Positions 1 to 53,963 of a stretch of 53,963 nucleotides of DNA are shown one piece after another (within the stretch, counting starts at the first letter, position 1; each line of letters opens with the position of its first letter). Made by a program: the position numbers and the translations under genes. The notes under the pieces are model-generated. The model worked only from the letters and a program-made list of their open reading frames with translations. It searched no databases and was not told the DNA's origin. This DNA comes from Bacteroidales bacterium (GTDB lineage: Bacteria; Bacteroidota; Bacteroidia; Bacteroidales; UBA4181): positions 1 to 53,963 of the forward strand of contig JAISOY010000154.1 of NCBI GenBank assembly GCA_031275285.1. Reading direction: 5' to 3'.

Positions 1-2
1 CT

Positions 3-1487
3 GCCGAGGCATTCACCTCCTTTTCCCTGACATGGGATGAGCATATGGATATGCTCAAGGAAGTAGCCAACATCAACAGTGTTGAAGGGGTAACACATTT
101 GGTTTTTCATACTTACACACATAACCCCAGGACGGATTTTCTGCCGCCCGGGACATCGTTCGGCTCAGGAATCGGTACGCCTTTCCTCCGCGGACAAACA
201 TGGTGGAAACACATGCCTGAGTTCAATGCATACCTGTCACGTTGCAGCTATTTGCTCGAACGGGGAAAACCTGTATCTGACGTGCTCTGGTACCTTGGCG
301 ATGAGATAAATCATAAGCCAGACCAAAATTATCCGTTTCCCGAAGGATTCAAATATGATTACTGTAACCCGGATGTCCTGTTGAACCGGCTCACAGTAAA
401 GGACGGAATGCTGGTTACCCCCGAAGGCATCAGCTACCGGGTATTATGGATACCCGATGCACCACGCATGTTACCACAAACCCTGGAAAATATATATACG
501 CTCATTAAGGATGGGGCAACAGTGATCGGCAATGCCCCAAAAGGAATCGTCACACTTACCGGTGGGAAAAACGCGCAAAAACGTTTTGATGCAGCGGTGA
601 AAAAAATATGGGGTAAAACAGTTCCAAAAGGTGTACAAAAAATCGGCAAAGGGACCCTAGTGTCCGGAACAACGCTGGATGTTGCGTTAAATGAATTAAA
701 AATAGAACCCGATGTTACTGGAGGTGATGCTTTATGGGTGCATCGTAAGATCGAAGGAGCCGACTGGTATTTCGTATGTGCGCCTCAGGGCAAGGGCTTT
801 AACGGGACACTCGATTTCCGCACACAAGGCAGTGTGGAACTTTGGGATCCTGTAACAGGCAGCATAACGAAAATTGCCGGCAAAAACAACGGTAAAAGAA
901 CTTCCATTGCTCTTGATCTACCTAAATCAGGCTCATGTTTTTTGGTTTTCAAACCTTCCGGAGAATCGGGAAAAATTTCTGTTGCAAAGAAATCTGAAGG
1001 TATATCTACGGATATTCCGTTTAACCGTCCCTGGACACTGTCCTTCCCTTCCGGATGGGGAGCTCCTTCCTCAATCGATATCCATCAATTACAGGCATGG
1101 AAAGATCTTGATATAGCACCTGAAGCCAAGGCTTTTTCCGGTACAGTCACTTATACGACAACATTCGATGCAAAGGATATGGCTCCGGGAACAGTATTTT
1201 CACTCGACCTCGGCCGTGTTGAAATGATTGCCGTAGTTTCCCTCAATGGAAAACAACTCCGTACATTATGGGCACCGCCTTATCGCCTTGACCTGACTGA
1301 AAATATCCAGTCAGGGATCAATACCCTGTCGATAGAGGTGACCAGTACCTGGTTCAACCGCCTGGTATATGATGCGGGACAACCAGAAGCCACCCGTAAA
1401 ACATGGACCATCAACGGTCCGTCAAAAGATGCCGGACTAAGGGACAGCGGATTGCTGGGACCTGTTAAACTTTATGTACAAAAATAA
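3..1487 (+). CDS. GH106-type alpha-L-rhamnosidase, 5'-truncated by window edge
   Basis: This is the C-terminal part of a large secreted glycoside hydrolase. The open frame runs in from the window edge (first full codon at base 3), so the true start lies upstream and the ATG at 45 is internal. I recognise the family from the order of blocks: LVFHTYTHNP, then FLRGQTWWKHMPEFNAYLSR, then DVLWYLGDE followed by the EGFKYDYCNPDVLL block. All are typical of the GH106 catalytic core, which removes terminal alpha-L-rhamnose from pectic or glycosidic substrates. The last ~130 residues look like a jelly-roll beta-sandwich (LGRVEMIAVVSLNGKQL). The next gene starts 30 nt downstream and is probably co-transcribed. 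Family assignment is fairly firm; exact substrate is inferred. Confidence 0.85.
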   Translation, partial: AEAFTSFSLTWDEHMDMLKEVANINSVEGVTHLVFHTYTHNPRTDFLPPGTSFGSGIGTPFLRGQTWWKHMPEFNAYLSRCSYLLERGKPVSDVLWYLGDEINHKPDQNYPFPEGFKYDYCNPDVLLNRLTVKDGMLVTPEGISYRVLWIPDAPRMLPQTLENIYTLIKDGATVIGNAPKGIVTLTGGKNAQKRFDAAVKKIWGKTVPKGVQKIGKGTLVSGTTLDVALNELKIEPDVTGGDALWVHRKIEGADWYFVCAPQGKGFNGTLDFRTQGSVELWDPVTGSITKIAGKNNGKRTSIALDLPKSGSCFLVFKPSGESGKISVAKKSEGISTDIPFNRPWTLSFPSGWGAPSSIDIHQLQAWKDLDIAPEAKAFSGTVTYTTTFDAKDMAPGTVFSLDLGRVEMIAVVSLNGKQLRTLWAPPYRLDLTENIQSGINTLSIEVTSTWFNRLVYDAGQPEATRKTWTINGPSKDAGLRDSGLLGPVKLYVQK

Positions 1488-1517
1488 TATTGAACGGATG
1501 GTAAAAATGCCAAATCT

Positions 1518-3548
1518 ATGAGATGTCTGAAAAAATACCTTTGTATTTTCATTCTTTTCTTGAGCTTCAATCTCGTATTATCCGCTAAATTGCAGTTCAT
1601 CAATAATCGTCCTGAATTTTTATTGGATGAAAAAAACATCATCACAGCTCCAAAAGAAGGATTGTGGTCAGTAGCTACTCAATGGAAAAATGACTGGATG
1701 AGCAGTTGGGTACATACAGATCCTTATGAATTATCTATATCGGGCGAATGGACTATATTAAAAGGGAAGATGGTATTTCCCGAAGGTGAATTATGGCTAA
1801 GAGATGCCTATCGCCAGGTGAGGACCGGATTAATACAATGTATCCGCCGTTATGAGTGGCAGGGAACAGATACCTTATCACATATTTCACTTTCTGCCAG
1901 ATGGCAGGTAATGGGAGAAAACCTGAAGCCATTATTACCCGGAATACTGTATTACGGAAATGTAATGGGGGCCCGGGTAAATCCGGATATAATTCCGGTT
2001 TACAACAGTGTACCGGGTGAATTTGCCATTTTTGAAGAACACCGCTATCCGATGCCTTTCGCCATGCTTGAAAATGCGGAAAATAAGTATGCGGTTGCCA
2101 TACATACAACGCCATCTCCCGTAAGAGGAGCTGTTTTAACCGATCAGTGGTGGTCAATGGGAATTGAAGCATACAAAGGATATAGTGAAATGGTATTGTA
2201 TTCAGGGCCTATCGGATATAACCAGCGAAGAAGCGTAGCAAAAGCATTGCAACAACAACCCATGTTTTACGGGGATACCTATCTCAATCTTGAACCTCAA
2301 AGGATCATTGAAAAAGAGTTTTTCATTGAAGTATACCCTATAAACAAGGAAGGTAGCGGATTTCAACCAGCCATCTATACCTCCCTGGACATGCATCAGC
2401 CTTACGATGCAGAACGGTTTACCGATTTCAATAATATCATCAAAAGTAAATACCGTTTTGCTCAAAACCGTTGGATCGACACAAAAGAGGCAATAGGGTT
2501 CGGAATGTACGATCTGAGGAAAGGGAAGGATATCGTGATGGGATGGTGTGGACAAGCTGATTCTCCTGGTTTTGCCTTACAATTGCTGGAAGAAGATTTG
2601 GATGACGCCACTATAAGTAGTAAAATCCAGCAGTCGATGGATTTTCTTACTTCCTATCCTATCCGGGACGACGGAATTTTTTCTGTCGGATACCGGGTTT
2701 CCGAAAAGAAATTCCATGGTGGTGACCATGTTTCGTGCGGGCAGGCCATGTACAATTTTGCCAAAGCTATTGAAACCGCACGAAAAAGCAGAAAATACGA
2801 CACAAGAAAATGGGAAACCTTTTTGAAGACTATTTGTGATCGGCAGGCTACCCGTATACTGGATAAAAATTGGCATCCAAACTCAACAGCTGAAGGTTTT
2901 TATGTAGCTCCTTTAGCCATAGCTTCCGAGTTGTTCAAAAACAATAAATACAAGCAGGCAGCCATTAAAGCCGGAGAAGTATTTGCTCAACGACATCTCA
3001 CCATGAACGGCTGCTACTGGGGAGGAACACTTGATGCTACATGTGAGGATAAGGAAGGGGCATGGGCTGCTTTTCAAGGATTTCTGGAACTCTATGAACG
3101 GTTTTATGACCAGAAATATCTTTCCTGGGCAAAACATGCCATGGATGTTTGTCTGAGTTATGTCGTGGTCTGGGATATCCCATTACCTGCCGGACGTATG
3201 GCTGACTATAACTTTAAAACCACAGGATGGACAGTTGTTTCCCCTCAAAACCAACATATCGACGTATATGGTGTGTTATTTGCTCCTGAAATATATAAAA
3301 TGGGCGTTCATCTGAACGACGAAAGATTAAAAAAATTGGCACCGGTGTTATTCCGCAGTTGTTATCAGCTTACCGATCCCTTCGGTAGCCAGGGAGAGCA
3401 ATTACAGCAAACAAATTTTGCACAACGCGGAGATATGAGTAATGTTCACAAGCTAAGAGGAGGATATTCCGAGAACTGGACTGTATTCTGGATTACAGCA
3501 CATTTTCTGAATGCAGCTGCCCGGTTCAAAGAAATAGGTGTGATATAA
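1518..3548 (+). CDS. Secreted six-hairpin glycosidase-like protein of unknown family
   Basis: A 676-residue protein with a clear Sec signal peptide (hydrophobic residues 7-22, cleavage near LSA). The first ~270 residues look beta-rich. The second half (about 330-670) is helical with regularly spaced aromatic and glycine motifs (HGGDHVSCGQAMYNFAKAIE, YWGGTLDATCEDKEGAWAAF). This pattern recalls the (alpha/alpha)6 toroid of six-hairpin glycosidases and lyases. I cannot assign it to a CAZy family. It lies 30 nt after the GH106 gene on the same strand, so a role in rhamnose-rich glycan breakdown is inferred from context. Acidic residues in DATCEDKEGAW and DVYG are possible catalytic candidates, but this is speculative. 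It could equally be a non-catalytic or lyase-type toroid. Confidence 0.7.
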   Translation: MRCLKKYLCIFILFLSFNLVLSAKLQFINNRPEFLLDEKNIITAPKEGLWSVATQWKNDWMSSWVHTDPYELSISGEWTILKGKMVFPEGELWLRDAYRQVRTGLIQCIRRYEWQGTDTLSHISLSARWQVMGENLKPLLPGILYYGNVMGARVNPDIIPVYNSVPGEFAIFEEHRYPMPFAMLENAENKYAVAIHTTPSPVRGAVLTDQWWSMGIEAYKGYSEMVLYSGPIGYNQRRSVAKALQQQPMFYGDTYLNLEPQRIIEKEFFIEVYPINKEGSGFQPAIYTSLDMHQPYDAERFTDFNNIIKSKYRFAQNRWIDTKEAIGFGMYDLRKGKDIVMGWCGQADSPGFALQLLEEDLDDATISSKIQQSMDFLTSYPIRDDGIFSVGYRVSEKKFHGGDHVSCGQAMYNFAKAIETARKSRKYDTRKWETFLKTICDRQATRILDKNWHPNSTAEGFYVAPLAIASELFKNNKYKQAAIKAGEVFAQRHLTMNGCYWGGTLDATCEDKEGAWAAFQGFLELYERFYDQKYLSWAKHAMDVCLSYVVVWDIPLPAGRMADYNFKTTGWTVVSPQNQHIDVYGVLFAPEIYKMGVHLNDERLKKLAPVLFRSCYQLTDPFGSQGEQLQQTNFAQRGDMSNVHKLRGGYSENWTVFWITAHFLNAAARFKEIGVI

Positions 3549-3820
3549 AAATTTCCACATACAACTCATACCTGATTTTATTTTTCGAAAGAATAATTTA
3601 AGAACATATTTTTACTGACCGGTTTACAGTAAAGCTCTCAATTTACATTATAAAAGTTCCGGTAAATATTCACACAATACATCTATTACGCCAACTATCT
3701 GCTTTTGTAAACATTCGATATACAATCAATTTTCAATACTTAATTATATAATATCTGATCATACAAAAAATTATTATCTTTAACTTTTTGCATTAGTAGA
3801 TATCTAAAATAACATTCATT
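3549..3820. other. Intergenic gap with weak hairpin
   Basis: This AT-rich 272-nt gap separates the GH106 pair from the PHP/DUF1080/oxidoreductase genes. It holds a weak hairpin (TTTACTG at 3611-3617 with CAGTAAA at 3627-3633), which may end the upstream transcript. No exact TAnnTTTG promoter box was found; the closest is TATCTTTA near 3773. Confidence 0.35.
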
Positions 3821-5014
3821 ATGACCAATCGCCGCGATTTTCTAAAGAATTCAGCCTTAATAGGCGCCGCAGCAACCTTATCCGCAATACCTGTCTTAGG
3901 TAAAGATCCTAAAAGAAAAACACCTTCAGTTGCGGCAAAAGTCGATACATATAAAGTGAATCTACGTTCCGCCATGCATATACCCTCTATTCCTCCCCGG
4001 AAAATTACGATTCCGGATACCGGAGGATTTAAAGTCCTCAAGGGGGATTTTCATATACACACGCTTTTTTCCGACGGGCGGGTCATGCCGGGTGACCGTG
4101 TTGCAGAGGCCGTACAGAACGGACTTGATGTCATCTCCATTACCGATCATATAGAATACCGTCCATTTTTCAGCAAAGTCGGAAAATGGAAGCTGAATGA
4201 CGAACAGGGGAATGATTATAACCTTTCCTATAATCTGGCCAAACCGGATGCAGACAGTAAAAATCTCCTGTTGGTACACGGCACGGAAATCACCAAACGT
4301 ACCATGGCACCCGGTCATTTTAACGTACTCTTTGCCCAGGATATAAATCCTATAGCTGCAGCCGTGGATGATTGGCGGGAAATGCTCCGGGTAGCTGCCG
4401 GCCAGGGCGGTTTTTTGCTATGGAACCATCCGGGATGGGAAGCCCCTACAAGTGGCGGCCTTGAAAAAGGAGCGCCACTCAGGTTCACCGATGAACATGA
4501 AGAAGTATGCCGGCAAGGATTAATGCACGGTATTGAGATCTTCAACGGAACCGAATACTATCCGGTAGTTTCCGACTGGTGCAACGAAAGGAACCTGGCT
4601 ATATTTGCCAACAGCGACATCCATCCGAGCGAATTGAACCGGTACGGCATTCTGAATCCTTACCGTCCGATCACCCTGGTACTGGCAAAAGAACGGACAG
4701 TAGAAAGTGTCCGGGAAGCCATGTTTGCCAGACGAACCATTGGTTGGGCCGCCAATATGCTTTGGGGTCGTGATCCCTGGCTTCCTGAACTGTTCAAAGC
4801 ATCCGTCCAGATCAAAACTATCACGCCGGGAACGCTGGAACTGACCAATATGAGTTCATTGCCCATCACCGTATCGCTGGGCGGTATGATCTTCGATCTG
4901 CCGGAAAATGCCAAACAGCAGGTATACCGGGCGGAAGGAATTAAAACACTCACTGTTGCCAACTGGATGATCGGTATGAACCGGCCTCTGGAAGTACCAC
5001 TTGGTGAAATATAA
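3821..5014 (+). CDS. Tat-exported PHP-domain phosphodiesterase (Sb-PDE-like)
   Basis: A 397-residue PHP-superfamily metal hydrolase. The N-terminus carries a twin-arginine motif (NRRDFLKNS) followed by a hydrophobic stretch and an IPVLG cleavage region, so it should be exported folded to the periplasm. Metal-ligand positions typical of PHP proteins are visible: H78 and H80 in GDFHIHTLFSDG, H110 and E112 in TDHIEY, E156 in HGTEIT, H203 in WNHPGW, D266 and H268 in NSDIHP. The arrangement resembles the Sb-PDE phosphodiesterase family common in Bacteroidota. Its natural substrate is not known from sequence. It is the first gene of a three-gene set with DUF1080 and Gfo/Idh/MocA proteins (gaps of about 85 nt). 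It may remove a phosphoester group from the same glycan or simply be co-located. Confidence 0.85.
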   Translation: MTNRRDFLKNSALIGAAATLSAIPVLGKDPKRKTPSVAAKVDTYKVNLRSAMHIPSIPPRKITIPDTGGFKVLKGDFHIHTLFSDGRVMPGDRVAEAVQNGLDVISITDHIEYRPFFSKVGKWKLNDEQGNDYNLSYNLAKPDADSKNLLLVHGTEITKRTMAPGHFNVLFAQDINPIAAAVDDWREMLRVAAGQGGFLLWNHPGWEAPTSGGLEKGAPLRFTDEHEEVCRQGLMHGIEIFNGTEYYPVVSDWCNERNLAIFANSDIHPSELNRYGILNPYRPITLVLAKERTVESVREAMFARRTIGWAANMLWGRDPWLPELFKASVQIKTITPGTLELTNMSSLPITVSLGGMIFDLPENAKQQVYRAEGIKTLTVANWMIGMNRPLEVPLGEI

Positions 5015-5098
5015 GTATATATTTATGTGATCTTTTTATGAAATATCCGACCCAATCATTAATTACCTATACTCCCACCCGATTTAACATATAAGCAA

Positions 5099-5854
5099 AT
5101 GAAAAAAATATATTATTTACCGATCCTCCTATGCATATTCATATCTATCTGTTCCTGCAAAAGTGTAAAAAAATCCGGTCAGACTACTGATCAGAAAACA
5201 AAGGATGGATGGATCACGATCTTTGACGGAAAAACCTTCAACGGATGGCGCGGATACAACAGAAACGATATCCCTTCACTTTGGACCATCGACCCCGACG
5301 GTTCCATGAAAATAAACGGTGCCGGAGGAGGCGAAGGAACAAGCGGAGGCGGTGATATCCTGTATGATAAAAAAGTAAAGGATTTTGAATTCGAACTGGA
5401 GTGGAAGGTTGCAAAAGTGGGAGGAAACAGCGGTATCATGTACCTTGCCCAGGAAGTGAAAGGAGAACCCATGTATATTTCCGGGCCCGAATACCAGATC
5501 TTAGGAAACAACAATAATGAACCTAATGTGCATAAATCGGCTTCCTTATATGATATGATTGCCGCCAGACCACAAAATGCCAATCCCATAGGCGAATGGA
5601 ACAAGGCAAAGATCAGGGTACACCATGGGAAAGTAACCCATTATCAGAATGATGTAGCGGTAGTAGAATATACGCTCTGGACACCACAATGGGAAGAATT
5701 ACTGAGTAAAAGCAAATTCAGTAAAGAAAAGTGGCCGTTGGCTTACCAGTATCAAAGCAATCTGGGGGGAGACAATAAGGAAGGTTATATCGGCTTGCAG
5801 GACCATGGTAATGAAGTATGGTTCAGGAATATAAGACTTAAAGAACTTAAATAA
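5099..5854 (+). CDS. DUF1080 lipoprotein (3-keto-disaccharide hydrolase family)
   Basis: A 251-residue lipoprotein: the signal peptide ends in a lipobox (SICSC, acylated Cys20), so the protein is anchored to a membrane facing the periplasm or cell surface. The mature part begins with the DUF1080 signature DGWITIFDGKTFNGWRGY and continues as a single concanavalin-like beta-sandwich (ELEWKVAKVGGNSGIMYLAQ, GPEYQILGNN, HYQNDVAVVEY). The family is named for hydrolysis of 3-keto-disaccharides, in which an oxidised glycoside is cleaved by elimination. The next gene is a Gfo/Idh/MocA oxidoreductase of the type that creates or reduces 3-keto sugars, which supports that role. Specific activity here is inferred. 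Confidence 0.88.
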   Translation: MKKIYYLPILLCIFISICSCKSVKKSGQTTDQKTKDGWITIFDGKTFNGWRGYNRNDIPSLWTIDPDGSMKINGAGGGEGTSGGGDILYDKKVKDFEFELEWKVAKVGGNSGIMYLAQEVKGEPMYISGPEYQILGNNNNEPNVHKSASLYDMIAARPQNANPIGEWNKAKIRVHHGKVTHYQNDVAVVEYTLWTPQWEELLSKSKFSKEKWPLAYQYQSNLGGDNKEGYIGLQDHGNEVWFRNIRLKELK

Positions 5855-5858
5855 ATCA

Positions 5859-5919
5859 ATTCCGAATTCAAAATTTAAAATTCAAGATTTAGGATATTTA
5901 ATAATCTTGAATTCGGAAT
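5859..5919. repeat. Nested inverted repeats between DUF1080 and oxidoreductase genes
   Basis: The 88-nt gap contains two overlapping perfect inverted repeats. ATTCCGAATTC at 5859-5869 pairs with GAATTCGGAAT at 5909-5919, and AATTCAAGATT at 5879-5889 pairs with AATCTTGAATT at 5903-5913. The same words (TTCAAGATT, TTCAAAATT, TTGAATTTT) recur in other gaps of the window (about 30660 and 32280). The two hairpins share bases, so they are alternative folds. This could trim or attenuate the operon transcript. Confidence 0.7.
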
Positions 5920-5942
5920 TTTGAATTTTAAATAAAAATAAC

Positions 5943-7349
5943 ATGGGATCAAAAATCACCAGAAGGGATTTCCTTCACAAAAACGCAATGATTGTCGGCG
6001 GACTTACGATTGTTCCAAGCAGTATACTGGGAAAAACGGTCGGTAAAACCGCTCCGTCCGATAAACTGAATATAGCAGGTATCGGAGTTGGAGGTAAAGG
6101 GTCGGTGAACCTTCGCCAAATGAACGCTGAAAATATTGTGGCCTTATGTGATGTCGACTGGGATTACGCCAGGAAGGTATTCGACACATACCCCAAAGCG
6201 GAAAAATTCCAGGATTATAGGGTGATGTTTGACAAGATGGGAAAGGGCATAGACGCCGTTATGATCGCTACTCCGGATCATACCCATGCTATTATTGCCG
6301 CAGAAGCCATGGCCATGGGTAAACATGTTTACTTGCAAAAACCTTTGACACATTCCGTTTATGAATCGCGACTACTGACCAGACTTGCTGAAAAATATCA
6401 GGTCTGTACCCAAATGGGGGATGAAGGAGCTTCGAGAAACGGATTCCGGCAGGTAGCCGACATCATCTGGTCGGGTATGATTGGTGAGGTAACCAGAGTA
6501 GAAACCTATACCAACCGTCCCATCTGGCCGCAAGGCTTACAAAGACCGACAGAAGAACAGGCGGTTCCCGAAACACTTAACTGGGAACTGTTCGTCGGAC
6601 CGGCCAAAATGCGCCCGTATAACAAAGCCTACCATCCATGGAACTGGCGTGGCTGGTGGGACTTCGGAACTGGAGCATTAGGCGATATGGCGTGCCATAT
6701 TATTCACCCGGTATTCCATGCGTTAAACCTGGGATCGCCTGACACCATCCAGGCCAGTTCGACAGCTGTTCTCCCCGACAGCGCTCCTCACGCAGAATGG
6801 GTACGCTATACATTCCCATCCCGGGGAAGCATAGGTAGCGCCAATGTTGCCCTTCCGGAACTGACGCTGGACTGGTATGACGGAGGTCTGAAACCGCCCC
6901 GTCCCAAAGGTTTACCGGAAAACAAAAAATTTGCTGATGGGGGAGTTATCTATTATGGTACCAAAGATACCCTGATAGCTACCGGAGGTATTTACCTGCT
7001 ATCCGGAAAAGAAATAGATGTTCCCTCTCAACATAGGATCGTTGAAATTTCGCATGAAAAGGATTGGGTAAGAGCCTGTAAAGAAAAAGCCCGAAACCGG
7101 GTCAAACCTGTTTCCGATTTCAGCGAAGCAGGACCTTTAAATGAAATGATCGTTGCCGGTGTAGCTGCCGTTCGCCTGCAAAGCCTAGGTAAGGAATTAC
7201 ACTGGGATACTGCCGGTATGCAGTTCAAAAATATAAATCCCGGAGAAACCATAAAAATGGGTAATGAGTCGATTAATGCGCAGGCATTTGCACAGGAACT
7301 GATCAGACACACTTACCATAATGGATTCAAATTGATGGATATGCCCTGA
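5943..7349 (+). CDS. Tat-exported Gfo/Idh/MocA-family oxidoreductase
   Basis: A 468-residue NAD(P)-dependent sugar oxidoreductase. It has a twin-arginine signal (TRRDFLHKN then a hydrophobic stretch), a Rossmann dinucleotide motif (NIAGIGVGGKGS), and the family's KP motif in the form LQKPLTHS. It also has the Bacteroidota subgroup signature WRGWWDFGTGALGDMACH. Exported members of this family are thought to carry tightly bound cofactor and to oxidise or reduce sugars at C3. Its place directly after a DUF1080 gene fits a 3-keto-glycoside route. Substrate and direction of the redox step cannot be read from sequence. No terminator is evident in the 149-nt gap before the protease gene. Confidence 0.9.
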   Translation: MGSKITRRDFLHKNAMIVGGLTIVPSSILGKTVGKTAPSDKLNIAGIGVGGKGSVNLRQMNAENIVALCDVDWDYARKVFDTYPKAEKFQDYRVMFDKMGKGIDAVMIATPDHTHAIIAAEAMAMGKHVYLQKPLTHSVYESRLLTRLAEKYQVCTQMGDEGASRNGFRQVADIIWSGMIGEVTRVETYTNRPIWPQGLQRPTEEQAVPETLNWELFVGPAKMRPYNKAYHPWNWRGWWDFGTGALGDMACHIIHPVFHALNLGSPDTIQASSTAVLPDSAPHAEWVRYTFPSRGSIGSANVALPELTLDWYDGGLKPPRPKGLPENKKFADGGVIYYGTKDTLIATGGIYLLSGKEIDVPSQHRIVEISHEKDWVRACKEKARNRVKPVSDFSEAGPLNEMIVAGVAAVRLQSLGKELHWDTAGMQFKNINPGETIKMGNESINAQAFAQELIRHTYHNGFKLMDMP

Positions 7350-7498
7350 GAATTAAGCACTCAGTGCTATTTATTGTTTTCTTAAGTCACATTGATCAAA
7401 TGGATTACGTTCTGAAAATATGATATTAATTGTTTTATCTTACTTATTATAAGTGTTATAGCTTTTTCAGAAAACATAGGTTATAAAACCATTCAAAT

Positions 7499-8263
7499 AT
7501 GAACGGTATTAGTCTGGCATTCATTTCATTTTTCTTCCTTCATCAAAATACAGACACAAGATGCAAAGACCTACGGCCGCTTTTTGAAAAGTATGAAATT
7601 ACGGTCAAAAATCAAGGAGCGCGTGGAACCTGTTCCATCTTCACCATCGTAGGATTGATTGAGTTTGAACGGGCCAATGTATTGGGTGACCCGACACCCC
7701 TGTCTGTAGAATACCTCAACTGGGCGGCCAATAAAACCGAAGGAAGGGATGCGGATGGTTCCTTTTTCCATTATGCTATAGACGGCATGTTAAAATATGG
7801 CATATGCGCCGACGATTATATGCCTTACGCCACCCGTTTCAGTGAAAAAGCAGAACCATCGGAAGTCGCCAGGAAGGATGCCGGCTCAAGGAAGACGGGA
7901 CAAACAATCTGGATAAAAACATGGGATCCGAAAAACGGCATTACTGCCGGACAATTGCAGAAAATAAAAAAAGAACTGGATGGCAATCATCCGGTGGCTA
8001 TTGGATTTCGCTGGCTGAAAGGTGAAGTGGAAAACAAGTACCTGGAAGGCGGTGAACTGGCGATGGTAACTGAAGAACAGGTTTTTGACGGACATAGCGT
8101 GTTGATTGTTGGTTATCATAATGACGAAAAAACACCCGGCGGCGGATACCTGATCTTTAAAAATTCCTATGGTGAATCATTTGGTGATAATGGCTACGGC
8201 CGTATTCCATACGCTTATGCCCTACTATACGCAAATGATGCCATGGCACTACACCTCAATTAA
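7499..8263 (+). CDS. Secreted papain-like (C1A) cysteine protease
   Basis: A 254-residue C1-type peptidase. The catalytic set is intact: Gln39 of the oxyanion hole and nucleophile Cys45 in VKNQGARGTCSIF, His199 in DGHSVLIVGYH, and Asn222 in FKNSYG. The N-terminus is hydrophobic (about residues 3-14) and resembles a short signal peptide. There is almost no propeptide: the catalytic Cys comes only 45 residues from the start, unlike classical papain zymogens. It is on the same strand as the oxidoreductase gene but 149 nt away, and no functional link is obvious. A convergent histidine kinase gene follows. Confidence 0.85.
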   Translation: MNGISLAFISFFFLHQNTDTRCKDLRPLFEKYEITVKNQGARGTCSIFTIVGLIEFERANVLGDPTPLSVEYLNWAANKTEGRDADGSFFHYAIDGMLKYGICADDYMPYATRFSEKAEPSEVARKDAGSRKTGQTIWIKTWDPKNGITAGQLQKIKKELDGNHPVAIGFRWLKGEVENKYLEGGELAMVTEEQVFDGHSVLIVGYHNDEKTPGGGYLIFKNSYGESFGDNGYGRIPYAYALLYANDAMALHLN

Positions 8264-8280
8264 AAACTAACTTTACATTA

Positions 8281-8470
8281 AAATGTTCATAAAGTCAAAA
8301 AGTCGGAATGTTTATAAAGCTTGAATATCCCACATTACTTTTTAACTTTATAACTTTATGAACTTTTTTGCTTTTCATCTTTTAATTCATTACTCGCTGA
8401 CGCTCATGAGACCTGCTAACGCCTAAGTTCTCAATTCTCAATTCTCAATTCTCAATTCTCAATTCTCAAT
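8281..8470. repeat. Composite intergenic repeat: CATAAAGT module, GCTGACGCT core, CTCAATT tandem
   Basis: This gap between convergent genes is almost entirely repeat. It starts with GTTCATAAAGT (8285-8295), complementary to ACTTTATGAAC (8353-8363) followed by T6, which looks like an intrinsic terminator for the plus-strand protease. Next is the core CATTACTCGCTGACGCT (8388-8404), found elsewhere in the window. It ends with about six copies of a 7-bp unit (TTCTCAA) at 8428-8470. Confidence 0.8.
8285..8369 (+). terminator. Repeat-derived hairpin with T-run after the protease gene
   Basis: Perfect 11-bp arms (GTTCATAAAGT / ACTTTATGAAC) enclose inner A/T pairing (AAAAAGT / ACTTTTT). Six T residues follow on the plus strand. 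The loop is long, so efficiency is uncertain. Confidence 0.45.
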
Positions 8471-8473
8471 TAA

Positions 8474-11400
8474 TTAGTTCTTTGTTTTTACATAGGAAAC
8501 CGAAAAGTAAAATGTAGTGCCCATACCCGCTTCTGAAGCAACCCATATCTCCCCTCCCATCAGATTGACCAGGTTTTTCGATATAGCCAGTCCCAATCCT
8601 GTTCCTCCATATTTTGCCGAAATATCGTCATTTGCCTGCCTGAAACGATCGAAAATAACTTTCAGCTGGTCTTCATTCATACCGACTCCGGTATCTTCCA
8701 CATAAAAGAGGATTTTATCTTCTTTCCATCGATAACCGTATTTGATATAACCAAATTCCGTAAATTTAATGGCATTGTCGATCAGGTTGGATAATATCTG
8801 CTTGAGCCGGAAAGGATCCAGATATGCCGTAAAATCAAGTATAGCATCCGAATCATCGAAAATCAGGACAAGCCGTTTCCGGGAATCCTGTAAAACCGCA
8901 TCATAAAAAACCCTCAGTTCCTGCATTAACTCGTTCACCCGGCATTCGGACCTCACAATCTGAAGCTGCCCTACTTCCAATTTGGAAATATCCAGGATAT
9001 CATTAATCAGTTTTAACAAACGCTGGCTATTGCTATTGATAATACCGATGTATTCTTTCTGGCGATCTAGAGGAAGGTCTTTATCTGTAATGATGTTCAG
9101 GAGACCTATGATCCCGTTCATGGGTGTACGGATCTCGTGGGACATGTTGGCCAGAAAAGCCGACTTCAGTTTATCCGACTCCTCTGCCTTATCCCTGGCT
9201 TTCACTAATTCCGACGTCTTTTCTTCCACCATTGCCTCCAGGTTCTTCTTATAGGATTCCAGTTCATCGTTTACCTGCCGCAATGCTGAAAATGTTTCGT
9301 AAAGCTCCTGGTTTTGTGCGGATAATTCCTCATTCTGCGCCTCTATCTCTTCACGCGTTTCTTTCAATTCCTGATTCTGAACGCCTATCTCATCGTTCTT
9401 CTTTTGTATCAGAGCCGTACGTTCAGTCACCAGGTTTTCCAACAGTTGGTTCCTTTGCCGTAATATTTTCGTATATGCGTGAATCGCCAGATAAAGCAAT
9501 ATCCCGAAAGCAAGCAGACAGATCAGGTAAAACCACCAGGTCACCCAGAACGGCTTGGGTACAGAAAAATGAACGGATGTATACTCACTCCAAAGATCAT
9601 TTTTTCCTTTCGTACGGAACATAAAGACATAATTTCCCGGAGGAAGGTTGTTGTATTGCGCTGTATATTCCTTACCTACCATAGGTATGCTGTCTTTGGT
9701 AGGGCCTTTCAGAAAATACTCATACAGGTTATCCGACTCATAGGTAAAAGATAAAGCCGTCATTTCGAAATGAATGGAATGATCGAAGGCTGGAAGGTCT
9801 TTAGAATCGATCCAAGAAACAGGAACATTATTTACATTGATGATCAAATCATTACGAGGTGGAATGGAATAATGGGGCATATTATGGTAGTCAAAAACGG
9901 AAAGCCCCTGATAAGTACCTATCCACAACAGGTTGTCACGGTCCAGCAGTAGTGAACCGATGCTGACCTCATTATGGGACAAACCGTCCTTTTCGGTAAT
10001 TTCTATCTCAGGCTGACCGGTTGCCAGACAGATATATTTGGCTCCGTCATTTTTCCCTATCCACAAGTGGTCATCATCCATTCCCCGGCAGATGGAATTC
10101 ACTGTACCCTGGACCAGGAAATGCAAACTATCGTTGCGGTATACGCCTAACCCATTCTCTGTTCCGACCCATAGATCGTCACCTGAAACATACAATCCCC
10201 ACGCCGAATGATCCAATAGTAACTTCTGTTCAAAGGATTCACCGTTAAAAACACATATTCCGGCATGATTAGCTGCAATCACCTGTTCCTTATATTCGGT
10301 AAAAATGAATACCCCGGAGGAGATTTCCGCATCGTATTTCACCTTGGGAGCCTGGTAGTCCTTTAAATAATAAAGGATCCCGTTGTACGAATCAGAGACA
10401 AAGATCTCACCTTTCGATGAAATATATACGCATTCCACATACCCGATAGGTTCATTAAAGGTACGGGTATACACGGTAGACAATGTATGGGCGTCAATAA
10501 TTTTCAGGTAAAGCGGATGGACAATCAGAATATTGCCATTGGATAGCTCCTGTACTGCAATGGATTGGTAATCGAAATGAAACGGAAATAACCGGTCGGA
10601 TATCCTGACAACCTTACCCTGGTCAATATAACAGACATTACTTTCGGATGCAAACCAGATACGCCCTTTTTTGTCTTCAAATACATTGGATATATATCCG
10701 GTATATTCCGAAGGGTCGATCTTCCGGATACTTTTATTGCCCAGCTTCTGCAATCCCCCGACCATTCCGATCCAGGTGTTGTTCTCGTAATCGCAGAACA
10801 GGCTGTATAAAGTATAGCCTGCCAGCCCGTTTTCCCGGTTGTAGAGATCGGGAACATCTTTAAATGAATTGATCTGAAAAGCAAATCCGCTGGTGATCCC
10901 CCAGATAGATGCATCGGCAGCCTGCGTGATTTTCTTTATCCTGTGGTTCAGGTACGGATAACGTTTTTCTTTATCCAGTTTTACTCCCGGAACTAACTGG
11001 TCTGCAGCGATCCTGTACAAGTCATTACCTGCAGCTATCCAGAAAAAATGATCTTTATCCGCATATACATAATAGATCCCCGGAAAAGCGATGATCTCCA
11101 TACATTCATAGTTCTCCTTCATGTAGTACAATCCACGTTCGGTAGCCAGATATACGGATGAAGAATCAGGATGCTGCGTTACAGAATAAACACGTTGAAA
11201 AGATGGGGACAACAAAGATCCGGCGTCCACACATCTTCCCTCGGCTGTCAGTAATCCGAATCCGGTCTCCCCATAAAACCATTTATTATCGGCCCGGTCA
11301 ACAAAAATCGAATGGAATACGGTATCCGGGAAAATGGTATGTATAGTGTCGTTTTTTAACAGGGATATTCCTCCGTGTGTGGCAAAATAAATAACTCCTT

Positions 11401-11677
11401 CACGGTCTTGCTGGATATCCAATATCGTGTTGTGCGCCATTCCGTTATCAGTAGCATACAAACGGGTGGTCCTTCCGTTATAACGGACTGCCCCTGATTG
11501 GGTACCGGCCCAGATATAGCCCTGTTCATCCTGAAAAACAGACATGACATCTACCTGTGGCAACCCATCCTTAGTACCGTAATATTGAAAATTATAAAGG
11601 CCGGTCCCTTCTTTGCTCCAAAGAATGACAACCTGAACAACAAAAACAAGACAAAACAGGATTTTTTTTCCCGACAT
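8474..11677 (-). CDS. Beta-propeller sensor histidine kinase (HTCS-like, no fused regulator)
   Basis: A 1067-residue membrane sensor. Order: signal peptide or first membrane segment (residues 5-20); two propeller-type sensor domains built of Reg_prop repeats (for example DEQGYIWAGTQSGAVRYNG, GLSHNEVSIGSLLLDRDNLLWIG); a Y_Y_Y domain near 650-710; a membrane helix (WWFYLICLLAFGILLYLAI); a long coiled coil (about 750-835); HisKA with H847 in ANMSHEIRTPMNGIIG; and HATPase with NLIDNAIKF, DTGVGMNED and GGTGLGLAIS. This matches Bacteroidota hybrid two-component systems that sense glycan fragments in the periplasm. It ends right after the ATPase domain, without the receiver and AraC-type DNA-binding domains usually fused. 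No response regulator gene is adjacent, so its partner is elsewhere or in trans. Confidence 0.93.
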   Translation of the reverse strand: MSGKKILFCLVFVVQVVILWSKEGTGLYNFQYYGTKDGLPQVDVMSVFQDEQGYIWAGTQSGAVRYNGRTTRLYATDNGMAHNTILDIQQDREGVIYFATHGGISLLKNDTIHTIFPDTVFHSIFVDRADNKWFYGETGFGLLTAEGRCVDAGSLLSPSFQRVYSVTQHPDSSSVYLATERGLYYMKENYECMEIIAFPGIYYVYADKDHFFWIAAGNDLYRIAADQLVPGVKLDKEKRYPYLNHRIKKITQAADASIWGITSGFAFQINSFKDVPDLYNRENGLAGYTLYSLFCDYENNTWIGMVGGLQKLGNKSIRKIDPSEYTGYISNVFEDKKGRIWFASESNVCYIDQGKVVRISDRLFPFHFDYQSIAVQELSNGNILIVHPLYLKIIDAHTLSTVYTRTFNEPIGYVECVYISSKGEIFVSDSYNGILYYLKDYQAPKVKYDAEISSGVFIFTEYKEQVIAANHAGICVFNGESFEQKLLLDHSAWGLYVSGDDLWVGTENGLGVYRNDSLHFLVQGTVNSICRGMDDDHLWIGKNDGAKYICLATGQPEIEITEKDGLSHNEVSIGSLLLDRDNLLWIGTYQGLSVFDYHNMPHYSIPPRNDLIINVNNVPVSWIDSKDLPAFDHSIHFEMTALSFTYESDNLYEYFLKGPTKDSIPMVGKEYTAQYNNLPPGNYVFMFRTKGKNDLWSEYTSVHFSVPKPFWVTWWFYLICLLAFGILLYLAIHAYTKILRQRNQLLENLVTERTALIQKKNDEIGVQNQELKETREEIEAQNEELSAQNQELYETFSALRQVNDELESYKKNLEAMVEEKTSELVKARDKAEESDKLKSAFLANMSHEIRTPMNGIIGLLNIITDKDLPLDRQKEYIGIINSNSQRLLKLINDILDISKLEVGQLQIVRSECRVNELMQELRVFYDAVLQDSRKRLVLIFDDSDAILDFTAYLDPFRLKQILSNLIDNAIKFTEFGYIKYGYRWKEDKILFYVEDTGVGMNEDQLKVIFDRFRQANDDISAKYGGTGLGLAISKNLVNLMGGEIWVASEAGMGTTFYFSVSYVKTKN

Positions 11678-11900
11678 CCTACCACTTATTTACCTGGATG
11701 GATCTTTCCATGAATCACTCTATATGAAAGAATTTAACACAGATTTGAATCCATCATATCACTATAATTCAAAACTGTAAATATAGATATTTTTGATCAG
11801 TTACGTTCAAAGGAGGGAATGATTGATGAAACATGAACCATAGCGATCATTCCGGGTATTCCTTGTCCTTCGTTTTATAGGTTCATTTAAAATAATGCGC

Positions 11901-11908
11901 TACTTTTG
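11901..11908 (+). promoter_or_regulatory. Bacteroidota -7 box upstream of mscS-like gene
   Basis: TACTTTTG matches TAnnTTTG and lies 42 nt before the ATG at 11951. No convincing -33 TTTG element is seen at the usual distance. Confidence 0.5.
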
Positions 11909-11950
11909 CATCAAATTCAATTATCAACCAATAAATTATAAGCATTGATC

Positions 11951-12799
11951 ATGGAAGAATTAAGCATGGAAAAATTATCTACCGTCAACTGGCAGGAGTT
12001 ATTATCCGGATTTGCCCACAGCCTGATCTCCTTCGGCGGAAAATTACTGATTGCGGTATTGATCTTTGTGGTGGGCCGCTGGATCATCAAAAGGATTAAC
12101 AAATTCGTAGGTAATATCATGACCAAAAAAGAGGTGGATAAATCCCTTTTTTCCTTTGTCAGGAGTTTGATCAGCATTACATTGAATTTTGTGCTCATCA
12201 TTATCATCATCAGCATTCTGGGTATAGAAACCAGCTCGTTCATCGCGCTGTTCGCTTCCGCCGGTGTGGCCATAGGTTTGGCCCTCAGCGGTACCCTGCA
12301 GAATTTCGCAGGAGGCGTCATGCTCTTGTTGTTCAAACCATTTAAAGTGGGGGATTTTATCGAGGCACAGGGACAGGGCGGAACGGTAAAAGAAATACAG
12401 ATCTTCAACACCATCCTGACTACCGGGGACAATAAAACGGTGATCATCCCCAACGGCGGATTGTCTACCGGAATGATGACCAACTACTCCACTACCGGCA
12501 CACGGCGGGTGGAATGGACTTTCGGGATTGCCTACGGCGACAGCTATGATAAAGCCAGGTCCGTAATCGAGCGGTTACTAAAAAGCGACGAACGGATACT
12601 GAACGATCCGGCATATTTCATTGCCCTGACCTCACTGGGCGACAGCTCGGTAAATATAGTGGTCCGGGCATGGGTCAATTCCGGAGATTACTGGGGGGTA
12701 TATTTCAATATGAACGAAAAGATATACGGTACTTTTGCCAAAGAAGGATTATCGATTCCTTTCCCGCAAATGGACGTACATCTATACAGTGAAAAATGA
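11951..12799 (+). CDS. MscS-family small-conductance mechanosensitive channel
   Basis: A 282-residue inner-membrane channel that opens on membrane tension to release solutes during osmotic downshock. It shows the MscS three-helix plan: hydrophobic segments near residues 20-45 and 65-90, and a pore-lining TM3 rich in Gly and Ala (LFASAGVAIGLALSGTLQNFAGGV). The conserved beta domain follows (FKVGDFIEAQGQGGTVKEIQ, VIIPNGGL). Length is close to E. coli MscS. I chose the ATG at 11951 rather than the in-frame TTG at 11945 because it fits the promoter and start-codon preference. It appears monocistronic, between a divergent kinase gene and a repeat-filled gap. Confidence 0.93.
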   Translation: MEELSMEKLSTVNWQELLSGFAHSLISFGGKLLIAVLIFVVGRWIIKRINKFVGNIMTKKEVDKSLFSFVRSLISITLNFVLIIIIISILGIETSSFIALFASAGVAIGLALSGTLQNFAGGVMLLLFKPFKVGDFIEAQGQGGTVKEIQIFNTILTTGDNKTVIIPNGGLSTGMMTNYSTTGTRRVEWTFGIAYGDSYDKARSVIERLLKSDERILNDPAYFIALTSLGDSSVNIVVRAWVNSGDYWGVYFNMNEKIYGTFAKEGLSIPFPQMDVHLYSEK

Positions 12800-13208
12800 T
12801 CCTTGTAAAGTAGAAAGGTTCATAAAGTTAGAAAGTAGAGACATTGATTATTGATGATTGTTTATTGATGATTGATTAGCTATTAGTTTATAGTTCATCA
12901 TTACTCGCTGACGCTAAGTTCATCATTCATCATTCATCATTCATCATTAATTTTTCATTTTCAACTCTCCATTTTCCATTGGTTATTACCAACAATGCTC
13001 ACTTATGCTACACAGTCATTGTCCCACAAAACAATCCTTTCATCAACAATTTTCATCCGTCCGTAAAAAACCGATCAGATTAGTAAAAAATTATTATGTA
13101 TATTTGTTTCGATTATCATCTGTCGAGTACTTCGGCACTTAATTATTTTAATCAGAGAAAAAATAAACCATTCATACATTTTTATTCATCACTTAATTGT
13201 TAACCCTT
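12800..13208. repeat. Composite intergenic repeat with CATCATT tandem and lipoprotein leader
   Basis: This 409-nt gap has a CATAAAGTT/GAAAGTAG module at 12814-12837, then ATTGATGATTG-type direct repeats. The core TTACTCGCTGACGCTAAGTT (12901-12920) follows, then four copies of the 7-bp unit CATCATT ending near 12948. The rest is AT-rich and contains the promoter and leader of the lipoprotein gene. No other coding sequence is seen. Confidence 0.75.
13099..13106 (+). promoter_or_regulatory. Bacteroidota -7 box for Cys-array lipoprotein
   Basis: TATATTTG matches TAnnTTTG about 100 nt before the ATG at 13209. This gives a leader of roughly 95 nt. No -33 element is clear. Confidence 0.5.
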
Positions 13209-14033
13209 ATGAAAAATTTTTTATGTTTACTTCTGGCAGTTTTGGCTTTTAACCTGGTATCATGTAACGATGATGACAAAGATTGCCCCGAATGCGAAAC
13301 GTGTACCGAATGTGCGGAGTGTCCTGAATGCCCGGATTGTCCTAAACCCACCACCGATGAAATCAATGAGCTGGCTTATGCCAATGAGAATGATTGGTAC
13401 AATTATGACCTGAAAGGAAAGGTAAAACAGAGGACTGAATTATACTATGGTAATGCTACTTTCGATGCCGATGGAAGTCTTTTGGAAAAAGGGGATGTAA
13501 CCCAACAACAGGTTATTGAGTTCAACAATCTGGGATTTATCACTGCAGAAAAATATTATGAACTGCGCCAGTTTAACGATGTAAATAATACAAAAAAGCT
13601 AGTCATATCTAGTGAAGAGACCTCCGCATTTAATGCCAAAGGACAGGTCACGGAAGAAATTTCTACTTCCTATCAATATTCATATAACGATCCTAATGAA
13701 GTACCTACCATTAGTTTCATAAATAAAAAAACATATACCTATACCGAAACCCAGGCTACCGAAATTGAATCTGATAGTTCTGACGGGGGGGTAACATGGA
13801 CCGATCGACAAAAAACCGTTTATGAATTAGACGAATATGGCCGTACTGATTGGAATAACTCGACCAAATATCTACCAAAGTCAACGGAATGGAATGATAC
13901 ACCAAATGAAGGAAGAGAAAATAAAGTGACAAAAGATAACAAAGGGAATATAACTTCTTCTTTACAATATAGTTTTTATCCTGGACCATATCAATACTTT
14001 GATTATTATGAATATACTTATCTGTATTATTGA
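13209..14033 (+). CDS. Lipoprotein with (Cxx)7 array and YD-like repeats
   Basis: A 274-residue lipoprotein of unknown function. I start it at the ATG at 13209, which gives a canonical signal peptide with lipobox LVSC (acylated Cys19); the in-frame TTG at 13197 is less likely. Shortly after the lipid anchor lies CPECETCTECAECPECPDC, seven cysteines spaced exactly three residues apart. The remainder has loosely repeated strands of the form EFNNLGFITAEKYYE, AFNAKGQVTEEIS and ELDEYGRTDWN, similar to YD/RHS-type repeats. This suggests an extended beta structure at the cell surface. The cysteine array could bind metal or form disulfides. Promoter upstream and perfect terminator downstream indicate a single-gene unit. 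Confidence 0.8.
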   Translation: MKNFLCLLLAVLAFNLVSCNDDDKDCPECETCTECAECPECPDCPKPTTDEINELAYANENDWYNYDLKGKVKQRTELYYGNATFDADGSLLEKGDVTQQQVIEFNNLGFITAEKYYELRQFNDVNNTKKLVISSEETSAFNAKGQVTEEISTSYQYSYNDPNEVPTISFINKKTYTYTETQATEIESDSSDGGVTWTDRQKTVYELDEYGRTDWNNSTKYLPKSTEWNDTPNEGRENKVTKDNKGNITSSLQYSFYPGPYQYFDYYEYTYLYY

Positions 14034-14094
14034 TAAATACTGGCTGTTCCAAATGATATTTCATGCGAACAGAACCATCTGATACAAGAATTAA

Positions 14095-14124
14095 TAAATG
14101 GCAGCCCGGTGAGGCTGCCATTTA
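14095..14124 (+). terminator. Intrinsic terminator after Cys-array lipoprotein
   Basis: Perfect 12-bp arms (TAAATGGCAGCC / GGCTGCCATTTA) with loop CGGTGA are followed by TCTTTTAC. It lies about 60 nt after the lipoprotein stop and upstream of the thiamine riboswitch. Confidence 0.85.
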
Positions 14125-14222
14125 TCTTTTACACAATCCGGTCTACCGTTCGACAGACACCTTTCGTATGGTGATTTTTTGCTGATACCATCACCAACAT
14201 CCTGAAACAAAAAAATAAATCG

Positions 14223-14230
14223 TATCTTTG
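14223..14230 (+). promoter_or_regulatory. Bacteroidota -7 box for thiamine operon
   Basis: TATCTTTG matches TAnnTTTG and places the transcript start at about 14237, exactly where the TPP aptamer begins. Confidence 0.65.
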
Positions 14231-14237
14231 CCGTGTA

Positions 14238-14310
14238 AACTAGGGGTGCCGAATAAAGGCTGAGATCATACCCTTTGACCTGACCGGGATAATGCCTGCG
14301 TAGGGAAGTT
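14238..14310 (+). ncRNA. TPP riboswitch (THI box)
   Basis: The region carries the conserved THI-box elements in order: AGGGGTGCC, CTGAGAT, ACCCTTTGACCTGA, GGGATAATGCCTGCGTAGGGA, closed by AACT/AGTT pairing. This is the thiamine pyrophosphate aptamer. It lies between the promoter and the thiazole synthase gene. A C-rich stretch (TCCCCCACCC, about 14316-14325) just downstream could pair with the aptamer's GGGG and form the expression platform. When TPP is bound, expression of the two downstream genes should fall. Confidence 0.95.
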
Positions 14311-14375
14311 GGAATCCCCCACCCTTCTTCTGTTCCTCTGGTTTATTAAATGAATTATCAATTTAATCAATCAAA

Positions 14376-15143
14376 ATGGAACAAACCGTATCTGCAGGAA
14401 TCATCGATTCCTATTTCAAAAAACTCAAAAAAAACCTGGCTGTAGATACAGCCATTGTCGGAGGAGGACCTTCCGGAATAGTAGCCGGATATTATCTGGC
14501 CAAAAAAGGCTATCAGGTAGCCCTGTTCGAACAAAAGCTGGCTCCGGGAGGAGGAATGTGGGGCGGCGCCATGATGTTCAATGAAATCGTGGTCCGCAAA
14601 GACGCCCTTCATATACTGGATGAATTCGGGATAGCTTACCAGGCATATGAAGACGGCTTTTACACGCTGGATTCCGTACATGCCACCGCATCGTTGATCT
14701 ACCATGCAACACAGGCCGGAGTTTCCATCTTCAACTGTGTGTCGTTCGAAGATGTGGTCTTTCAGAACGAACAGGTGGCCGGAGTGGTATTGAACTGGGC
14801 GCCGGTATCCCGGGAACGCATGCATGTGGATCCGTTGGTGGTCACGGCAAAAACAGTATTGGACGGAACAGGACACGATTGCATGGTTGCCCGCACCCTG
14901 GAAAGAAAGAACGATATCCGGCTCTTTACACCGACGGGAAAAGTGGTCGGGGAGCGTTCCCTTTCCGTGGATGAAGCGGAACGTACAACAGTAGAGAATA
15001 CCAAAGAAATATTTCCCGGATTATTTGTTTCCGGAATGGCTGCAAACGGTGTCAGCGGCGGGTTCCGCATGGGGCCTATTTTCGGGGGAATGTTACTTTC
15101 CGGGAAAAAGGTGGCTGACCTCATCGCCGAAAAACTGAAATAA
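14376..15143 (+). CDS. thi4: Sulfide-dependent ADP-thiazole synthase (archaeal-type Thi4)
   Basis: A 255-residue FAD/NAD-binding enzyme that makes the thiazole half of thiamine (adenosine diphosphate thiazole carboxylate) from NAD, glycine and sulfur. Visible are the dinucleotide motif AIVGGGPSGIVAGYYLAK, the family block PGGGMWGGAMMFNE, and the C-terminal GMAANGVSGGFRMGPIFGGM. At the site where yeast and plant THI4 use a sacrificial cysteine, this protein has His150 (RERMHVDPL). That matches methanogen Thi4 enzymes, which use free sulfide catalytically. It sits under a TPP riboswitch and 2 nt before thiE. Its presence replaces the usual bacterial ThiG/ThiS/ThiH thiazole pathway, and it may need low-oxygen, sulfide-rich conditions. 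Confidence 0.93.
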   Translation: MEQTVSAGIIDSYFKKLKKNLAVDTAIVGGGPSGIVAGYYLAKKGYQVALFEQKLAPGGGMWGGAMMFNEIVVRKDALHILDEFGIAYQAYEDGFYTLDSVHATASLIYHATQAGVSIFNCVSFEDVVFQNEQVAGVVLNWAPVSRERMHVDPLVVTAKTVLDGTGHDCMVARTLERKNDIRLFTPTGKVVGERSLSVDEAERTTVENTKEIFPGLFVSGMAANGVSGGFRMGPIFGGMLLSGKKVADLIAEKLK

Positions 15144-15145
15144 CC

Positions 15146-15757
15146 GTGGAATCATTCGGAGTATATATCATTATGACCCGGCCGGTATTACCGTACACGG
15201 TCATTGCTGAAAAATGCGTCGCAAATAAGGTCAAAATGCTTCAATTGCGGGAGAAGCATCTTCCGGACAAGGAGTTATTACGTATCGCCCGGGATATCCG
15301 CCGGATCACCAGAGGTACCGGCACCCGGCTGGTGATCAACGACAGGCCGGATATAGCCGTCCTTTGTGATGCGGATTATTTACATCTGGGCCAGGACGAC
15401 ATCAGTATCGAAGATGCCCGGAAGATCGTCGGCGACATGAAAATAGGATTATCGACCCATTCTATCCAACAAGCGAAAAAAGCACTGGCTGAACGTCCTG
15501 ATTACATAGGGTTCGGACCAGTCTATCCGACCAATGCGAAAGCCATACCCGATCAACCGACAGGTGTGGAACCGCTTAAGGAAGTACTGGGGTTTTCGAA
15601 TGTTCCCGTTGTGGCCATAGGCGGAATATTTCCTGAAAACATGCAGGAAATACTGGATGCCGGAGCCGCAAATATTGCCATGGTCCGTTATTTCATGCAA
15701 TCGGAGGATTTTCAAGAAAGGCTCTCCGGAATAAACCAACGACTCCGTCAGGAATAA
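15146..15757 (+). CDS. thiE: Thiamine phosphate synthase
   Basis: A 203-residue TIM-barrel enzyme that joins hydroxymethylpyrimidine diphosphate and thiazole phosphate to thiamine phosphate in the cytosol. Family motifs are present: KMLQLREKHL (QxRxK), LVINDRPDIA, DYLHLGQDD, IGLSTHS, DYIGFGPVYPTNAK and VVAIGGIFPENM. It starts with GTG at 15146, two bases after the thi4 stop, so translation is probably coupled. Both genes are controlled by the upstream TPP riboswitch and end at a strong terminator. Confidence 0.95.
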   Translation: MESFGVYIIMTRPVLPYTVIAEKCVANKVKMLQLREKHLPDKELLRIARDIRRITRGTGTRLVINDRPDIAVLCDADYLHLGQDDISIEDARKIVGDMKIGLSTHSIQQAKKALAERPDYIGFGPVYPTNAKAIPDQPTGVEPLKEVLGFSNVPVVAIGGIFPENMQEILDAGAANIAMVRYFMQSEDFQERLSGINQRLRQE

Positions 15758-15809
15758 AATAACCCTGCAATATATTTTTCCCGAAGGAAAAATATATTGC
15801 AGGGTTATT
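15758..15809 (+). terminator. Perfect long terminator hairpin after thiE
   Basis: A 24-bp perfect inverted repeat (starts AATAACCCTGCAATATATTT) with a 4-nt loop begins directly after the thiE stop codon and ends in GGGTTATTT. The stem is unusually long and may act in both directions. Confidence 0.85.
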
Positions 15810-15830
15810 TACCACCCACTATCTATTGAT

Positions 15831-16159
15831 TATTTTAAGTCGAAAAGTATGAATGTTCATAAAGTTTGAAAGTAGAACCAGGCAATTTTTTCGACATACT
15901 TTTTATTTTTTAATTCATTCATCATTCAAAGTTTTATTGGAGAAGTTAAAACGTTGGAAAGTTCATAAAGTCATAAAGTTGAAAATCAAAAAGTAGGAAC
16001 GATGAACAATAAATGATGAACTGAAAAATTCATAGTTCAAAGTTCATTTTTCATTACTCGCTGACGCTAAGTTCATTATTCATTATTCATCATTCGTAGT
16101 TCATAGTTAATTACTTGCCTACGCTAAGTTTTCCATTTTCAATTCTCAATTCTCAATTC
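15831..16159. repeat. Composite intergenic repeat, two GCTGACGCT-type cores
   Basis: A repeat-filled gap of about 330 nt. It has CATAAAGTTTGAAAGTAGAA-type modules (15860-15880 and 15960-16005), including AAAAGTATG (15843-15851) complementary to CATACTTTT (15895-15903) plus a T-rich run. A core CATTACTCGCTGACGCTAAG lies at 16052-16071, and a diverged core (TTACTTGCCTACGCTAAGTT) at 16111-16130. CATTATT/CATCATT and TCTCAAT tandem units flank them. No coding sequence is supported here. Confidence 0.8.
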
Positions 16160-16834
16160 TCAATTATTTAATCCGTATACTGCGCGCAGGACCCAATAAT
16201 CCGCATCGGAATCAATATCGAAAGGATACTCGACCAACTCATTAAGGTACAGGGACATTTGTCCGTTCTGTTCCCGGTATACGCCGTTTTTAATGCCCGA
16301 ATGATCGACCATCAAGCCGAAACGGCCTTTGATACGATGGATATTTTCTTTCACTACCCGTTCATAAAATAAGATATCCCCATTCTTGTATTCAAAATTT
16401 TCCGGAAGGCTTTCCTGATCCTCTATTTCGAATGCCATTAAGCCGAATCTGGCATTGGAAGGGATCACTATGTGCGGTAATTTCCTGATAAATGCTTCAT
16501 CACGATAATTATCGATGTAATCGGGAAGATAAGCTGCCGAGACATAGGGGATCCCGGTCATTCGATGGTTTCTTTTCAGATCCTCCGTTTCCAGTACCAA
16601 TCCGGTATTGTATTTCAATAATTCATTTACTGAAAGGTCTTTTTGGATAAAGTCGTCGAGGGGTATGCCAAAATATTTAGCAATTTCAACCACTACTTCT
16701 ATCTTTGGATCTGCCCTTAATTCCTCATAGGAAGATACGTTTCCCCGAGACAATTGAAAAATATCAGCAAAGGCTTGCTGGCTCAAACCCTTGACATTCC
16801 TGATCTTTTTAATATTTTTTCCAATCCTGCTCAT
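16160..16834 (-). CDS. XRE-family regulator with degenerate S24/LexA-like C-terminal domain
   Basis: A 224-residue transcription regulator. Residues 4-58 form a Cro/CI-type helix-turn-helix (IKKIRNVKGLSQQAFADIF, NVSSYEELRADPKIEV). The C-terminal half resembles the S24 peptidase fold of LexA/CI repressors (FGLMAFEIEDQESLP followed by KNGDILFYERV). The usual GDSM catalytic context is not preserved, so self-cleavage is doubtful and ligand or partner binding more likely. It is divergent from the YbjN/PspA/flotillin genes, with a palindrome between the two promoters. I infer that it regulates itself and that gene set. Confidence 0.82.
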   Translation of the reverse strand: MSRIGKNIKKIRNVKGLSQQAFADIFQLSRGNVSSYEELRADPKIEVVVEIAKYFGIPLDDFIQKDLSVNELLKYNTGLVLETEDLKRNHRMTGIPYVSAAYLPDYIDNYRDEAFIRKLPHIVIPSNARFGLMAFEIEDQESLPENFEYKNGDILFYERVVKENIHRIKGRFGLMVDHSGIKNGVYREQNGQMSLYLNELVEYPFDIDSDADYWVLRAVYGLNN

Positions 16835-16851
16835 AAAAAATATCTTTTTTA

Positions 16852-16926
16852 TTTGGTATGTAAATTTTTTTAGCTATTTTTGCTAAAAATATGATGCAAA
16901 TATAAGGCTTTTTATCAAAAAGCAAA
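16852..16926. promoter_or_regulatory. Overlapping divergent promoters with palindromic operator
   Basis: Plus strand: TTTG (16852-16855), 19-nt spacer, TATTTTTG (16875-16882), a near-ideal Bacteroidota promoter for the YbjN/PspA genes. Minus strand: CAAATATA at 16897-16904 reads TATATTTG, with TTTG (complement of 16923-16926) 18 nt upstream, serving the XRE gene. A perfect inverted repeat TTTTTAGC / GCTAAAAA with a 7-nt loop (16867-16889) covers the plus-strand -7 box and the predicted minus-strand start site. This is a good candidate operator for the XRE protein. Confidence 0.65.
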
Positions 16927-16972
16927 TATTACATCGAAAGGGTTTTATGAACAACACTTAAAATTTACGCCT

Positions 16973-17362
16973 ATGTATTACAAAAAAATCGAATCATACA
17001 TATCCCAGCTCGGATATACGATTACGTTCCAGGACGAAAAGGAAGGCATATTTTGTATTGAAAACGAGGCAGACGGTATAAAAAACCTGATCATCGGGGT
17101 AGCACCTCCCATCGTCGTAATGGAGCAGTTTATCTTTACTATGAAGAGCAATGATCAGGAGATCATGAAATCATTGCTTCAAAAAAACCGGGACATTGTA
17201 CATGGTGCCTTTGTCCTCGATGAAACGGGCACCAAAGTTATTTTCCGGTATACCATGCAGGTGGAAAGCCTGGATATTAATGAACTGGAAGGCGCCCTGA
17301 ATTCGCTGGGACTTTTACTGAGCGAATATTACGAACAGATCATCGAATTTAGCAGGAAGTAG
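16973..17362 (+). CDS. YbjN-like small protein
   Basis: A 129-residue cytosolic protein with alternating beta-strands and helices (YYKKIESYISQLGYTITFQD, FIFTMKSNDQEIMKSLLQKN, GAFVLDE). The pattern resembles YbjN/type III chaperone-like proteins. No catalytic motif is seen. It is the first gene after the strong divergent promoter and precedes pspA by 63 nt. A role as adaptor or chaperone in the membrane-stress gene set is inferred from position only. Confidence 0.65.
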   Translation: MYYKKIESYISQLGYTITFQDEKEGIFCIENEADGIKNLIIGVAPPIVVMEQFIFTMKSNDQEIMKSLLQKNRDIVHGAFVLDETGTKVIFRYTMQVESLDINELEGALNSLGLLLSEYYEQIIEFSRK

Positions 17363-17425
17363 AAAGTATAAAAGTTATAAAGTTGGAAAGTAAAGACAGA
17401 AGATTAAATTTTAAAATATAATACC

Positions 17426-18136
17426 ATGAATATTTTTAAGAGGCTTTTAAGGATCGGGCAGGCCGAAATCCATTCGGCAGTAGATAAAATGGAGGACCCC
17501 ATTAAAATGACCGAACAGGGGATCCGTGAAATGAAGGAAGACCTGGAAAAGACAGTAGAATCACTGGCTAAAGTAAAAGCAATGGCTATCCGGACCAAAA
17601 ACGAAAAGAACAAAAAAGTGGTCGAAGCGCAGGATTACGAAAACAAGGCCGTTTTATTGTTGTCCAAGGCGCAAAAAGGCGAACTGGATATGGTTCAGGC
17701 AGAAAAACTGGCACGTGAAGCGCTGGCCATTAAAGAACGTTTATTCAATGAATGTGCGGATCTGGGCGGGCAACAACAGACACACGAAAAAGCTGTGGAT
17801 GATATTCAGAAAAATGTGGACATCCTGAAATTCAACATCAATAAATGGGAAAATGAACTGAAAACACTCAGGGCCAGGGTAAAAGTAAGCCGTGCCACCA
17901 AAGAAGTCAACAAACAAATGGCCCAGATAGACAGCAACAGTACCATCAGTATGTTGGAGCGGATGAAAGAAAAGGTGGAAGAGGAAGAAGCACTGGCACA
18001 GGCTTATGGTGATCTTGCCAAAAATAACAAGTCTGTGGATGATGAAATCAACCATGCCATCGGCAGCGAAGCGGAAAAAGTAAACCAGGACCTGGATGAA
18101 ATTAAAAAGAAACTGGGCATTATCTCCGGTGTTTAG
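17426..18136 (+). CDS. pspA: PspA/IM30 (ESCRT-III-superfamily) membrane-remodelling protein
   Basis: A 236-residue, almost wholly helical, highly charged protein. The N-terminal amphipathic helix MNIFKRLLRIGQAEIHSAVD and following DKMEDPIKMTEQGIREMKED are typical of PspA/IM30. Long coiled-coil helices follow (about residues 25-190). PspA proteins polymerise on the inner face of the cytoplasmic membrane and stabilise or remodel it under stress; they belong to the same superfamily as eukaryotic ESCRT-III. Here it shares a strand with a flotillin and a giant AAA ATPase rather than with PspF or PspBC. That suggests a different control and disassembly machinery. Confidence 0.93.
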   Translation: MNIFKRLLRIGQAEIHSAVDKMEDPIKMTEQGIREMKEDLEKTVESLAKVKAMAIRTKNEKNKKVVEAQDYENKAVLLLSKAQKGELDMVQAEKLAREALAIKERLFNECADLGGQQQTHEKAVDDIQKNVDILKFNINKWENELKTLRARVKVSRATKEVNKQMAQIDSNSTISMLERMKEKVEEEEALAQAYGDLAKNNKSVDDEINHAIGSEAEKVNQDLDEIKKKLGIISGV

Positions 18137-18162
18137 TGCATCCGCATTTTGTAACTTTAACA

Positions 18163-18170
18163 TATTTTTG
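18163..18170 (+). promoter_or_regulatory. Possible internal -7 box after pspA
   Basis: TATTTTTG matches TAnnTTTG 72 nt before the membrane-protein start at 18242. It may allow separate expression of the downstream part. No properly spaced -33 element is seen. Confidence 0.35.
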
Positions 18171-18241
18171 TTCGTATCTAATTAAATGTTAATTTAGTAT
18201 TTCGAAAAGTCAAAGGGGTAATTTGTTACAACCATAATTTA

Positions 18242-18802
18242 ATGAATATGAATTCCAGAACATTGTGGACCATCATTATCAAAGTTTTAGGCATTGTACT
18301 GATTGTTCAGTTTATTCCTTATCTGGTACAATTCATCGCTGTATTACCTTTAAGTATAGCAAGACCTTTCTCTGAATTCATCCTGATGGCAGGCATATCT
18401 ACATTGACTATAGTCGTTTATCTATTCCTGCTATGGCTTTCTTTTTTTAAAACATCATGGATCATTGATCGGCTCAGGTTGGAAAAAGGAATGGAAAACC
18501 AGAAAATAGAGTTCCCAACGGATCGAAAAGTAATACTATCCATTGTAATTATGGTTACCGGAGGATTTATCCTGGTCAGAAGTATACCCGGCCTGCTCGG
18601 ATCGCTTTATCAATTTTCCCAGAATAGTAATGTACTTTTCCAACATAGAGTTTCTGCGAATGGAATCATTATCAAAGTCTCAGAAGCATTGATCGGTCTG
18701 TTATTGTTTGTGTACGGAACCCCCATAGGTAACTATATAGATAAAAAAACAAAAAATGAGATTACCGAAGAAGGAAACAACGTAGATACGAATCATGAAT
18801 AA
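18242..18802 (+). CDS. Four-helix membrane protein, unknown
   Basis: A 186-residue integral membrane protein with four hydrophobic segments at about residues 8-35, 45-70, 95-120 and 140-160, and a charged C-terminus (DKKTKNEITEEGNN). I do not recognise the family. It lies between pspA and the YqiJ-like gene on the same strand (105 and 27 nt gaps), so it is probably part of the same membrane-maintenance set. Confidence 0.7.
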   Translation: MNMNSRTLWTIIIKVLGIVLIVQFIPYLVQFIAVLPLSIARPFSEFILMAGISTLTIVVYLFLLWLSFFKTSWIIDRLRLEKGMENQKIEFPTDRKVILSIVIMVTGGFILVRSIPGLLGSLYQFSQNSNVLFQHRVSANGIIIKVSEALIGLLLFVYGTPIGNYIDKKTKNEITEEGNNVDTNHE

Positions 18803-18829
18803 TTTTATTTAACCATAGATATCGATTTT

Positions 18830-19522
18830 ATGACCGAAATCCTGCATACACTTTTTAATCCCTTACCTAATGCGGTCATGACCGTTTTAATGGGGGTAAT
18901 AGTTGTATATTGGTTGTTTGTGATGCTGGGCGGCGCAGGATTCGGCGATGTAGACCTGGGTATCGGTTTCGGCGATGTAGACGTAGATGCGGATGTGGAA
19001 ATCCCGGATGTAGATGCAACAGCAGATTCCGACAGTGATGTCCCGTTGGAAAAATCGGAAGGTGCCATGTCCCGATTCCTCAATTACCTGAATATCGGAA
19101 AGGTGCCGTTCATGCTGGTACTCTCCACATTCAAATTCCTTACCTGGATGTGTACCCTCATCACGACCCAGTTCATTGCCATGGAATCATGGGGAGCAAA
19201 GTCTTTACTGATCCTGGTACCTATGTTTGCTATAGGAATAGTATTCACCAGATATGCCACTAAACCAATGGTTCGATTTTTCAAAAAAATAGGATACCAG
19301 GGCGAAGAGGAAATAGATTTTCTCGGACGCTCGGGTAAAATGCTGTCCACGATCAAAGAACAGAAGATCGGGTGTGCCGAATTCATCATCGATCGTAATC
19401 CGATGAAATTAAATGTAGTCAGTCATACAGGAGAGGAGATCTCTTATGGCGATACCGTAATGGTGACTGATGAATCGGATGACAGGAAGATTTATTATGT
19501 CACTAAGGAAATAACACTTTAG
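18830..19522 (+). CDS. YqiJ/NfeD-like membrane protein with OB-fold domain (DUF1449-like)
   Basis: A 230-residue protein. It has an N-terminal membrane helix (about 15-38), then an acidic Asp/Gly-rich linker with near-repeats (GFGDVDLGIGFGDVDVDADV). Two more helices follow (about 90-140), then a C-terminal beta domain (about 160-230: IDFLGRSGKMLSTIKEQKIG, SYGDTVMVTDESD) typical of NfeD/YqiJ OB-folds. Such proteins are encoded next to flotillins (E. coli YqiJ-YqiK) and are thought to anchor or scaffold them. The flotillin gene lies just downstream here, matching that pairing. Confidence 0.8.
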   Translation: MTEILHTLFNPLPNAVMTVLMGVIVVYWLFVMLGGAGFGDVDLGIGFGDVDVDADVEIPDVDATADSDSDVPLEKSEGAMSRFLNYLNIGKVPFMLVLSTFKFLTWMCTLITTQFIAMESWGAKSLLILVPMFAIGIVFTRYATKPMVRFFKKIGYQGEEEIDFLGRSGKMLSTIKEQKIGCAEFIIDRNPMKLNVVSHTGEEISYGDTVMVTDESDDRKIYYVTKEITL

Positions 19523-19558
19523 TAGAGTGATAAGTGATCAACATTAGTCGTGAATAAT

Positions 19559-19777
19559 ATGGACAAGTTAGTTACTGTTTTTTCCGCTCCCCATCTGCAT
19601 GAGATCGGTATTCCTCAAAGCCTGCTCGAATCGGAAGGGATCAAATGTTTTATCAAAAACGAAATGATCGGAGCATTATACTCGGGTGTCATCGGCAACA
19701 TCCAGCTACAGGTTTCTGCGGATGATGCGCCAAAAGCCATTGAGATACTGGCCAATGGAGGATTCAGTTACGAATAA
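19559..19777 (+). CDS. DUF2007-type small signal-transducing protein
   Basis: A protein of about 72 residues with a ferredoxin-like pattern: KLVTVFSAPHLHEIGIPQSL, then LESEGIKCFIKNEM, then LQVSADDAPKAIEIL. This is the DUF2007 signature, a family annotated as putative signal-transducing and related to PII-like folds. I prefer the ATG at 19559; an in-frame GTG at 19550 would add three residues. It sits between the YqiJ-like and flotillin genes. Function unknown. Confidence 0.75.
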   Translation: MDKLVTVFSAPHLHEIGIPQSLLESEGIKCFIKNEMIGALYSGVIGNIQLQVSADDAPKAIEILANGGFSYE

Positions 19778-20052
19778 TGAATGGTAAATCATAAGATTGG
19801 GAACTCATCTGTTGTGGGGGTAGAGTATATGTAAAAAAGATTTTAGGGATATCATTTTGGCAGGGGTAGATAAATGGAAGGACGTAAGGTATCGTTTTCT
19901 CCAGGATGGGACAGCTTGTCCTTAAAATCGGGACGGGAAAACATTCCGTGGGAAAGAAATAGATTCCCGAGAAGAAAAATGTATCCGCAACATATTTAGT
20001 AAAGGAAAATTAATCACATAGTAAAAATCATAAATCAATAAACCAATAAAGT

Positions 20053-22143
20053 ATGGGAAACATCATTGTCATTTTTGCAGGGAGCTTCTTATTTATTATC
20101 CTTGTTTTTCTGGCCATACTGGCCTCATTCTACAAAAAGATCCCCCAGGGGAAATCGATTGTCCGGACCGGGGTCGGCGGAACAAAAATAGCATTCAACA
20201 AAGGGATGTATGTGATCCCCATTTTCCATAAGATGGAAATCATGGATATCTCCGTTAAAAAACTGGAGATCGACCGTGCAAACCATGACGGGTTGATCTG
20301 TAAAGACAACATACGTGCCGATATCAAGGTGGCATTCTTTATCCGGGTGAATAAATCGGCCAATGATGTGATCAATGTCGCCCAGACCATTGGTTGTGAA
20401 CGCGCCAGTGATGTGGCTACCCTTAAGAACCTGTTTGAAGCCAAGTTCTCCGAAGCATTGAAGACTGTAGGTAAAAAATTCGATTTCATTGAACTATACG
20501 AAGCACGCCGCGAGTTCCGGGATGAAATTATGAATATCATCGGTACCGACCTGAATGGTTATAACCTGGATGACTGTGCTATCGACTATCTGGAACAAAC
20601 CGACCTGAAATACATGAGCCCTGAAAATATCCTGGACTCGGAAGGTATCAAAAAAATTACGGAACTGACCGCAGCGCAGAACATAAAATCCAATCTTATT
20701 CGTCGTGATGAAGAAAAGACCATCAAAAAACAGGATGTAGAAGCCCGTGAAGCCATTCTCGAACTGGAAAGGCAATTAGCTGAAAAAGAAGAGAAGCAAA
20801 GACGTGAAATCGACAATGTGAAAGCCCGCGAAGAGGCCGAAATCATCAAGGTACGTGAAGAGGAACGGCTAAAATCACAGACTGTACGTATTTCCACTGA
20901 AGAAAGCCTGGCCATACAGGAAGAAAATAAGTTGCGCCAGATCATTATCGCCGAAAAGAACAAGGAACGGACGGAAGCCGTGGAAAAAGAACGCGTAGAA
21001 AAAGACCGTGCTTTGGAACAAACGGAACGTGAAAGAATCGTAACATTGGCCGAGATCGATAAAGAAAAGGTCATCGAAATAGAGAAAAAGAACATCCAGG
21101 ATGTAATCCGCGAAAGAGTAGAACTGGAAAAAGGCGTGGTAGAAGAAAAGCAGAATATGAAGGATATTGAGGCTTTCAGGGAAATAGACCGCCGGAAACA
21201 GGTAGGTATTACAGCAGCCAGCCAGGTCGCAGAAGAGCGATTGATAGGTACGGTGAAAGAAGCCGAAGCACAAAAGAAAGCTTCCGAAGAGAAAGCGGAA
21301 CAAATGCGGATCGATGCTGAAGCCAAAGCCAAACAATTGTTGATCGATGCCGAAGCACGCAAAGAAGCGTCTGTAAAACAGGCCGAAGCCCGGAAGATAC
21401 TCGCGGAAGCACAAGCCCGTGAAGAAGCGACCATGGGATTATCCGAAGCCGAAGTCATGCATGCCAAAGCGGAAGCAACTGAAAGACAAGGTCTGGTAGA
21501 TGCTACCATCATTGAAAAGAAAGCAAAAGCAGAAGCCACAGGTATCGAAGCAAAAGCCGATGCTAAAAAGAAAGAAGGACTGGCAGAAGCACAGGTGATC
21601 AAGGAAAAAGCACTGGCAGAAGCCGCCGGTATCGAAGAAAAGGCCGAAGCCATGAAAAAACTGGACGGTGTCGGAAAAGACCACGAAGAATATAAGTTAT
21701 TGCTCCAGAAAGAAAAAGAAGTGGAGCTGGCACAAATCCATGTACAGAAAGATATTGCGGAAGCACAGGCAGAAGTACTGGCAGAAGCCATGAAATCCGC
21801 GAAAATCGACATTGTTGGCGGCGAAACCATGTTCTTCGACAACATCATCAACCAGATTTCCAATGCCAAAGGATTTGACCGCCTGATCAATGAAAGCTCG
21901 AATGCCACACAGCTCAAAGATGCTTTACTGGGTGACGGCTCTGAAGGCAGCGATATATATGCCCGGATCAGGGGATTGGCTGAAAAACTCAATATTTCAT
22001 CCGAAGATATCAAGAACTTAAGCGTTGCAGGTTTGATCCTGAAAATGCAGCAAAACTCGGACGAAGAAGATCAGGGTATACTCAGCAACCTGATGGGATT
22101 GGCCAAAAATTTAGGTATTTCAGGTAAGAAGTTGCCTAAATAA
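20053..22143 (+). CDS. Flotillin-like SPFH/Band 7 protein
   Basis: A 696-residue membrane-scaffold protein. It begins with an N-terminal hydrophobic segment (residues 3-26), then an SPFH domain (about 30-200: VRTGVGGTKIAFNKGMYVIP, IRADIKVAFFIRVN). A very long coiled coil follows (about 205-570) with dense Ala-Glu-rich repeats (AEAKAKQLLIDAEARKEA). The C-terminal helical domain (about 590-690) is larger than in short flotillins. Flotillins organise fluid membrane microdomains on the cytoplasmic face. Its neighbours match the YqiJ-YqiK arrangement, plus PspA and the AAA ATPase. The 275-nt gap upstream shows no clear promoter. Confidence 0.92.
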   Translation: MGNIIVIFAGSFLFIILVFLAILASFYKKIPQGKSIVRTGVGGTKIAFNKGMYVIPIFHKMEIMDISVKKLEIDRANHDGLICKDNIRADIKVAFFIRVNKSANDVINVAQTIGCERASDVATLKNLFEAKFSEALKTVGKKFDFIELYEARREFRDEIMNIIGTDLNGYNLDDCAIDYLEQTDLKYMSPENILDSEGIKKITELTAAQNIKSNLIRRDEEKTIKKQDVEAREAILELERQLAEKEEKQRREIDNVKAREEAEIIKVREEERLKSQTVRISTEESLAIQEENKLRQIIIAEKNKERTEAVEKERVEKDRALEQTERERIVTLAEIDKEKVIEIEKKNIQDVIRERVELEKGVVEEKQNMKDIEAFREIDRRKQVGITAASQVAEERLIGTVKEAEAQKKASEEKAEQMRIDAEAKAKQLLIDAEARKEASVKQAEARKILAEAQAREEATMGLSEAEVMHAKAEATERQGLVDATIIEKKAKAEATGIEAKADAKKKEGLAEAQVIKEKALAEAAGIEEKAEAMKKLDGVGKDHEEYKLLLQKEKEVELAQIHVQKDIAEAQAEVLAEAMKSAKIDIVGGETMFFDNIINQISNAKGFDRLINESSNATQLKDALLGDGSEGSDIYARIRGLAEKLNISSEDIKNLSVAGLILKMQQNSDEEDQGILSNLMGLAKNLGISGKKLPK

Positions 22144-22152
22144 TTAAAATTT

Positions 22153-22186
22153 ACCCTGAAAGGAGCATAACTGTTCCCTTCAGGGT
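22153..22186 (+). terminator. Hairpin between flotillin and AAA ATPase genes
   Basis: ACCCTGAA (22153-22160) pairs with TTCAGGGT (22179-22186). An A/T-rich stretch follows but no strong T run. It may partly end transcription or adjust the dose of the ATPase. Confidence 0.45.
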
Positions 22187-22233
22187 CTTAAAATTTATTA
22201 AGCTGTTTTTGTTATTAGCAAGTTGACGAATAC

Positions 22234-25200
22234 ATGCAAGACATAAAAAATAAACAACCGGCTGACAATCTGGATGCCGGCACCTATGAAATCATCCGTA
22301 AGCGGCTTTTTACACAAAGGGATGAGCTGACCAAACGGTTGAACCTATTGAATGACGCCCGTAAGGAAGTGTTTCGTTCCATTGAGTTTACTTTACTGGC
22401 CAACCAGCGGATCACCACGGAAAACAACTGCGTAGCACGGGGGATCATGGCTTTCGGCAATCTCTGTATCTTCGGTTATAACGTACATTTCGGCCTGCGG
22501 TCGGATATCCAGTTAAGCGATGTATTCAGCATTTATCAGTTTGAAAATAACCAGTTCATACCACAGTCGCTGGACCTGATCAACGACAAGGCCTTTATCA
22601 ATGACTACCAGAACCTGTATAAATATTACCGGGATTCGATATTCTCCCGCTTCAGGAAAACTGAAAACTACCTGTATATGGTCTTCCAGACCAGTAAAAA
22701 TACGGGGGACCTGAAAGCATTCAAATGGCTGATCAAAGGTAATCAACTGATATACCAGGATGACAGAAGTATTCATGAGGTAAAAAAAGCACAGCAGCAT
22801 GAATGCCAATGGCAGAAAACGACCCTCGATGACCGCCGTTTAGGCGTCCACCCCCATATCTCCATTATGGATAAGGTATTTATCGAAGCGTTAGGTGGCG
22901 ATATTACCTTTAAAATAGAAGACAATACACAGAGTGGAAAAGGCGTATATGAAGAAAAGGTAGAAAATAAGGACCAGCAGATCGACGATGCCGAATATTA
23001 TTATGCCGACCTGGGAAATCTTATTTTACTGAGAATTAAACCCTATCAGGAGGAATTCCGGGCCTATGTGTTCAATACCAGGACAAAAGAGGTACTGAAT
23101 ATCCCTGCATTGAATGATGCCGGCGTACTTCTTCCCGATAATCACGGTATTATCTTTCCTAACGGTTATTATTTACAGAACGGGGAATACAAAATATTTG
23201 AAAATGAGCTGAACGGACTGGAATTTTTCCGTAAAGTAGCCTCTCCCAACGGAGAAGATTTTCTGTATATTTTTTACCAGAATGAACGGAATACCTACGT
23301 GGTCATGTCGTATAACATCATCCGGCAGCAGGTGGAAACCCCGATCATATGTAACGGGTTTACCCTGTTTGGTGACGGTACGCTCATCTATTTCCGCTCG
23401 GAAGCAGAGGCTACCCGGCATCATCAGGTGCAGATCTGGCAAACCCCTTATCAGGTCAGGCTAACGGAAAATCAGGAAAAAAAAGAAAACCAGCTGTACA
23501 AAATCGGGAATAAAGACATTGTAAAGGCAATGGCCGAATGCCAGGAAGTCATTCATCTGATCAATAAGGAAGATTCCTATGAAGACCTGTATGAAGATAT
23601 CGTAAAAAAATCCAATGATATCATCGATGCCTATTTCTGGGTATCGGATAAAGGAACGTTTGCTCTTTCCGAACCGTTGCGGCAGATCAGGGAAATAGCA
23701 GATACAGCCATTGACGAGTTCGAAAAGGTACAGGCCCAGAAAAAGCATGCTACCCAGATATTGTCTGCAACTGAAGAAAAGGTAGAGGCCTTGCTATCGG
23801 ATATCAAGCACGCCAAATCCAATACCTTGGAATCATTGGTCAAATCGTTGGCTGAAACCAGAAAGCTGCAAGGTGAGGTCATCGAGCTCCAACAGGTAAA
23901 ATACATCGATCTACCCAAAACCGAGGCCTTAAAGGAAGAACTCGGAACGACCAATACCCGCCTTTCTGAAAAGACGGTCGAGTTCCTTCTCAGGGATGAA
24001 GCCCTGGTGCCTTATGAGGAGAAAGTCAGGAATGAGAAAAAGCAGGTAGAACAGGTAAAAAAAGTCATCGATGCCAACAAAATTGACGAAAACTGTAAGC
24101 TGATCTCGTCCGAACTGGAATTACTGATCGATATCCTGAACAGCCTGAAGATCGAAGACGCCACACAGACAACACGGATTATCGAAAAGATCTCATTGAT
24201 TTTTTCTTCGCTCAACGAAGTACGGGCGCAACTCAAAAGGCAGACCGATGCATTAAAAAGCAGTGAAGCGGTAGCCGGATTCCATGCCCAACTGACATTG
24301 CTGGAGCAAACAGTGGTTAATTTCCTGGAACTCTCCTCTTCCCCTGAAAAATGCGATGAATATTTCTCCAAGATCAGTATCCAGGTAGAAGAACTGGAAA
24401 GCAAATATGCCGACTTCGATGATTTTATCATCAAAATATCGGATAAGCGCAATGAGATCACCAAGGCTTTTGACGGACGTAAAGCCCAGTTGATAGAACA
24501 GATCAACCGGCGTACTTCCTCATTGGAACAGATAGGGCTCAGGGTATTGAAAAATGTTGAAAATAAAGCCCAGTCATTCAAGACCCGGGAAGAGATACAG
24601 GCGTTTTTCTCCACCGACCTGATGATCGATAAGGTCAGGAAACTGGTGGAAGAGTTAAAAAGCCTGGGAGATGTATCAAAGGCCGAGAACCTCGAAAACA
24701 GCCTGAAAACATCATTGGAAGATGCATTACGTATACTCAGGGACCGCAATGAACTGTTTGCCGATGGAGAGCAGATCATCAGCCTGGGTAGTTACAAATT
24801 TTCCGTCAACCGCCAGCCACTCGATCTCACCATCGTAAGACGGGAGGATCGATTATTTTTCCATCTGATCGGAACCAGTTTCTACCATGAATTACCGGAT
24901 GAAGATATCAGCCATTACCGTGAATTCTGGGAACAGGAGGTTATTTCGGAAAACCGTGAAGTATACCGTGCCGAATACCTGGCTTTTGAAGCTTTCCTCG
25001 AGAAACAGCAGTCGAAAAACTTCGATCTGAAAGGCTATATCACCCGGAAAGTGGAGCAAAGCTATTCGGAATCATACATGAAAGGTGTACATGATTTCGA
25101 TGCCATGCGCATCTTTGAAGCGCTGGATCATGCCAGTCACCAATTAGGTGTTTTATCATACAGCCCCCAGTTGCGTGTTGCTGCGCAACTTTTCTGGAAC

Positions 25201-27087
25201 AACCTGGAAAAAGAGGAAAAAGATAAGCTGATCAAACTGATCACCTCTGCCGGTAAGGTATTAAAAGCTTTTCCGGATTCAGGCAATTATCAGTATGTCA
25301 TCAATCATATCAGTAGTTTATTTGCGGAATGGGACAACGGATTTGCTATAGATATTTCTGCCGATGAAGCAGCCAGGTATCTTTTCAGTGAGTTTTCCGG
25401 CTCCACTCTCTTTTCAAAAAGTGAACAGGCTGATCAGTTATATAAAGATTTTCTGCAATACTTAAAAAAGAACAAATTCCTACCGGATTTTGAAGCTGAT
25501 ATACATGATGTATCATTTGACCTGATCGAAAGGTTTTATCTGGTCCGCAACTGGCTGGCATCCTTTCTCGATATTTCTCCGGAACACGGCATTTACCGGA
25601 AGTATGCGGATGAAACCTCCTGTCTGCTTCTGTTCGAAGGAAAAGGATACCAGATACACAGCGGGCCGGACCAACTCATCATCCATGACCTGAAAGGCAA
25701 CCATCCTGTCATTGAAAACGGCGAATACAATCAGGATTACCATGATTTTATCCGGAAACTGACCCGGTTCAAAAACATCAGTGTGCCCTCTTTCAGTAAT
25801 TATACCCGGCTAAAGGAATCCATGATCGACCGGTTTCGGAAAGCGTTGAAGATTGATGAGTTGAAACCGCGGGTATTGACATCTTTCGTGCGAAATAAAC
25901 TGATCAATGAAGTATACCTTCCGCTGATCGGCGCTAATTTAGCGAAGCAATTAGGCGTAGCTGGCGAAAATAAGCGCACGGCGCGCATGGGAATGTTGTT
26001 GCTGGTATCACCTCCGGGTTATGGTAAAACAACTTTAATGGAATATCTGGCCAAAACCATGGGATTGACTTTTGTAAAGATAAATGGTCCCACCATCGGG
26101 CATTCCATTACATCGATCGACCCTGTCGAAGCGAAAACTTCAGGTGCACGAGAGGAATTGAAAAAAATCAACCTCTCCTTTGAAATGGCTGATAATGTGA
26201 TGTTGTATATCGATGATATCCAGCATTGTAATCCTGAGTTTTTGCAGAAATTCATTTCCCTTGCCGACGGACAACGAAAAATGGACGGTATCTTCGAAGG
26301 TGAAAGTAAAACCTATGACCTGCGTGGAAAGCGTTTCTGTGTCATCATGGCCGGAAACCCATATACCGAAAGCGGCGAAAAATTCAGGATTCCCGATATG
26401 CTGGCCAACCGCGCCGATGTATATAACCTTGGGGATGTCATCGGCGACTCCGAAAATTTATTCAAATTGAGCCTGCTGGAAAACTCGATCATTGAAAATC
26501 AATACCTGCAGAAGATCACCAATAAAAATTTCCCGGATTTTTATCAGTTGATGGAATATGTGGAAACAGGAAATGAAGCATTACTCAATCTGGAAGGTAA
26601 TCATACCCAGCAGGATGTGGATGATTTTATTGCTGTGGCAAAAAGTTGCCTGCAGGTAAGGGAGATCGTACTACAGGTAAACCAGAACTATATTGGCAGT
26701 GCCGCCATGCAGGATGCCTACCGTACCGAACCATCATTCAAATTGCAGGGCTCGTACCGCGACATGAATAAAATGGTTAGCCGGATCATCCCCCTGATGA
26801 ATCAGGAAGAGATCAACACGCTTATCCTGAATCATTATGAAAGCGAAGCTCAGACACTGACCTCAGATAGTGAGGCGAACCTGTTGAAATTAAAGGAAAT
26901 TGCAGGTTTGTTGACTCCAAAGGAAAGTGAACGTTGGGAAAGTATCAGGGAAATATTCCGGAAAAACAATAAGTTGTCCGGCATTGGGCAGGATAATCCG
27001 ATCGGACAGGTGGTAGCACAGCTGGCTCAATTCAACGAAGGATTGGATGGAATCAAAAACGTACTGAATTCAGAGAAAAAACGTTAA
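22234..27087 (+). CDS. Giant DUF3686 / AAA+ ATPase
   Basis: A 1617-residue cytosolic protein. The N-terminal ~450 residues (LDAGTYEIIRKRLFTQRDEL, RITTENNCVARGIMAFGN, IFGYNVHFGL) match the DUF3686 family, often labelled 'DNA repair ATPase' without solid proof. Residues about 480-850 form long coiled coils. A mixed domain follows (about 870-1240), then a classic AAA module: Walker A SPPGYGKTT with Lys1265, Walker B VMLYIDDIQH with Asp1327/Asp1328, and IMAGNPYTESGEKFRIPDML. In several phyla this family occurs with flotillins. Beside PspA it could act as a Vps4-like remodelling motor on PspA or flotillin polymers. That idea is inference. The gene ends at a strong terminator. Confidence 0.88.
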   Translation: MQDIKNKQPADNLDAGTYEIIRKRLFTQRDELTKRLNLLNDARKEVFRSIEFTLLANQRITTENNCVARGIMAFGNLCIFGYNVHFGLRSDIQLSDVFSIYQFENNQFIPQSLDLINDKAFINDYQNLYKYYRDSIFSRFRKTENYLYMVFQTSKNTGDLKAFKWLIKGNQLIYQDDRSIHEVKKAQQHECQWQKTTLDDRRLGVHPHISIMDKVFIEALGGDITFKIEDNTQSGKGVYEEKVENKDQQIDDAEYYYADLGNLILLRIKPYQEEFRAYVFNTRTKEVLNIPALNDAGVLLPDNHGIIFPNGYYLQNGEYKIFENELNGLEFFRKVASPNGEDFLYIFYQNERNTYVVMSYNIIRQQVETPIICNGFTLFGDGTLIYFRSEAEATRHHQVQIWQTPYQVRLTENQEKKENQLYKIGNKDIVKAMAECQEVIHLINKEDSYEDLYEDIVKKSNDIIDAYFWVSDKGTFALSEPLRQIREIADTAIDEFEKVQAQKKHATQILSATEEKVEALLSDIKHAKSNTLESLVKSLAETRKLQGEVIELQQVKYIDLPKTEALKEELGTTNTRLSEKTVEFLLRDEALVPYEEKVRNEKKQVEQVKKVIDANKIDENCKLISSELELLIDILNSLKIEDATQTTRIIEKISLIFSSLNEVRAQLKRQTDALKSSEAVAGFHAQLTLLEQTVVNFLELSSSPEKCDEYFSKISIQVEELESKYADFDDFIIKISDKRNEITKAFDGRKAQLIEQINRRTSSLEQIGLRVLKNVENKAQSFKTREEIQAFFSTDLMIDKVRKLVEELKSLGDVSKAENLENSLKTSLEDALRILRDRNELFADGEQIISLGSYKFSVNRQPLDLTIVRREDRLFFHLIGTSFYHELPDEDISHYREFWEQEVISENREVYRAEYLAFEAFLEKQQSKNFDLKGYITRKVEQSYSESYMKGVHDFDAMRIFEALDHASHQLGVLSYSPQLRVAAQLFWNNLEKEEKDKLIKLITSAGKVLKAFPDSGNYQYVINHISSLFAEWDNGFAIDISADEAARYLFSEFSGSTLFSKSEQADQLYKDFLQYLKKNKFLPDFEADIHDVSFDLIERFYLVRNWLASFLDISPEHGIYRKYADETSCLLLFEGKGYQIHSGPDQLIIHDLKGNHPVIENGEYNQDYHDFIRKLTRFKNISVPSFSNYTRLKESMIDRFRKALKIDELKPRVLTSFVRNKLINEVYLPLIGANLAKQLGVAGENKRTARMGMLLLVSPPGYGKTTLMEYLAKTMGLTFVKINGPTIGHSITSIDPVEAKTSGAREELKKINLSFEMADNVMLYIDDIQHCNPEFLQKFISLADGQRKMDGIFEGESKTYDLRGKRFCVIMAGNPYTESGEKFRIPDMLANRADVYNLGDVIGDSENLFKLSLLENSIIENQYLQKITNKNFPDFYQLMEYVETGNEALLNLEGNHTQQDVDDFIAVAKSCLQVREIVLQVNQNYIGSAAMQDAYRTEPSFKLQGSYRDMNKMVSRIIPLMNQEEINTLILNHYESEAQTLTSDSEANLLKLKEIAGLLTPKESERWESIREIFRKNNKLSGIGQDNPIGQVVAQLAQFNEGLDGIKNVLNSEKKR

Positions 27088-27103
27088 GTTTGAAAAAATC
27101 CAT

Positions 27104-27157
27104 GTTCAAAGTTCCGGGCTCAAAGTTGAAACTTACATCCGGAACTTTGAACTTTTT
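27104..27157 (+). terminator. Intrinsic terminator after AAA ATPase gene, built from TTCAAAGTT words
   Basis: Perfect 14-bp arms (GTTCAAAGTTCCGG 27104-27117 / CCGGAACTTTGAAC 27139-27152) are followed by TTTTT. The arm words recur as tandem repeats at 52341-52380. Confidence 0.85.
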
Positions 27158-27666
27158 AAATCAATACTTTAAATATTGCATAAACCGGTGTGGAAACAAA
27201 AGATATAATTCAATATATCCTTTACATGCTGACACTACTAACATAAATGTACCTACTGATTTTTTCATGGCAAATAAAATTTAAGTTAAAATGTATATGG
27301 TATATCAATTCCTGTGACCTAATTTTGTTTCATACATTATATATTATCTATTAACTCTTTATTTAGATATAACATAGTAAATGTAATTTTGTTTATTTTT
27401 CACACGGTTTTTTCCAGTCTTTGAAATAGCTATATTCGGCTTATATTATCCCCGACGGGAATTATAGTAGTTATTTATATTCAGGAAGCCACAGCGGTGG
27501 TGGTTGAGGGTATGTCCGGCTTGTATAAAATTCGAACAAGATAAACGGCTGGCTAAGAATGCTAAAGCTATCCCCAAAGTATTTTGAAGGTTTATTTCTT
27601 CGGGTACTTACCGATATTCATTTCAAATATTTGATCTCCCAAAAGATACACCGGCTTTTGAGAGGT
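27158..27666. other. AT-rich gap between convergent genes
   Basis: This 509-nt gap separates the AAA ATPase terminator from the 3' end of the GH78 gene. It holds only short, unconvincing open frames. No repeat core, RNA gene or promoter box was seen. Confidence 0.5.
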
Positions 27667-30429
27667 TTAGTTGTCCGACCGGATATCATAAGTTCCGGCA
27701 GGAACTTCAAAACTGAAATAATCTGCTCCCTGTTCGATTATTTTTACAGATTTATGTTTTTTGAGTTTTTCGCCGTTAATCACAGTTGATTTAAGTGTCG
27801 ATTTCCGAATTACGATTAACGCGACACTGTTGGGCGGCACAACTGCGTGAAGTGTAAACCGCCCCTCATCGGAAGACCATTGAGAAACAATACGTCCGTA
27901 TGGTGATTCATATTCGCCTTTAGCAAAGGTCAGCCTGTTATCCGGATAGGGAGCGATCCTGATCTTCTTATATCCGGGAAGCAAAGGTGAAATTCCTGCT
28001 ATGCGTTCATACATCCACTGTCCAATAGCCCCGTACGCGTAATGGTTGAATGAGTTCATACCCGCATCCCCGAACCCTTTGTCTCTGCTATAGCTGTTCC
28101 AGCGCTCCCACATGGTAGTGGCACCCTGATTTATTGAATAGAACCATGAAGGGTAGCTTTCCTGAAAAAGTATGGTATACATCAGATCGGCACGGCCTAT
28201 CTGATCGAGAACCGGAGCGAGTAATGGAGTTCCCAGGAATCCGGTCCTGAGATGGTTGTCGGCTTTTTCGATCAACCCGACCAGATTTTGTTCGGCACCC
28301 TTCCGGATTAACGGATCGGTCAAAAGATCAAAACCTAAAGCCATAAGGTATCCGGTTTGCGTTTCTGATACAACAATCTTACCTGCAGCGTCGAAAAAAT
28401 GCGATTCGAATGCCGAACGTAGCTTCCTGTATGTCCGGCCAAGCTCTTCATGATCTGCCTTATATCCGAGAACTTCAGCCGCCTGCATGGTCAATCGCAT
28501 CGAATATGCGCAAAAAGCCGTAGCGATCATATCGAGAGGTGTTTCTCCAAAATTCCCCAGCGAAGAAAAAGGCTGAAGCCAGTCCCCAAATCCTTTCAGT
28601 TCGATAATTTCTCCTTTCTGATGGGCCAGATAGAAGTCCACCCAACGTTTCATGGCTTCATAATTCTCTTCAAGAACTTTCACCTCTCCTGTCCGTATAT
28701 AAGTTTCCCATGGAATAATGGCAATCGCATCGCCCCATCCAGGACTTACGCGATCTTTAGCCACATTCGGAACTACGATCGGGATCCTTCCGTCAGAAGC
28801 CTGCTCTTCCCTGACACTTTGCAGCCAGCTTGTCCAGAACGAATGAACATCGGCAAGAAAATATGATGTCGGAGCAAATATCTGTGCATCGCCCGTCCAT
28901 CCCATACGCTCATCACGTTGCGGACAATCGGTTGGGATGTCGAAAAAGTTACCCCGCAAACCCCATTCAATATTTCTTTGCAATTGGTTGAGTTGGGCAT
29001 CGGATGAGCTAAAGTCCCCGTTCTTATTGAAATCGGAATATTGTACAAGACCTGTCACCCAATCATTTCCAGGAGTCGAACCAGACGCGAAACCTGTCAG
29101 TTCCACATATCTGAATCCATGAAATGTAAATTTCGGAATATATTCAATCCAGCCATCTTTTGAAGCAATATAATAGTCCGTGGAGTGAGCCGAACGATAG
29201 CTTTCCGTATAAAGCTCACCGTTGTCCTGAAGCATCTCGGCAAAACGTATGATGAGTGTATCTCCCTTTTTCATAGGCGCTTTGACTTTTGGTACGCCGA
29301 CCATATTCTGTCCGACATCGAATATTATTCCCATGCCGGATTTTGTGATCTTCTGTGCAGGCAATTCATGCTTTACCTTCACCTGATGATGACGCTTGGG
29401 TTGAAGTGCTACGGACGCATCGACAGACTCAACAACTACATTTTTCCACATAGTGTCGTCAAAACCGGCTCTGCTCCAGCCGTCAAATTCCAGTGCCTGA
29501 TCATATATTTCCCCATCATAGATCTCCGAAGAACGTATAGGCCCTCTGTTGGTCGATTTCCACATGCCGTCGGAACAGATCATCTTCTTCAGTCCGTTGT
29601 TTAACGTAACTTCCAGTTGACAGATCATTTTAGGAGGTTGTTTTTCAATATACTGAGATTTCGACCAACCAATACGTGTAGTATTCCATCCGGGAGCTAC
29701 TATTATTCCGATCGCATTCCGCCCCTTATCAAGCATTCCGGTCACATCGTATGTAAGCGTCTCAATCCTTTTTAAATATGGCGTATAGCCAGGAGCCATG
29801 ACTGCCTCGCCTACTTTTTGACCATTGATCTGCGCTTCGAAAACGCCTTTGGCTGTTATATGTAGCCGGGCAGAAATGACTTCAGAATCGAAACCAACTT
29901 CCCGGCGGATATACTGAGCCGGATATATTTTTGTGCCGAATTTTGTGGTATCAGGCGCATTGTCGAACGGGTCGCCTATCCACCGGGCCTCCCAGTAGTC
30001 ATTATTGAGCAACCCCATCTCAAAATGTGCGACTTCGCTCCATGATGAGACATTTCCCGCCTGATCCCAATACCGCACCTGCCAGTATATCCGTTGTCGC
30101 GAATTGAGAGGTTTGCCTGCATAGGTAATCCATACAGAACGATCCGATTTAACTTTCTGCGTACTCCACAAGTCCGGGTTATTGGGTAACAATGTAGCCT
30201 CGCTTGCCGCAACGATCTCATAAGCAGATTGTGCTTTGACTTCCTTACAAACCGGTAATTTCCATGAAAATCCAGGACGTGCATCGTAGAACCCTATCGG
30301 GTTTTCAAAGCCCTCTCCTATTCTAAGAGAATGCGCTGAAGGAAGGGGTTCCGAGCCAAAAACGGAGTTCAATGGATATAGAAATACCATTATCACCACA
30401 ATTCTTATGATCGTTTTTGCAGATTTCAT
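27667..30429 (-). CDS. GH78 alpha-L-rhamnosidase
   Basis: A 920-residue exported enzyme that releases terminal alpha-L-rhamnose. It has a signal peptide (hydrophobic 6-24), the N-terminal beta-sandwich block (NPIGFYDARPGFSWKL, SRQRIYWQVRYWD), accessory jelly-roll domains, and an (alpha/alpha)6 catalytic barrel. The probable general acid is Glu507 in DCPQRDERMGW; the probable base is Glu775 in TTMWERWNSY. Both are standard GH78 positions. A C-terminal beta domain follows (ISPLLPGYKKIRIAP). Length is normal. It is transcribed away from a -7 box just upstream. The same-strand sulfatase gene upstream suggests action on a sulfated, rhamnose-rich polysaccharide. Confidence 0.95.
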   Translation of the reverse strand: MKSAKTIIRIVVIMVFLYPLNSVFGSEPLPSAHSLRIGEGFENPIGFYDARPGFSWKLPVCKEVKAQSAYEIVAASEATLLPNNPDLWSTQKVKSDRSVWITYAGKPLNSRQRIYWQVRYWDQAGNVSSWSEVAHFEMGLLNNDYWEARWIGDPFDNAPDTTKFGTKIYPAQYIRREVGFDSEVISARLHITAKGVFEAQINGQKVGEAVMAPGYTPYLKRIETLTYDVTGMLDKGRNAIGIIVAPGWNTTRIGWSKSQYIEKQPPKMICQLEVTLNNGLKKMICSDGMWKSTNRGPIRSSEIYDGEIYDQALEFDGWSRAGFDDTMWKNVVVESVDASVALQPKRHHQVKVKHELPAQKITKSGMGIIFDVGQNMVGVPKVKAPMKKGDTLIIRFAEMLQDNGELYTESYRSAHSTDYYIASKDGWIEYIPKFTFHGFRYVELTGFASGSTPGNDWVTGLVQYSDFNKNGDFSSSDAQLNQLQRNIEWGLRGNFFDIPTDCPQRDERMGWTGDAQIFAPTSYFLADVHSFWTSWLQSVREEQASDGRIPIVVPNVAKDRVSPGWGDAIAIIPWETYIRTGEVKVLEENYEAMKRWVDFYLAHQKGEIIELKGFGDWLQPFSSLGNFGETPLDMIATAFCAYSMRLTMQAAEVLGYKADHEELGRTYRKLRSAFESHFFDAAGKIVVSETQTGYLMALGFDLLTDPLIRKGAEQNLVGLIEKADNHLRTGFLGTPLLAPVLDQIGRADLMYTILFQESYPSWFYSINQGATTMWERWNSYSRDKGFGDAGMNSFNHYAYGAIGQWMYERIAGISPLLPGYKKIRIAPYPDNRLTFAKGEYESPYGRIVSQWSSDEGRFTLHAVVPPNSVALIVIRKSTLKSTVINGEKLKKHKSVKIIEQGADYFSFEVPAGTYDIRSDN

Positions 30430-30454
30430 TGAGTTTTAGAATTAGTTCAATCTC

Positions 30455-30462
30455 CAAAGATA
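30455..30462 (-). promoter_or_regulatory. Bacteroidota -7 box for GH78 gene
   Basis: CAAAGATA on the plus strand reads TATCTTTG on the minus strand, 26 nt before the GH78 start codon. The -33 element is not clear. Confidence 0.55.
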
Positions 30463-30674
30463 TAAATTTACTGCTCTCAGAAGTTGTTTCGGTTAACCAG
30501 AAACATATAAAATGACCTTAAATGAATATTTCGTCAATAATCAAATAACTTCTGAGCAATTATAAGATAATATAGTTCAATATTCGCTTTTGTATCAAAT
30601 CTGAATCTAGAACTCTGAAAACTAAATAGTTCACAAAAGACAATGACTCAACTAGGTTAATCTTGAATCTTGAA

Positions 30675-32240
30675 TTACGAATTTCTATTCATGACCGGAT
30701 CATCGTATTGTATCTGTAACTTGATTAACTCTTCTTTCATCTTTCTGATAATACTTTCTTTCCCGGGCTGGTGGTAAAGATTGTTCATTTCATGCGGATC
30801 CTCCTGCAGGTCATATAATTCCCATTCATCAATATCATCATAAAAATGGATCAGCTTGTAACGGCTGTCCCTTACCCCGTAATGGCGTTTCACTGCATGT
30901 TCCGAAGGAAATTCATAGTAATGGTAATACAATGAATTACGCCATTCAGGTTGCTTTCCTTTAAGCAGTGGAAGAAGCGAAATCCCCTGTATATCTTCAG
31001 GTATCTCTATTCCTGCCAGTTCCAAAAATGTCGGGGCATAATCGATATTCTGTACCATCTGTTCTATTTTTCCTTTCTTACCACCAGGCAAACGCATCAT
31101 CAAAGGGGTACGAAATGATTCTTCATACATGAAGCGTTTGTCAAACCAACCATGTTCTCCCATGTAAAATCCCTGGTCCGAAGTATATACGATCAATGTA
31201 TTTTCAAGTAACCCGTTTTCCTCCAGATAATCGAGCATACGTCCTATGTTCCTGTCAACAGATGTGATCACACTCAGGTAATCTTTCATATATCGCTGGT
31301 ATTTCCATTCAGCCAGTTCTTTTCCTTCCGGTTTCCGGTCTTTGAAATCACTGATAATAGGATCATAATATCTGTCCCAGGCAGCTTTTTGTTTTTCATT
31401 CATCCGCCCCGGACCCGTTTTCGACGGATGGTACATATTCCTACCGGCAGCTTCCAGGCCGGATGAAGTATGTATCTCATGCTCCTTATCTGCCATTTTC
31501 AGGTCGTATATCACGTCCATATCGTTAAAAATACTCATCTTTTGCTCTGCCGCGGCAACACGCCCATCATAGCTATCATAGAAATTATCCGGCACAGGAA
31601 AAACGATGTCGTCGAATCTGCCCAGATCGCAGGTGTCCGGCATCCAGGTACGGTGTGGTGCTTTATGGTGAAGCAACAGGCAAAAAGGTTGCTCCTTATT
31701 TCTTTTGTTGTCGAGCCATTCAATGGCAATATCAGTAGTGATATTGGTAGCATAACCATCCATTTGTATCTTTTCACCATGATCGATAAAAACAGGATTA
31801 TAATAATCTCCCTGTCCCGGAAGGATCTTCCAATAATCAAAGCCGACAGGATCGGAAGACAGGTGCCATTTCCCAATCATGGCAGTCTGGTATCCGTTCT
31901 TCTGTAACAATTTAGGAAAAGTCTGCTGACTTCCGTCAAATCGATGCCGGTTATCGATAAAACCGTTTTTATGGCTGTGTTTCCCGGTAAGCATACATGC
32001 CCGGCTGGGTCCACTGATGGAATTAGCTACAAAGCTGTTGGTAAATACAACCCCTTCCTTCCCTATACGATCAATATGAGGCGTATTTATAAAACGTTGA
32101 TCATAAGCACTGATGGTTTGATAAGAATGGTCATCTGTCATGATATACAGAATATTTAAGGGTTTTGCCGCTTTTTTATCCTGTACACAAGATGTTGCCA
32201 GAGCTGATAATCCAGCAAAAAATAATATTTTCTCCTTCAT
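30675..32240 (-). CDS. S1-family sulfatase (serine-type, lipoprotein)
   Basis: A sulfatase of about 521 residues that removes sulfate esters from glycans in the periplasm or on the surface. I place the start at the ATG at 32240, which gives a lipoprotein signal (KILFFAGLSALATSC). The longer open frame from 32282 adds 14 unlikely residues. The metal-binding start (ILYIMTDDHSYQT) and the maturation motif SISGPSRACMLTG are clear. The modified residue is a serine in S-x-P-S-R context, so it needs an anaerobic anSME-type enzyme to form formylglycine. That gene is not in this window. It is upstream of GH78 on the same strand (246-nt gap) and divergent from a putative sulfate exporter. Confidence 0.93.
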   Translation of the reverse strand: MKEKILFFAGLSALATSCVQDKKAAKPLNILYIMTDDHSYQTISAYDQRFINTPHIDRIGKEGVVFTNSFVANSISGPSRACMLTGKHSHKNGFIDNRHRFDGSQQTFPKLLQKNGYQTAMIGKWHLSSDPVGFDYWKILPGQGDYYNPVFIDHGEKIQMDGYATNITTDIAIEWLDNKRNKEQPFCLLLHHKAPHRTWMPDTCDLGRFDDIVFPVPDNFYDSYDGRVAAAEQKMSIFNDMDVIYDLKMADKEHEIHTSSGLEAAGRNMYHPSKTGPGRMNEKQKAAWDRYYDPIISDFKDRKPEGKELAEWKYQRYMKDYLSVITSVDRNIGRMLDYLEENGLLENTLIVYTSDQGFYMGEHGWFDKRFMYEESFRTPLMMRLPGGKKGKIEQMVQNIDYAPTFLELAGIEIPEDIQGISLLPLLKGKQPEWRNSLYYHYYEFPSEHAVKRHYGVRDSRYKLIHFYDDIDEWELYDLQEDPHEMNNLYHQPGKESIIRKMKEELIKLQIQYDDPVMNRNS

Positions 32241-32390
32241 GTTTTTTAATAATCTCATGTAAATGTAAAATAAATCATTCAAGATTTAAAATTCAAGATT
32301 CAAAATTGAGTAAAAGCGGAATCTTAAATAGTGTACAGCTAAATCAGGTACTTATTATTTATCATTCTTTTATCTATCCGATTGTTTTTA

Positions 32391-32398
32391 TATTTTTG
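32391..32398 (+). promoter_or_regulatory. Bacteroidota -7 box for YeiH-like gene
   Basis: TATTTTTG matches TAnnTTTG 22 nt before the ATG at 32420, which leaves a very short leader. The -33 element is not clear. Confidence 0.55.
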
Positions 32399-32419
32399 CC
32401 CGAAATTTAACAAGAAATA

Positions 32420-33649
32420 ATGTCTACATTTTTCCAACAATTCAAAAACGAAGACTGGATCTCCACTATTATGGGACTTTTACTGGTATTACTGATCATT
32501 CTCCTACCAGGCTACATTCCCAAGTTTCCAAAAACTTTACTTTCCGGGACATCATGGCTCTCATTGGGTGGATTATTCCTGATATCCATCCTGTTTTCTG
32601 CCGTAGGGATCAAATTGCTGGGCGAAAGCCTGAAAGGGTTTATCGTGGCATTTATCGGAATTTTTGCCATAGCAGCTTTCTCCCAATTCATATGCAGTCT
32701 GGAACCATTCAAAACAGCGGGTCTTGAGTCTGTTTTCTTTTCGGTTGCTTTTGGCTTACTGATACGGAATACGATCGGATTACCCAAATGGTTGTCACCG
32801 GCTGTTAGAAGCGAGTACTATATAAAGATCGGGCTGGTGCTGCTGGGAACATCGGTACTTTTTGCCGAGATCTTAAAAGCCGGCGCCCTGGGAATCATAC
32901 AGGGAACAGTAGTGGTCTTCACTGTCTGGTATTTCACTTTCTGGCTGGCCAGGAAACTAAAGGTAGACAAGGAAATGGGCGTAATGCTGGCCAGTGCGGT
33001 TTCCATCTGCGGGGTTTCCGCCGCCATCGCTACCTGCGGAGCGATCAAAGGAGACAGTAAAAAGTTATCGTTTGTGGTATCTATTGTCCTGGTAGTAGCC
33101 ATTCCCATGATGTACCTGATGCCGATCCTTGCCAAATGGATGGGACTATCCCAGGAAGTTGCAGGAGCCTGGCTGGGTGGTACTATCGATACAACGGGAG
33201 CTGTGGTGGCATCGGGCAAATTCCTGGGCGAAGTAGCGGAAACTTATAGCGTGATCATCAAATCCTCCCAGAATGTTTTGTTGGGAGTGGCCGCTTTTAT
33301 TATCTCCATATACTGGTCATTACGCGGCACCAATCAGAAAGAGCGTCCTACACCTAAAGTGCTTTGGGACCGTTTTCCTAAATTTGTGATCGGATTTGTC
33401 CTGGCATCCCTTATTTTTAGTTTCTTTTTCCCGGTGGAACAGGCAAAAGAATTAGGTTCACTGGCAAAAGGGATGAGAGAGGTGATGTTTTCCATCGCTT
33501 TCGTGTGCATCGGCCTTGAAACCGATTTCCGGTTCATTTTTAAACGGGAAAACTATAAGAACATCAAAACATTCCTGATTGCGCAAGGATTTAATATCAT
33601 TGTTACATTGATCATGGCCATGATACTGTTCGGCTGGATTGCCGGGTAA
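32420..33649 (+). CDS. YeiH-family putative sulfate exporter
   Basis: A 409-residue inner-membrane protein with about ten to eleven hydrophobic helices. Characteristic blocks are FSVAFGLLIRNTIGLPKWL, YYIKIGLVLLGTSVLF, SAVSICGVSAAIATCGAI, GGTIDTTGAVVASG and FVCIGLETDFRFI. The family (YeiH/putative sulfate exporter) is named from limited evidence; true substrates may be other small anions. It diverges from the sulfatase gene with about 180 nt between start codons, so handling of sulfate freed from glycans is a reasonable inference. Confidence 0.88.
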   Translation: MSTFFQQFKNEDWISTIMGLLLVLLIILLPGYIPKFPKTLLSGTSWLSLGGLFLISILFSAVGIKLLGESLKGFIVAFIGIFAIAAFSQFICSLEPFKTAGLESVFFSVAFGLLIRNTIGLPKWLSPAVRSEYYIKIGLVLLGTSVLFAEILKAGALGIIQGTVVVFTVWYFTFWLARKLKVDKEMGVMLASAVSICGVSAAIATCGAIKGDSKKLSFVVSIVLVVAIPMMYLMPILAKWMGLSQEVAGAWLGGTIDTTGAVVASGKFLGEVAETYSVIIKSSQNVLLGVAAFIISIYWSLRGTNQKERPTPKVLWDRFPKFVIGFVLASLIFSFFFPVEQAKELGSLAKGMREVMFSIAFVCIGLETDFRFIFKRENYKNIKTFLIAQGFNIIVTLIMAMILFGWIAG

Positions 33650-33916
33650 ATAATAAATAATCAGTAATACAAACTGATCAATGTAAATATAAAAATCAAA
33701 AATCGTTGAAAGTACACGATTATAGGCTTTATTGAATTAACATATTATCTACTTACCGGATTTAATTAAAAAACCATCACTAAGAAGTACAGCATTGCTA
33801 TTAATATAATATAATCCAATACCATTGATGTATTGGAATTACAAAGGGATTGAATAAGATTTTACCGAAATAGATCCTTAATGAAAGTTTTATTATTAAA
33901 TTCCATTTCATTTTTA

Positions 33917-33924
33917 TATTTTTG
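33917..33924 (+). promoter_or_regulatory. Bacteroidota -7 box upstream of beta-barrel gene
   Basis: TATTTTTG matches TAnnTTTG. It would start a transcript near 33931, more than 230 nt ahead of the beta-barrel start. No -33 element is clear. Confidence 0.4.
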
Positions 33925-33925
33925 G

Positions 33926-33999
33926 GGCAGCATCATTAATATAATAAAAATGAAATACTCATGTATTTCATCAATACTTATGGCATATTACGTGCTGCC
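33926..33999 (+). ncRNA. Possible structured leader RNA
   Basis: An outer stem GGCAGCA (33926-33932) / TGCTGCC (33993-33999) encloses a tight hairpin TGAAATACTCATGTATTTCA (8-bp stem, 4-nt loop, 33951-33970). It begins right at a promoter-like box. It resembles no RNA family I know. The same bases also carry a 23-codon ORF. Confidence 0.3.
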
Positions 34000-34021
34000 T
34001 CTTAAAGGTAACAATCCATAA
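33950..34021 (+). CDS. Possible 23-residue leader peptide
   Basis: A tiny ORF (starts MKYSCISSILMAYYVLPLKG) follows the -7 box by 25 nt and is the first ATG of the predicted transcript. Overlap with the hairpin suggests a leader peptide or chance. There is no evidence of translation. Confidence 0.2.
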   Translation: MKYSCISSILMAYYVLPLKGNNP

Positions 34022-34166
34022 TAGAAGAAAAGTTGTGTCCTGTAAAATCCGGAGGTTTAGATATACAATAAAAAGAAAAGCTTTTTCTTTCTTTATACGT
34101 CTTTACTTTCACCTGTAAATGTTGAATATTATCATATCTGACAATCATAAAAATAATTGCATACAG

Positions 34167-35312
34167 ATGAATAAATATTGGTACCTGATCATTTTGATAA
34201 TAATTTTATACCCATTGCGCATAAACGGGCAGAAGACCTATTTTATATCGAACAGCGGAATGAGATTCGAAGCTGAAATAATTAATGCCGGAGATATTTC
34301 AAATGGAAAATTTTGTAGAGTTAAATCTGGAGAAAAAACAATCATGGAATATACGCCATATCAGGTAAATGAATATATGTTAGAATATGGTCAAATATAT
34401 AAATCATATCCAATTGTATTAAAAGATACCGCTTCAAGATATTTCATAGAAATATTGTCCCAGGGTAAAATCAATCTATATTATTTGAAAATCAAAAGAG
34501 GAGTAACGAAATTTTACATAAATGAGAATGACAGTTCAGAGTTAACCGAAATACCTCAAAAAGATATTCACACTTTTTTAAGTGATTATATTAATATTAA
34601 GGATTGTCCACAAGCACTTGATAATTCCTCGTATCTTAAATATAAAAAGGGAAACCTTGAGAGATTTTTCCAAGATTATAATAATTGCAATATTCGTCCG
34701 TTTCCAAAATTCCATTATGGTATAATGGTCGGTGTAGCAGCAACTCGCCTATCGACCATAAAAGTGAGTGGCAATTATTCAACACCAAAATATAATGATT
34801 GGAGTATTTCCGTTGGCATTTTTATAGATGCTCCAATGGGTTTCACTAATTTCTCTTTTCACCCTGAAATATATTATAAACGAACAAGTATTTCAAAAAT
34901 ATTCGAAAATGAAAATACAAAAAATGATATTGTAATTGATTATTCTTCAATAAATATCCCATTATTATTCAGGTATAGTTTTTTGAATAACAAAACGTTC
35001 CCATATATTCAAGTTGGCCCAATTTATTCCCGCACGATAAAAAATAAAAGTATTTTATATGAATATGCACAAACTAGCGATGAGACCTTTACGAATTCTG
35101 TAAAGTTAAAACAAGAAAATTTAGGTGGTTTTTCAATAGGCTGTGGAATAATTTCAAATATAGGCTCTAAATACAAATGGTTTGGTGAAATGCGCTACAG
35201 TAAACTTTATAATTTGAATGTAAAAGATGGAAGCAAAATAACACTTTTCGATCAACTCAATCAACTCAATAATTTTAATGAAATTATTATGGGTATAGGC
35301 TTTATGTTTTAA
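34167..35312 (+). CDS. Outer-membrane beta-barrel (PorT-like) protein
   Basis: A 381-residue protein starting at the ATG at 34167, which opens a clear signal peptide (YWYLIILIIILYPLRINGQ). The longer frame from 34119 is unlikely. The first ~160 residues are a soluble domain (SGMRFEAEIINAGDISNGKF). The second half (about 185-381) shows alternating amphipathic strands (FHYGIMVGVAATRLSTI, SINIPLLFRYSF, FPYIQVGPIYS) and ends in Phe (IMGIGFMF). This is typical of small Bacteroidota outer-membrane barrels. Codon use is markedly more AT-rich than its neighbours, hinting at recent acquisition. Function unknown. Confidence 0.72.
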   Translation: MNKYWYLIILIIILYPLRINGQKTYFISNSGMRFEAEIINAGDISNGKFCRVKSGEKTIMEYTPYQVNEYMLEYGQIYKSYPIVLKDTASRYFIEILSQGKINLYYLKIKRGVTKFYINENDSSELTEIPQKDIHTFLSDYINIKDCPQALDNSSYLKYKKGNLERFFQDYNNCNIRPFPKFHYGIMVGVAATRLSTIKVSGNYSTPKYNDWSISVGIFIDAPMGFTNFSFHPEIYYKRTSISKIFENENTKNDIVIDYSSINIPLLFRYSFLNNKTFPYIQVGPIYSRTIKNKSILYEYAQTSDETFTNSVKLKQENLGGFSIGCGIISNIGSKYKWFGEMRYSKLYNLNVKDGSKITLFDQLNQLNNFNEIIMGIGFMF

Positions 35313-35461
35313 GTAATGTAAATGAATCATTTACATTAGTATTATATATCTCGTAAAGAGAACAAATTTCCAGAATAATTCTTATTGATACGACACCAAA
35401 AGTGATGATAGATAAAAAACAACCTGAATAAAAACATACAATAATCATTTATCAAATTGCC

Positions 35462-35506
35462 AAATATTATGTTGCGTAAAATTTTAAACTACGCAACATA
35501 ATATTT
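35462..35506. terminator. Bidirectional terminator between convergent genes
   Basis: A perfect inverted repeat (AATATTATGTTGCGTA / TACGCAACATAATATT, about 17 bp with flanking A/T) with an 11-nt A/T loop. It is T-rich on both sides and lies between the beta-barrel gene and the convergent VIT/vWA gene. Confidence 0.85.
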
Positions 35507-35541
35507 TAATTTTCGACTTCAGGTTAAGCTATCTGACAGAT

Positions 35542-38500
35542 CTAAAACTCAAATTCTGCTACCTTGACCAATCCGCTTGCGGATCTTTTCATTTCTTTTG
35601 ACATCTGGAGGCATACCACTTTTCTTTCTTCCCGGTTACCCGAGTAATGGGTAAATATCTCCAGCATAATGGTAGAAGGTCCTTCCGCCTTTACCTGACT
35701 ATCGCCGAAATAGTTGACAAACACTTCATATGTTCCTTTCACTGCCTTTTTCAGCAGGAATTGTTCCGGTCCGTATCCCTGTGTGATATCCTGGCTGATA
35801 CGTCCGCCAATGGCTGTTTGCCGGTGGCTGTAATAGCAGGTTTCCCCGTTCGGGTCTTTCACATGCAGGTCAATATCCGTATTGTTCATGTTCCAGTTCA
35901 TCACTACCCGTATGTCAACAGGCATTGCCTTGATCAGCCGGCCATCTATGCCGGATATATCCAACCGGTTTTTTGCTGCCAGCCGGTTCAGTTCGGTCAC
36001 CACCACTTCTTCTATCCCTGCGCTACGTGTATTGATATTTCTGTTATAGGATTGCGTCAATACGGAATATAATGCTTCCAGCGCTTCCTGGTTTTTTCCG
36101 CCATCAGCCAGGGCAAGGGCATGATCACGATAGCTTTGCGGTTCCATGGGACGCCATTGGATCACCTTTTTACAAACAAAGGCCTCGAGGTCATATGCTC
36201 CGTATTCTTTAAAACGATAACCCAGCAACCGGAACAATGATGCATTCTCTATATCCAGGTCAGCAATGGAGGTCAATATCCTGAATGCTTTTTCACGGTC
36301 ATTCAGGCTGAAAAACCAGTCTGCCATATCAAAATAAAAAGTGGGCGTATGGATGTATTCCGGACGGATCTTTAGATATATCGCATAATCAGCCTCAACT
36401 TTTCCGGTCAGTGTTTTTGTGTATTCCTTGTCCTGTTTGAGCGGCACCAGACGGATCTGCGGCTGTGAAAATTTTGATTCCCGGGTCAACTCCTTCTCTT
36501 TTTTATCTGCACGTCTTTCGGATTGCATGACAGATGCAGCCTGTACACTGCGTTGTCTGGCAAGAACAGGTGCTGACACCTCTTCCATTGCTTCATATTC
36601 AACCACGTCCAATATCAACATATCATCTGATACACTCATCACAACAGGAGGTGATGACGGTGGGGCAATATTTTTATCCGGCTGCGGATATTTCGGTTTT
36701 TGTTGTGTGAAATCTTTCTCCCACCACTGTTTCAGGTTTTCCGCCGCATTAACGGCCGCACTGAGAAGGCTTCCTTCCCTTGCGGATATTTCATCGTCCT
36801 GCATTTTCTTCCAACGCAGATATTCACTATGTAATTCTGCAGGAGGGACAATATTATAGGTAATATAATCCTGTAATGTTTCCAGAACAATTAATGATGT
36901 ATTCCGCGTCACGATCCCGAATTGCTGTCCGATCGCCGTCAGTTCCTCTTTATTCTTTTCATAACACAGATCCAGTTCATTGATCTTTTTCTGTGCCCAG
37001 ACACGGTATACATTACCCTGTGTCAATGCATCCCCGGATTGAAGTTTGACCTTCATCCTTGTTTCCACCTTACTCCCATAACCAAATAATAGTGTGATCT
37101 CGGCCTGACGGGCATCCAAAATTCCGGCTACGGAAAAATGGCCATGAACAGGTGTAGCTACAGACGGATAAACTTCCCTTACGGAAGCAGGTTTCTCAAT
37201 TCCAAGGAAATGAAGGGTCTCATTTATGACAGCATTTCTCATTTCCTCCTGCGACAGTGCATTCAGGTTGATAAATTTCCCCCTGGTCTGTGCGGCAATC
37301 CATTTCAAGGTGCTGTAATCCGCTTTCGGAGAAGATACAATGCAATGAATAGGACGGCCGGTATTGGATCTTCTTAAGTCGAGTTCCATCGGGCGTTCAG
37401 GCTGGATCTTACGCCTGGTGAATCCAGGGATAAGGAAATCCCCATCACTAAGTGTAGACAGGCCGTCTGAAAACAACAAAAATTCGCCGGAAGAGATCTT
37501 ATCCAGGTCAATTGCGCTGTAATCTGTTCCTCCGTCATAATCCAATGATTCTATTTTTTTCTGCAATCCGGACCAATCCCCATTACTGATCTTATAGGTT
37601 CCTCCATCAATAAAACGGTTGTTCAGTAAAAAAAGGGAGATCGTCAGATCCTTTTTTTCCCGGATAATGAGGTCCAACAATTCCAGTTCACTCTGGATAT
37701 CCCTCTGTAATCCGCTCAATGAAGCATCCCAGACGATACCCAGATGATCACTCCATACTTTTTTCCTGATCTCCGTTTTGGGGAATCCTGAGGCCATGAA
37801 GTAATAACTGCCCGATGCGGATTGCATGACTACCTGCGGGATATCCGACATAACAGGCAATGAAAAAGCAAGGGACCGTGAAGGCTGGTAATTTTTCCTG
37901 CTGAAAGTAGCGACAAAGTTATTGCCCTGCTCATCAAAAACCAAACCGCCGGACAATCCCCCATCCGTCTTTGGCTTTGCCTTGCTCTGCCATACGATCG
38001 CTTTCAGAGAGAACTGATCAATCGCTTCCCGGTAATCCATAGGCAAACGATAGTGTAATGAACCGTTTTCCACAGCCAGTTCCTGCTCATAAGCAATGGA
38101 GATCGTCCGTATACCGTTGGAGGGGATCGGATAGATACGGGTCCGGAAATTATTCCCTTCCACCCGCTCAAGTAATCCGGGATCTACACGCCTCTGCTCT
38201 ATTTCTTCAAATACCTGAGTCGCTTTAGCTTTTTCTACCGGAACGGCCTCCCTCATCTTTCCGTTGATATCAAGGGCATAATGACTCACTGTAACACCAT
38301 CCGGAAGAGGGAACAACAATTCACCCTCCAGGATTTTCCCTGTCCGGTTTTTAAAGGTCATGGTAAACTTTGTGGAAGCAATGTTACCGGTAACATCCAC
38401 CCGGACATCCAGTGACTGCAGGTAAACTTCCTTGTTCTCCTTTTTCCCGTTTACATTCAATATGGGCATCTGTGCGTTTATAGACGATGTGGCCATCAAA

Positions 38501-38544
38501 GCGCCTATCATCAGTCCGAAAAAATAATGGTTCATGGCTTTCAT
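35542..38544 (-). CDS. VIT / vWA domain protein with TPR-like and DUF2135 regions
   Basis: A 1000-residue secreted protein with a signal peptide (hydrophobic 7-22, cleavage near INAQ). An N-terminal VIT domain (about 30-170: LQSLDVRVDVTGNIASTKF, EGELLFPLPDGVTVSHYAL) is followed by a von Willebrand A-like domain (about 255-450) with a MIDAS-type DASLS. A low-complexity linker follows, then a helical region resembling TPRs (about 710-860). The C-terminal domain (DIRVVMNWNMNNTDIDLHVK) fits DUF2135. VIT-vWA proteins bind partners in a metal-dependent way; the role here is unknown. It is divergent from a TetR regulator. A near-consensus box (TAAAGATA, about 38570) may be its promoter. Confidence 0.85.
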   Translation of the reverse strand: MKAMNHYFFGLMIGALMATSSINAQMPILNVNGKKENKEVYLQSLDVRVDVTGNIASTKFTMTFKNRTGKILEGELLFPLPDGVTVSHYALDINGKMREAVPVEKAKATQVFEEIEQRRVDPGLLERVEGNNFRTRIYPIPSNGIRTISIAYEQELAVENGSLHYRLPMDYREAIDQFSLKAIVWQSKAKPKTDGGLSGGLVFDEQGNNFVATFSRKNYQPSRSLAFSLPVMSDIPQVVMQSASGSYYFMASGFPKTEIRKKVWSDHLGIVWDASLSGLQRDIQSELELLDLIIREKKDLTISLFLLNNRFIDGGTYKISNGDWSGLQKKIESLDYDGGTDYSAIDLDKISSGEFLLFSDGLSTLSDGDFLIPGFTRRKIQPERPMELDLRRSNTGRPIHCIVSSPKADYSTLKWIAAQTRGKFINLNALSQEEMRNAVINETLHFLGIEKPASVREVYPSVATPVHGHFSVAGILDARQAEITLLFGYGSKVETRMKVKLQSGDALTQGNVYRVWAQKKINELDLCYEKNKEELTAIGQQFGIVTRNTSLIVLETLQDYITYNIVPPAELHSEYLRWKKMQDDEISAREGSLLSAAVNAAENLKQWWEKDFTQQKPKYPQPDKNIAPPSSPPVVMSVSDDMLILDVVEYEAMEEVSAPVLARQRSVQAASVMQSERRADKKEKELTRESKFSQPQIRLVPLKQDKEYTKTLTGKVEADYAIYLKIRPEYIHTPTFYFDMADWFFSLNDREKAFRILTSIADLDIENASLFRLLGYRFKEYGAYDLEAFVCKKVIQWRPMEPQSYRDHALALADGGKNQEALEALYSVLTQSYNRNINTRSAGIEEVVVTELNRLAAKNRLDISGIDGRLIKAMPVDIRVVMNWNMNNTDIDLHVKDPNGETCYYSHRQTAIGGRISQDITQGYGPEQFLLKKAVKGTYEVFVNYFGDSQVKAEGPSTIMLEIFTHYSGNREERKVVCLQMSKEMKRSASGLVKVAEFEF

Positions 38545-38642
38545 TTTATGGTTTATCTTATAGATTCATTTAAAGATAGAATTCCATAAATCTGTCTGAT
38601 TTTTTATATTTTTCCTCAAATAGCGCTTTTTATAGCTGATTG

Positions 38643-38694
38643 TTTGTATTTATAAATGGTAAAACATACTTTTGCATACTGATCAGTATGTTTT
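38643..38694 (+). promoter_or_regulatory. TetR-gene promoter with overlapping palindromes
   Basis: TTTG (38643-38646), 20-nt spacer and TACTTTTG (38667-38674) form a good Bacteroidota promoter. Directly after it is the perfect 16-bp palindrome CATACTGATCAGTATG (38675-38690). A larger inverted repeat AAAACATAC / GTATGTTTT (38661-38669 and 38686-38694) straddles the -7 box. This is a typical TetR-type operator arrangement and implies self-repression. Confidence 0.75.
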
Positions 38695-38709
38695 ATTGAA
38701 ATAAAAAAC

Positions 38710-39321
38710 ATGACTTCTAAAAGTGAAGATACACGCGAACATATACTGACCGTTGCTTTTGATATGTTCATGCAGAAGGGCTATAAGGGAGTAACCATGA
38801 GTGATCTGGAAAGAATGACCGGTTTGACCAAAGGGGCTTTTTATCACTATTTTAAAGATAAAGCGAAAATATTTTCCGCTGCCCTCTCGGAGAAATTCGG
38901 AAAAATGGAATTCCGTCCTGATAGTCAATGGTTGAAGGACGTTTCTTTGCATGACTTTATAGAAGCCTATGTTACCTATCTCGGAAAAGTGATCCATTAT
39001 TTTCATCATCTGCAGATCAATTACGCCGACCTGCAGTTTTCCAATATTGTTTTGGATGCCATCAGATTTATTCCTGATTTTAAAGAAAACGTAAAAAGGC
39101 GTTCCTCGGAAGAAATCACGATGTGGGAACGTGTTATTTTCAGGGCAAAGGAGAATAATGAGATCAAAAGCGATCTGGAAACCACAGTGTTATCATATAC
39201 TTTCTTAAGTCTTTCCCATTCCGTACAAAAGAGCATTCAGACCGGAAAATCGGGAGAGCATGCCCTGAGTATTATCCGTCTGCAATTTGAACAATTGTAC
39301 CACCTGATAAAAACATCCTGA
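38710..39321 (+). CDS. TetR-family transcriptional regulator
   Basis: A 203-residue repressor. Residues 8-55 form the TetR helix-turn-helix (TREHILTVAFDMFMQKGYKG, MSDLERMTGLTKGAFYHYFK). The rest is an all-helical ligand-binding and dimerisation domain with no recognised inducer. Its own promoter carries a strong palindrome. It diverges from the VIT/vWA gene with about 165 nt between starts, so that gene is a possible second target. No efflux pump is nearby. Confidence 0.93.
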   Translation: MTSKSEDTREHILTVAFDMFMQKGYKGVTMSDLERMTGLTKGAFYHYFKDKAKIFSAALSEKFGKMEFRPDSQWLKDVSLHDFIEAYVTYLGKVIHYFHHLQINYADLQFSNIVLDAIRFIPDFKENVKRRSSEEITMWERVIFRAKENNEIKSDLETTVLSYTFLSLSHSVQKSIQTGKSGEHALSIIRLQFEQLYHLIKTS

Positions 39322-39502
39322 ACAAACATACCATTTAGCATGTTAATGCTTATATCTATCTGAATAAAGTCAACATTAAAACATATAGTATATCACCTAT
39401 TCGCCAATCACACCACATGAAATGTTCATGCACTGAGGTGCACCAACCATATTGATGATGTATGAACATTCCATCTGACCTTAAAAATAAAATTATAAAC
39501 AG

Positions 39503-40036
39503 ATGAAAATATCCCGCGTCGCATTTTTCCTGATATTCATTTCAACCGTTGCCTATCCCTGGGAAATATCATCCCCCGAAAATGATACATATCCGAATGA
39601 AAAGCGCCTGTTCCATGTAGAAAGAAGCCTGAACAGGAATATCGTCTGTTATGATATCAATATTAGTGAAAGCGGGGAACTGAATACATTGGAACCTATG
39701 ACGGTTTACTGGATCGACCGGGAAAAATATCCGGGTCAGTCGACCGGATTAAATTATATCCAAAAAAAACTGGCTTTTGGATATGAAATAGACCTGAATT
39801 CGGAAAACGGGGTAACTATCAAGTTAAATGCGATAAAAAACAGGAAAGTTTATATCGAAAAGGATGAATTTTCCAAATATTACTGTAAAACGAACATCAA
39901 TAACCAATTATCCATTTTAAACAAAATATACGTCAAAGTACGTCCTTCTAATTCCCTGGACGTCGAATACATCGATTTATCCGGGATCAATCCGGATAAT
40001 GGAAGCTCTGTGTCGGAGCGAATTTATAAAAAATGA
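39503..40036 (+). CDS. DUF4833 secreted protein
   Basis: A 177-residue exported protein with a signal peptide (hydrophobic 6-19). The mature part has the DUF4833 features: KRLFHVERSLNRNIVCYDIN, then PMTVYWIDREKYPGQSTGL, then IQKKLAFGYEI. Function unknown; a periplasmic beta-rich domain is likely. It overlaps the next gene by four bases (ATGA), so the two are translationally coupled. In the 180-nt gap upstream lies a loose inverted pair (ATGTTCAT near 39423, ATGAACAT near 39466) that could be regulatory. Confidence 0.82.
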   Translation: MKISRVAFFLIFISTVAYPWEISSPENDTYPNEKRLFHVERSLNRNIVCYDINISESGELNTLEPMTVYWIDREKYPGQSTGLNYIQKKLAFGYEIDLNSENGVTIKLNAIKNRKVYIEKDEFSKYYCKTNINNQLSILNKIYVKVRPSNSLDVEYIDLSGINPDNGSSVSERIYKK

Positions 40037-42570
40037 GATCGTTGAAACATTGGTTATTTCTCTTAGGTGTATTCTGGATACCTATTTTATCGGCACAGGT
40101 AACTAACCGTATTCAAGGTGTGGTTACTGATGCTGTTACCGGTGAAGTATTACCCTATGCCAATGTAGCCGTACTACCGGGAGATCTTTTCCTGGGAACC
40201 ATTACCGGAAAAAACGGATCGTACCTGCTCGAATATACCGCCCAGGCAGAAAGTATTGTTTTTTCCTTTGTCGGTTATGAATCACAGACTGTAAAAATAG
40301 CTTCCATCCAAACCGGAAAACTGAATATCCAATTGAAACCGTTATCCACTGAAATTGAGGAAGCGGTGGTCTCTGCCAGACGGATACGTTACAAGAGAAG
40401 AGGAAATCCGGCTGTAGAACTAATGCGCAAAGTTGTTGCCAACAAAGATAACAACCGCATGGAATCACGTGACCATTATGCGTATGAGCGGTATGAAAAA
40501 GTTCAATTATCGCTCAATGAACTGAATGACAGCATTAAAAATGGAATGTTATTCAGGAAATTTCCATTCCTGACCAGCTACCTGGATACTTCAAAAACAG
40601 GACTCCTTTCATTACCTGTATTTTTGAGGGAAAATATTTCCGAACATTATTTCCGGAAATCACCCAGATCCTCCAAAGAAATCCTGAAGGGTTCCCGTAT
40701 GGCTGACTTTAATGAACTGATCGAAAAAGAATCCATTGGTGTTTTTCTGGATGGCCTGGTTGGAAAATCGAATATCTATGATTCTAAGATCATGATCCTG
40801 GAAAATGAATATATCAGTCCGGTATCCTCATTAGCGATCACTTTTTATCATTTCCATATTTTGGATACGGTAGCTATTGGCGGTACATCCTGTATCAATT
40901 TGTCTGTTTATCCGAGTAATCCCCAGGATTTCGGTTTCAGGGGCAATCTTTATATCACCAATGACAGCATGTATGCGTTGAAACGGGCCGAACTGGCATT
41001 CACAAAAAATGCCACAGTCAATTTTGTCAATGACTTCTCACTGATACAGGAATATACGCTGATCGACAGTACATGGTGCCTGACCCTGGATGAAGCGGTA
41101 ATTGATTTCGGCCTTACCAAAAACAGGAGTCTTGTGCTGGGAAAACGAAGCAATACATATACCAATTACCGTTTCGATTCCCACATTCCGGAAACGGTTC
41201 TTTCGGGAATCAATAATATAGAAAAAGCCATCGGTTATGATATACTGGATGACGGGTACTGGAAAGAAAATCGTCCGATAGCACTGAGTCGCTCCGAACA
41301 GGGCGTATACGACATGGTCGCGGATATGAAGAAAGACCGGTTGTTCAAACATGCACTCAATCTTACCGGGATCATTTATTCCGGATATATCAGTGTGGGT
41401 CCGGTAGACCTGGGCCCCATAGAAACCTTCCTCAGTTTCAATGACGTGGAAGGAGCACGTGTCCGCCTGGGAGGAAAAACCAATACCAACTTCAACCGCC
41501 ATCTTTTCCTGGAAGGATTTGCCGCCTATGGGTTTAAAGACCAACGGTTCAAATATCGTTTAGGTGCGATGTATTCATTCAATGAACGAAAGATCCATCC
41601 CTGGGAATACCCGATGGATCTCCTTCATATATCCTATGAAGACAATATCATGACACCCGGCCAGTTTTTCATGTTCGGCAGCGGAGACCGTCTTCTCCTG
41701 TCGTTTTACCGGGGAAATGCACAAAAAATGGTATATCACAGGACATTCAACATCAAATACGATAAAGAATATGCCAGCGGATTCTCCTTTCAGCCTTCGT
41801 TTACACGACGGGAAGAAAAACCTGCCGGAGACCTGGCTTTCACCAACGAATCCGGAACTGTCAAGAGCGTCATTACTTCCCAGTTAGGGCTCAAATTGAG
41901 GTTTGCTCCTAATGAAAGGTTTTATCAGGTACAACAGAACAGGTATTCGCTGAACCATACCAACCCTGTCTTTACCGTTAATTACTCCTATGGTATGAAA
42001 GGAGTCTGGGATGGAGACTATGAATTTCACCGGCTGGAATTAGGCATAGACAAACGCAGCTGGTTCTCAAGTTTCGGCTTTGCAGACACCTGGATCAAAG
42101 CAGGTAAAATATGGGGAACGGTACCCTTCCCCCTCCTGGTGATCCATCAGGCCAACCAGAATTATTCCTATCAGGACAGGGCTTTCAATATGATGAATTA
42201 CATGGAATTTGTGAGTGATACCTATGCGCAGATCAACTTTTCATACTGTTTCAACGGCTGGATATTTAACCGGATACCCCTCATCAAAAAACTGAAATGG
42301 CGGGAATTTATTTCATTCAATGCTCTGTGGGGAAATTTATCGGACCGGAACCATCCGGATCATCATCCCGAATTATTACATTTTTCAGTGAATGAATCGG
42401 GCATACCTACCATGTACTCGTTGGAAAATAAACCGTATATGGAAGCCGGTATCGCTATCGATAATATTTTTAAAATCATACGGATCGACCTGATCAAACG
42501 TCTGAATTACCTGAATCACCCGGATATTCCGGAATGGGGTATCAGGTTCAGGTTGCGGTTTTTATTTTAG
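40033..42570 (+). CDS. DUF5686 / carboxypeptidase-regulatory-like outer-membrane protein
   Basis: An 845-residue outer-membrane protein. It has a signal peptide (to about LSAQ), an N-terminal CarboxypepD_reg-like (CNA-B) domain (VTNRIQGVVTDAVTGEVLPY, IVFSFVGYESQTV), and then the long DUF5686 region. That region is rich in aromatic amphipathic strands and ends in Phe (RFRLRFLF), consistent with a beta-barrel. The family is widespread in Bacteroidota with unknown function. The ATG overlaps the DUF4833 stop by four bases, suggesting that the two proteins work together at the outer membrane. Confidence 0.88.
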   Translation: MRSLKHWLFLLGVFWIPILSAQVTNRIQGVVTDAVTGEVLPYANVAVLPGDLFLGTITGKNGSYLLEYTAQAESIVFSFVGYESQTVKIASIQTGKLNIQLKPLSTEIEEAVVSARRIRYKRRGNPAVELMRKVVANKDNNRMESRDHYAYERYEKVQLSLNELNDSIKNGMLFRKFPFLTSYLDTSKTGLLSLPVFLRENISEHYFRKSPRSSKEILKGSRMADFNELIEKESIGVFLDGLVGKSNIYDSKIMILENEYISPVSSLAITFYHFHILDTVAIGGTSCINLSVYPSNPQDFGFRGNLYITNDSMYALKRAELAFTKNATVNFVNDFSLIQEYTLIDSTWCLTLDEAVIDFGLTKNRSLVLGKRSNTYTNYRFDSHIPETVLSGINNIEKAIGYDILDDGYWKENRPIALSRSEQGVYDMVADMKKDRLFKHALNLTGIIYSGYISVGPVDLGPIETFLSFNDVEGARVRLGGKTNTNFNRHLFLEGFAAYGFKDQRFKYRLGAMYSFNERKIHPWEYPMDLLHISYEDNIMTPGQFFMFGSGDRLLLSFYRGNAQKMVYHRTFNIKYDKEYASGFSFQPSFTRREEKPAGDLAFTNESGTVKSVITSQLGLKLRFAPNERFYQVQQNRYSLNHTNPVFTVNYSYGMKGVWDGDYEFHRLELGIDKRSWFSSFGFADTWIKAGKIWGTVPFPLLVIHQANQNYSYQDRAFNMMNYMEFVSDTYAQINFSYCFNGWIFNRIPLIKKLKWREFISFNALWGNLSDRNHPDHHPELLHFSVNESGIPTMYSLENKPYMEAGIAIDNIFKIIRIDLIKRLNYLNHPDIPEWGIRFRLRFLF

Positions 42571-42618
42571 GATGGTATATCCACCGAATGATATTCCGGG
42601 AGATTAGAAATAAAATAT

Positions 42619-42626
42619 TATCTTTG
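42619..42626 (+). promoter_or_regulatory. Bacteroidota -7 box for lemA-M48 operon
   Basis: TATCTTTG matches TAnnTTTG 26 nt before the ATG at 42653. The -33 element is not clear. Confidence 0.6.
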
Positions 42627-42652
42627 AAAAGAATTTTTATATACAATAAGCT

Positions 42653-43210
42653 ATGATAGGATATATTATTTTAGGAGTGGTGGTACTGTTGGTGATAGTG
42701 ATTATATCCAAGTACAACACCTTAGTTAAGTTAAGAAACAATCGTGAAAATGCTTTTGCCGACATAGATGTCCAACTGAAACAGAGACACGATCTGATCC
42801 CCCAGCTGGTATCCACAGTAAAAGGATATGCCTCCCATGAAAAAGAAACCCTTGACAGGGTGATCAGCGCCCGTAACGGAGCCATCAATGCCAAAACCAT
42901 TGATGACAAGATCGCTGCAGAAGGCGTCCTGACCTCTGCCCTTTCCGGTTTAAAGGTAACACTGGAAGCATACCCCGACCTGAAAGCAAACACTAATTTT
43001 CTCCAGCTACAGGAGGAAATCTCAGATATTGAAAATAAACTGGCTTCCGTAAGGCGTTATTTCAATTCGGCCACCAAGGAACTGAACAATGCGGTGGAAA
43101 GTTTCCCATCCAATATTGTTGCAGGTATGTTCGGATTCCATAAAGAGATCATGTTTGACCTGGGAACAGAACGTGCTAATCTTGAACAGGCTCCCCAGAT
43201 AAATTTTTAA
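42653..43210 (+). CDS. LemA-family membrane protein
   Basis: A 185-residue protein with one N-terminal membrane helix (residues 2-20) and a helical-bundle domain. The LemA signature VKLRNNRENAFADIDVQLKQ, with RHDLIPQLVSTVKGYA, is clear. LemA proteins are commonly encoded beside HtpX-like proteases, and the M48 gene starts 3 nt after this stop. Precise role is not established; an accessory role to the protease is inferred. Confidence 0.93.
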   Translation: MIGYIILGVVVLLVIVIISKYNTLVKLRNNRENAFADIDVQLKQRHDLIPQLVSTVKGYASHEKETLDRVISARNGAINAKTIDDKIAAEGVLTSALSGLKVTLEAYPDLKANTNFLQLQEEISDIENKLASVRRYFNSATKELNNAVESFPSNIVAGMFGFHKEIMFDLGTERANLEQAPQINF

Positions 43211-43213
43211 ACT

Positions 43214-44173
43214 ATGCAATATGTCGGGATACAAACACAACAGACCCGGAATAATATTCGATCCATTGTGTTACTGGTTCTTTTTCCCTGTCTGGTCGTA
43301 GTACTTACTTTCCTGTTTTCATACCTGGTGAACCTGGTGTCTTATTCCGGTAATGAAAATTACAATATCTGGGACCAGACATGGGCCATCACCCTGCATT
43401 ACATTCCGTATGTGATCGGAGGTGTCCTGATTTGGTTCCTTATCGCCTATTTTGCGAATACCAGTATCATCAATTCGGCTACCGGGGCGCATTCACTGGA
43501 GCGCAAGGACAACAAACGGGTGTATAACCTGGTGGAAAACCTTTGTATATCGAAAGGAATGAAAATGCCCCAAGTACAGGTAATCGAGGATGATTCACTA
43601 AATGCATACGCCAGTGGTATCAATGATAAAACCTATACGGTCACCTTATCCCGGGGTATCATCAATAAGCTCGATGATGACGAACTGGAAGCCGTTATCG
43701 CGCATGAACTTTCGCACATACGTAACAGGGATGTCCGGTTATTGATCGTTTCCATCGTCTTCGTGGGGATTTTTGCCATGTTGTCCGAACTGGCTATCCG
43801 GATCGCTTTCACATCCGGCCGCAGGAGCAGCAACAACAAAAATAACGGGGCCATCTTTTTCCTGATCGCATTCCTGGTGGCCATTGTCGGTTATTTCTTT
43901 GCGAGCCTGATGCGTTTTGCCATTTCCCGCAAACGTGAATATCTGGCTGATGCCGGGGCGGCAGAAATGACAAGAAATCCGAAAGCACTGGCCAATGCCC
44001 TCCGGAAAATATCCAATGATCCGGATATCGAAGGGATCACACGCGATGATGTGGCACAACTGTTCATTGAGCATCCGAAGAAAAAAGCAAAGAATGCATT
44101 CAGCGGACTGACCGGCTTATTTGCGACACATCCCCCCATCCAGAAAAGAATACAGGTACTCGAACAGTTCTGA
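43214..44173 (+). CDS. M48-family (HtpX-like) membrane zinc protease
   Basis: A 319-residue integral-membrane metalloprotease. It has two N-terminal membrane segments (about 18-40 and 57-80), the zinc motif HELSH (His164, Glu165, His168) in VIAHELSHIRNRD, further helices (about 175-230), and the third ligand Glu242 in RKREYLADAGA. HtpX-type proteases degrade misfolded membrane proteins. Coupled to LemA by a 3-nt gap and followed by an inverted repeat that may end the transcript. Confidence 0.93.
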   Translation: MQYVGIQTQQTRNNIRSIVLLVLFPCLVVVLTFLFSYLVNLVSYSGNENYNIWDQTWAITLHYIPYVIGGVLIWFLIAYFANTSIINSATGAHSLERKDNKRVYNLVENLCISKGMKMPQVQVIEDDSLNAYASGINDKTYTVTLSRGIINKLDDDELEAVIAHELSHIRNRDVRLLIVSIVFVGIFAMLSELAIRIAFTSGRRSSNNKNNGAIFFLIAFLVAIVGYFFASLMRFAISRKREYLADAGAAEMTRNPKALANALRKISNDPDIEGITRDDVAQLFIEHPKKKAKNAFSGLTGLFATHPPIQKRIQVLEQF

Positions 44174-44607
44174 TCCTCCAACCGGACCAAAATACTTATT
44201 CGTAAAATAACGAATTTCTATATTGAAACGCGTTATTTTATGAATCTTATCTTCAAAAGATCGTCTAACTAGCTTTACTCCTGTAATCATTCATATTGGT
44301 CATTTCCGCTAATATTTCGGATATAAACAAGATAATTGTATTTTGAACCAGATGGGTTGTACATCCAGTCACTATTTACTGTTTCCCTCTTTGTTGCGTA
44401 TTTTACTCACGACTATTCCCGAAAAAACAGCTCTGGTAAAAAGACAGGAATATCCTACCATAATAAGCTATTTTTCAACATCTTGTATGAAAAAGACTTC
44501 TCTGTAATACTATAATAATTACTTTTTCATATAAATGTATTCTTTATGGGAACTCAATTCCAGGTTATTATCTGAATCGATTATCTGATTTTTTCAAACA
44601 GGCAATA
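44174..44607. other. Gap between convergent genes
   Basis: 434 nt between the M48 protease and the polysaccharide lyase. Apart from the hairpin listed next, nothing recognisable was found: no promoter box, repeat core or RNA gene. Confidence 0.5.
44198..44245 (+). terminator. Inverted repeat after M48 protease gene
   Basis: ATTCGTAAAATAACG (44198-44212) pairs with CGTTATTTTATGAAT (44231-44245) with one mismatch. There is no long T run, so terminator strength is uncertain. Confidence 0.5.
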
Positions 44608-45402
44608 TCATTCAGACTGATAATTCACTATATGTTTAAAAGCAGCGTCTTCTCCGAATACATATACATCATCTGTGTAGATTTCAAAAGGTTCCTCTCC
44701 TTTCCACGGATCTCCCTTATATGCCCCTACTTTAAAGTAGGGACCTTTTCCTTCATCCGCCCAGTATGTTGCCTGCTTTTTTATATCCACTGTTTTTTTC
44801 CCATTCCACCATATTTTTACAAATCCGTCATTTTCTTCAGTCCATTTTACATGAACAATAATTGTATGCCATTTCTTCGGCTCCATCATTCCTATTAAAT
44901 GATGTGTGCAGGTAATGTCTGCATCTTTGGTTGGCCTTTGAAAAGTAAACATGACAGAGCCGTCTCCTTCGAGCCTGATATCAGAGCCAACACCACGGCA
45001 TCCTTTACGGAAATCCCGTTTTGTCGGATATGTCGGAAATTGTGCGATAAGACAACCATTCCCCCTGTTCTCCGGCCAATAGTAACTAACTTTATACCAC
45101 CTAGTATCTCCAATCTCAGCACGTCCCGTGCTATTGACTTTTAATTCGGCACGTTCGTCACAATTCCACAATACATGGTGTAGGGATTTACCACTCTTTC
45201 CGGGACTGTCTTTGAATACGATCTTCTCACTGGCACAATCATGACACTCTTTACTGTGACATTCCCGTTGCGAACCTTTCATATCACCTTCATCAAATGT
45301 ATTGAAATAGAGAGGGGAAACATTTTGTGAATGAATTATTCCAAGACTGAACGAACAAAATATAACAAACAAACAGAAATATTTGATTTTCATAATCTTC
45401 AT
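44608..45402 (-). CDS. Heparin-lyase-I-like polysaccharide lyase
   Basis: A secreted protein of about 264 residues (start chosen at the ATG at 45402; in-frame alternatives at 45420 and 45393). The signal peptide runs to about IHSQ. The mature part is a concanavalin-like jelly roll with blocks such as ERAELKVNSTGRAEIGDTRW, WYKVSYYWPEN, KKWHTIIVHVKWTEENDGFV and WWNGKKTVD. This matches the 'polysaccharide lyase' family related to heparin lyase I. Such enzymes cleave uronic-acid-containing chains by beta-elimination. A cluster of Cys residues (CHSKECHDCASE) near the N-terminus is unusual and may bind metal or form disulfides. It is the last gene of a GntR-GH140-lyase operon. Confidence 0.78.
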   Translation of the reverse strand: MKIMKIKYFCLFVIFCSFSLGIIHSQNVSPLYFNTFDEGDMKGSQRECHSKECHDCASEKIVFKDSPGKSGKSLHHVLWNCDERAELKVNSTGRAEIGDTRWYKVSYYWPENRGNGCLIAQFPTYPTKRDFRKGCRGVGSDIRLEGDGSVMFTFQRPTKDADITCTHHLIGMMEPKKWHTIIVHVKWTEENDGFVKIWWNGKKTVDIKKQATYWADEGKGPYFKVGAYKGDPWKGEEPFEIYTDDVYVFGEDAAFKHIVNYQSE

Positions 45403-45429
45403 TATTAATTTATTATACAATTTATTCCA

Positions 45430-46890
45430 CTAATCGGAACTCTTTTGCCTGTACGGTTTTCCGGGTTCCGGATATTTGCATTTTGCATCATCCAGCACCA
45501 ATATCCAGTCGGTCAGTTCTCCCGGCTCGGGGGAAATATATTTCCGTTCTTTCCGGTCATTGTTAAATGTCTCTATTTTTGTAGCTTTTCCGTTACGCGG
45601 ATTATACCACCAGGCATTTATTTTTTCTCCTTTGATCACCTCTGTCTGTACAGTAAATTCACGTCCTACCGGGACATAAATCATAGCATAAGTTCCGGCT
45701 TCATCCCGTGTGGCAACAAAACGGTAACGTCCCTCTCCGGGAACAGAAGTAGCCACCTTGTCGGTCACAATAATATTGGGATCGGGTATTCTTGTTAAAA
45801 ATGGCCTTGATTCTATTAACAAACGGCCATACACCATTTGTACTGCTCCCGGTTGGTGAATGGCTTTTTGCCACGGCAGGAGCGGATTATTAACCGGATT
45901 GCGTTTCTTTTCAGGATCATACATTTGCCATACGGAATGGTGACCATAAGTATGCCCGAACGCACCGCTAAACAGGTTCCAGTATAACGGGCGCCGTACG
46001 TCTGCAGCGACAGAATGTCCCAAACGGGCCGCATTAAAAGACAAGGGATGATCTTCATACAGAGGTTCTCCGTCAATGACCGGTTTAACAGGCTGTTTTC
46101 CGTAATCATTATAAGTATTTACATAAACATTGGTAAAATCCGTATTATGTCCATTCTGACGCATATTGAAATCTAACCAGGAGTCATTGTGAAACCATTG
46201 GGAAGAACCTCTACCGCCGCTTGGATGAAAAGTTATCAGGTGTATTCCGCTATCCCCTTCTTTTATTCCCTTTGCCATTGCCTGTATGATCTCACGTTGC
46301 CGGTCATTATCAATGTTCCGGTCACCTCCCAGGATCCATATAATTCGCTTGTCTTTATATCTCTCCCCGAGAAATTTTCCGTAAGTAAAAGCATTTTGCG
46401 GATTGAAGAGGATTACTTTTTCATCATGCCAGTAACGTCCCCAGGTAGGCAGGAAACCAATGTACATTCCAAGCTCATTTGCTTTATTTACGATATAATC
46501 GACATGATCCCAATAGTCATTATCCGCTCCCTCTTTAATGGCAGGTCGTGAAGGGTCTATATCAATAAAAGGGAGATACCCATAAGGATTGGGCTCTTTA
46601 TGTCCATCCAACTCGGCCAATGCTACCGCCTGAATTACCGTGTATCCTTTTTTTGCACGGTCTTCCAGATAAACACCGGCATCTTCCCTATCCAGACGAT
46701 GAAATAACTCCCAGGCCGTATCACCCAGATAAAAAAACGGGACTCCGCTTTCATGTTGCAGAAAACGCCTGTTGTCAGACACTTTAAGCATCCCCTGTGA
46801 AAAATCTACAGGTTTCCCTTTCCATTGTCCATAACTAGTATACACTGTCATTACAAGTACACTGACTAAAAAAATGTTTTTTCTATTCAT
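45430..46890 (-). CDS. GH140-like glycoside hydrolase (apiosidase family, DUF4038)
   Basis: A 486-residue exported enzyme with a signal peptide (hydrophobic 6-18). A TIM barrel carries DUF4038 blocks ([37 protein letters not shown]), with probable catalytic Asp190 (WILGGDRN) and Glu275 (VIDGEPLYE). A small C-terminal beta domain follows (about 395-475: [20 protein letters not shown]). GH140 members release apiose from rhamnogalacturonan II; related enzymes act on other pentosides, so the exact sugar is uncertain. It starts 18 nt after the GntR stop and ends 27 nt before the lyase start, giving a tight operon. Confidence 0.85.
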
Positions 46891-46908
46891 AGCAATTAAT
46901 TTTAATAA

Positions 46909-47922
46909 TTATAATGATTTACGGTATGCTACATAAGAAGGGTTGGGAATTTGTTGTATTCTCCTCTGTTTTATCAGTTTGGCTGCCTGTACTCCCATGA
47001 GGGCGAAATCAGTGGAGATCGTGGTGATTCCCCCTGCCAATACTTCTTTTAAAGGTGTATCATCAAAACTCAGTAAACCAATATCTTTTCCTATTTTGAG
47101 TTTTTTATGGTCTGCTGATTTGATCACTTCGGCCAGATCCCTGTCGGAAATAGCCATATAGCAGGTTCCCTTTGATAAATCCGAGAAAATAAAATTCTGT
47201 GAAATTTGTAAGGGTATTTTAAAATCATATGCGAAACGCCTGATTCCATCAATAAGGGAATCAGGCATAAACTGGAACCGGTCATTATAGATAACTGTAA
47301 GCGAGGTATATTTTTTTAAACTTTTCAATAATGAATGCAATCCTTTATAAACATCATCATTAAAGTCCTGATATACTGCTGCATATTCCTTTCCTAATGA
47401 GTTAGGAAAAGCATCAAGCAACAGTAATTTATGAGGAGGGATCATTTTTATACAATCCGTTACATCCTTATTAAAATGAGGCATCAACACAAAAAAACCA
47501 TAATCTTTTTCATAGGTTTCTATCAGGGAACGAAAGAGTTGTTCATTATAATAATGGAAAGCAATATCTGTTTCGTAGTTTTTCCCTAACCCGGATAACA
47601 AAGAACGATAAAGTGTTTCTTTATATTGATTCATTGCATCGAAAAATATAAAAATCTTTAACTTATTATTCGTTTTGTAAGAGGTTATATAATATCCTTT
47701 CCCAGGTTGCGAACTTATAATACCTTTATCCTGTAATGAACGATAAGTAGCTAAAACAGTATCACGGGAAACGGAAAACATCTTATTGGCCTCACTGACA
47801 GATGGTAACCGCGATCCAAGTGTACATTCTCTTTTTTGAATAATATCAATCAGATATTCCTCCAACTGAATCCATTTTAATTTCCTGGATTTATCATTAA
47901 CGATAAAATTGAATTTAAACAT
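46909..47922 (-). CDS. GntR-family regulator with LacI-like sugar-binding domain
   Basis: A 337-residue regulator. Residues about 10-78 form the winged helix (GSRLPSVSEANKMFSVSRDT, GIISSQPGKGYYIT). Residues about 88-330 form a periplasmic-binding-protein-like domain (KIFIFFDAMNQYKETLYRS, IGLLSFDDTPLKEVLAGGIT), as in GntR/LacI hybrid sugar regulators. It is the first gene of an operon with a GH140-like enzyme and a polysaccharide lyase. It probably senses a product sugar of those enzymes and controls the operon. Confidence 0.92.
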   Translation of the reverse strand: MFKFNFIVNDKSRKLKWIQLEEYLIDIIQKRECTLGSRLPSVSEANKMFSVSRDTVLATYRSLQDKGIISSQPGKGYYITSYKTNNKLKIFIFFDAMNQYKETLYRSLLSGLGKNYETDIAFHYYNEQLFRSLIETYEKDYGFFVLMPHFNKDVTDCIKMIPPHKLLLLDAFPNSLGKEYAAVYQDFNDDVYKGLHSLLKSLKKYTSLTVIYNDRFQFMPDSLIDGIRRFAYDFKIPLQISQNFIFSDLSKGTCYMAISDRDLAEVIKSADHKKLKIGKDIGLLSFDDTPLKEVLAGGITTISTDFALMGVQAAKLIKQRRIQQIPNPSYVAYRKSL

Positions 47923-47969
47923 TTACTAATGAGTAATTTAATAAAAAACCATTATGATGCGTTATGATA

Positions 47970-47977
47970 CAAATCTA
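47970..47977 (-). promoter_or_regulatory. Bacteroidota -7 box for GntR operon
   Basis: CAAATCTA on the plus strand reads TAGATTTG on the minus strand, about 48 nt before the GntR start. The small palindrome TTACTAATGAGTAA (47925-47938) in the leader could be a self-operator. Confidence 0.5.
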
Positions 47978-48196
47978 CAATAAAATATTAATTATAAAGC
48001 CCCGAATCATCATTTTTTTGATTTCTTAAAATGAAAAAATCAGCTGCCAGAAATATACTTCTTGAAAGCGATTGTTCATTTTTCCGGCTGAAATAATAAA
48101 GATGGGAAAACGTCTTTCAAAAGAATTAAGGCGGCATCAATTAAAAAGTAATAGTTAATTCAGATGGATTTTCCGTTCCGGCTTTGGCATAAAGCT

Positions 48197-48229
48197 AAAA
48201 GCGTCCACATAGTTATTATGGACACTTTT
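48197..48229 (-). terminator. Terminator after GH2 gene
   Basis: AAAAGCGTCCA / TGGACACTTTT (10 of 11 pairs) form a hairpin ending in CTTTT on the minus strand, just past the GH2 stop codon. Confidence 0.7.
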
Positions 48230-48252
48230 CTGTATGATATTGGATCACTTCT

Positions 48253-52165
<3,913 letters not shown>

Positions 52166-52225
52166 GGATCAATCGTTATTAGTAAAGTAATTAAAATAAG
52201 ATACAACATTCATTACTCATATTAG

Positions 52226-52265
52226 TTTTTAGCAGGCTGTATAAAAAACGCACGCCTGCTAAAAA
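52226..52265. repeat. 12-bp inverted repeat downstream of ROK gene
   Basis: TTTTTAGCAGGC (52226-52237) pairs perfectly with GCCTGCTAAAAA (52254-52265). It could act as terminator for the minus-strand ROK operon, though no long T run follows on that strand. Confidence 0.55.
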
Positions 52266-52340
52266 AGCAAACGTGTGTTTTATCAAAAGTAAGCGTACAT
52301 TTTGTCGCTCGCTCCTAGAGATGTGTATTATAAAAATGAA

Positions 52341-52380
52341 ATTTTGAACTTTGAATTTTGAACTTTGAATTTTAAACTTT
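52341..52380. repeat. 14-bp tandem repeat (TTTTGAACTTTGAA)
   Basis: About 2.7 copies of a 14-bp unit ATTTTGAACTTTGA, the last copy diverged. The word is shared with the terminator arms at 27104-27152. Confidence 0.8.
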
Positions 52381-52407
52381 AATATGTATTTTGGCATATA
52401 CTTAGTG

Positions 52408-53355
52408 CTAATTAAGCAACTGATGCATTTTTACAAGGTATTCCGCACTTAAAATAGCGGTATCTGTAAATACCGACGAACAAACAATATCAATTTTATC
52501 GAACGGTGCCCAGCCATAATGGCTGATTTTTTCTTTTATGTACGGGAGAATTATGTCAGCGCTCTGCATGATACCTCCCGACATGACAATTCTTTCGGGA
52601 TCATATGCATAAATCAGATTGACAATGGTTTCTGCCCAAACATCCATACAATGGTTCCGGACTTTTACCGCCATAGCGTCTCCGGCGCCGGCTTTTTCAA
52701 AGATCACTCGGAAATCGACACCTGAGTTTACCCATTCGGCTTTATCGGCTCCTACATATTTGAGTATTTCCTTTAGGTTCCAGGTAGATGACTGGGCCTC
52801 GGCACACCCCCTGTTACCACAGTTACATGAGAGTCCGTTCCTGTCGATGATAAAATGTCCGCCCAAGATACCTGCTATGTGGTGGCTTCCTCGTATCACA
52901 CGACCATCCACAACGGCGGCGGTTCCTAACCCTGTGCCCAGGGTTACCGCTACCAGATTGTCGCAACCTTTTCCGGCACCGTATTGCCACTCCCCGATAA
53001 GGGCGCACCGTGCATCATTATCCATCGTCAACGGAAGATTGAAAACGGATTTTGCCCAATGGGTCATATCCATTCCTATCACATCATTGAATTTATCATT
53101 AATGACCATGACTTTTTTCGCATCACAATCGACAATCCCGGGGATAGACATCCCAATACCCGATAATTGCGAAACCGTAATATTATGCTCCGATATAAGT
53201 TTCATTATGGCCACTTCTATCGGTTTTAATTGCGGTTGGAGTCCCTGTTGCGACATTGCATCAATAGTACATTTCCCGATAACTTTACCATCGTGTACCA
53301 ATCCTATTTTTATGTTGGTACCGCCAATATCCATTCCTATAGTCAACATACTCAT
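52408..53355 (-). CDS. ROK-family sugar kinase
   Basis: A 315-residue cytosolic sugar kinase or ROK regulator without a DNA-binding domain. It shows the phosphate-binding start (GMDIGGTNIKIGLV), catalytic Asp114 in MDNDARCALIGEW, the glycine-rich TLGTGLGTAAVVDG, and the zinc motif CNCGNRGC (Cys177, Cys179, Cys184). The usual ExGH motif before the zinc site is altered: the sequence reads AGILGGH, so the sugar-contacting Glu is not in its normal place. It starts 4 nt after the GH38 stop, so it probably phosphorylates the hexose freed by that enzyme (mannose or glucose). Met1 or Met3 could be the start. Confidence 0.88.
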   Translation of the reverse strand: MSMLTIGMDIGGTNIKIGLVHDGKVIGKCTIDAMSQQGLQPQLKPIEVAIMKLISEHNITVSQLSGIGMSIPGIVDCDAKKVMVINDKFNDVIGMDMTHWAKSVFNLPLTMDNDARCALIGEWQYGAGKGCDNLVAVTLGTGLGTAAVVDGRVIRGSHHIAGILGGHFIIDRNGLSCNCGNRGCAEAQSSTWNLKEILKYVGADKAEWVNSGVDFRVIFEKAGAGDAMAVKVRNHCMDVWAETIVNLIYAYDPERIVMSGGIMQSADIILPYIKEKISHYGWAPFDKIDIVCSSVFTDTAILSAEYLVKMHQLLN

Positions 53356-53359
53356 CTTT

Positions 53360-53962
53360 TTATAATTTTAATTTGATGAATTTATTTTCGAAAGGTTTAA
53401 AGTTGGTTTCTTTCAATCCTTTTTGTATCGGTTCTTCAATAGCATTGACGATAAGAAATTCCAATGTTTCTCCTGTACCGTCAACTATTTGCAGTGGTGT
53501 TGATTTCCCGTCCAATTCCCTGACATTAATGAGGATATATCCTTCATCCTTTGAAGGTGTCGCCGAGGTCATCAATAAATTGTCACTGTTAAAGCGGAAA
53601 GCAGAATAAACTGCCGGTTGATTGTTGGGTTTTCCTTCGGGCATTACCCGTGCATAAAAAGGAATACGCGATGCCCACCCGAATCTGGTTGCCAATGTAT
53701 TTGAAGTATCATCATCCGAAGTCAGGTAATAATTCCAGCGCAATTCGCCTTCCTGTGAAGCCCGGAAATTGGTAGTCCAGTAATTGTTGGTCACCCATGA
53801 ATAGACATGCGGAACTTCGTATGTTTTTTTACGTTGGTATTGCCCGGTACAAATTCCTCCCATTTGAAATAAGGGAATCAGGTTACTGCCGACTACAAAC
53901 TGGGCTTTATTGGTGCGGGCAGCCACAAAGTTCTGTACCGTATTCCAATCAGAGGCAGTACC
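53360..53962 (-). CDS. GH38-like alpha-mannosidase, C-terminal part (cut by window end)
   Basis: Only the last ~200 codons are in the window; the open frame continues past the right edge (GTASDWNTVQNFVAA), so the apparent GTG start at 53926 is internal. The blocks VVGSNLIPLFQMGGICTG and HVYSWVTNNYWTTNFRASQ resemble the C-terminal beta domains of GH38 alpha-mannosidases in Bacteroidota. The end is a small beta domain (ILINVRELDGKSTPLQIVD). It is followed after 4 nt by a ROK kinase, which fits release and phosphorylation of mannose. Confidence 0.75.
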   Translation of the reverse strand, partial: GTASDWNTVQNFVAARTNKAQFVVGSNLIPLFQMGGICTGQYQRKKTYEVPHVYSWVTNNYWTTNFRASQEGELRWNYYLTSDDDTSNTLATRFGWASRIPFYARVMPEGKPNNQPAVYSAFRFNSDNLLMTSATPSKDEGYILINVRELDGKSTPLQIVDGTGETLEFLIVNAIEEPIQKGLKETNFKPFENKFIKLKL

Positions 53963-53963
53963 T

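Follow-up and report, generated by a model that had tools for sequence, protein, structure and literature searches.

A flotillin–YqiJ–AAA+ operon with a PspA-containing block in a Bacteroidales genome: conservation, ATPase fold and possible function

The window, the whole stretch of 53,963 nucleotides that was analysed, carries seven co-oriented genes on the forward strand, divergent from an XRE-family regulator gene and closed by a strong terminator. Thiamine and sugar-degradation genes flank the set. The gene list of the window agrees with the gene places and order given in a preliminary description of this DNA, and the features follow in that order.

16160..16834, reverse strand: XRE-family (HTH_3) regulator, divergent (Pfam HTH_3, E 2e-10)
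16852..16926, no strand assigned: divergent promoter-like region (boxes read from the sequence)
16973..17362, forward strand: protein of CesT/Tir-type chaperone fold (YbjN/YjfI-like), first gene of the dyad (Pfam CesT_Tir_1, PF22550, E 7e-52)
17426..18136, forward strand: PspA/IM30, ESCRT-III superfamily (PspA_IM30, E 2e-45)
18242..18802, forward strand: hydrophobic membrane protein with four transmembrane segments (4-TM), no family (no Pfam match)
18830..19522, forward strand: YqiJ/YuaF-like (NfeD-type) membrane partner of flotillin (YqiJ_N, E 4e-7)
19550..19777, forward strand: small DUF2007 protein (DUF2007, E 2e-11)
20053..22143, forward strand: flotillin-type SPFH (Band 7) protein (Band_7, 53.7 bits, six-frame search)
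22234..27087, forward strand: 1617-residue DUF3686/AAA+ protein (DUF3686, E 6e-170; DUF7902; AAA_5/AAA)
27104..27157, forward strand: rho-independent terminator (14-bp perfect stem, then five T)

The terminator had been called strong from inspection, and calculation bears this out: its arms (27104-27117/27139-27152) pair perfectly over 14 bp ahead of TTTTT, at -24.4 kcal/mol and z -6.3. The first forward gene had been described as YbjN-like. It matches the YbjN family only at E 0.003, and CesT_Tir_1 is much the nearer family. The gene and its neighbour form a CesT/Tir-PspA dyad; the two genes adjoin in all dyad-bearing relatives. PspA covers positions 1-212 of the 220 in the PspA_IM30 profile, a full-length ESCRT-III superfamily domain, and as the single match in a profile search is the sole PspA of its own genome.

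Assignment of the flotillin draws on several kinds of evidence. The protein gave no Pfam match by hmmscan, and its N-terminal part scored 53.7 bits against a Band_7 cut-off of 23.6 in a six-frame search of its own genome. Band_7 is found in four of 27 homologues (best E 2e-14), relatives are annotated as flotillin or SPFH proteins, there is a weak PDB match to QmcA, and an N-terminal membrane segment precedes a long coiled coil. The 4-TM gene occupies a slot between PspA and YqiJ that is variable in relatives; it occurs in no other module locus, has one distant match among 60 relatives and belongs to no family in a Pfam scan. The DUF2007 gene is likewise found in no other module locus examined. 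Both were therefore rejected as conserved components and are most likely local passengers, inserted here.

The DUF3686 protein consists of a helix, a beta-propeller, a coiled-coil and helical region that includes DUF7902, and a C-terminal AAA+ domain. AlphaFold2 models built from 42-45 homologues, with plasmid-derived rows excluded (pLDDT 87.5 and 84.7), place the propeller at about residues 50-405, where its fold matches the DCAF1 WDR domain (Z 10.4), and the AAA+ domain at about residues 1213-1560. The Walker motifs had been reported as intact, and Walker A (SPPGYGKTT) and Walker B (YIDDIQ) are indeed present and largely invariant in relatives. The invariant positions comprise SPPGYGKT, IDDIQ, the sensor-1 GNP, a single Arg within LANR and the sensor-2 Arg of GSYR.

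Assigning the AAA+ domain to a class by sequence alone was given up. Matches split among classical AAA, AAA_5 and RuvB, the PDB matches cover only the P-loop, and Pfam scores for AAA and AAA_5 are about equal; the profiles do not decide between these two families, so the placement is taken from the model. By fold comparison the modelled domain falls in the MoxR type: the best match is CbbQ (6l1q, Z 16.1 over 253 residues, rmsd 3.7), followed by NorQ (Z 12.3-15.4; 9qh4, Z 15.4), with dynein, Rea1 and Clp at about Z 12.5 and Cdc48/p97 at about Z 12. The ATPase fold, as modelled, is thus closest to MoxR-type AAA+ proteins.

This placement bears on two earlier suggestions. Kinship with Vps4, which the term Vps4-like in the preliminary description would imply, is not supported: a Pfam scan finds no MIT domain in the DUF3686 protein, its N-terminal part is a beta-propeller and its ATPase fold is closest to the MoxR type. 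Vps4 proteins are recognised by an MIT domain or by ESCRT neighbours (PMC10936438), so the DUF3686 protein is not a Vps4 by the MIT domain. As a statement of descent the name Vps4 is not appropriate, and any likeness is functional at most. The suspicion that "DNA repair" is a misleading name for this ATPase family fared better. The label gained no support here, and the module suggests that it is unhelpful for DUF3686 proteins. Literature searches returned neither a paper naming DUF3686 nor one combining "DNA repair ATPase" and flotillin.

The divergent regulator had been called XRE/S24-like. The XRE part stands, with a helix-turn-helix that matches HTH_3 and is conserved in an alignment of 66 sequences; the C-terminal half resembles LexA/S24 regulators, at most in shape, since the same alignment contains no conserved Ser/Lys pair. 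Self-cleavage of the S24 type is consequently unlikely and was set aside. In the intergenic region, a promoter-like TTTG-N19-TATTTTTGC lies on the forward strand at 16852-16883 and a TATATTTGC box on the reverse strand at 16896-16904; the boxes in 16852-16926 match the Bacteroidota -33/-7 consensus. Across 59 homologous intergenic regions upstream of the dyad, the motif TTTGC[AT]AA is over-represented, with 94 occurrences against 8.6 expected. It was at first read as an operator, a reading dropped because TAnnTTTGC is also the Bacteroidota -7 box, which makes operator and promoter indistinguishable at this motif. Work on Pseudomonas aeruginosa offers a parallel for regulation by the first gene of the dyad: loss of BacA, a protein of CesT fold, raises BacB-F 6- to 13-fold (PMC2587700, PMC10948618), which suggests that the operon is held back by this chaperone-like protein, one of its own products. 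The CesT protein of the window may, by analogy, do the same.

Conservation of the gene set was followed in a biased sample, the best 80 of at least 529 DUF3686 loci from 84,980 species genomes plus seven loci from a phylum-wide draw; 86 of these 87 loci have a readable ATPase. Within it, 62 of the 86 retain the full arrangement XRE<-CesT-PspA-YqiJ-flotillin-AAA, with gene order and strands unchanged. A further 21 lack the dyad but have (YqiJ-)flotillin-AAA. In the other three the contig ends 0.1-2.1 kb upstream of the ATPase, and this short stretch contains no flotillin. A YqiJ-type protein is encoded in 82 of the 87 loci. XRE, CesT and PspA are found in 63 loci, never one without the other two, the regulator being divergent from the dyad in 63/63 dyad-bearing loci and present in none that lack it.

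Two unbiased samples, one phylum-wide (296 genomes) and one class-wide (395 genomes), contain DUF3686 in eight and 18 genomes, respectively. PspA scores above cut-off in all 18 DUF3686 genomes of the class sample as compared with 34 of the 377 others (Fisher p 7e-18, a value not corrected for kinship, from 18 genomes that span 16 or 17 genera). It is linked to DUF3686 in 12 of these genomes and lies elsewhere in six, and flotillin adjoins the ATPase in 16 of the 17 readable loci. Because the module is conserved and PspA is present in every DUF3686 genome of the class sample, the rare adjacency to PspA or flotillin that had been named as grounds for abandoning the proposed module is not what these genomes show. 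Adjacency of ATPase and flotillin is not absolute, as two ATPase loci, L107 and L157, have no flotillin nearby.

Ten records from a plasmid collection were inspected for other phyla: Pseudomonas, Proteus, Vibrio, Halomonas, Photobacterium, Streptomyces (two), Nonomuraea, Deinococcus and Hymenobacter. Flotillin is directly upstream of the ATPase in all ten and YqiJ is present in nine, with PspA in the cluster in only two; the YqiJ-flotillin-AAA+ triad recurs in Pseudomonadota, Actinomycetota and Deinococcota. These surveys support a conserved, co-oriented module of DUF3686, flotillin, YqiJ and PspA across genomes.

The module consists of two blocks, a YqiJ-flotillin-AAA+ core and an optional XRE-CesT-PspA block, which is either there in full or missing altogether. 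The state of the dyad changes at least nine times on the ATPase tree, and since XRE, CesT and PspA always accompany one another, gain and loss seem to affect this block as a whole. Co-divergence, calculated from pairwise distances over 63 full loci, is soft evidence that agrees with this linkage: partial r is 0.59 for AAA-flotillin, 0.47 for YqiJ-flotillin, 0.39 for CesT-PspA and 0.09 for AAA-PspA, in values that mix gene length and saturation effects and include an AAA-XRE correlation of 0.63 with no obvious meaning. Linkage and co-divergence point to flotillin/YqiJ rather than PspA as the better first guess for the client of the ATPase.

The reading that we favour, with a probability of roughly 55%, is an envelope- or membrane-stress module of two blocks in which the AAA+ protein remodels flotillin/YqiJ assemblies and PspA repairs the membrane alongside. 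In the core block, a flotillin scaffold and its YqiJ partner would lie in the membrane together with a large cytoplasmic ATPase. This ATPase would form a MoxR-type AAA+ ring linked via coiled coils to the beta-propeller, which probably docks on the client; most likely the motor would remodel or disassemble flotillin/YqiJ assemblies and their cargo. In the optional block, the divergent XRE regulator would control the CesT-type chaperone and PspA, presumably in response to envelope or membrane stress. PspA, as an ESCRT-III-family protein, would coat and repair damaged inner membrane, and the CesT protein would probably keep PspA in check and help to regulate the operon. Two observations count against this explanation: deletion of paFlo3, the flotillin of the related bac operon of P. 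aeruginosa, has a small effect, lowering biofilm by only about 20% (PMC13086221), and L107 and L157 lack flotillin. A bolder version is put forward tentatively. The DUF3686 protein may serve specifically as the motor that works on flotillin cages and, where PspA is present, also on PspA coats: a MoxR-type ATPase with a propeller adaptor that does the job of Vps4 on flotillin/ESCRT-III polymers by convergence and not by descent.

Were PspA itself the client, a possibility raised both in the preliminary description and by Ravi et al., the AAA+ protein would be a functional analogue of Vps4 that dismantles ESCRT-III-like PspA polymers after membrane repair. The tighter tie of the ATPase to flotillin/YqiJ than to PspA makes this unlikely, even with a conserved operon and with PspA in all 18 DUF3686 genomes of the class sample, six of them unlinked. 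ESCRT-like complexes, proposed by Ravi et al. (PMC11237479), would fit such a client; a modelled fold nearer to the MoxR type than to classical AAA and the lack of an MIT domain in the Pfam scan would not. Moreover, PspA does not adjoin the ATPase in most related loci of other phyla.

The same MoxR-type fold lends itself to a different role, that of a chaperone that assembles or maintains other membrane complexes, with flotillin and PspA as just the platform. In its favour, the nearest folds are those of the MoxR activases CbbQ and NorQ; MoxR AAA+ proteins serve as chaperones in the maturation of Rubisco and of nitric oxide reductase, and flotillin-type scaffolds gather membrane complexes. Typical MoxR systems, however, have a vWA partner gene, and the module has none; nor does a conserved enzyme client adjoin the ATPase, and we regard this role, too, as improbable. 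The suggestion of an anti-phage defence system is far less probable still. PspA is classically phage-induced, the distribution is patchy (8/296 and 18/395 genomes), and an XRE regulator accompanies a large ATPase, but PADLOC matches are confined to generic HTH, coiled-coil or P-loop families, with no known defence system among them. A search for phage or viral copies of the module found none, and the neighbours of the window's gene set are metabolic (thiamine, sugar degradation) with no defence island. The defence role raised in the preliminary description thus drew no support, and remodelling of flotillin/YqiJ assemblies remains the preferred reading.

Several known systems share parts of this arrangement. 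The MoxR activases CbbQ and NorQ have the best-matching ATPase fold (Z 14.5-16.1), but they are proteins of about 270 residues with vWA partners, whereas the DUF3686 protein has 1617 residues, a propeller and a coiled coil, and a Pfam scan finds no vWA domain in any protein of the module. In the Vps4-ESCRT-III systems of archaea and eukaryotes an ESCRT-III-family protein is also encoded with an AAA+ ATPase (PMC10936438); the ATPase of the window differs in its MoxR-type AAA+ domain and in having a beta-propeller at residues 50-405 and no MIT family in the Pfam scan. The module argues against transferring details of Vps4, such as MIT-type docking, to the DUF3686 ATPase. In Bacillus subtilis pspA-ydjGHI, an SPFH protein likewise works with PspA at the membrane, YdjI being needed to localise PspA there (PMC8581546), but this operon lacks an AAA+ protein, CesT and a YqiJ partner. 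The P. aeruginosa bac operon, bacA-F, is associated with biofilm and virulence phenotypes (PMC2587700, PMC10948618). It is a single transcript encoding BacA of CesT fold, PspA-like BacB, a short NfeD protein (BacC) and the SPFH protein BacD. Unlike the window, it has a BacA of the DUF2170/YjfI type and a sigma-54 promoter, and the descriptions consulted do not say whether BacE or BacF is a DUF3686 ATPase.

The closest match is an operon described by Ravi et al. (mSystems 2024, PMC11237479), which combines CesT/Tir-PspA with a band-7/flotillin, YqiJ/YuaF and a beta-propeller AAA+ protein; a shorter YqiJ-flotillin-AAA form was also noted and an ESCRT-like role proposed, so neither the operon nor the idea is new. 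The window has the same genes, namely the CesT/Tir-PspA dyad, flotillin and a YqiJ/YuaF-type protein, and, as predicted from models and fold matches, the same ATPase architecture, in which an AAA+ domain is combined with a coiled coil and a beta-propeller; it adds the 4-TM and DUF2007 genes. A search of the main text of that study returned no mention of a dyad-tied divergent XRE regulator or a MoxR-type fold. The locus is a further member of a known operon type. What it adds is the grouping of the genes into units and a motor domain that does not resemble that of eukaryotic and archaeal Vps4. The constant partners of the ATPase are flotillin and YqiJ, with PspA in a separately regulated block, and the module offers a specific, testable candidate for the motor that takes flotillin cages and the ESCRT-III relatives of bacteria apart.

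The module is flanked in the window by a pair of thiamine genes preceded by a TPP riboswitch, and a hairpin separates this pair from the divergent XRE regulator gene.

Features beside the module (window coordinates)
14232-14323, TPP riboswitch (Rfam, 64.7 bits), 5' of the two thiamine genes
14376-15143, Thi4-like thiamine gene
15146-15757, ThiE-like thiamine gene
15760-15807, hairpin, 20-bp, near-perfect and very long

The hairpin, with the thiamine genes on one side and the XRE gene on the other, is probably a shared two-way terminator.

Gene content varies within the module. The PspA-YqiJ slot, occupied in the window by the 4-TM protein, holds different small genes in other genera. In the compared loci L028-L035, L047-L056, and L085, these genes are unrelated from genus to genus and encode short 'FEYK...GWELV' proteins, three-TM proteins, and 'GADAVINVRL' proteins. 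The flotillin-AAA gap of Aquimarina (L047, L052, L053, L056, L085, and L087) encodes small one-TM proteins, frequently in tandem, that have an 'EPVSEE' motif in common. Flotillin itself appears as two neighbouring ORFs (split genes, frameshifts or duplications) in L021, L052, L066, L068, and L085.

A solitary DUF3686 ATPase is found at 7085-11920 of L107 (G298), from a species of the window's own genus, with no flotillin within 7 kb. A histidine kinase gene ends 20 bases before the ATPase, and rny-like and zapA-like genes adjoin this site.

Two PLSDB 'plasmid' records are chromosome-sized, those of Proteus mirabilis (L097, 4.1 Mb) and Nonomuraea (L114, 11.9 Mb). On the megaplasmid pQBR103 (L096, 1043-14247), YqiJ-SPFH-DUF3686 lies directly 3' of a set ordered YjfI-PspA-rhomboid-DUF2491-DUF350-DUF1190-glutathionylspermidine synthase, joining in one co-oriented run two gene groups of Ravi et al. 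(mSystems 2024, PMC11237479).
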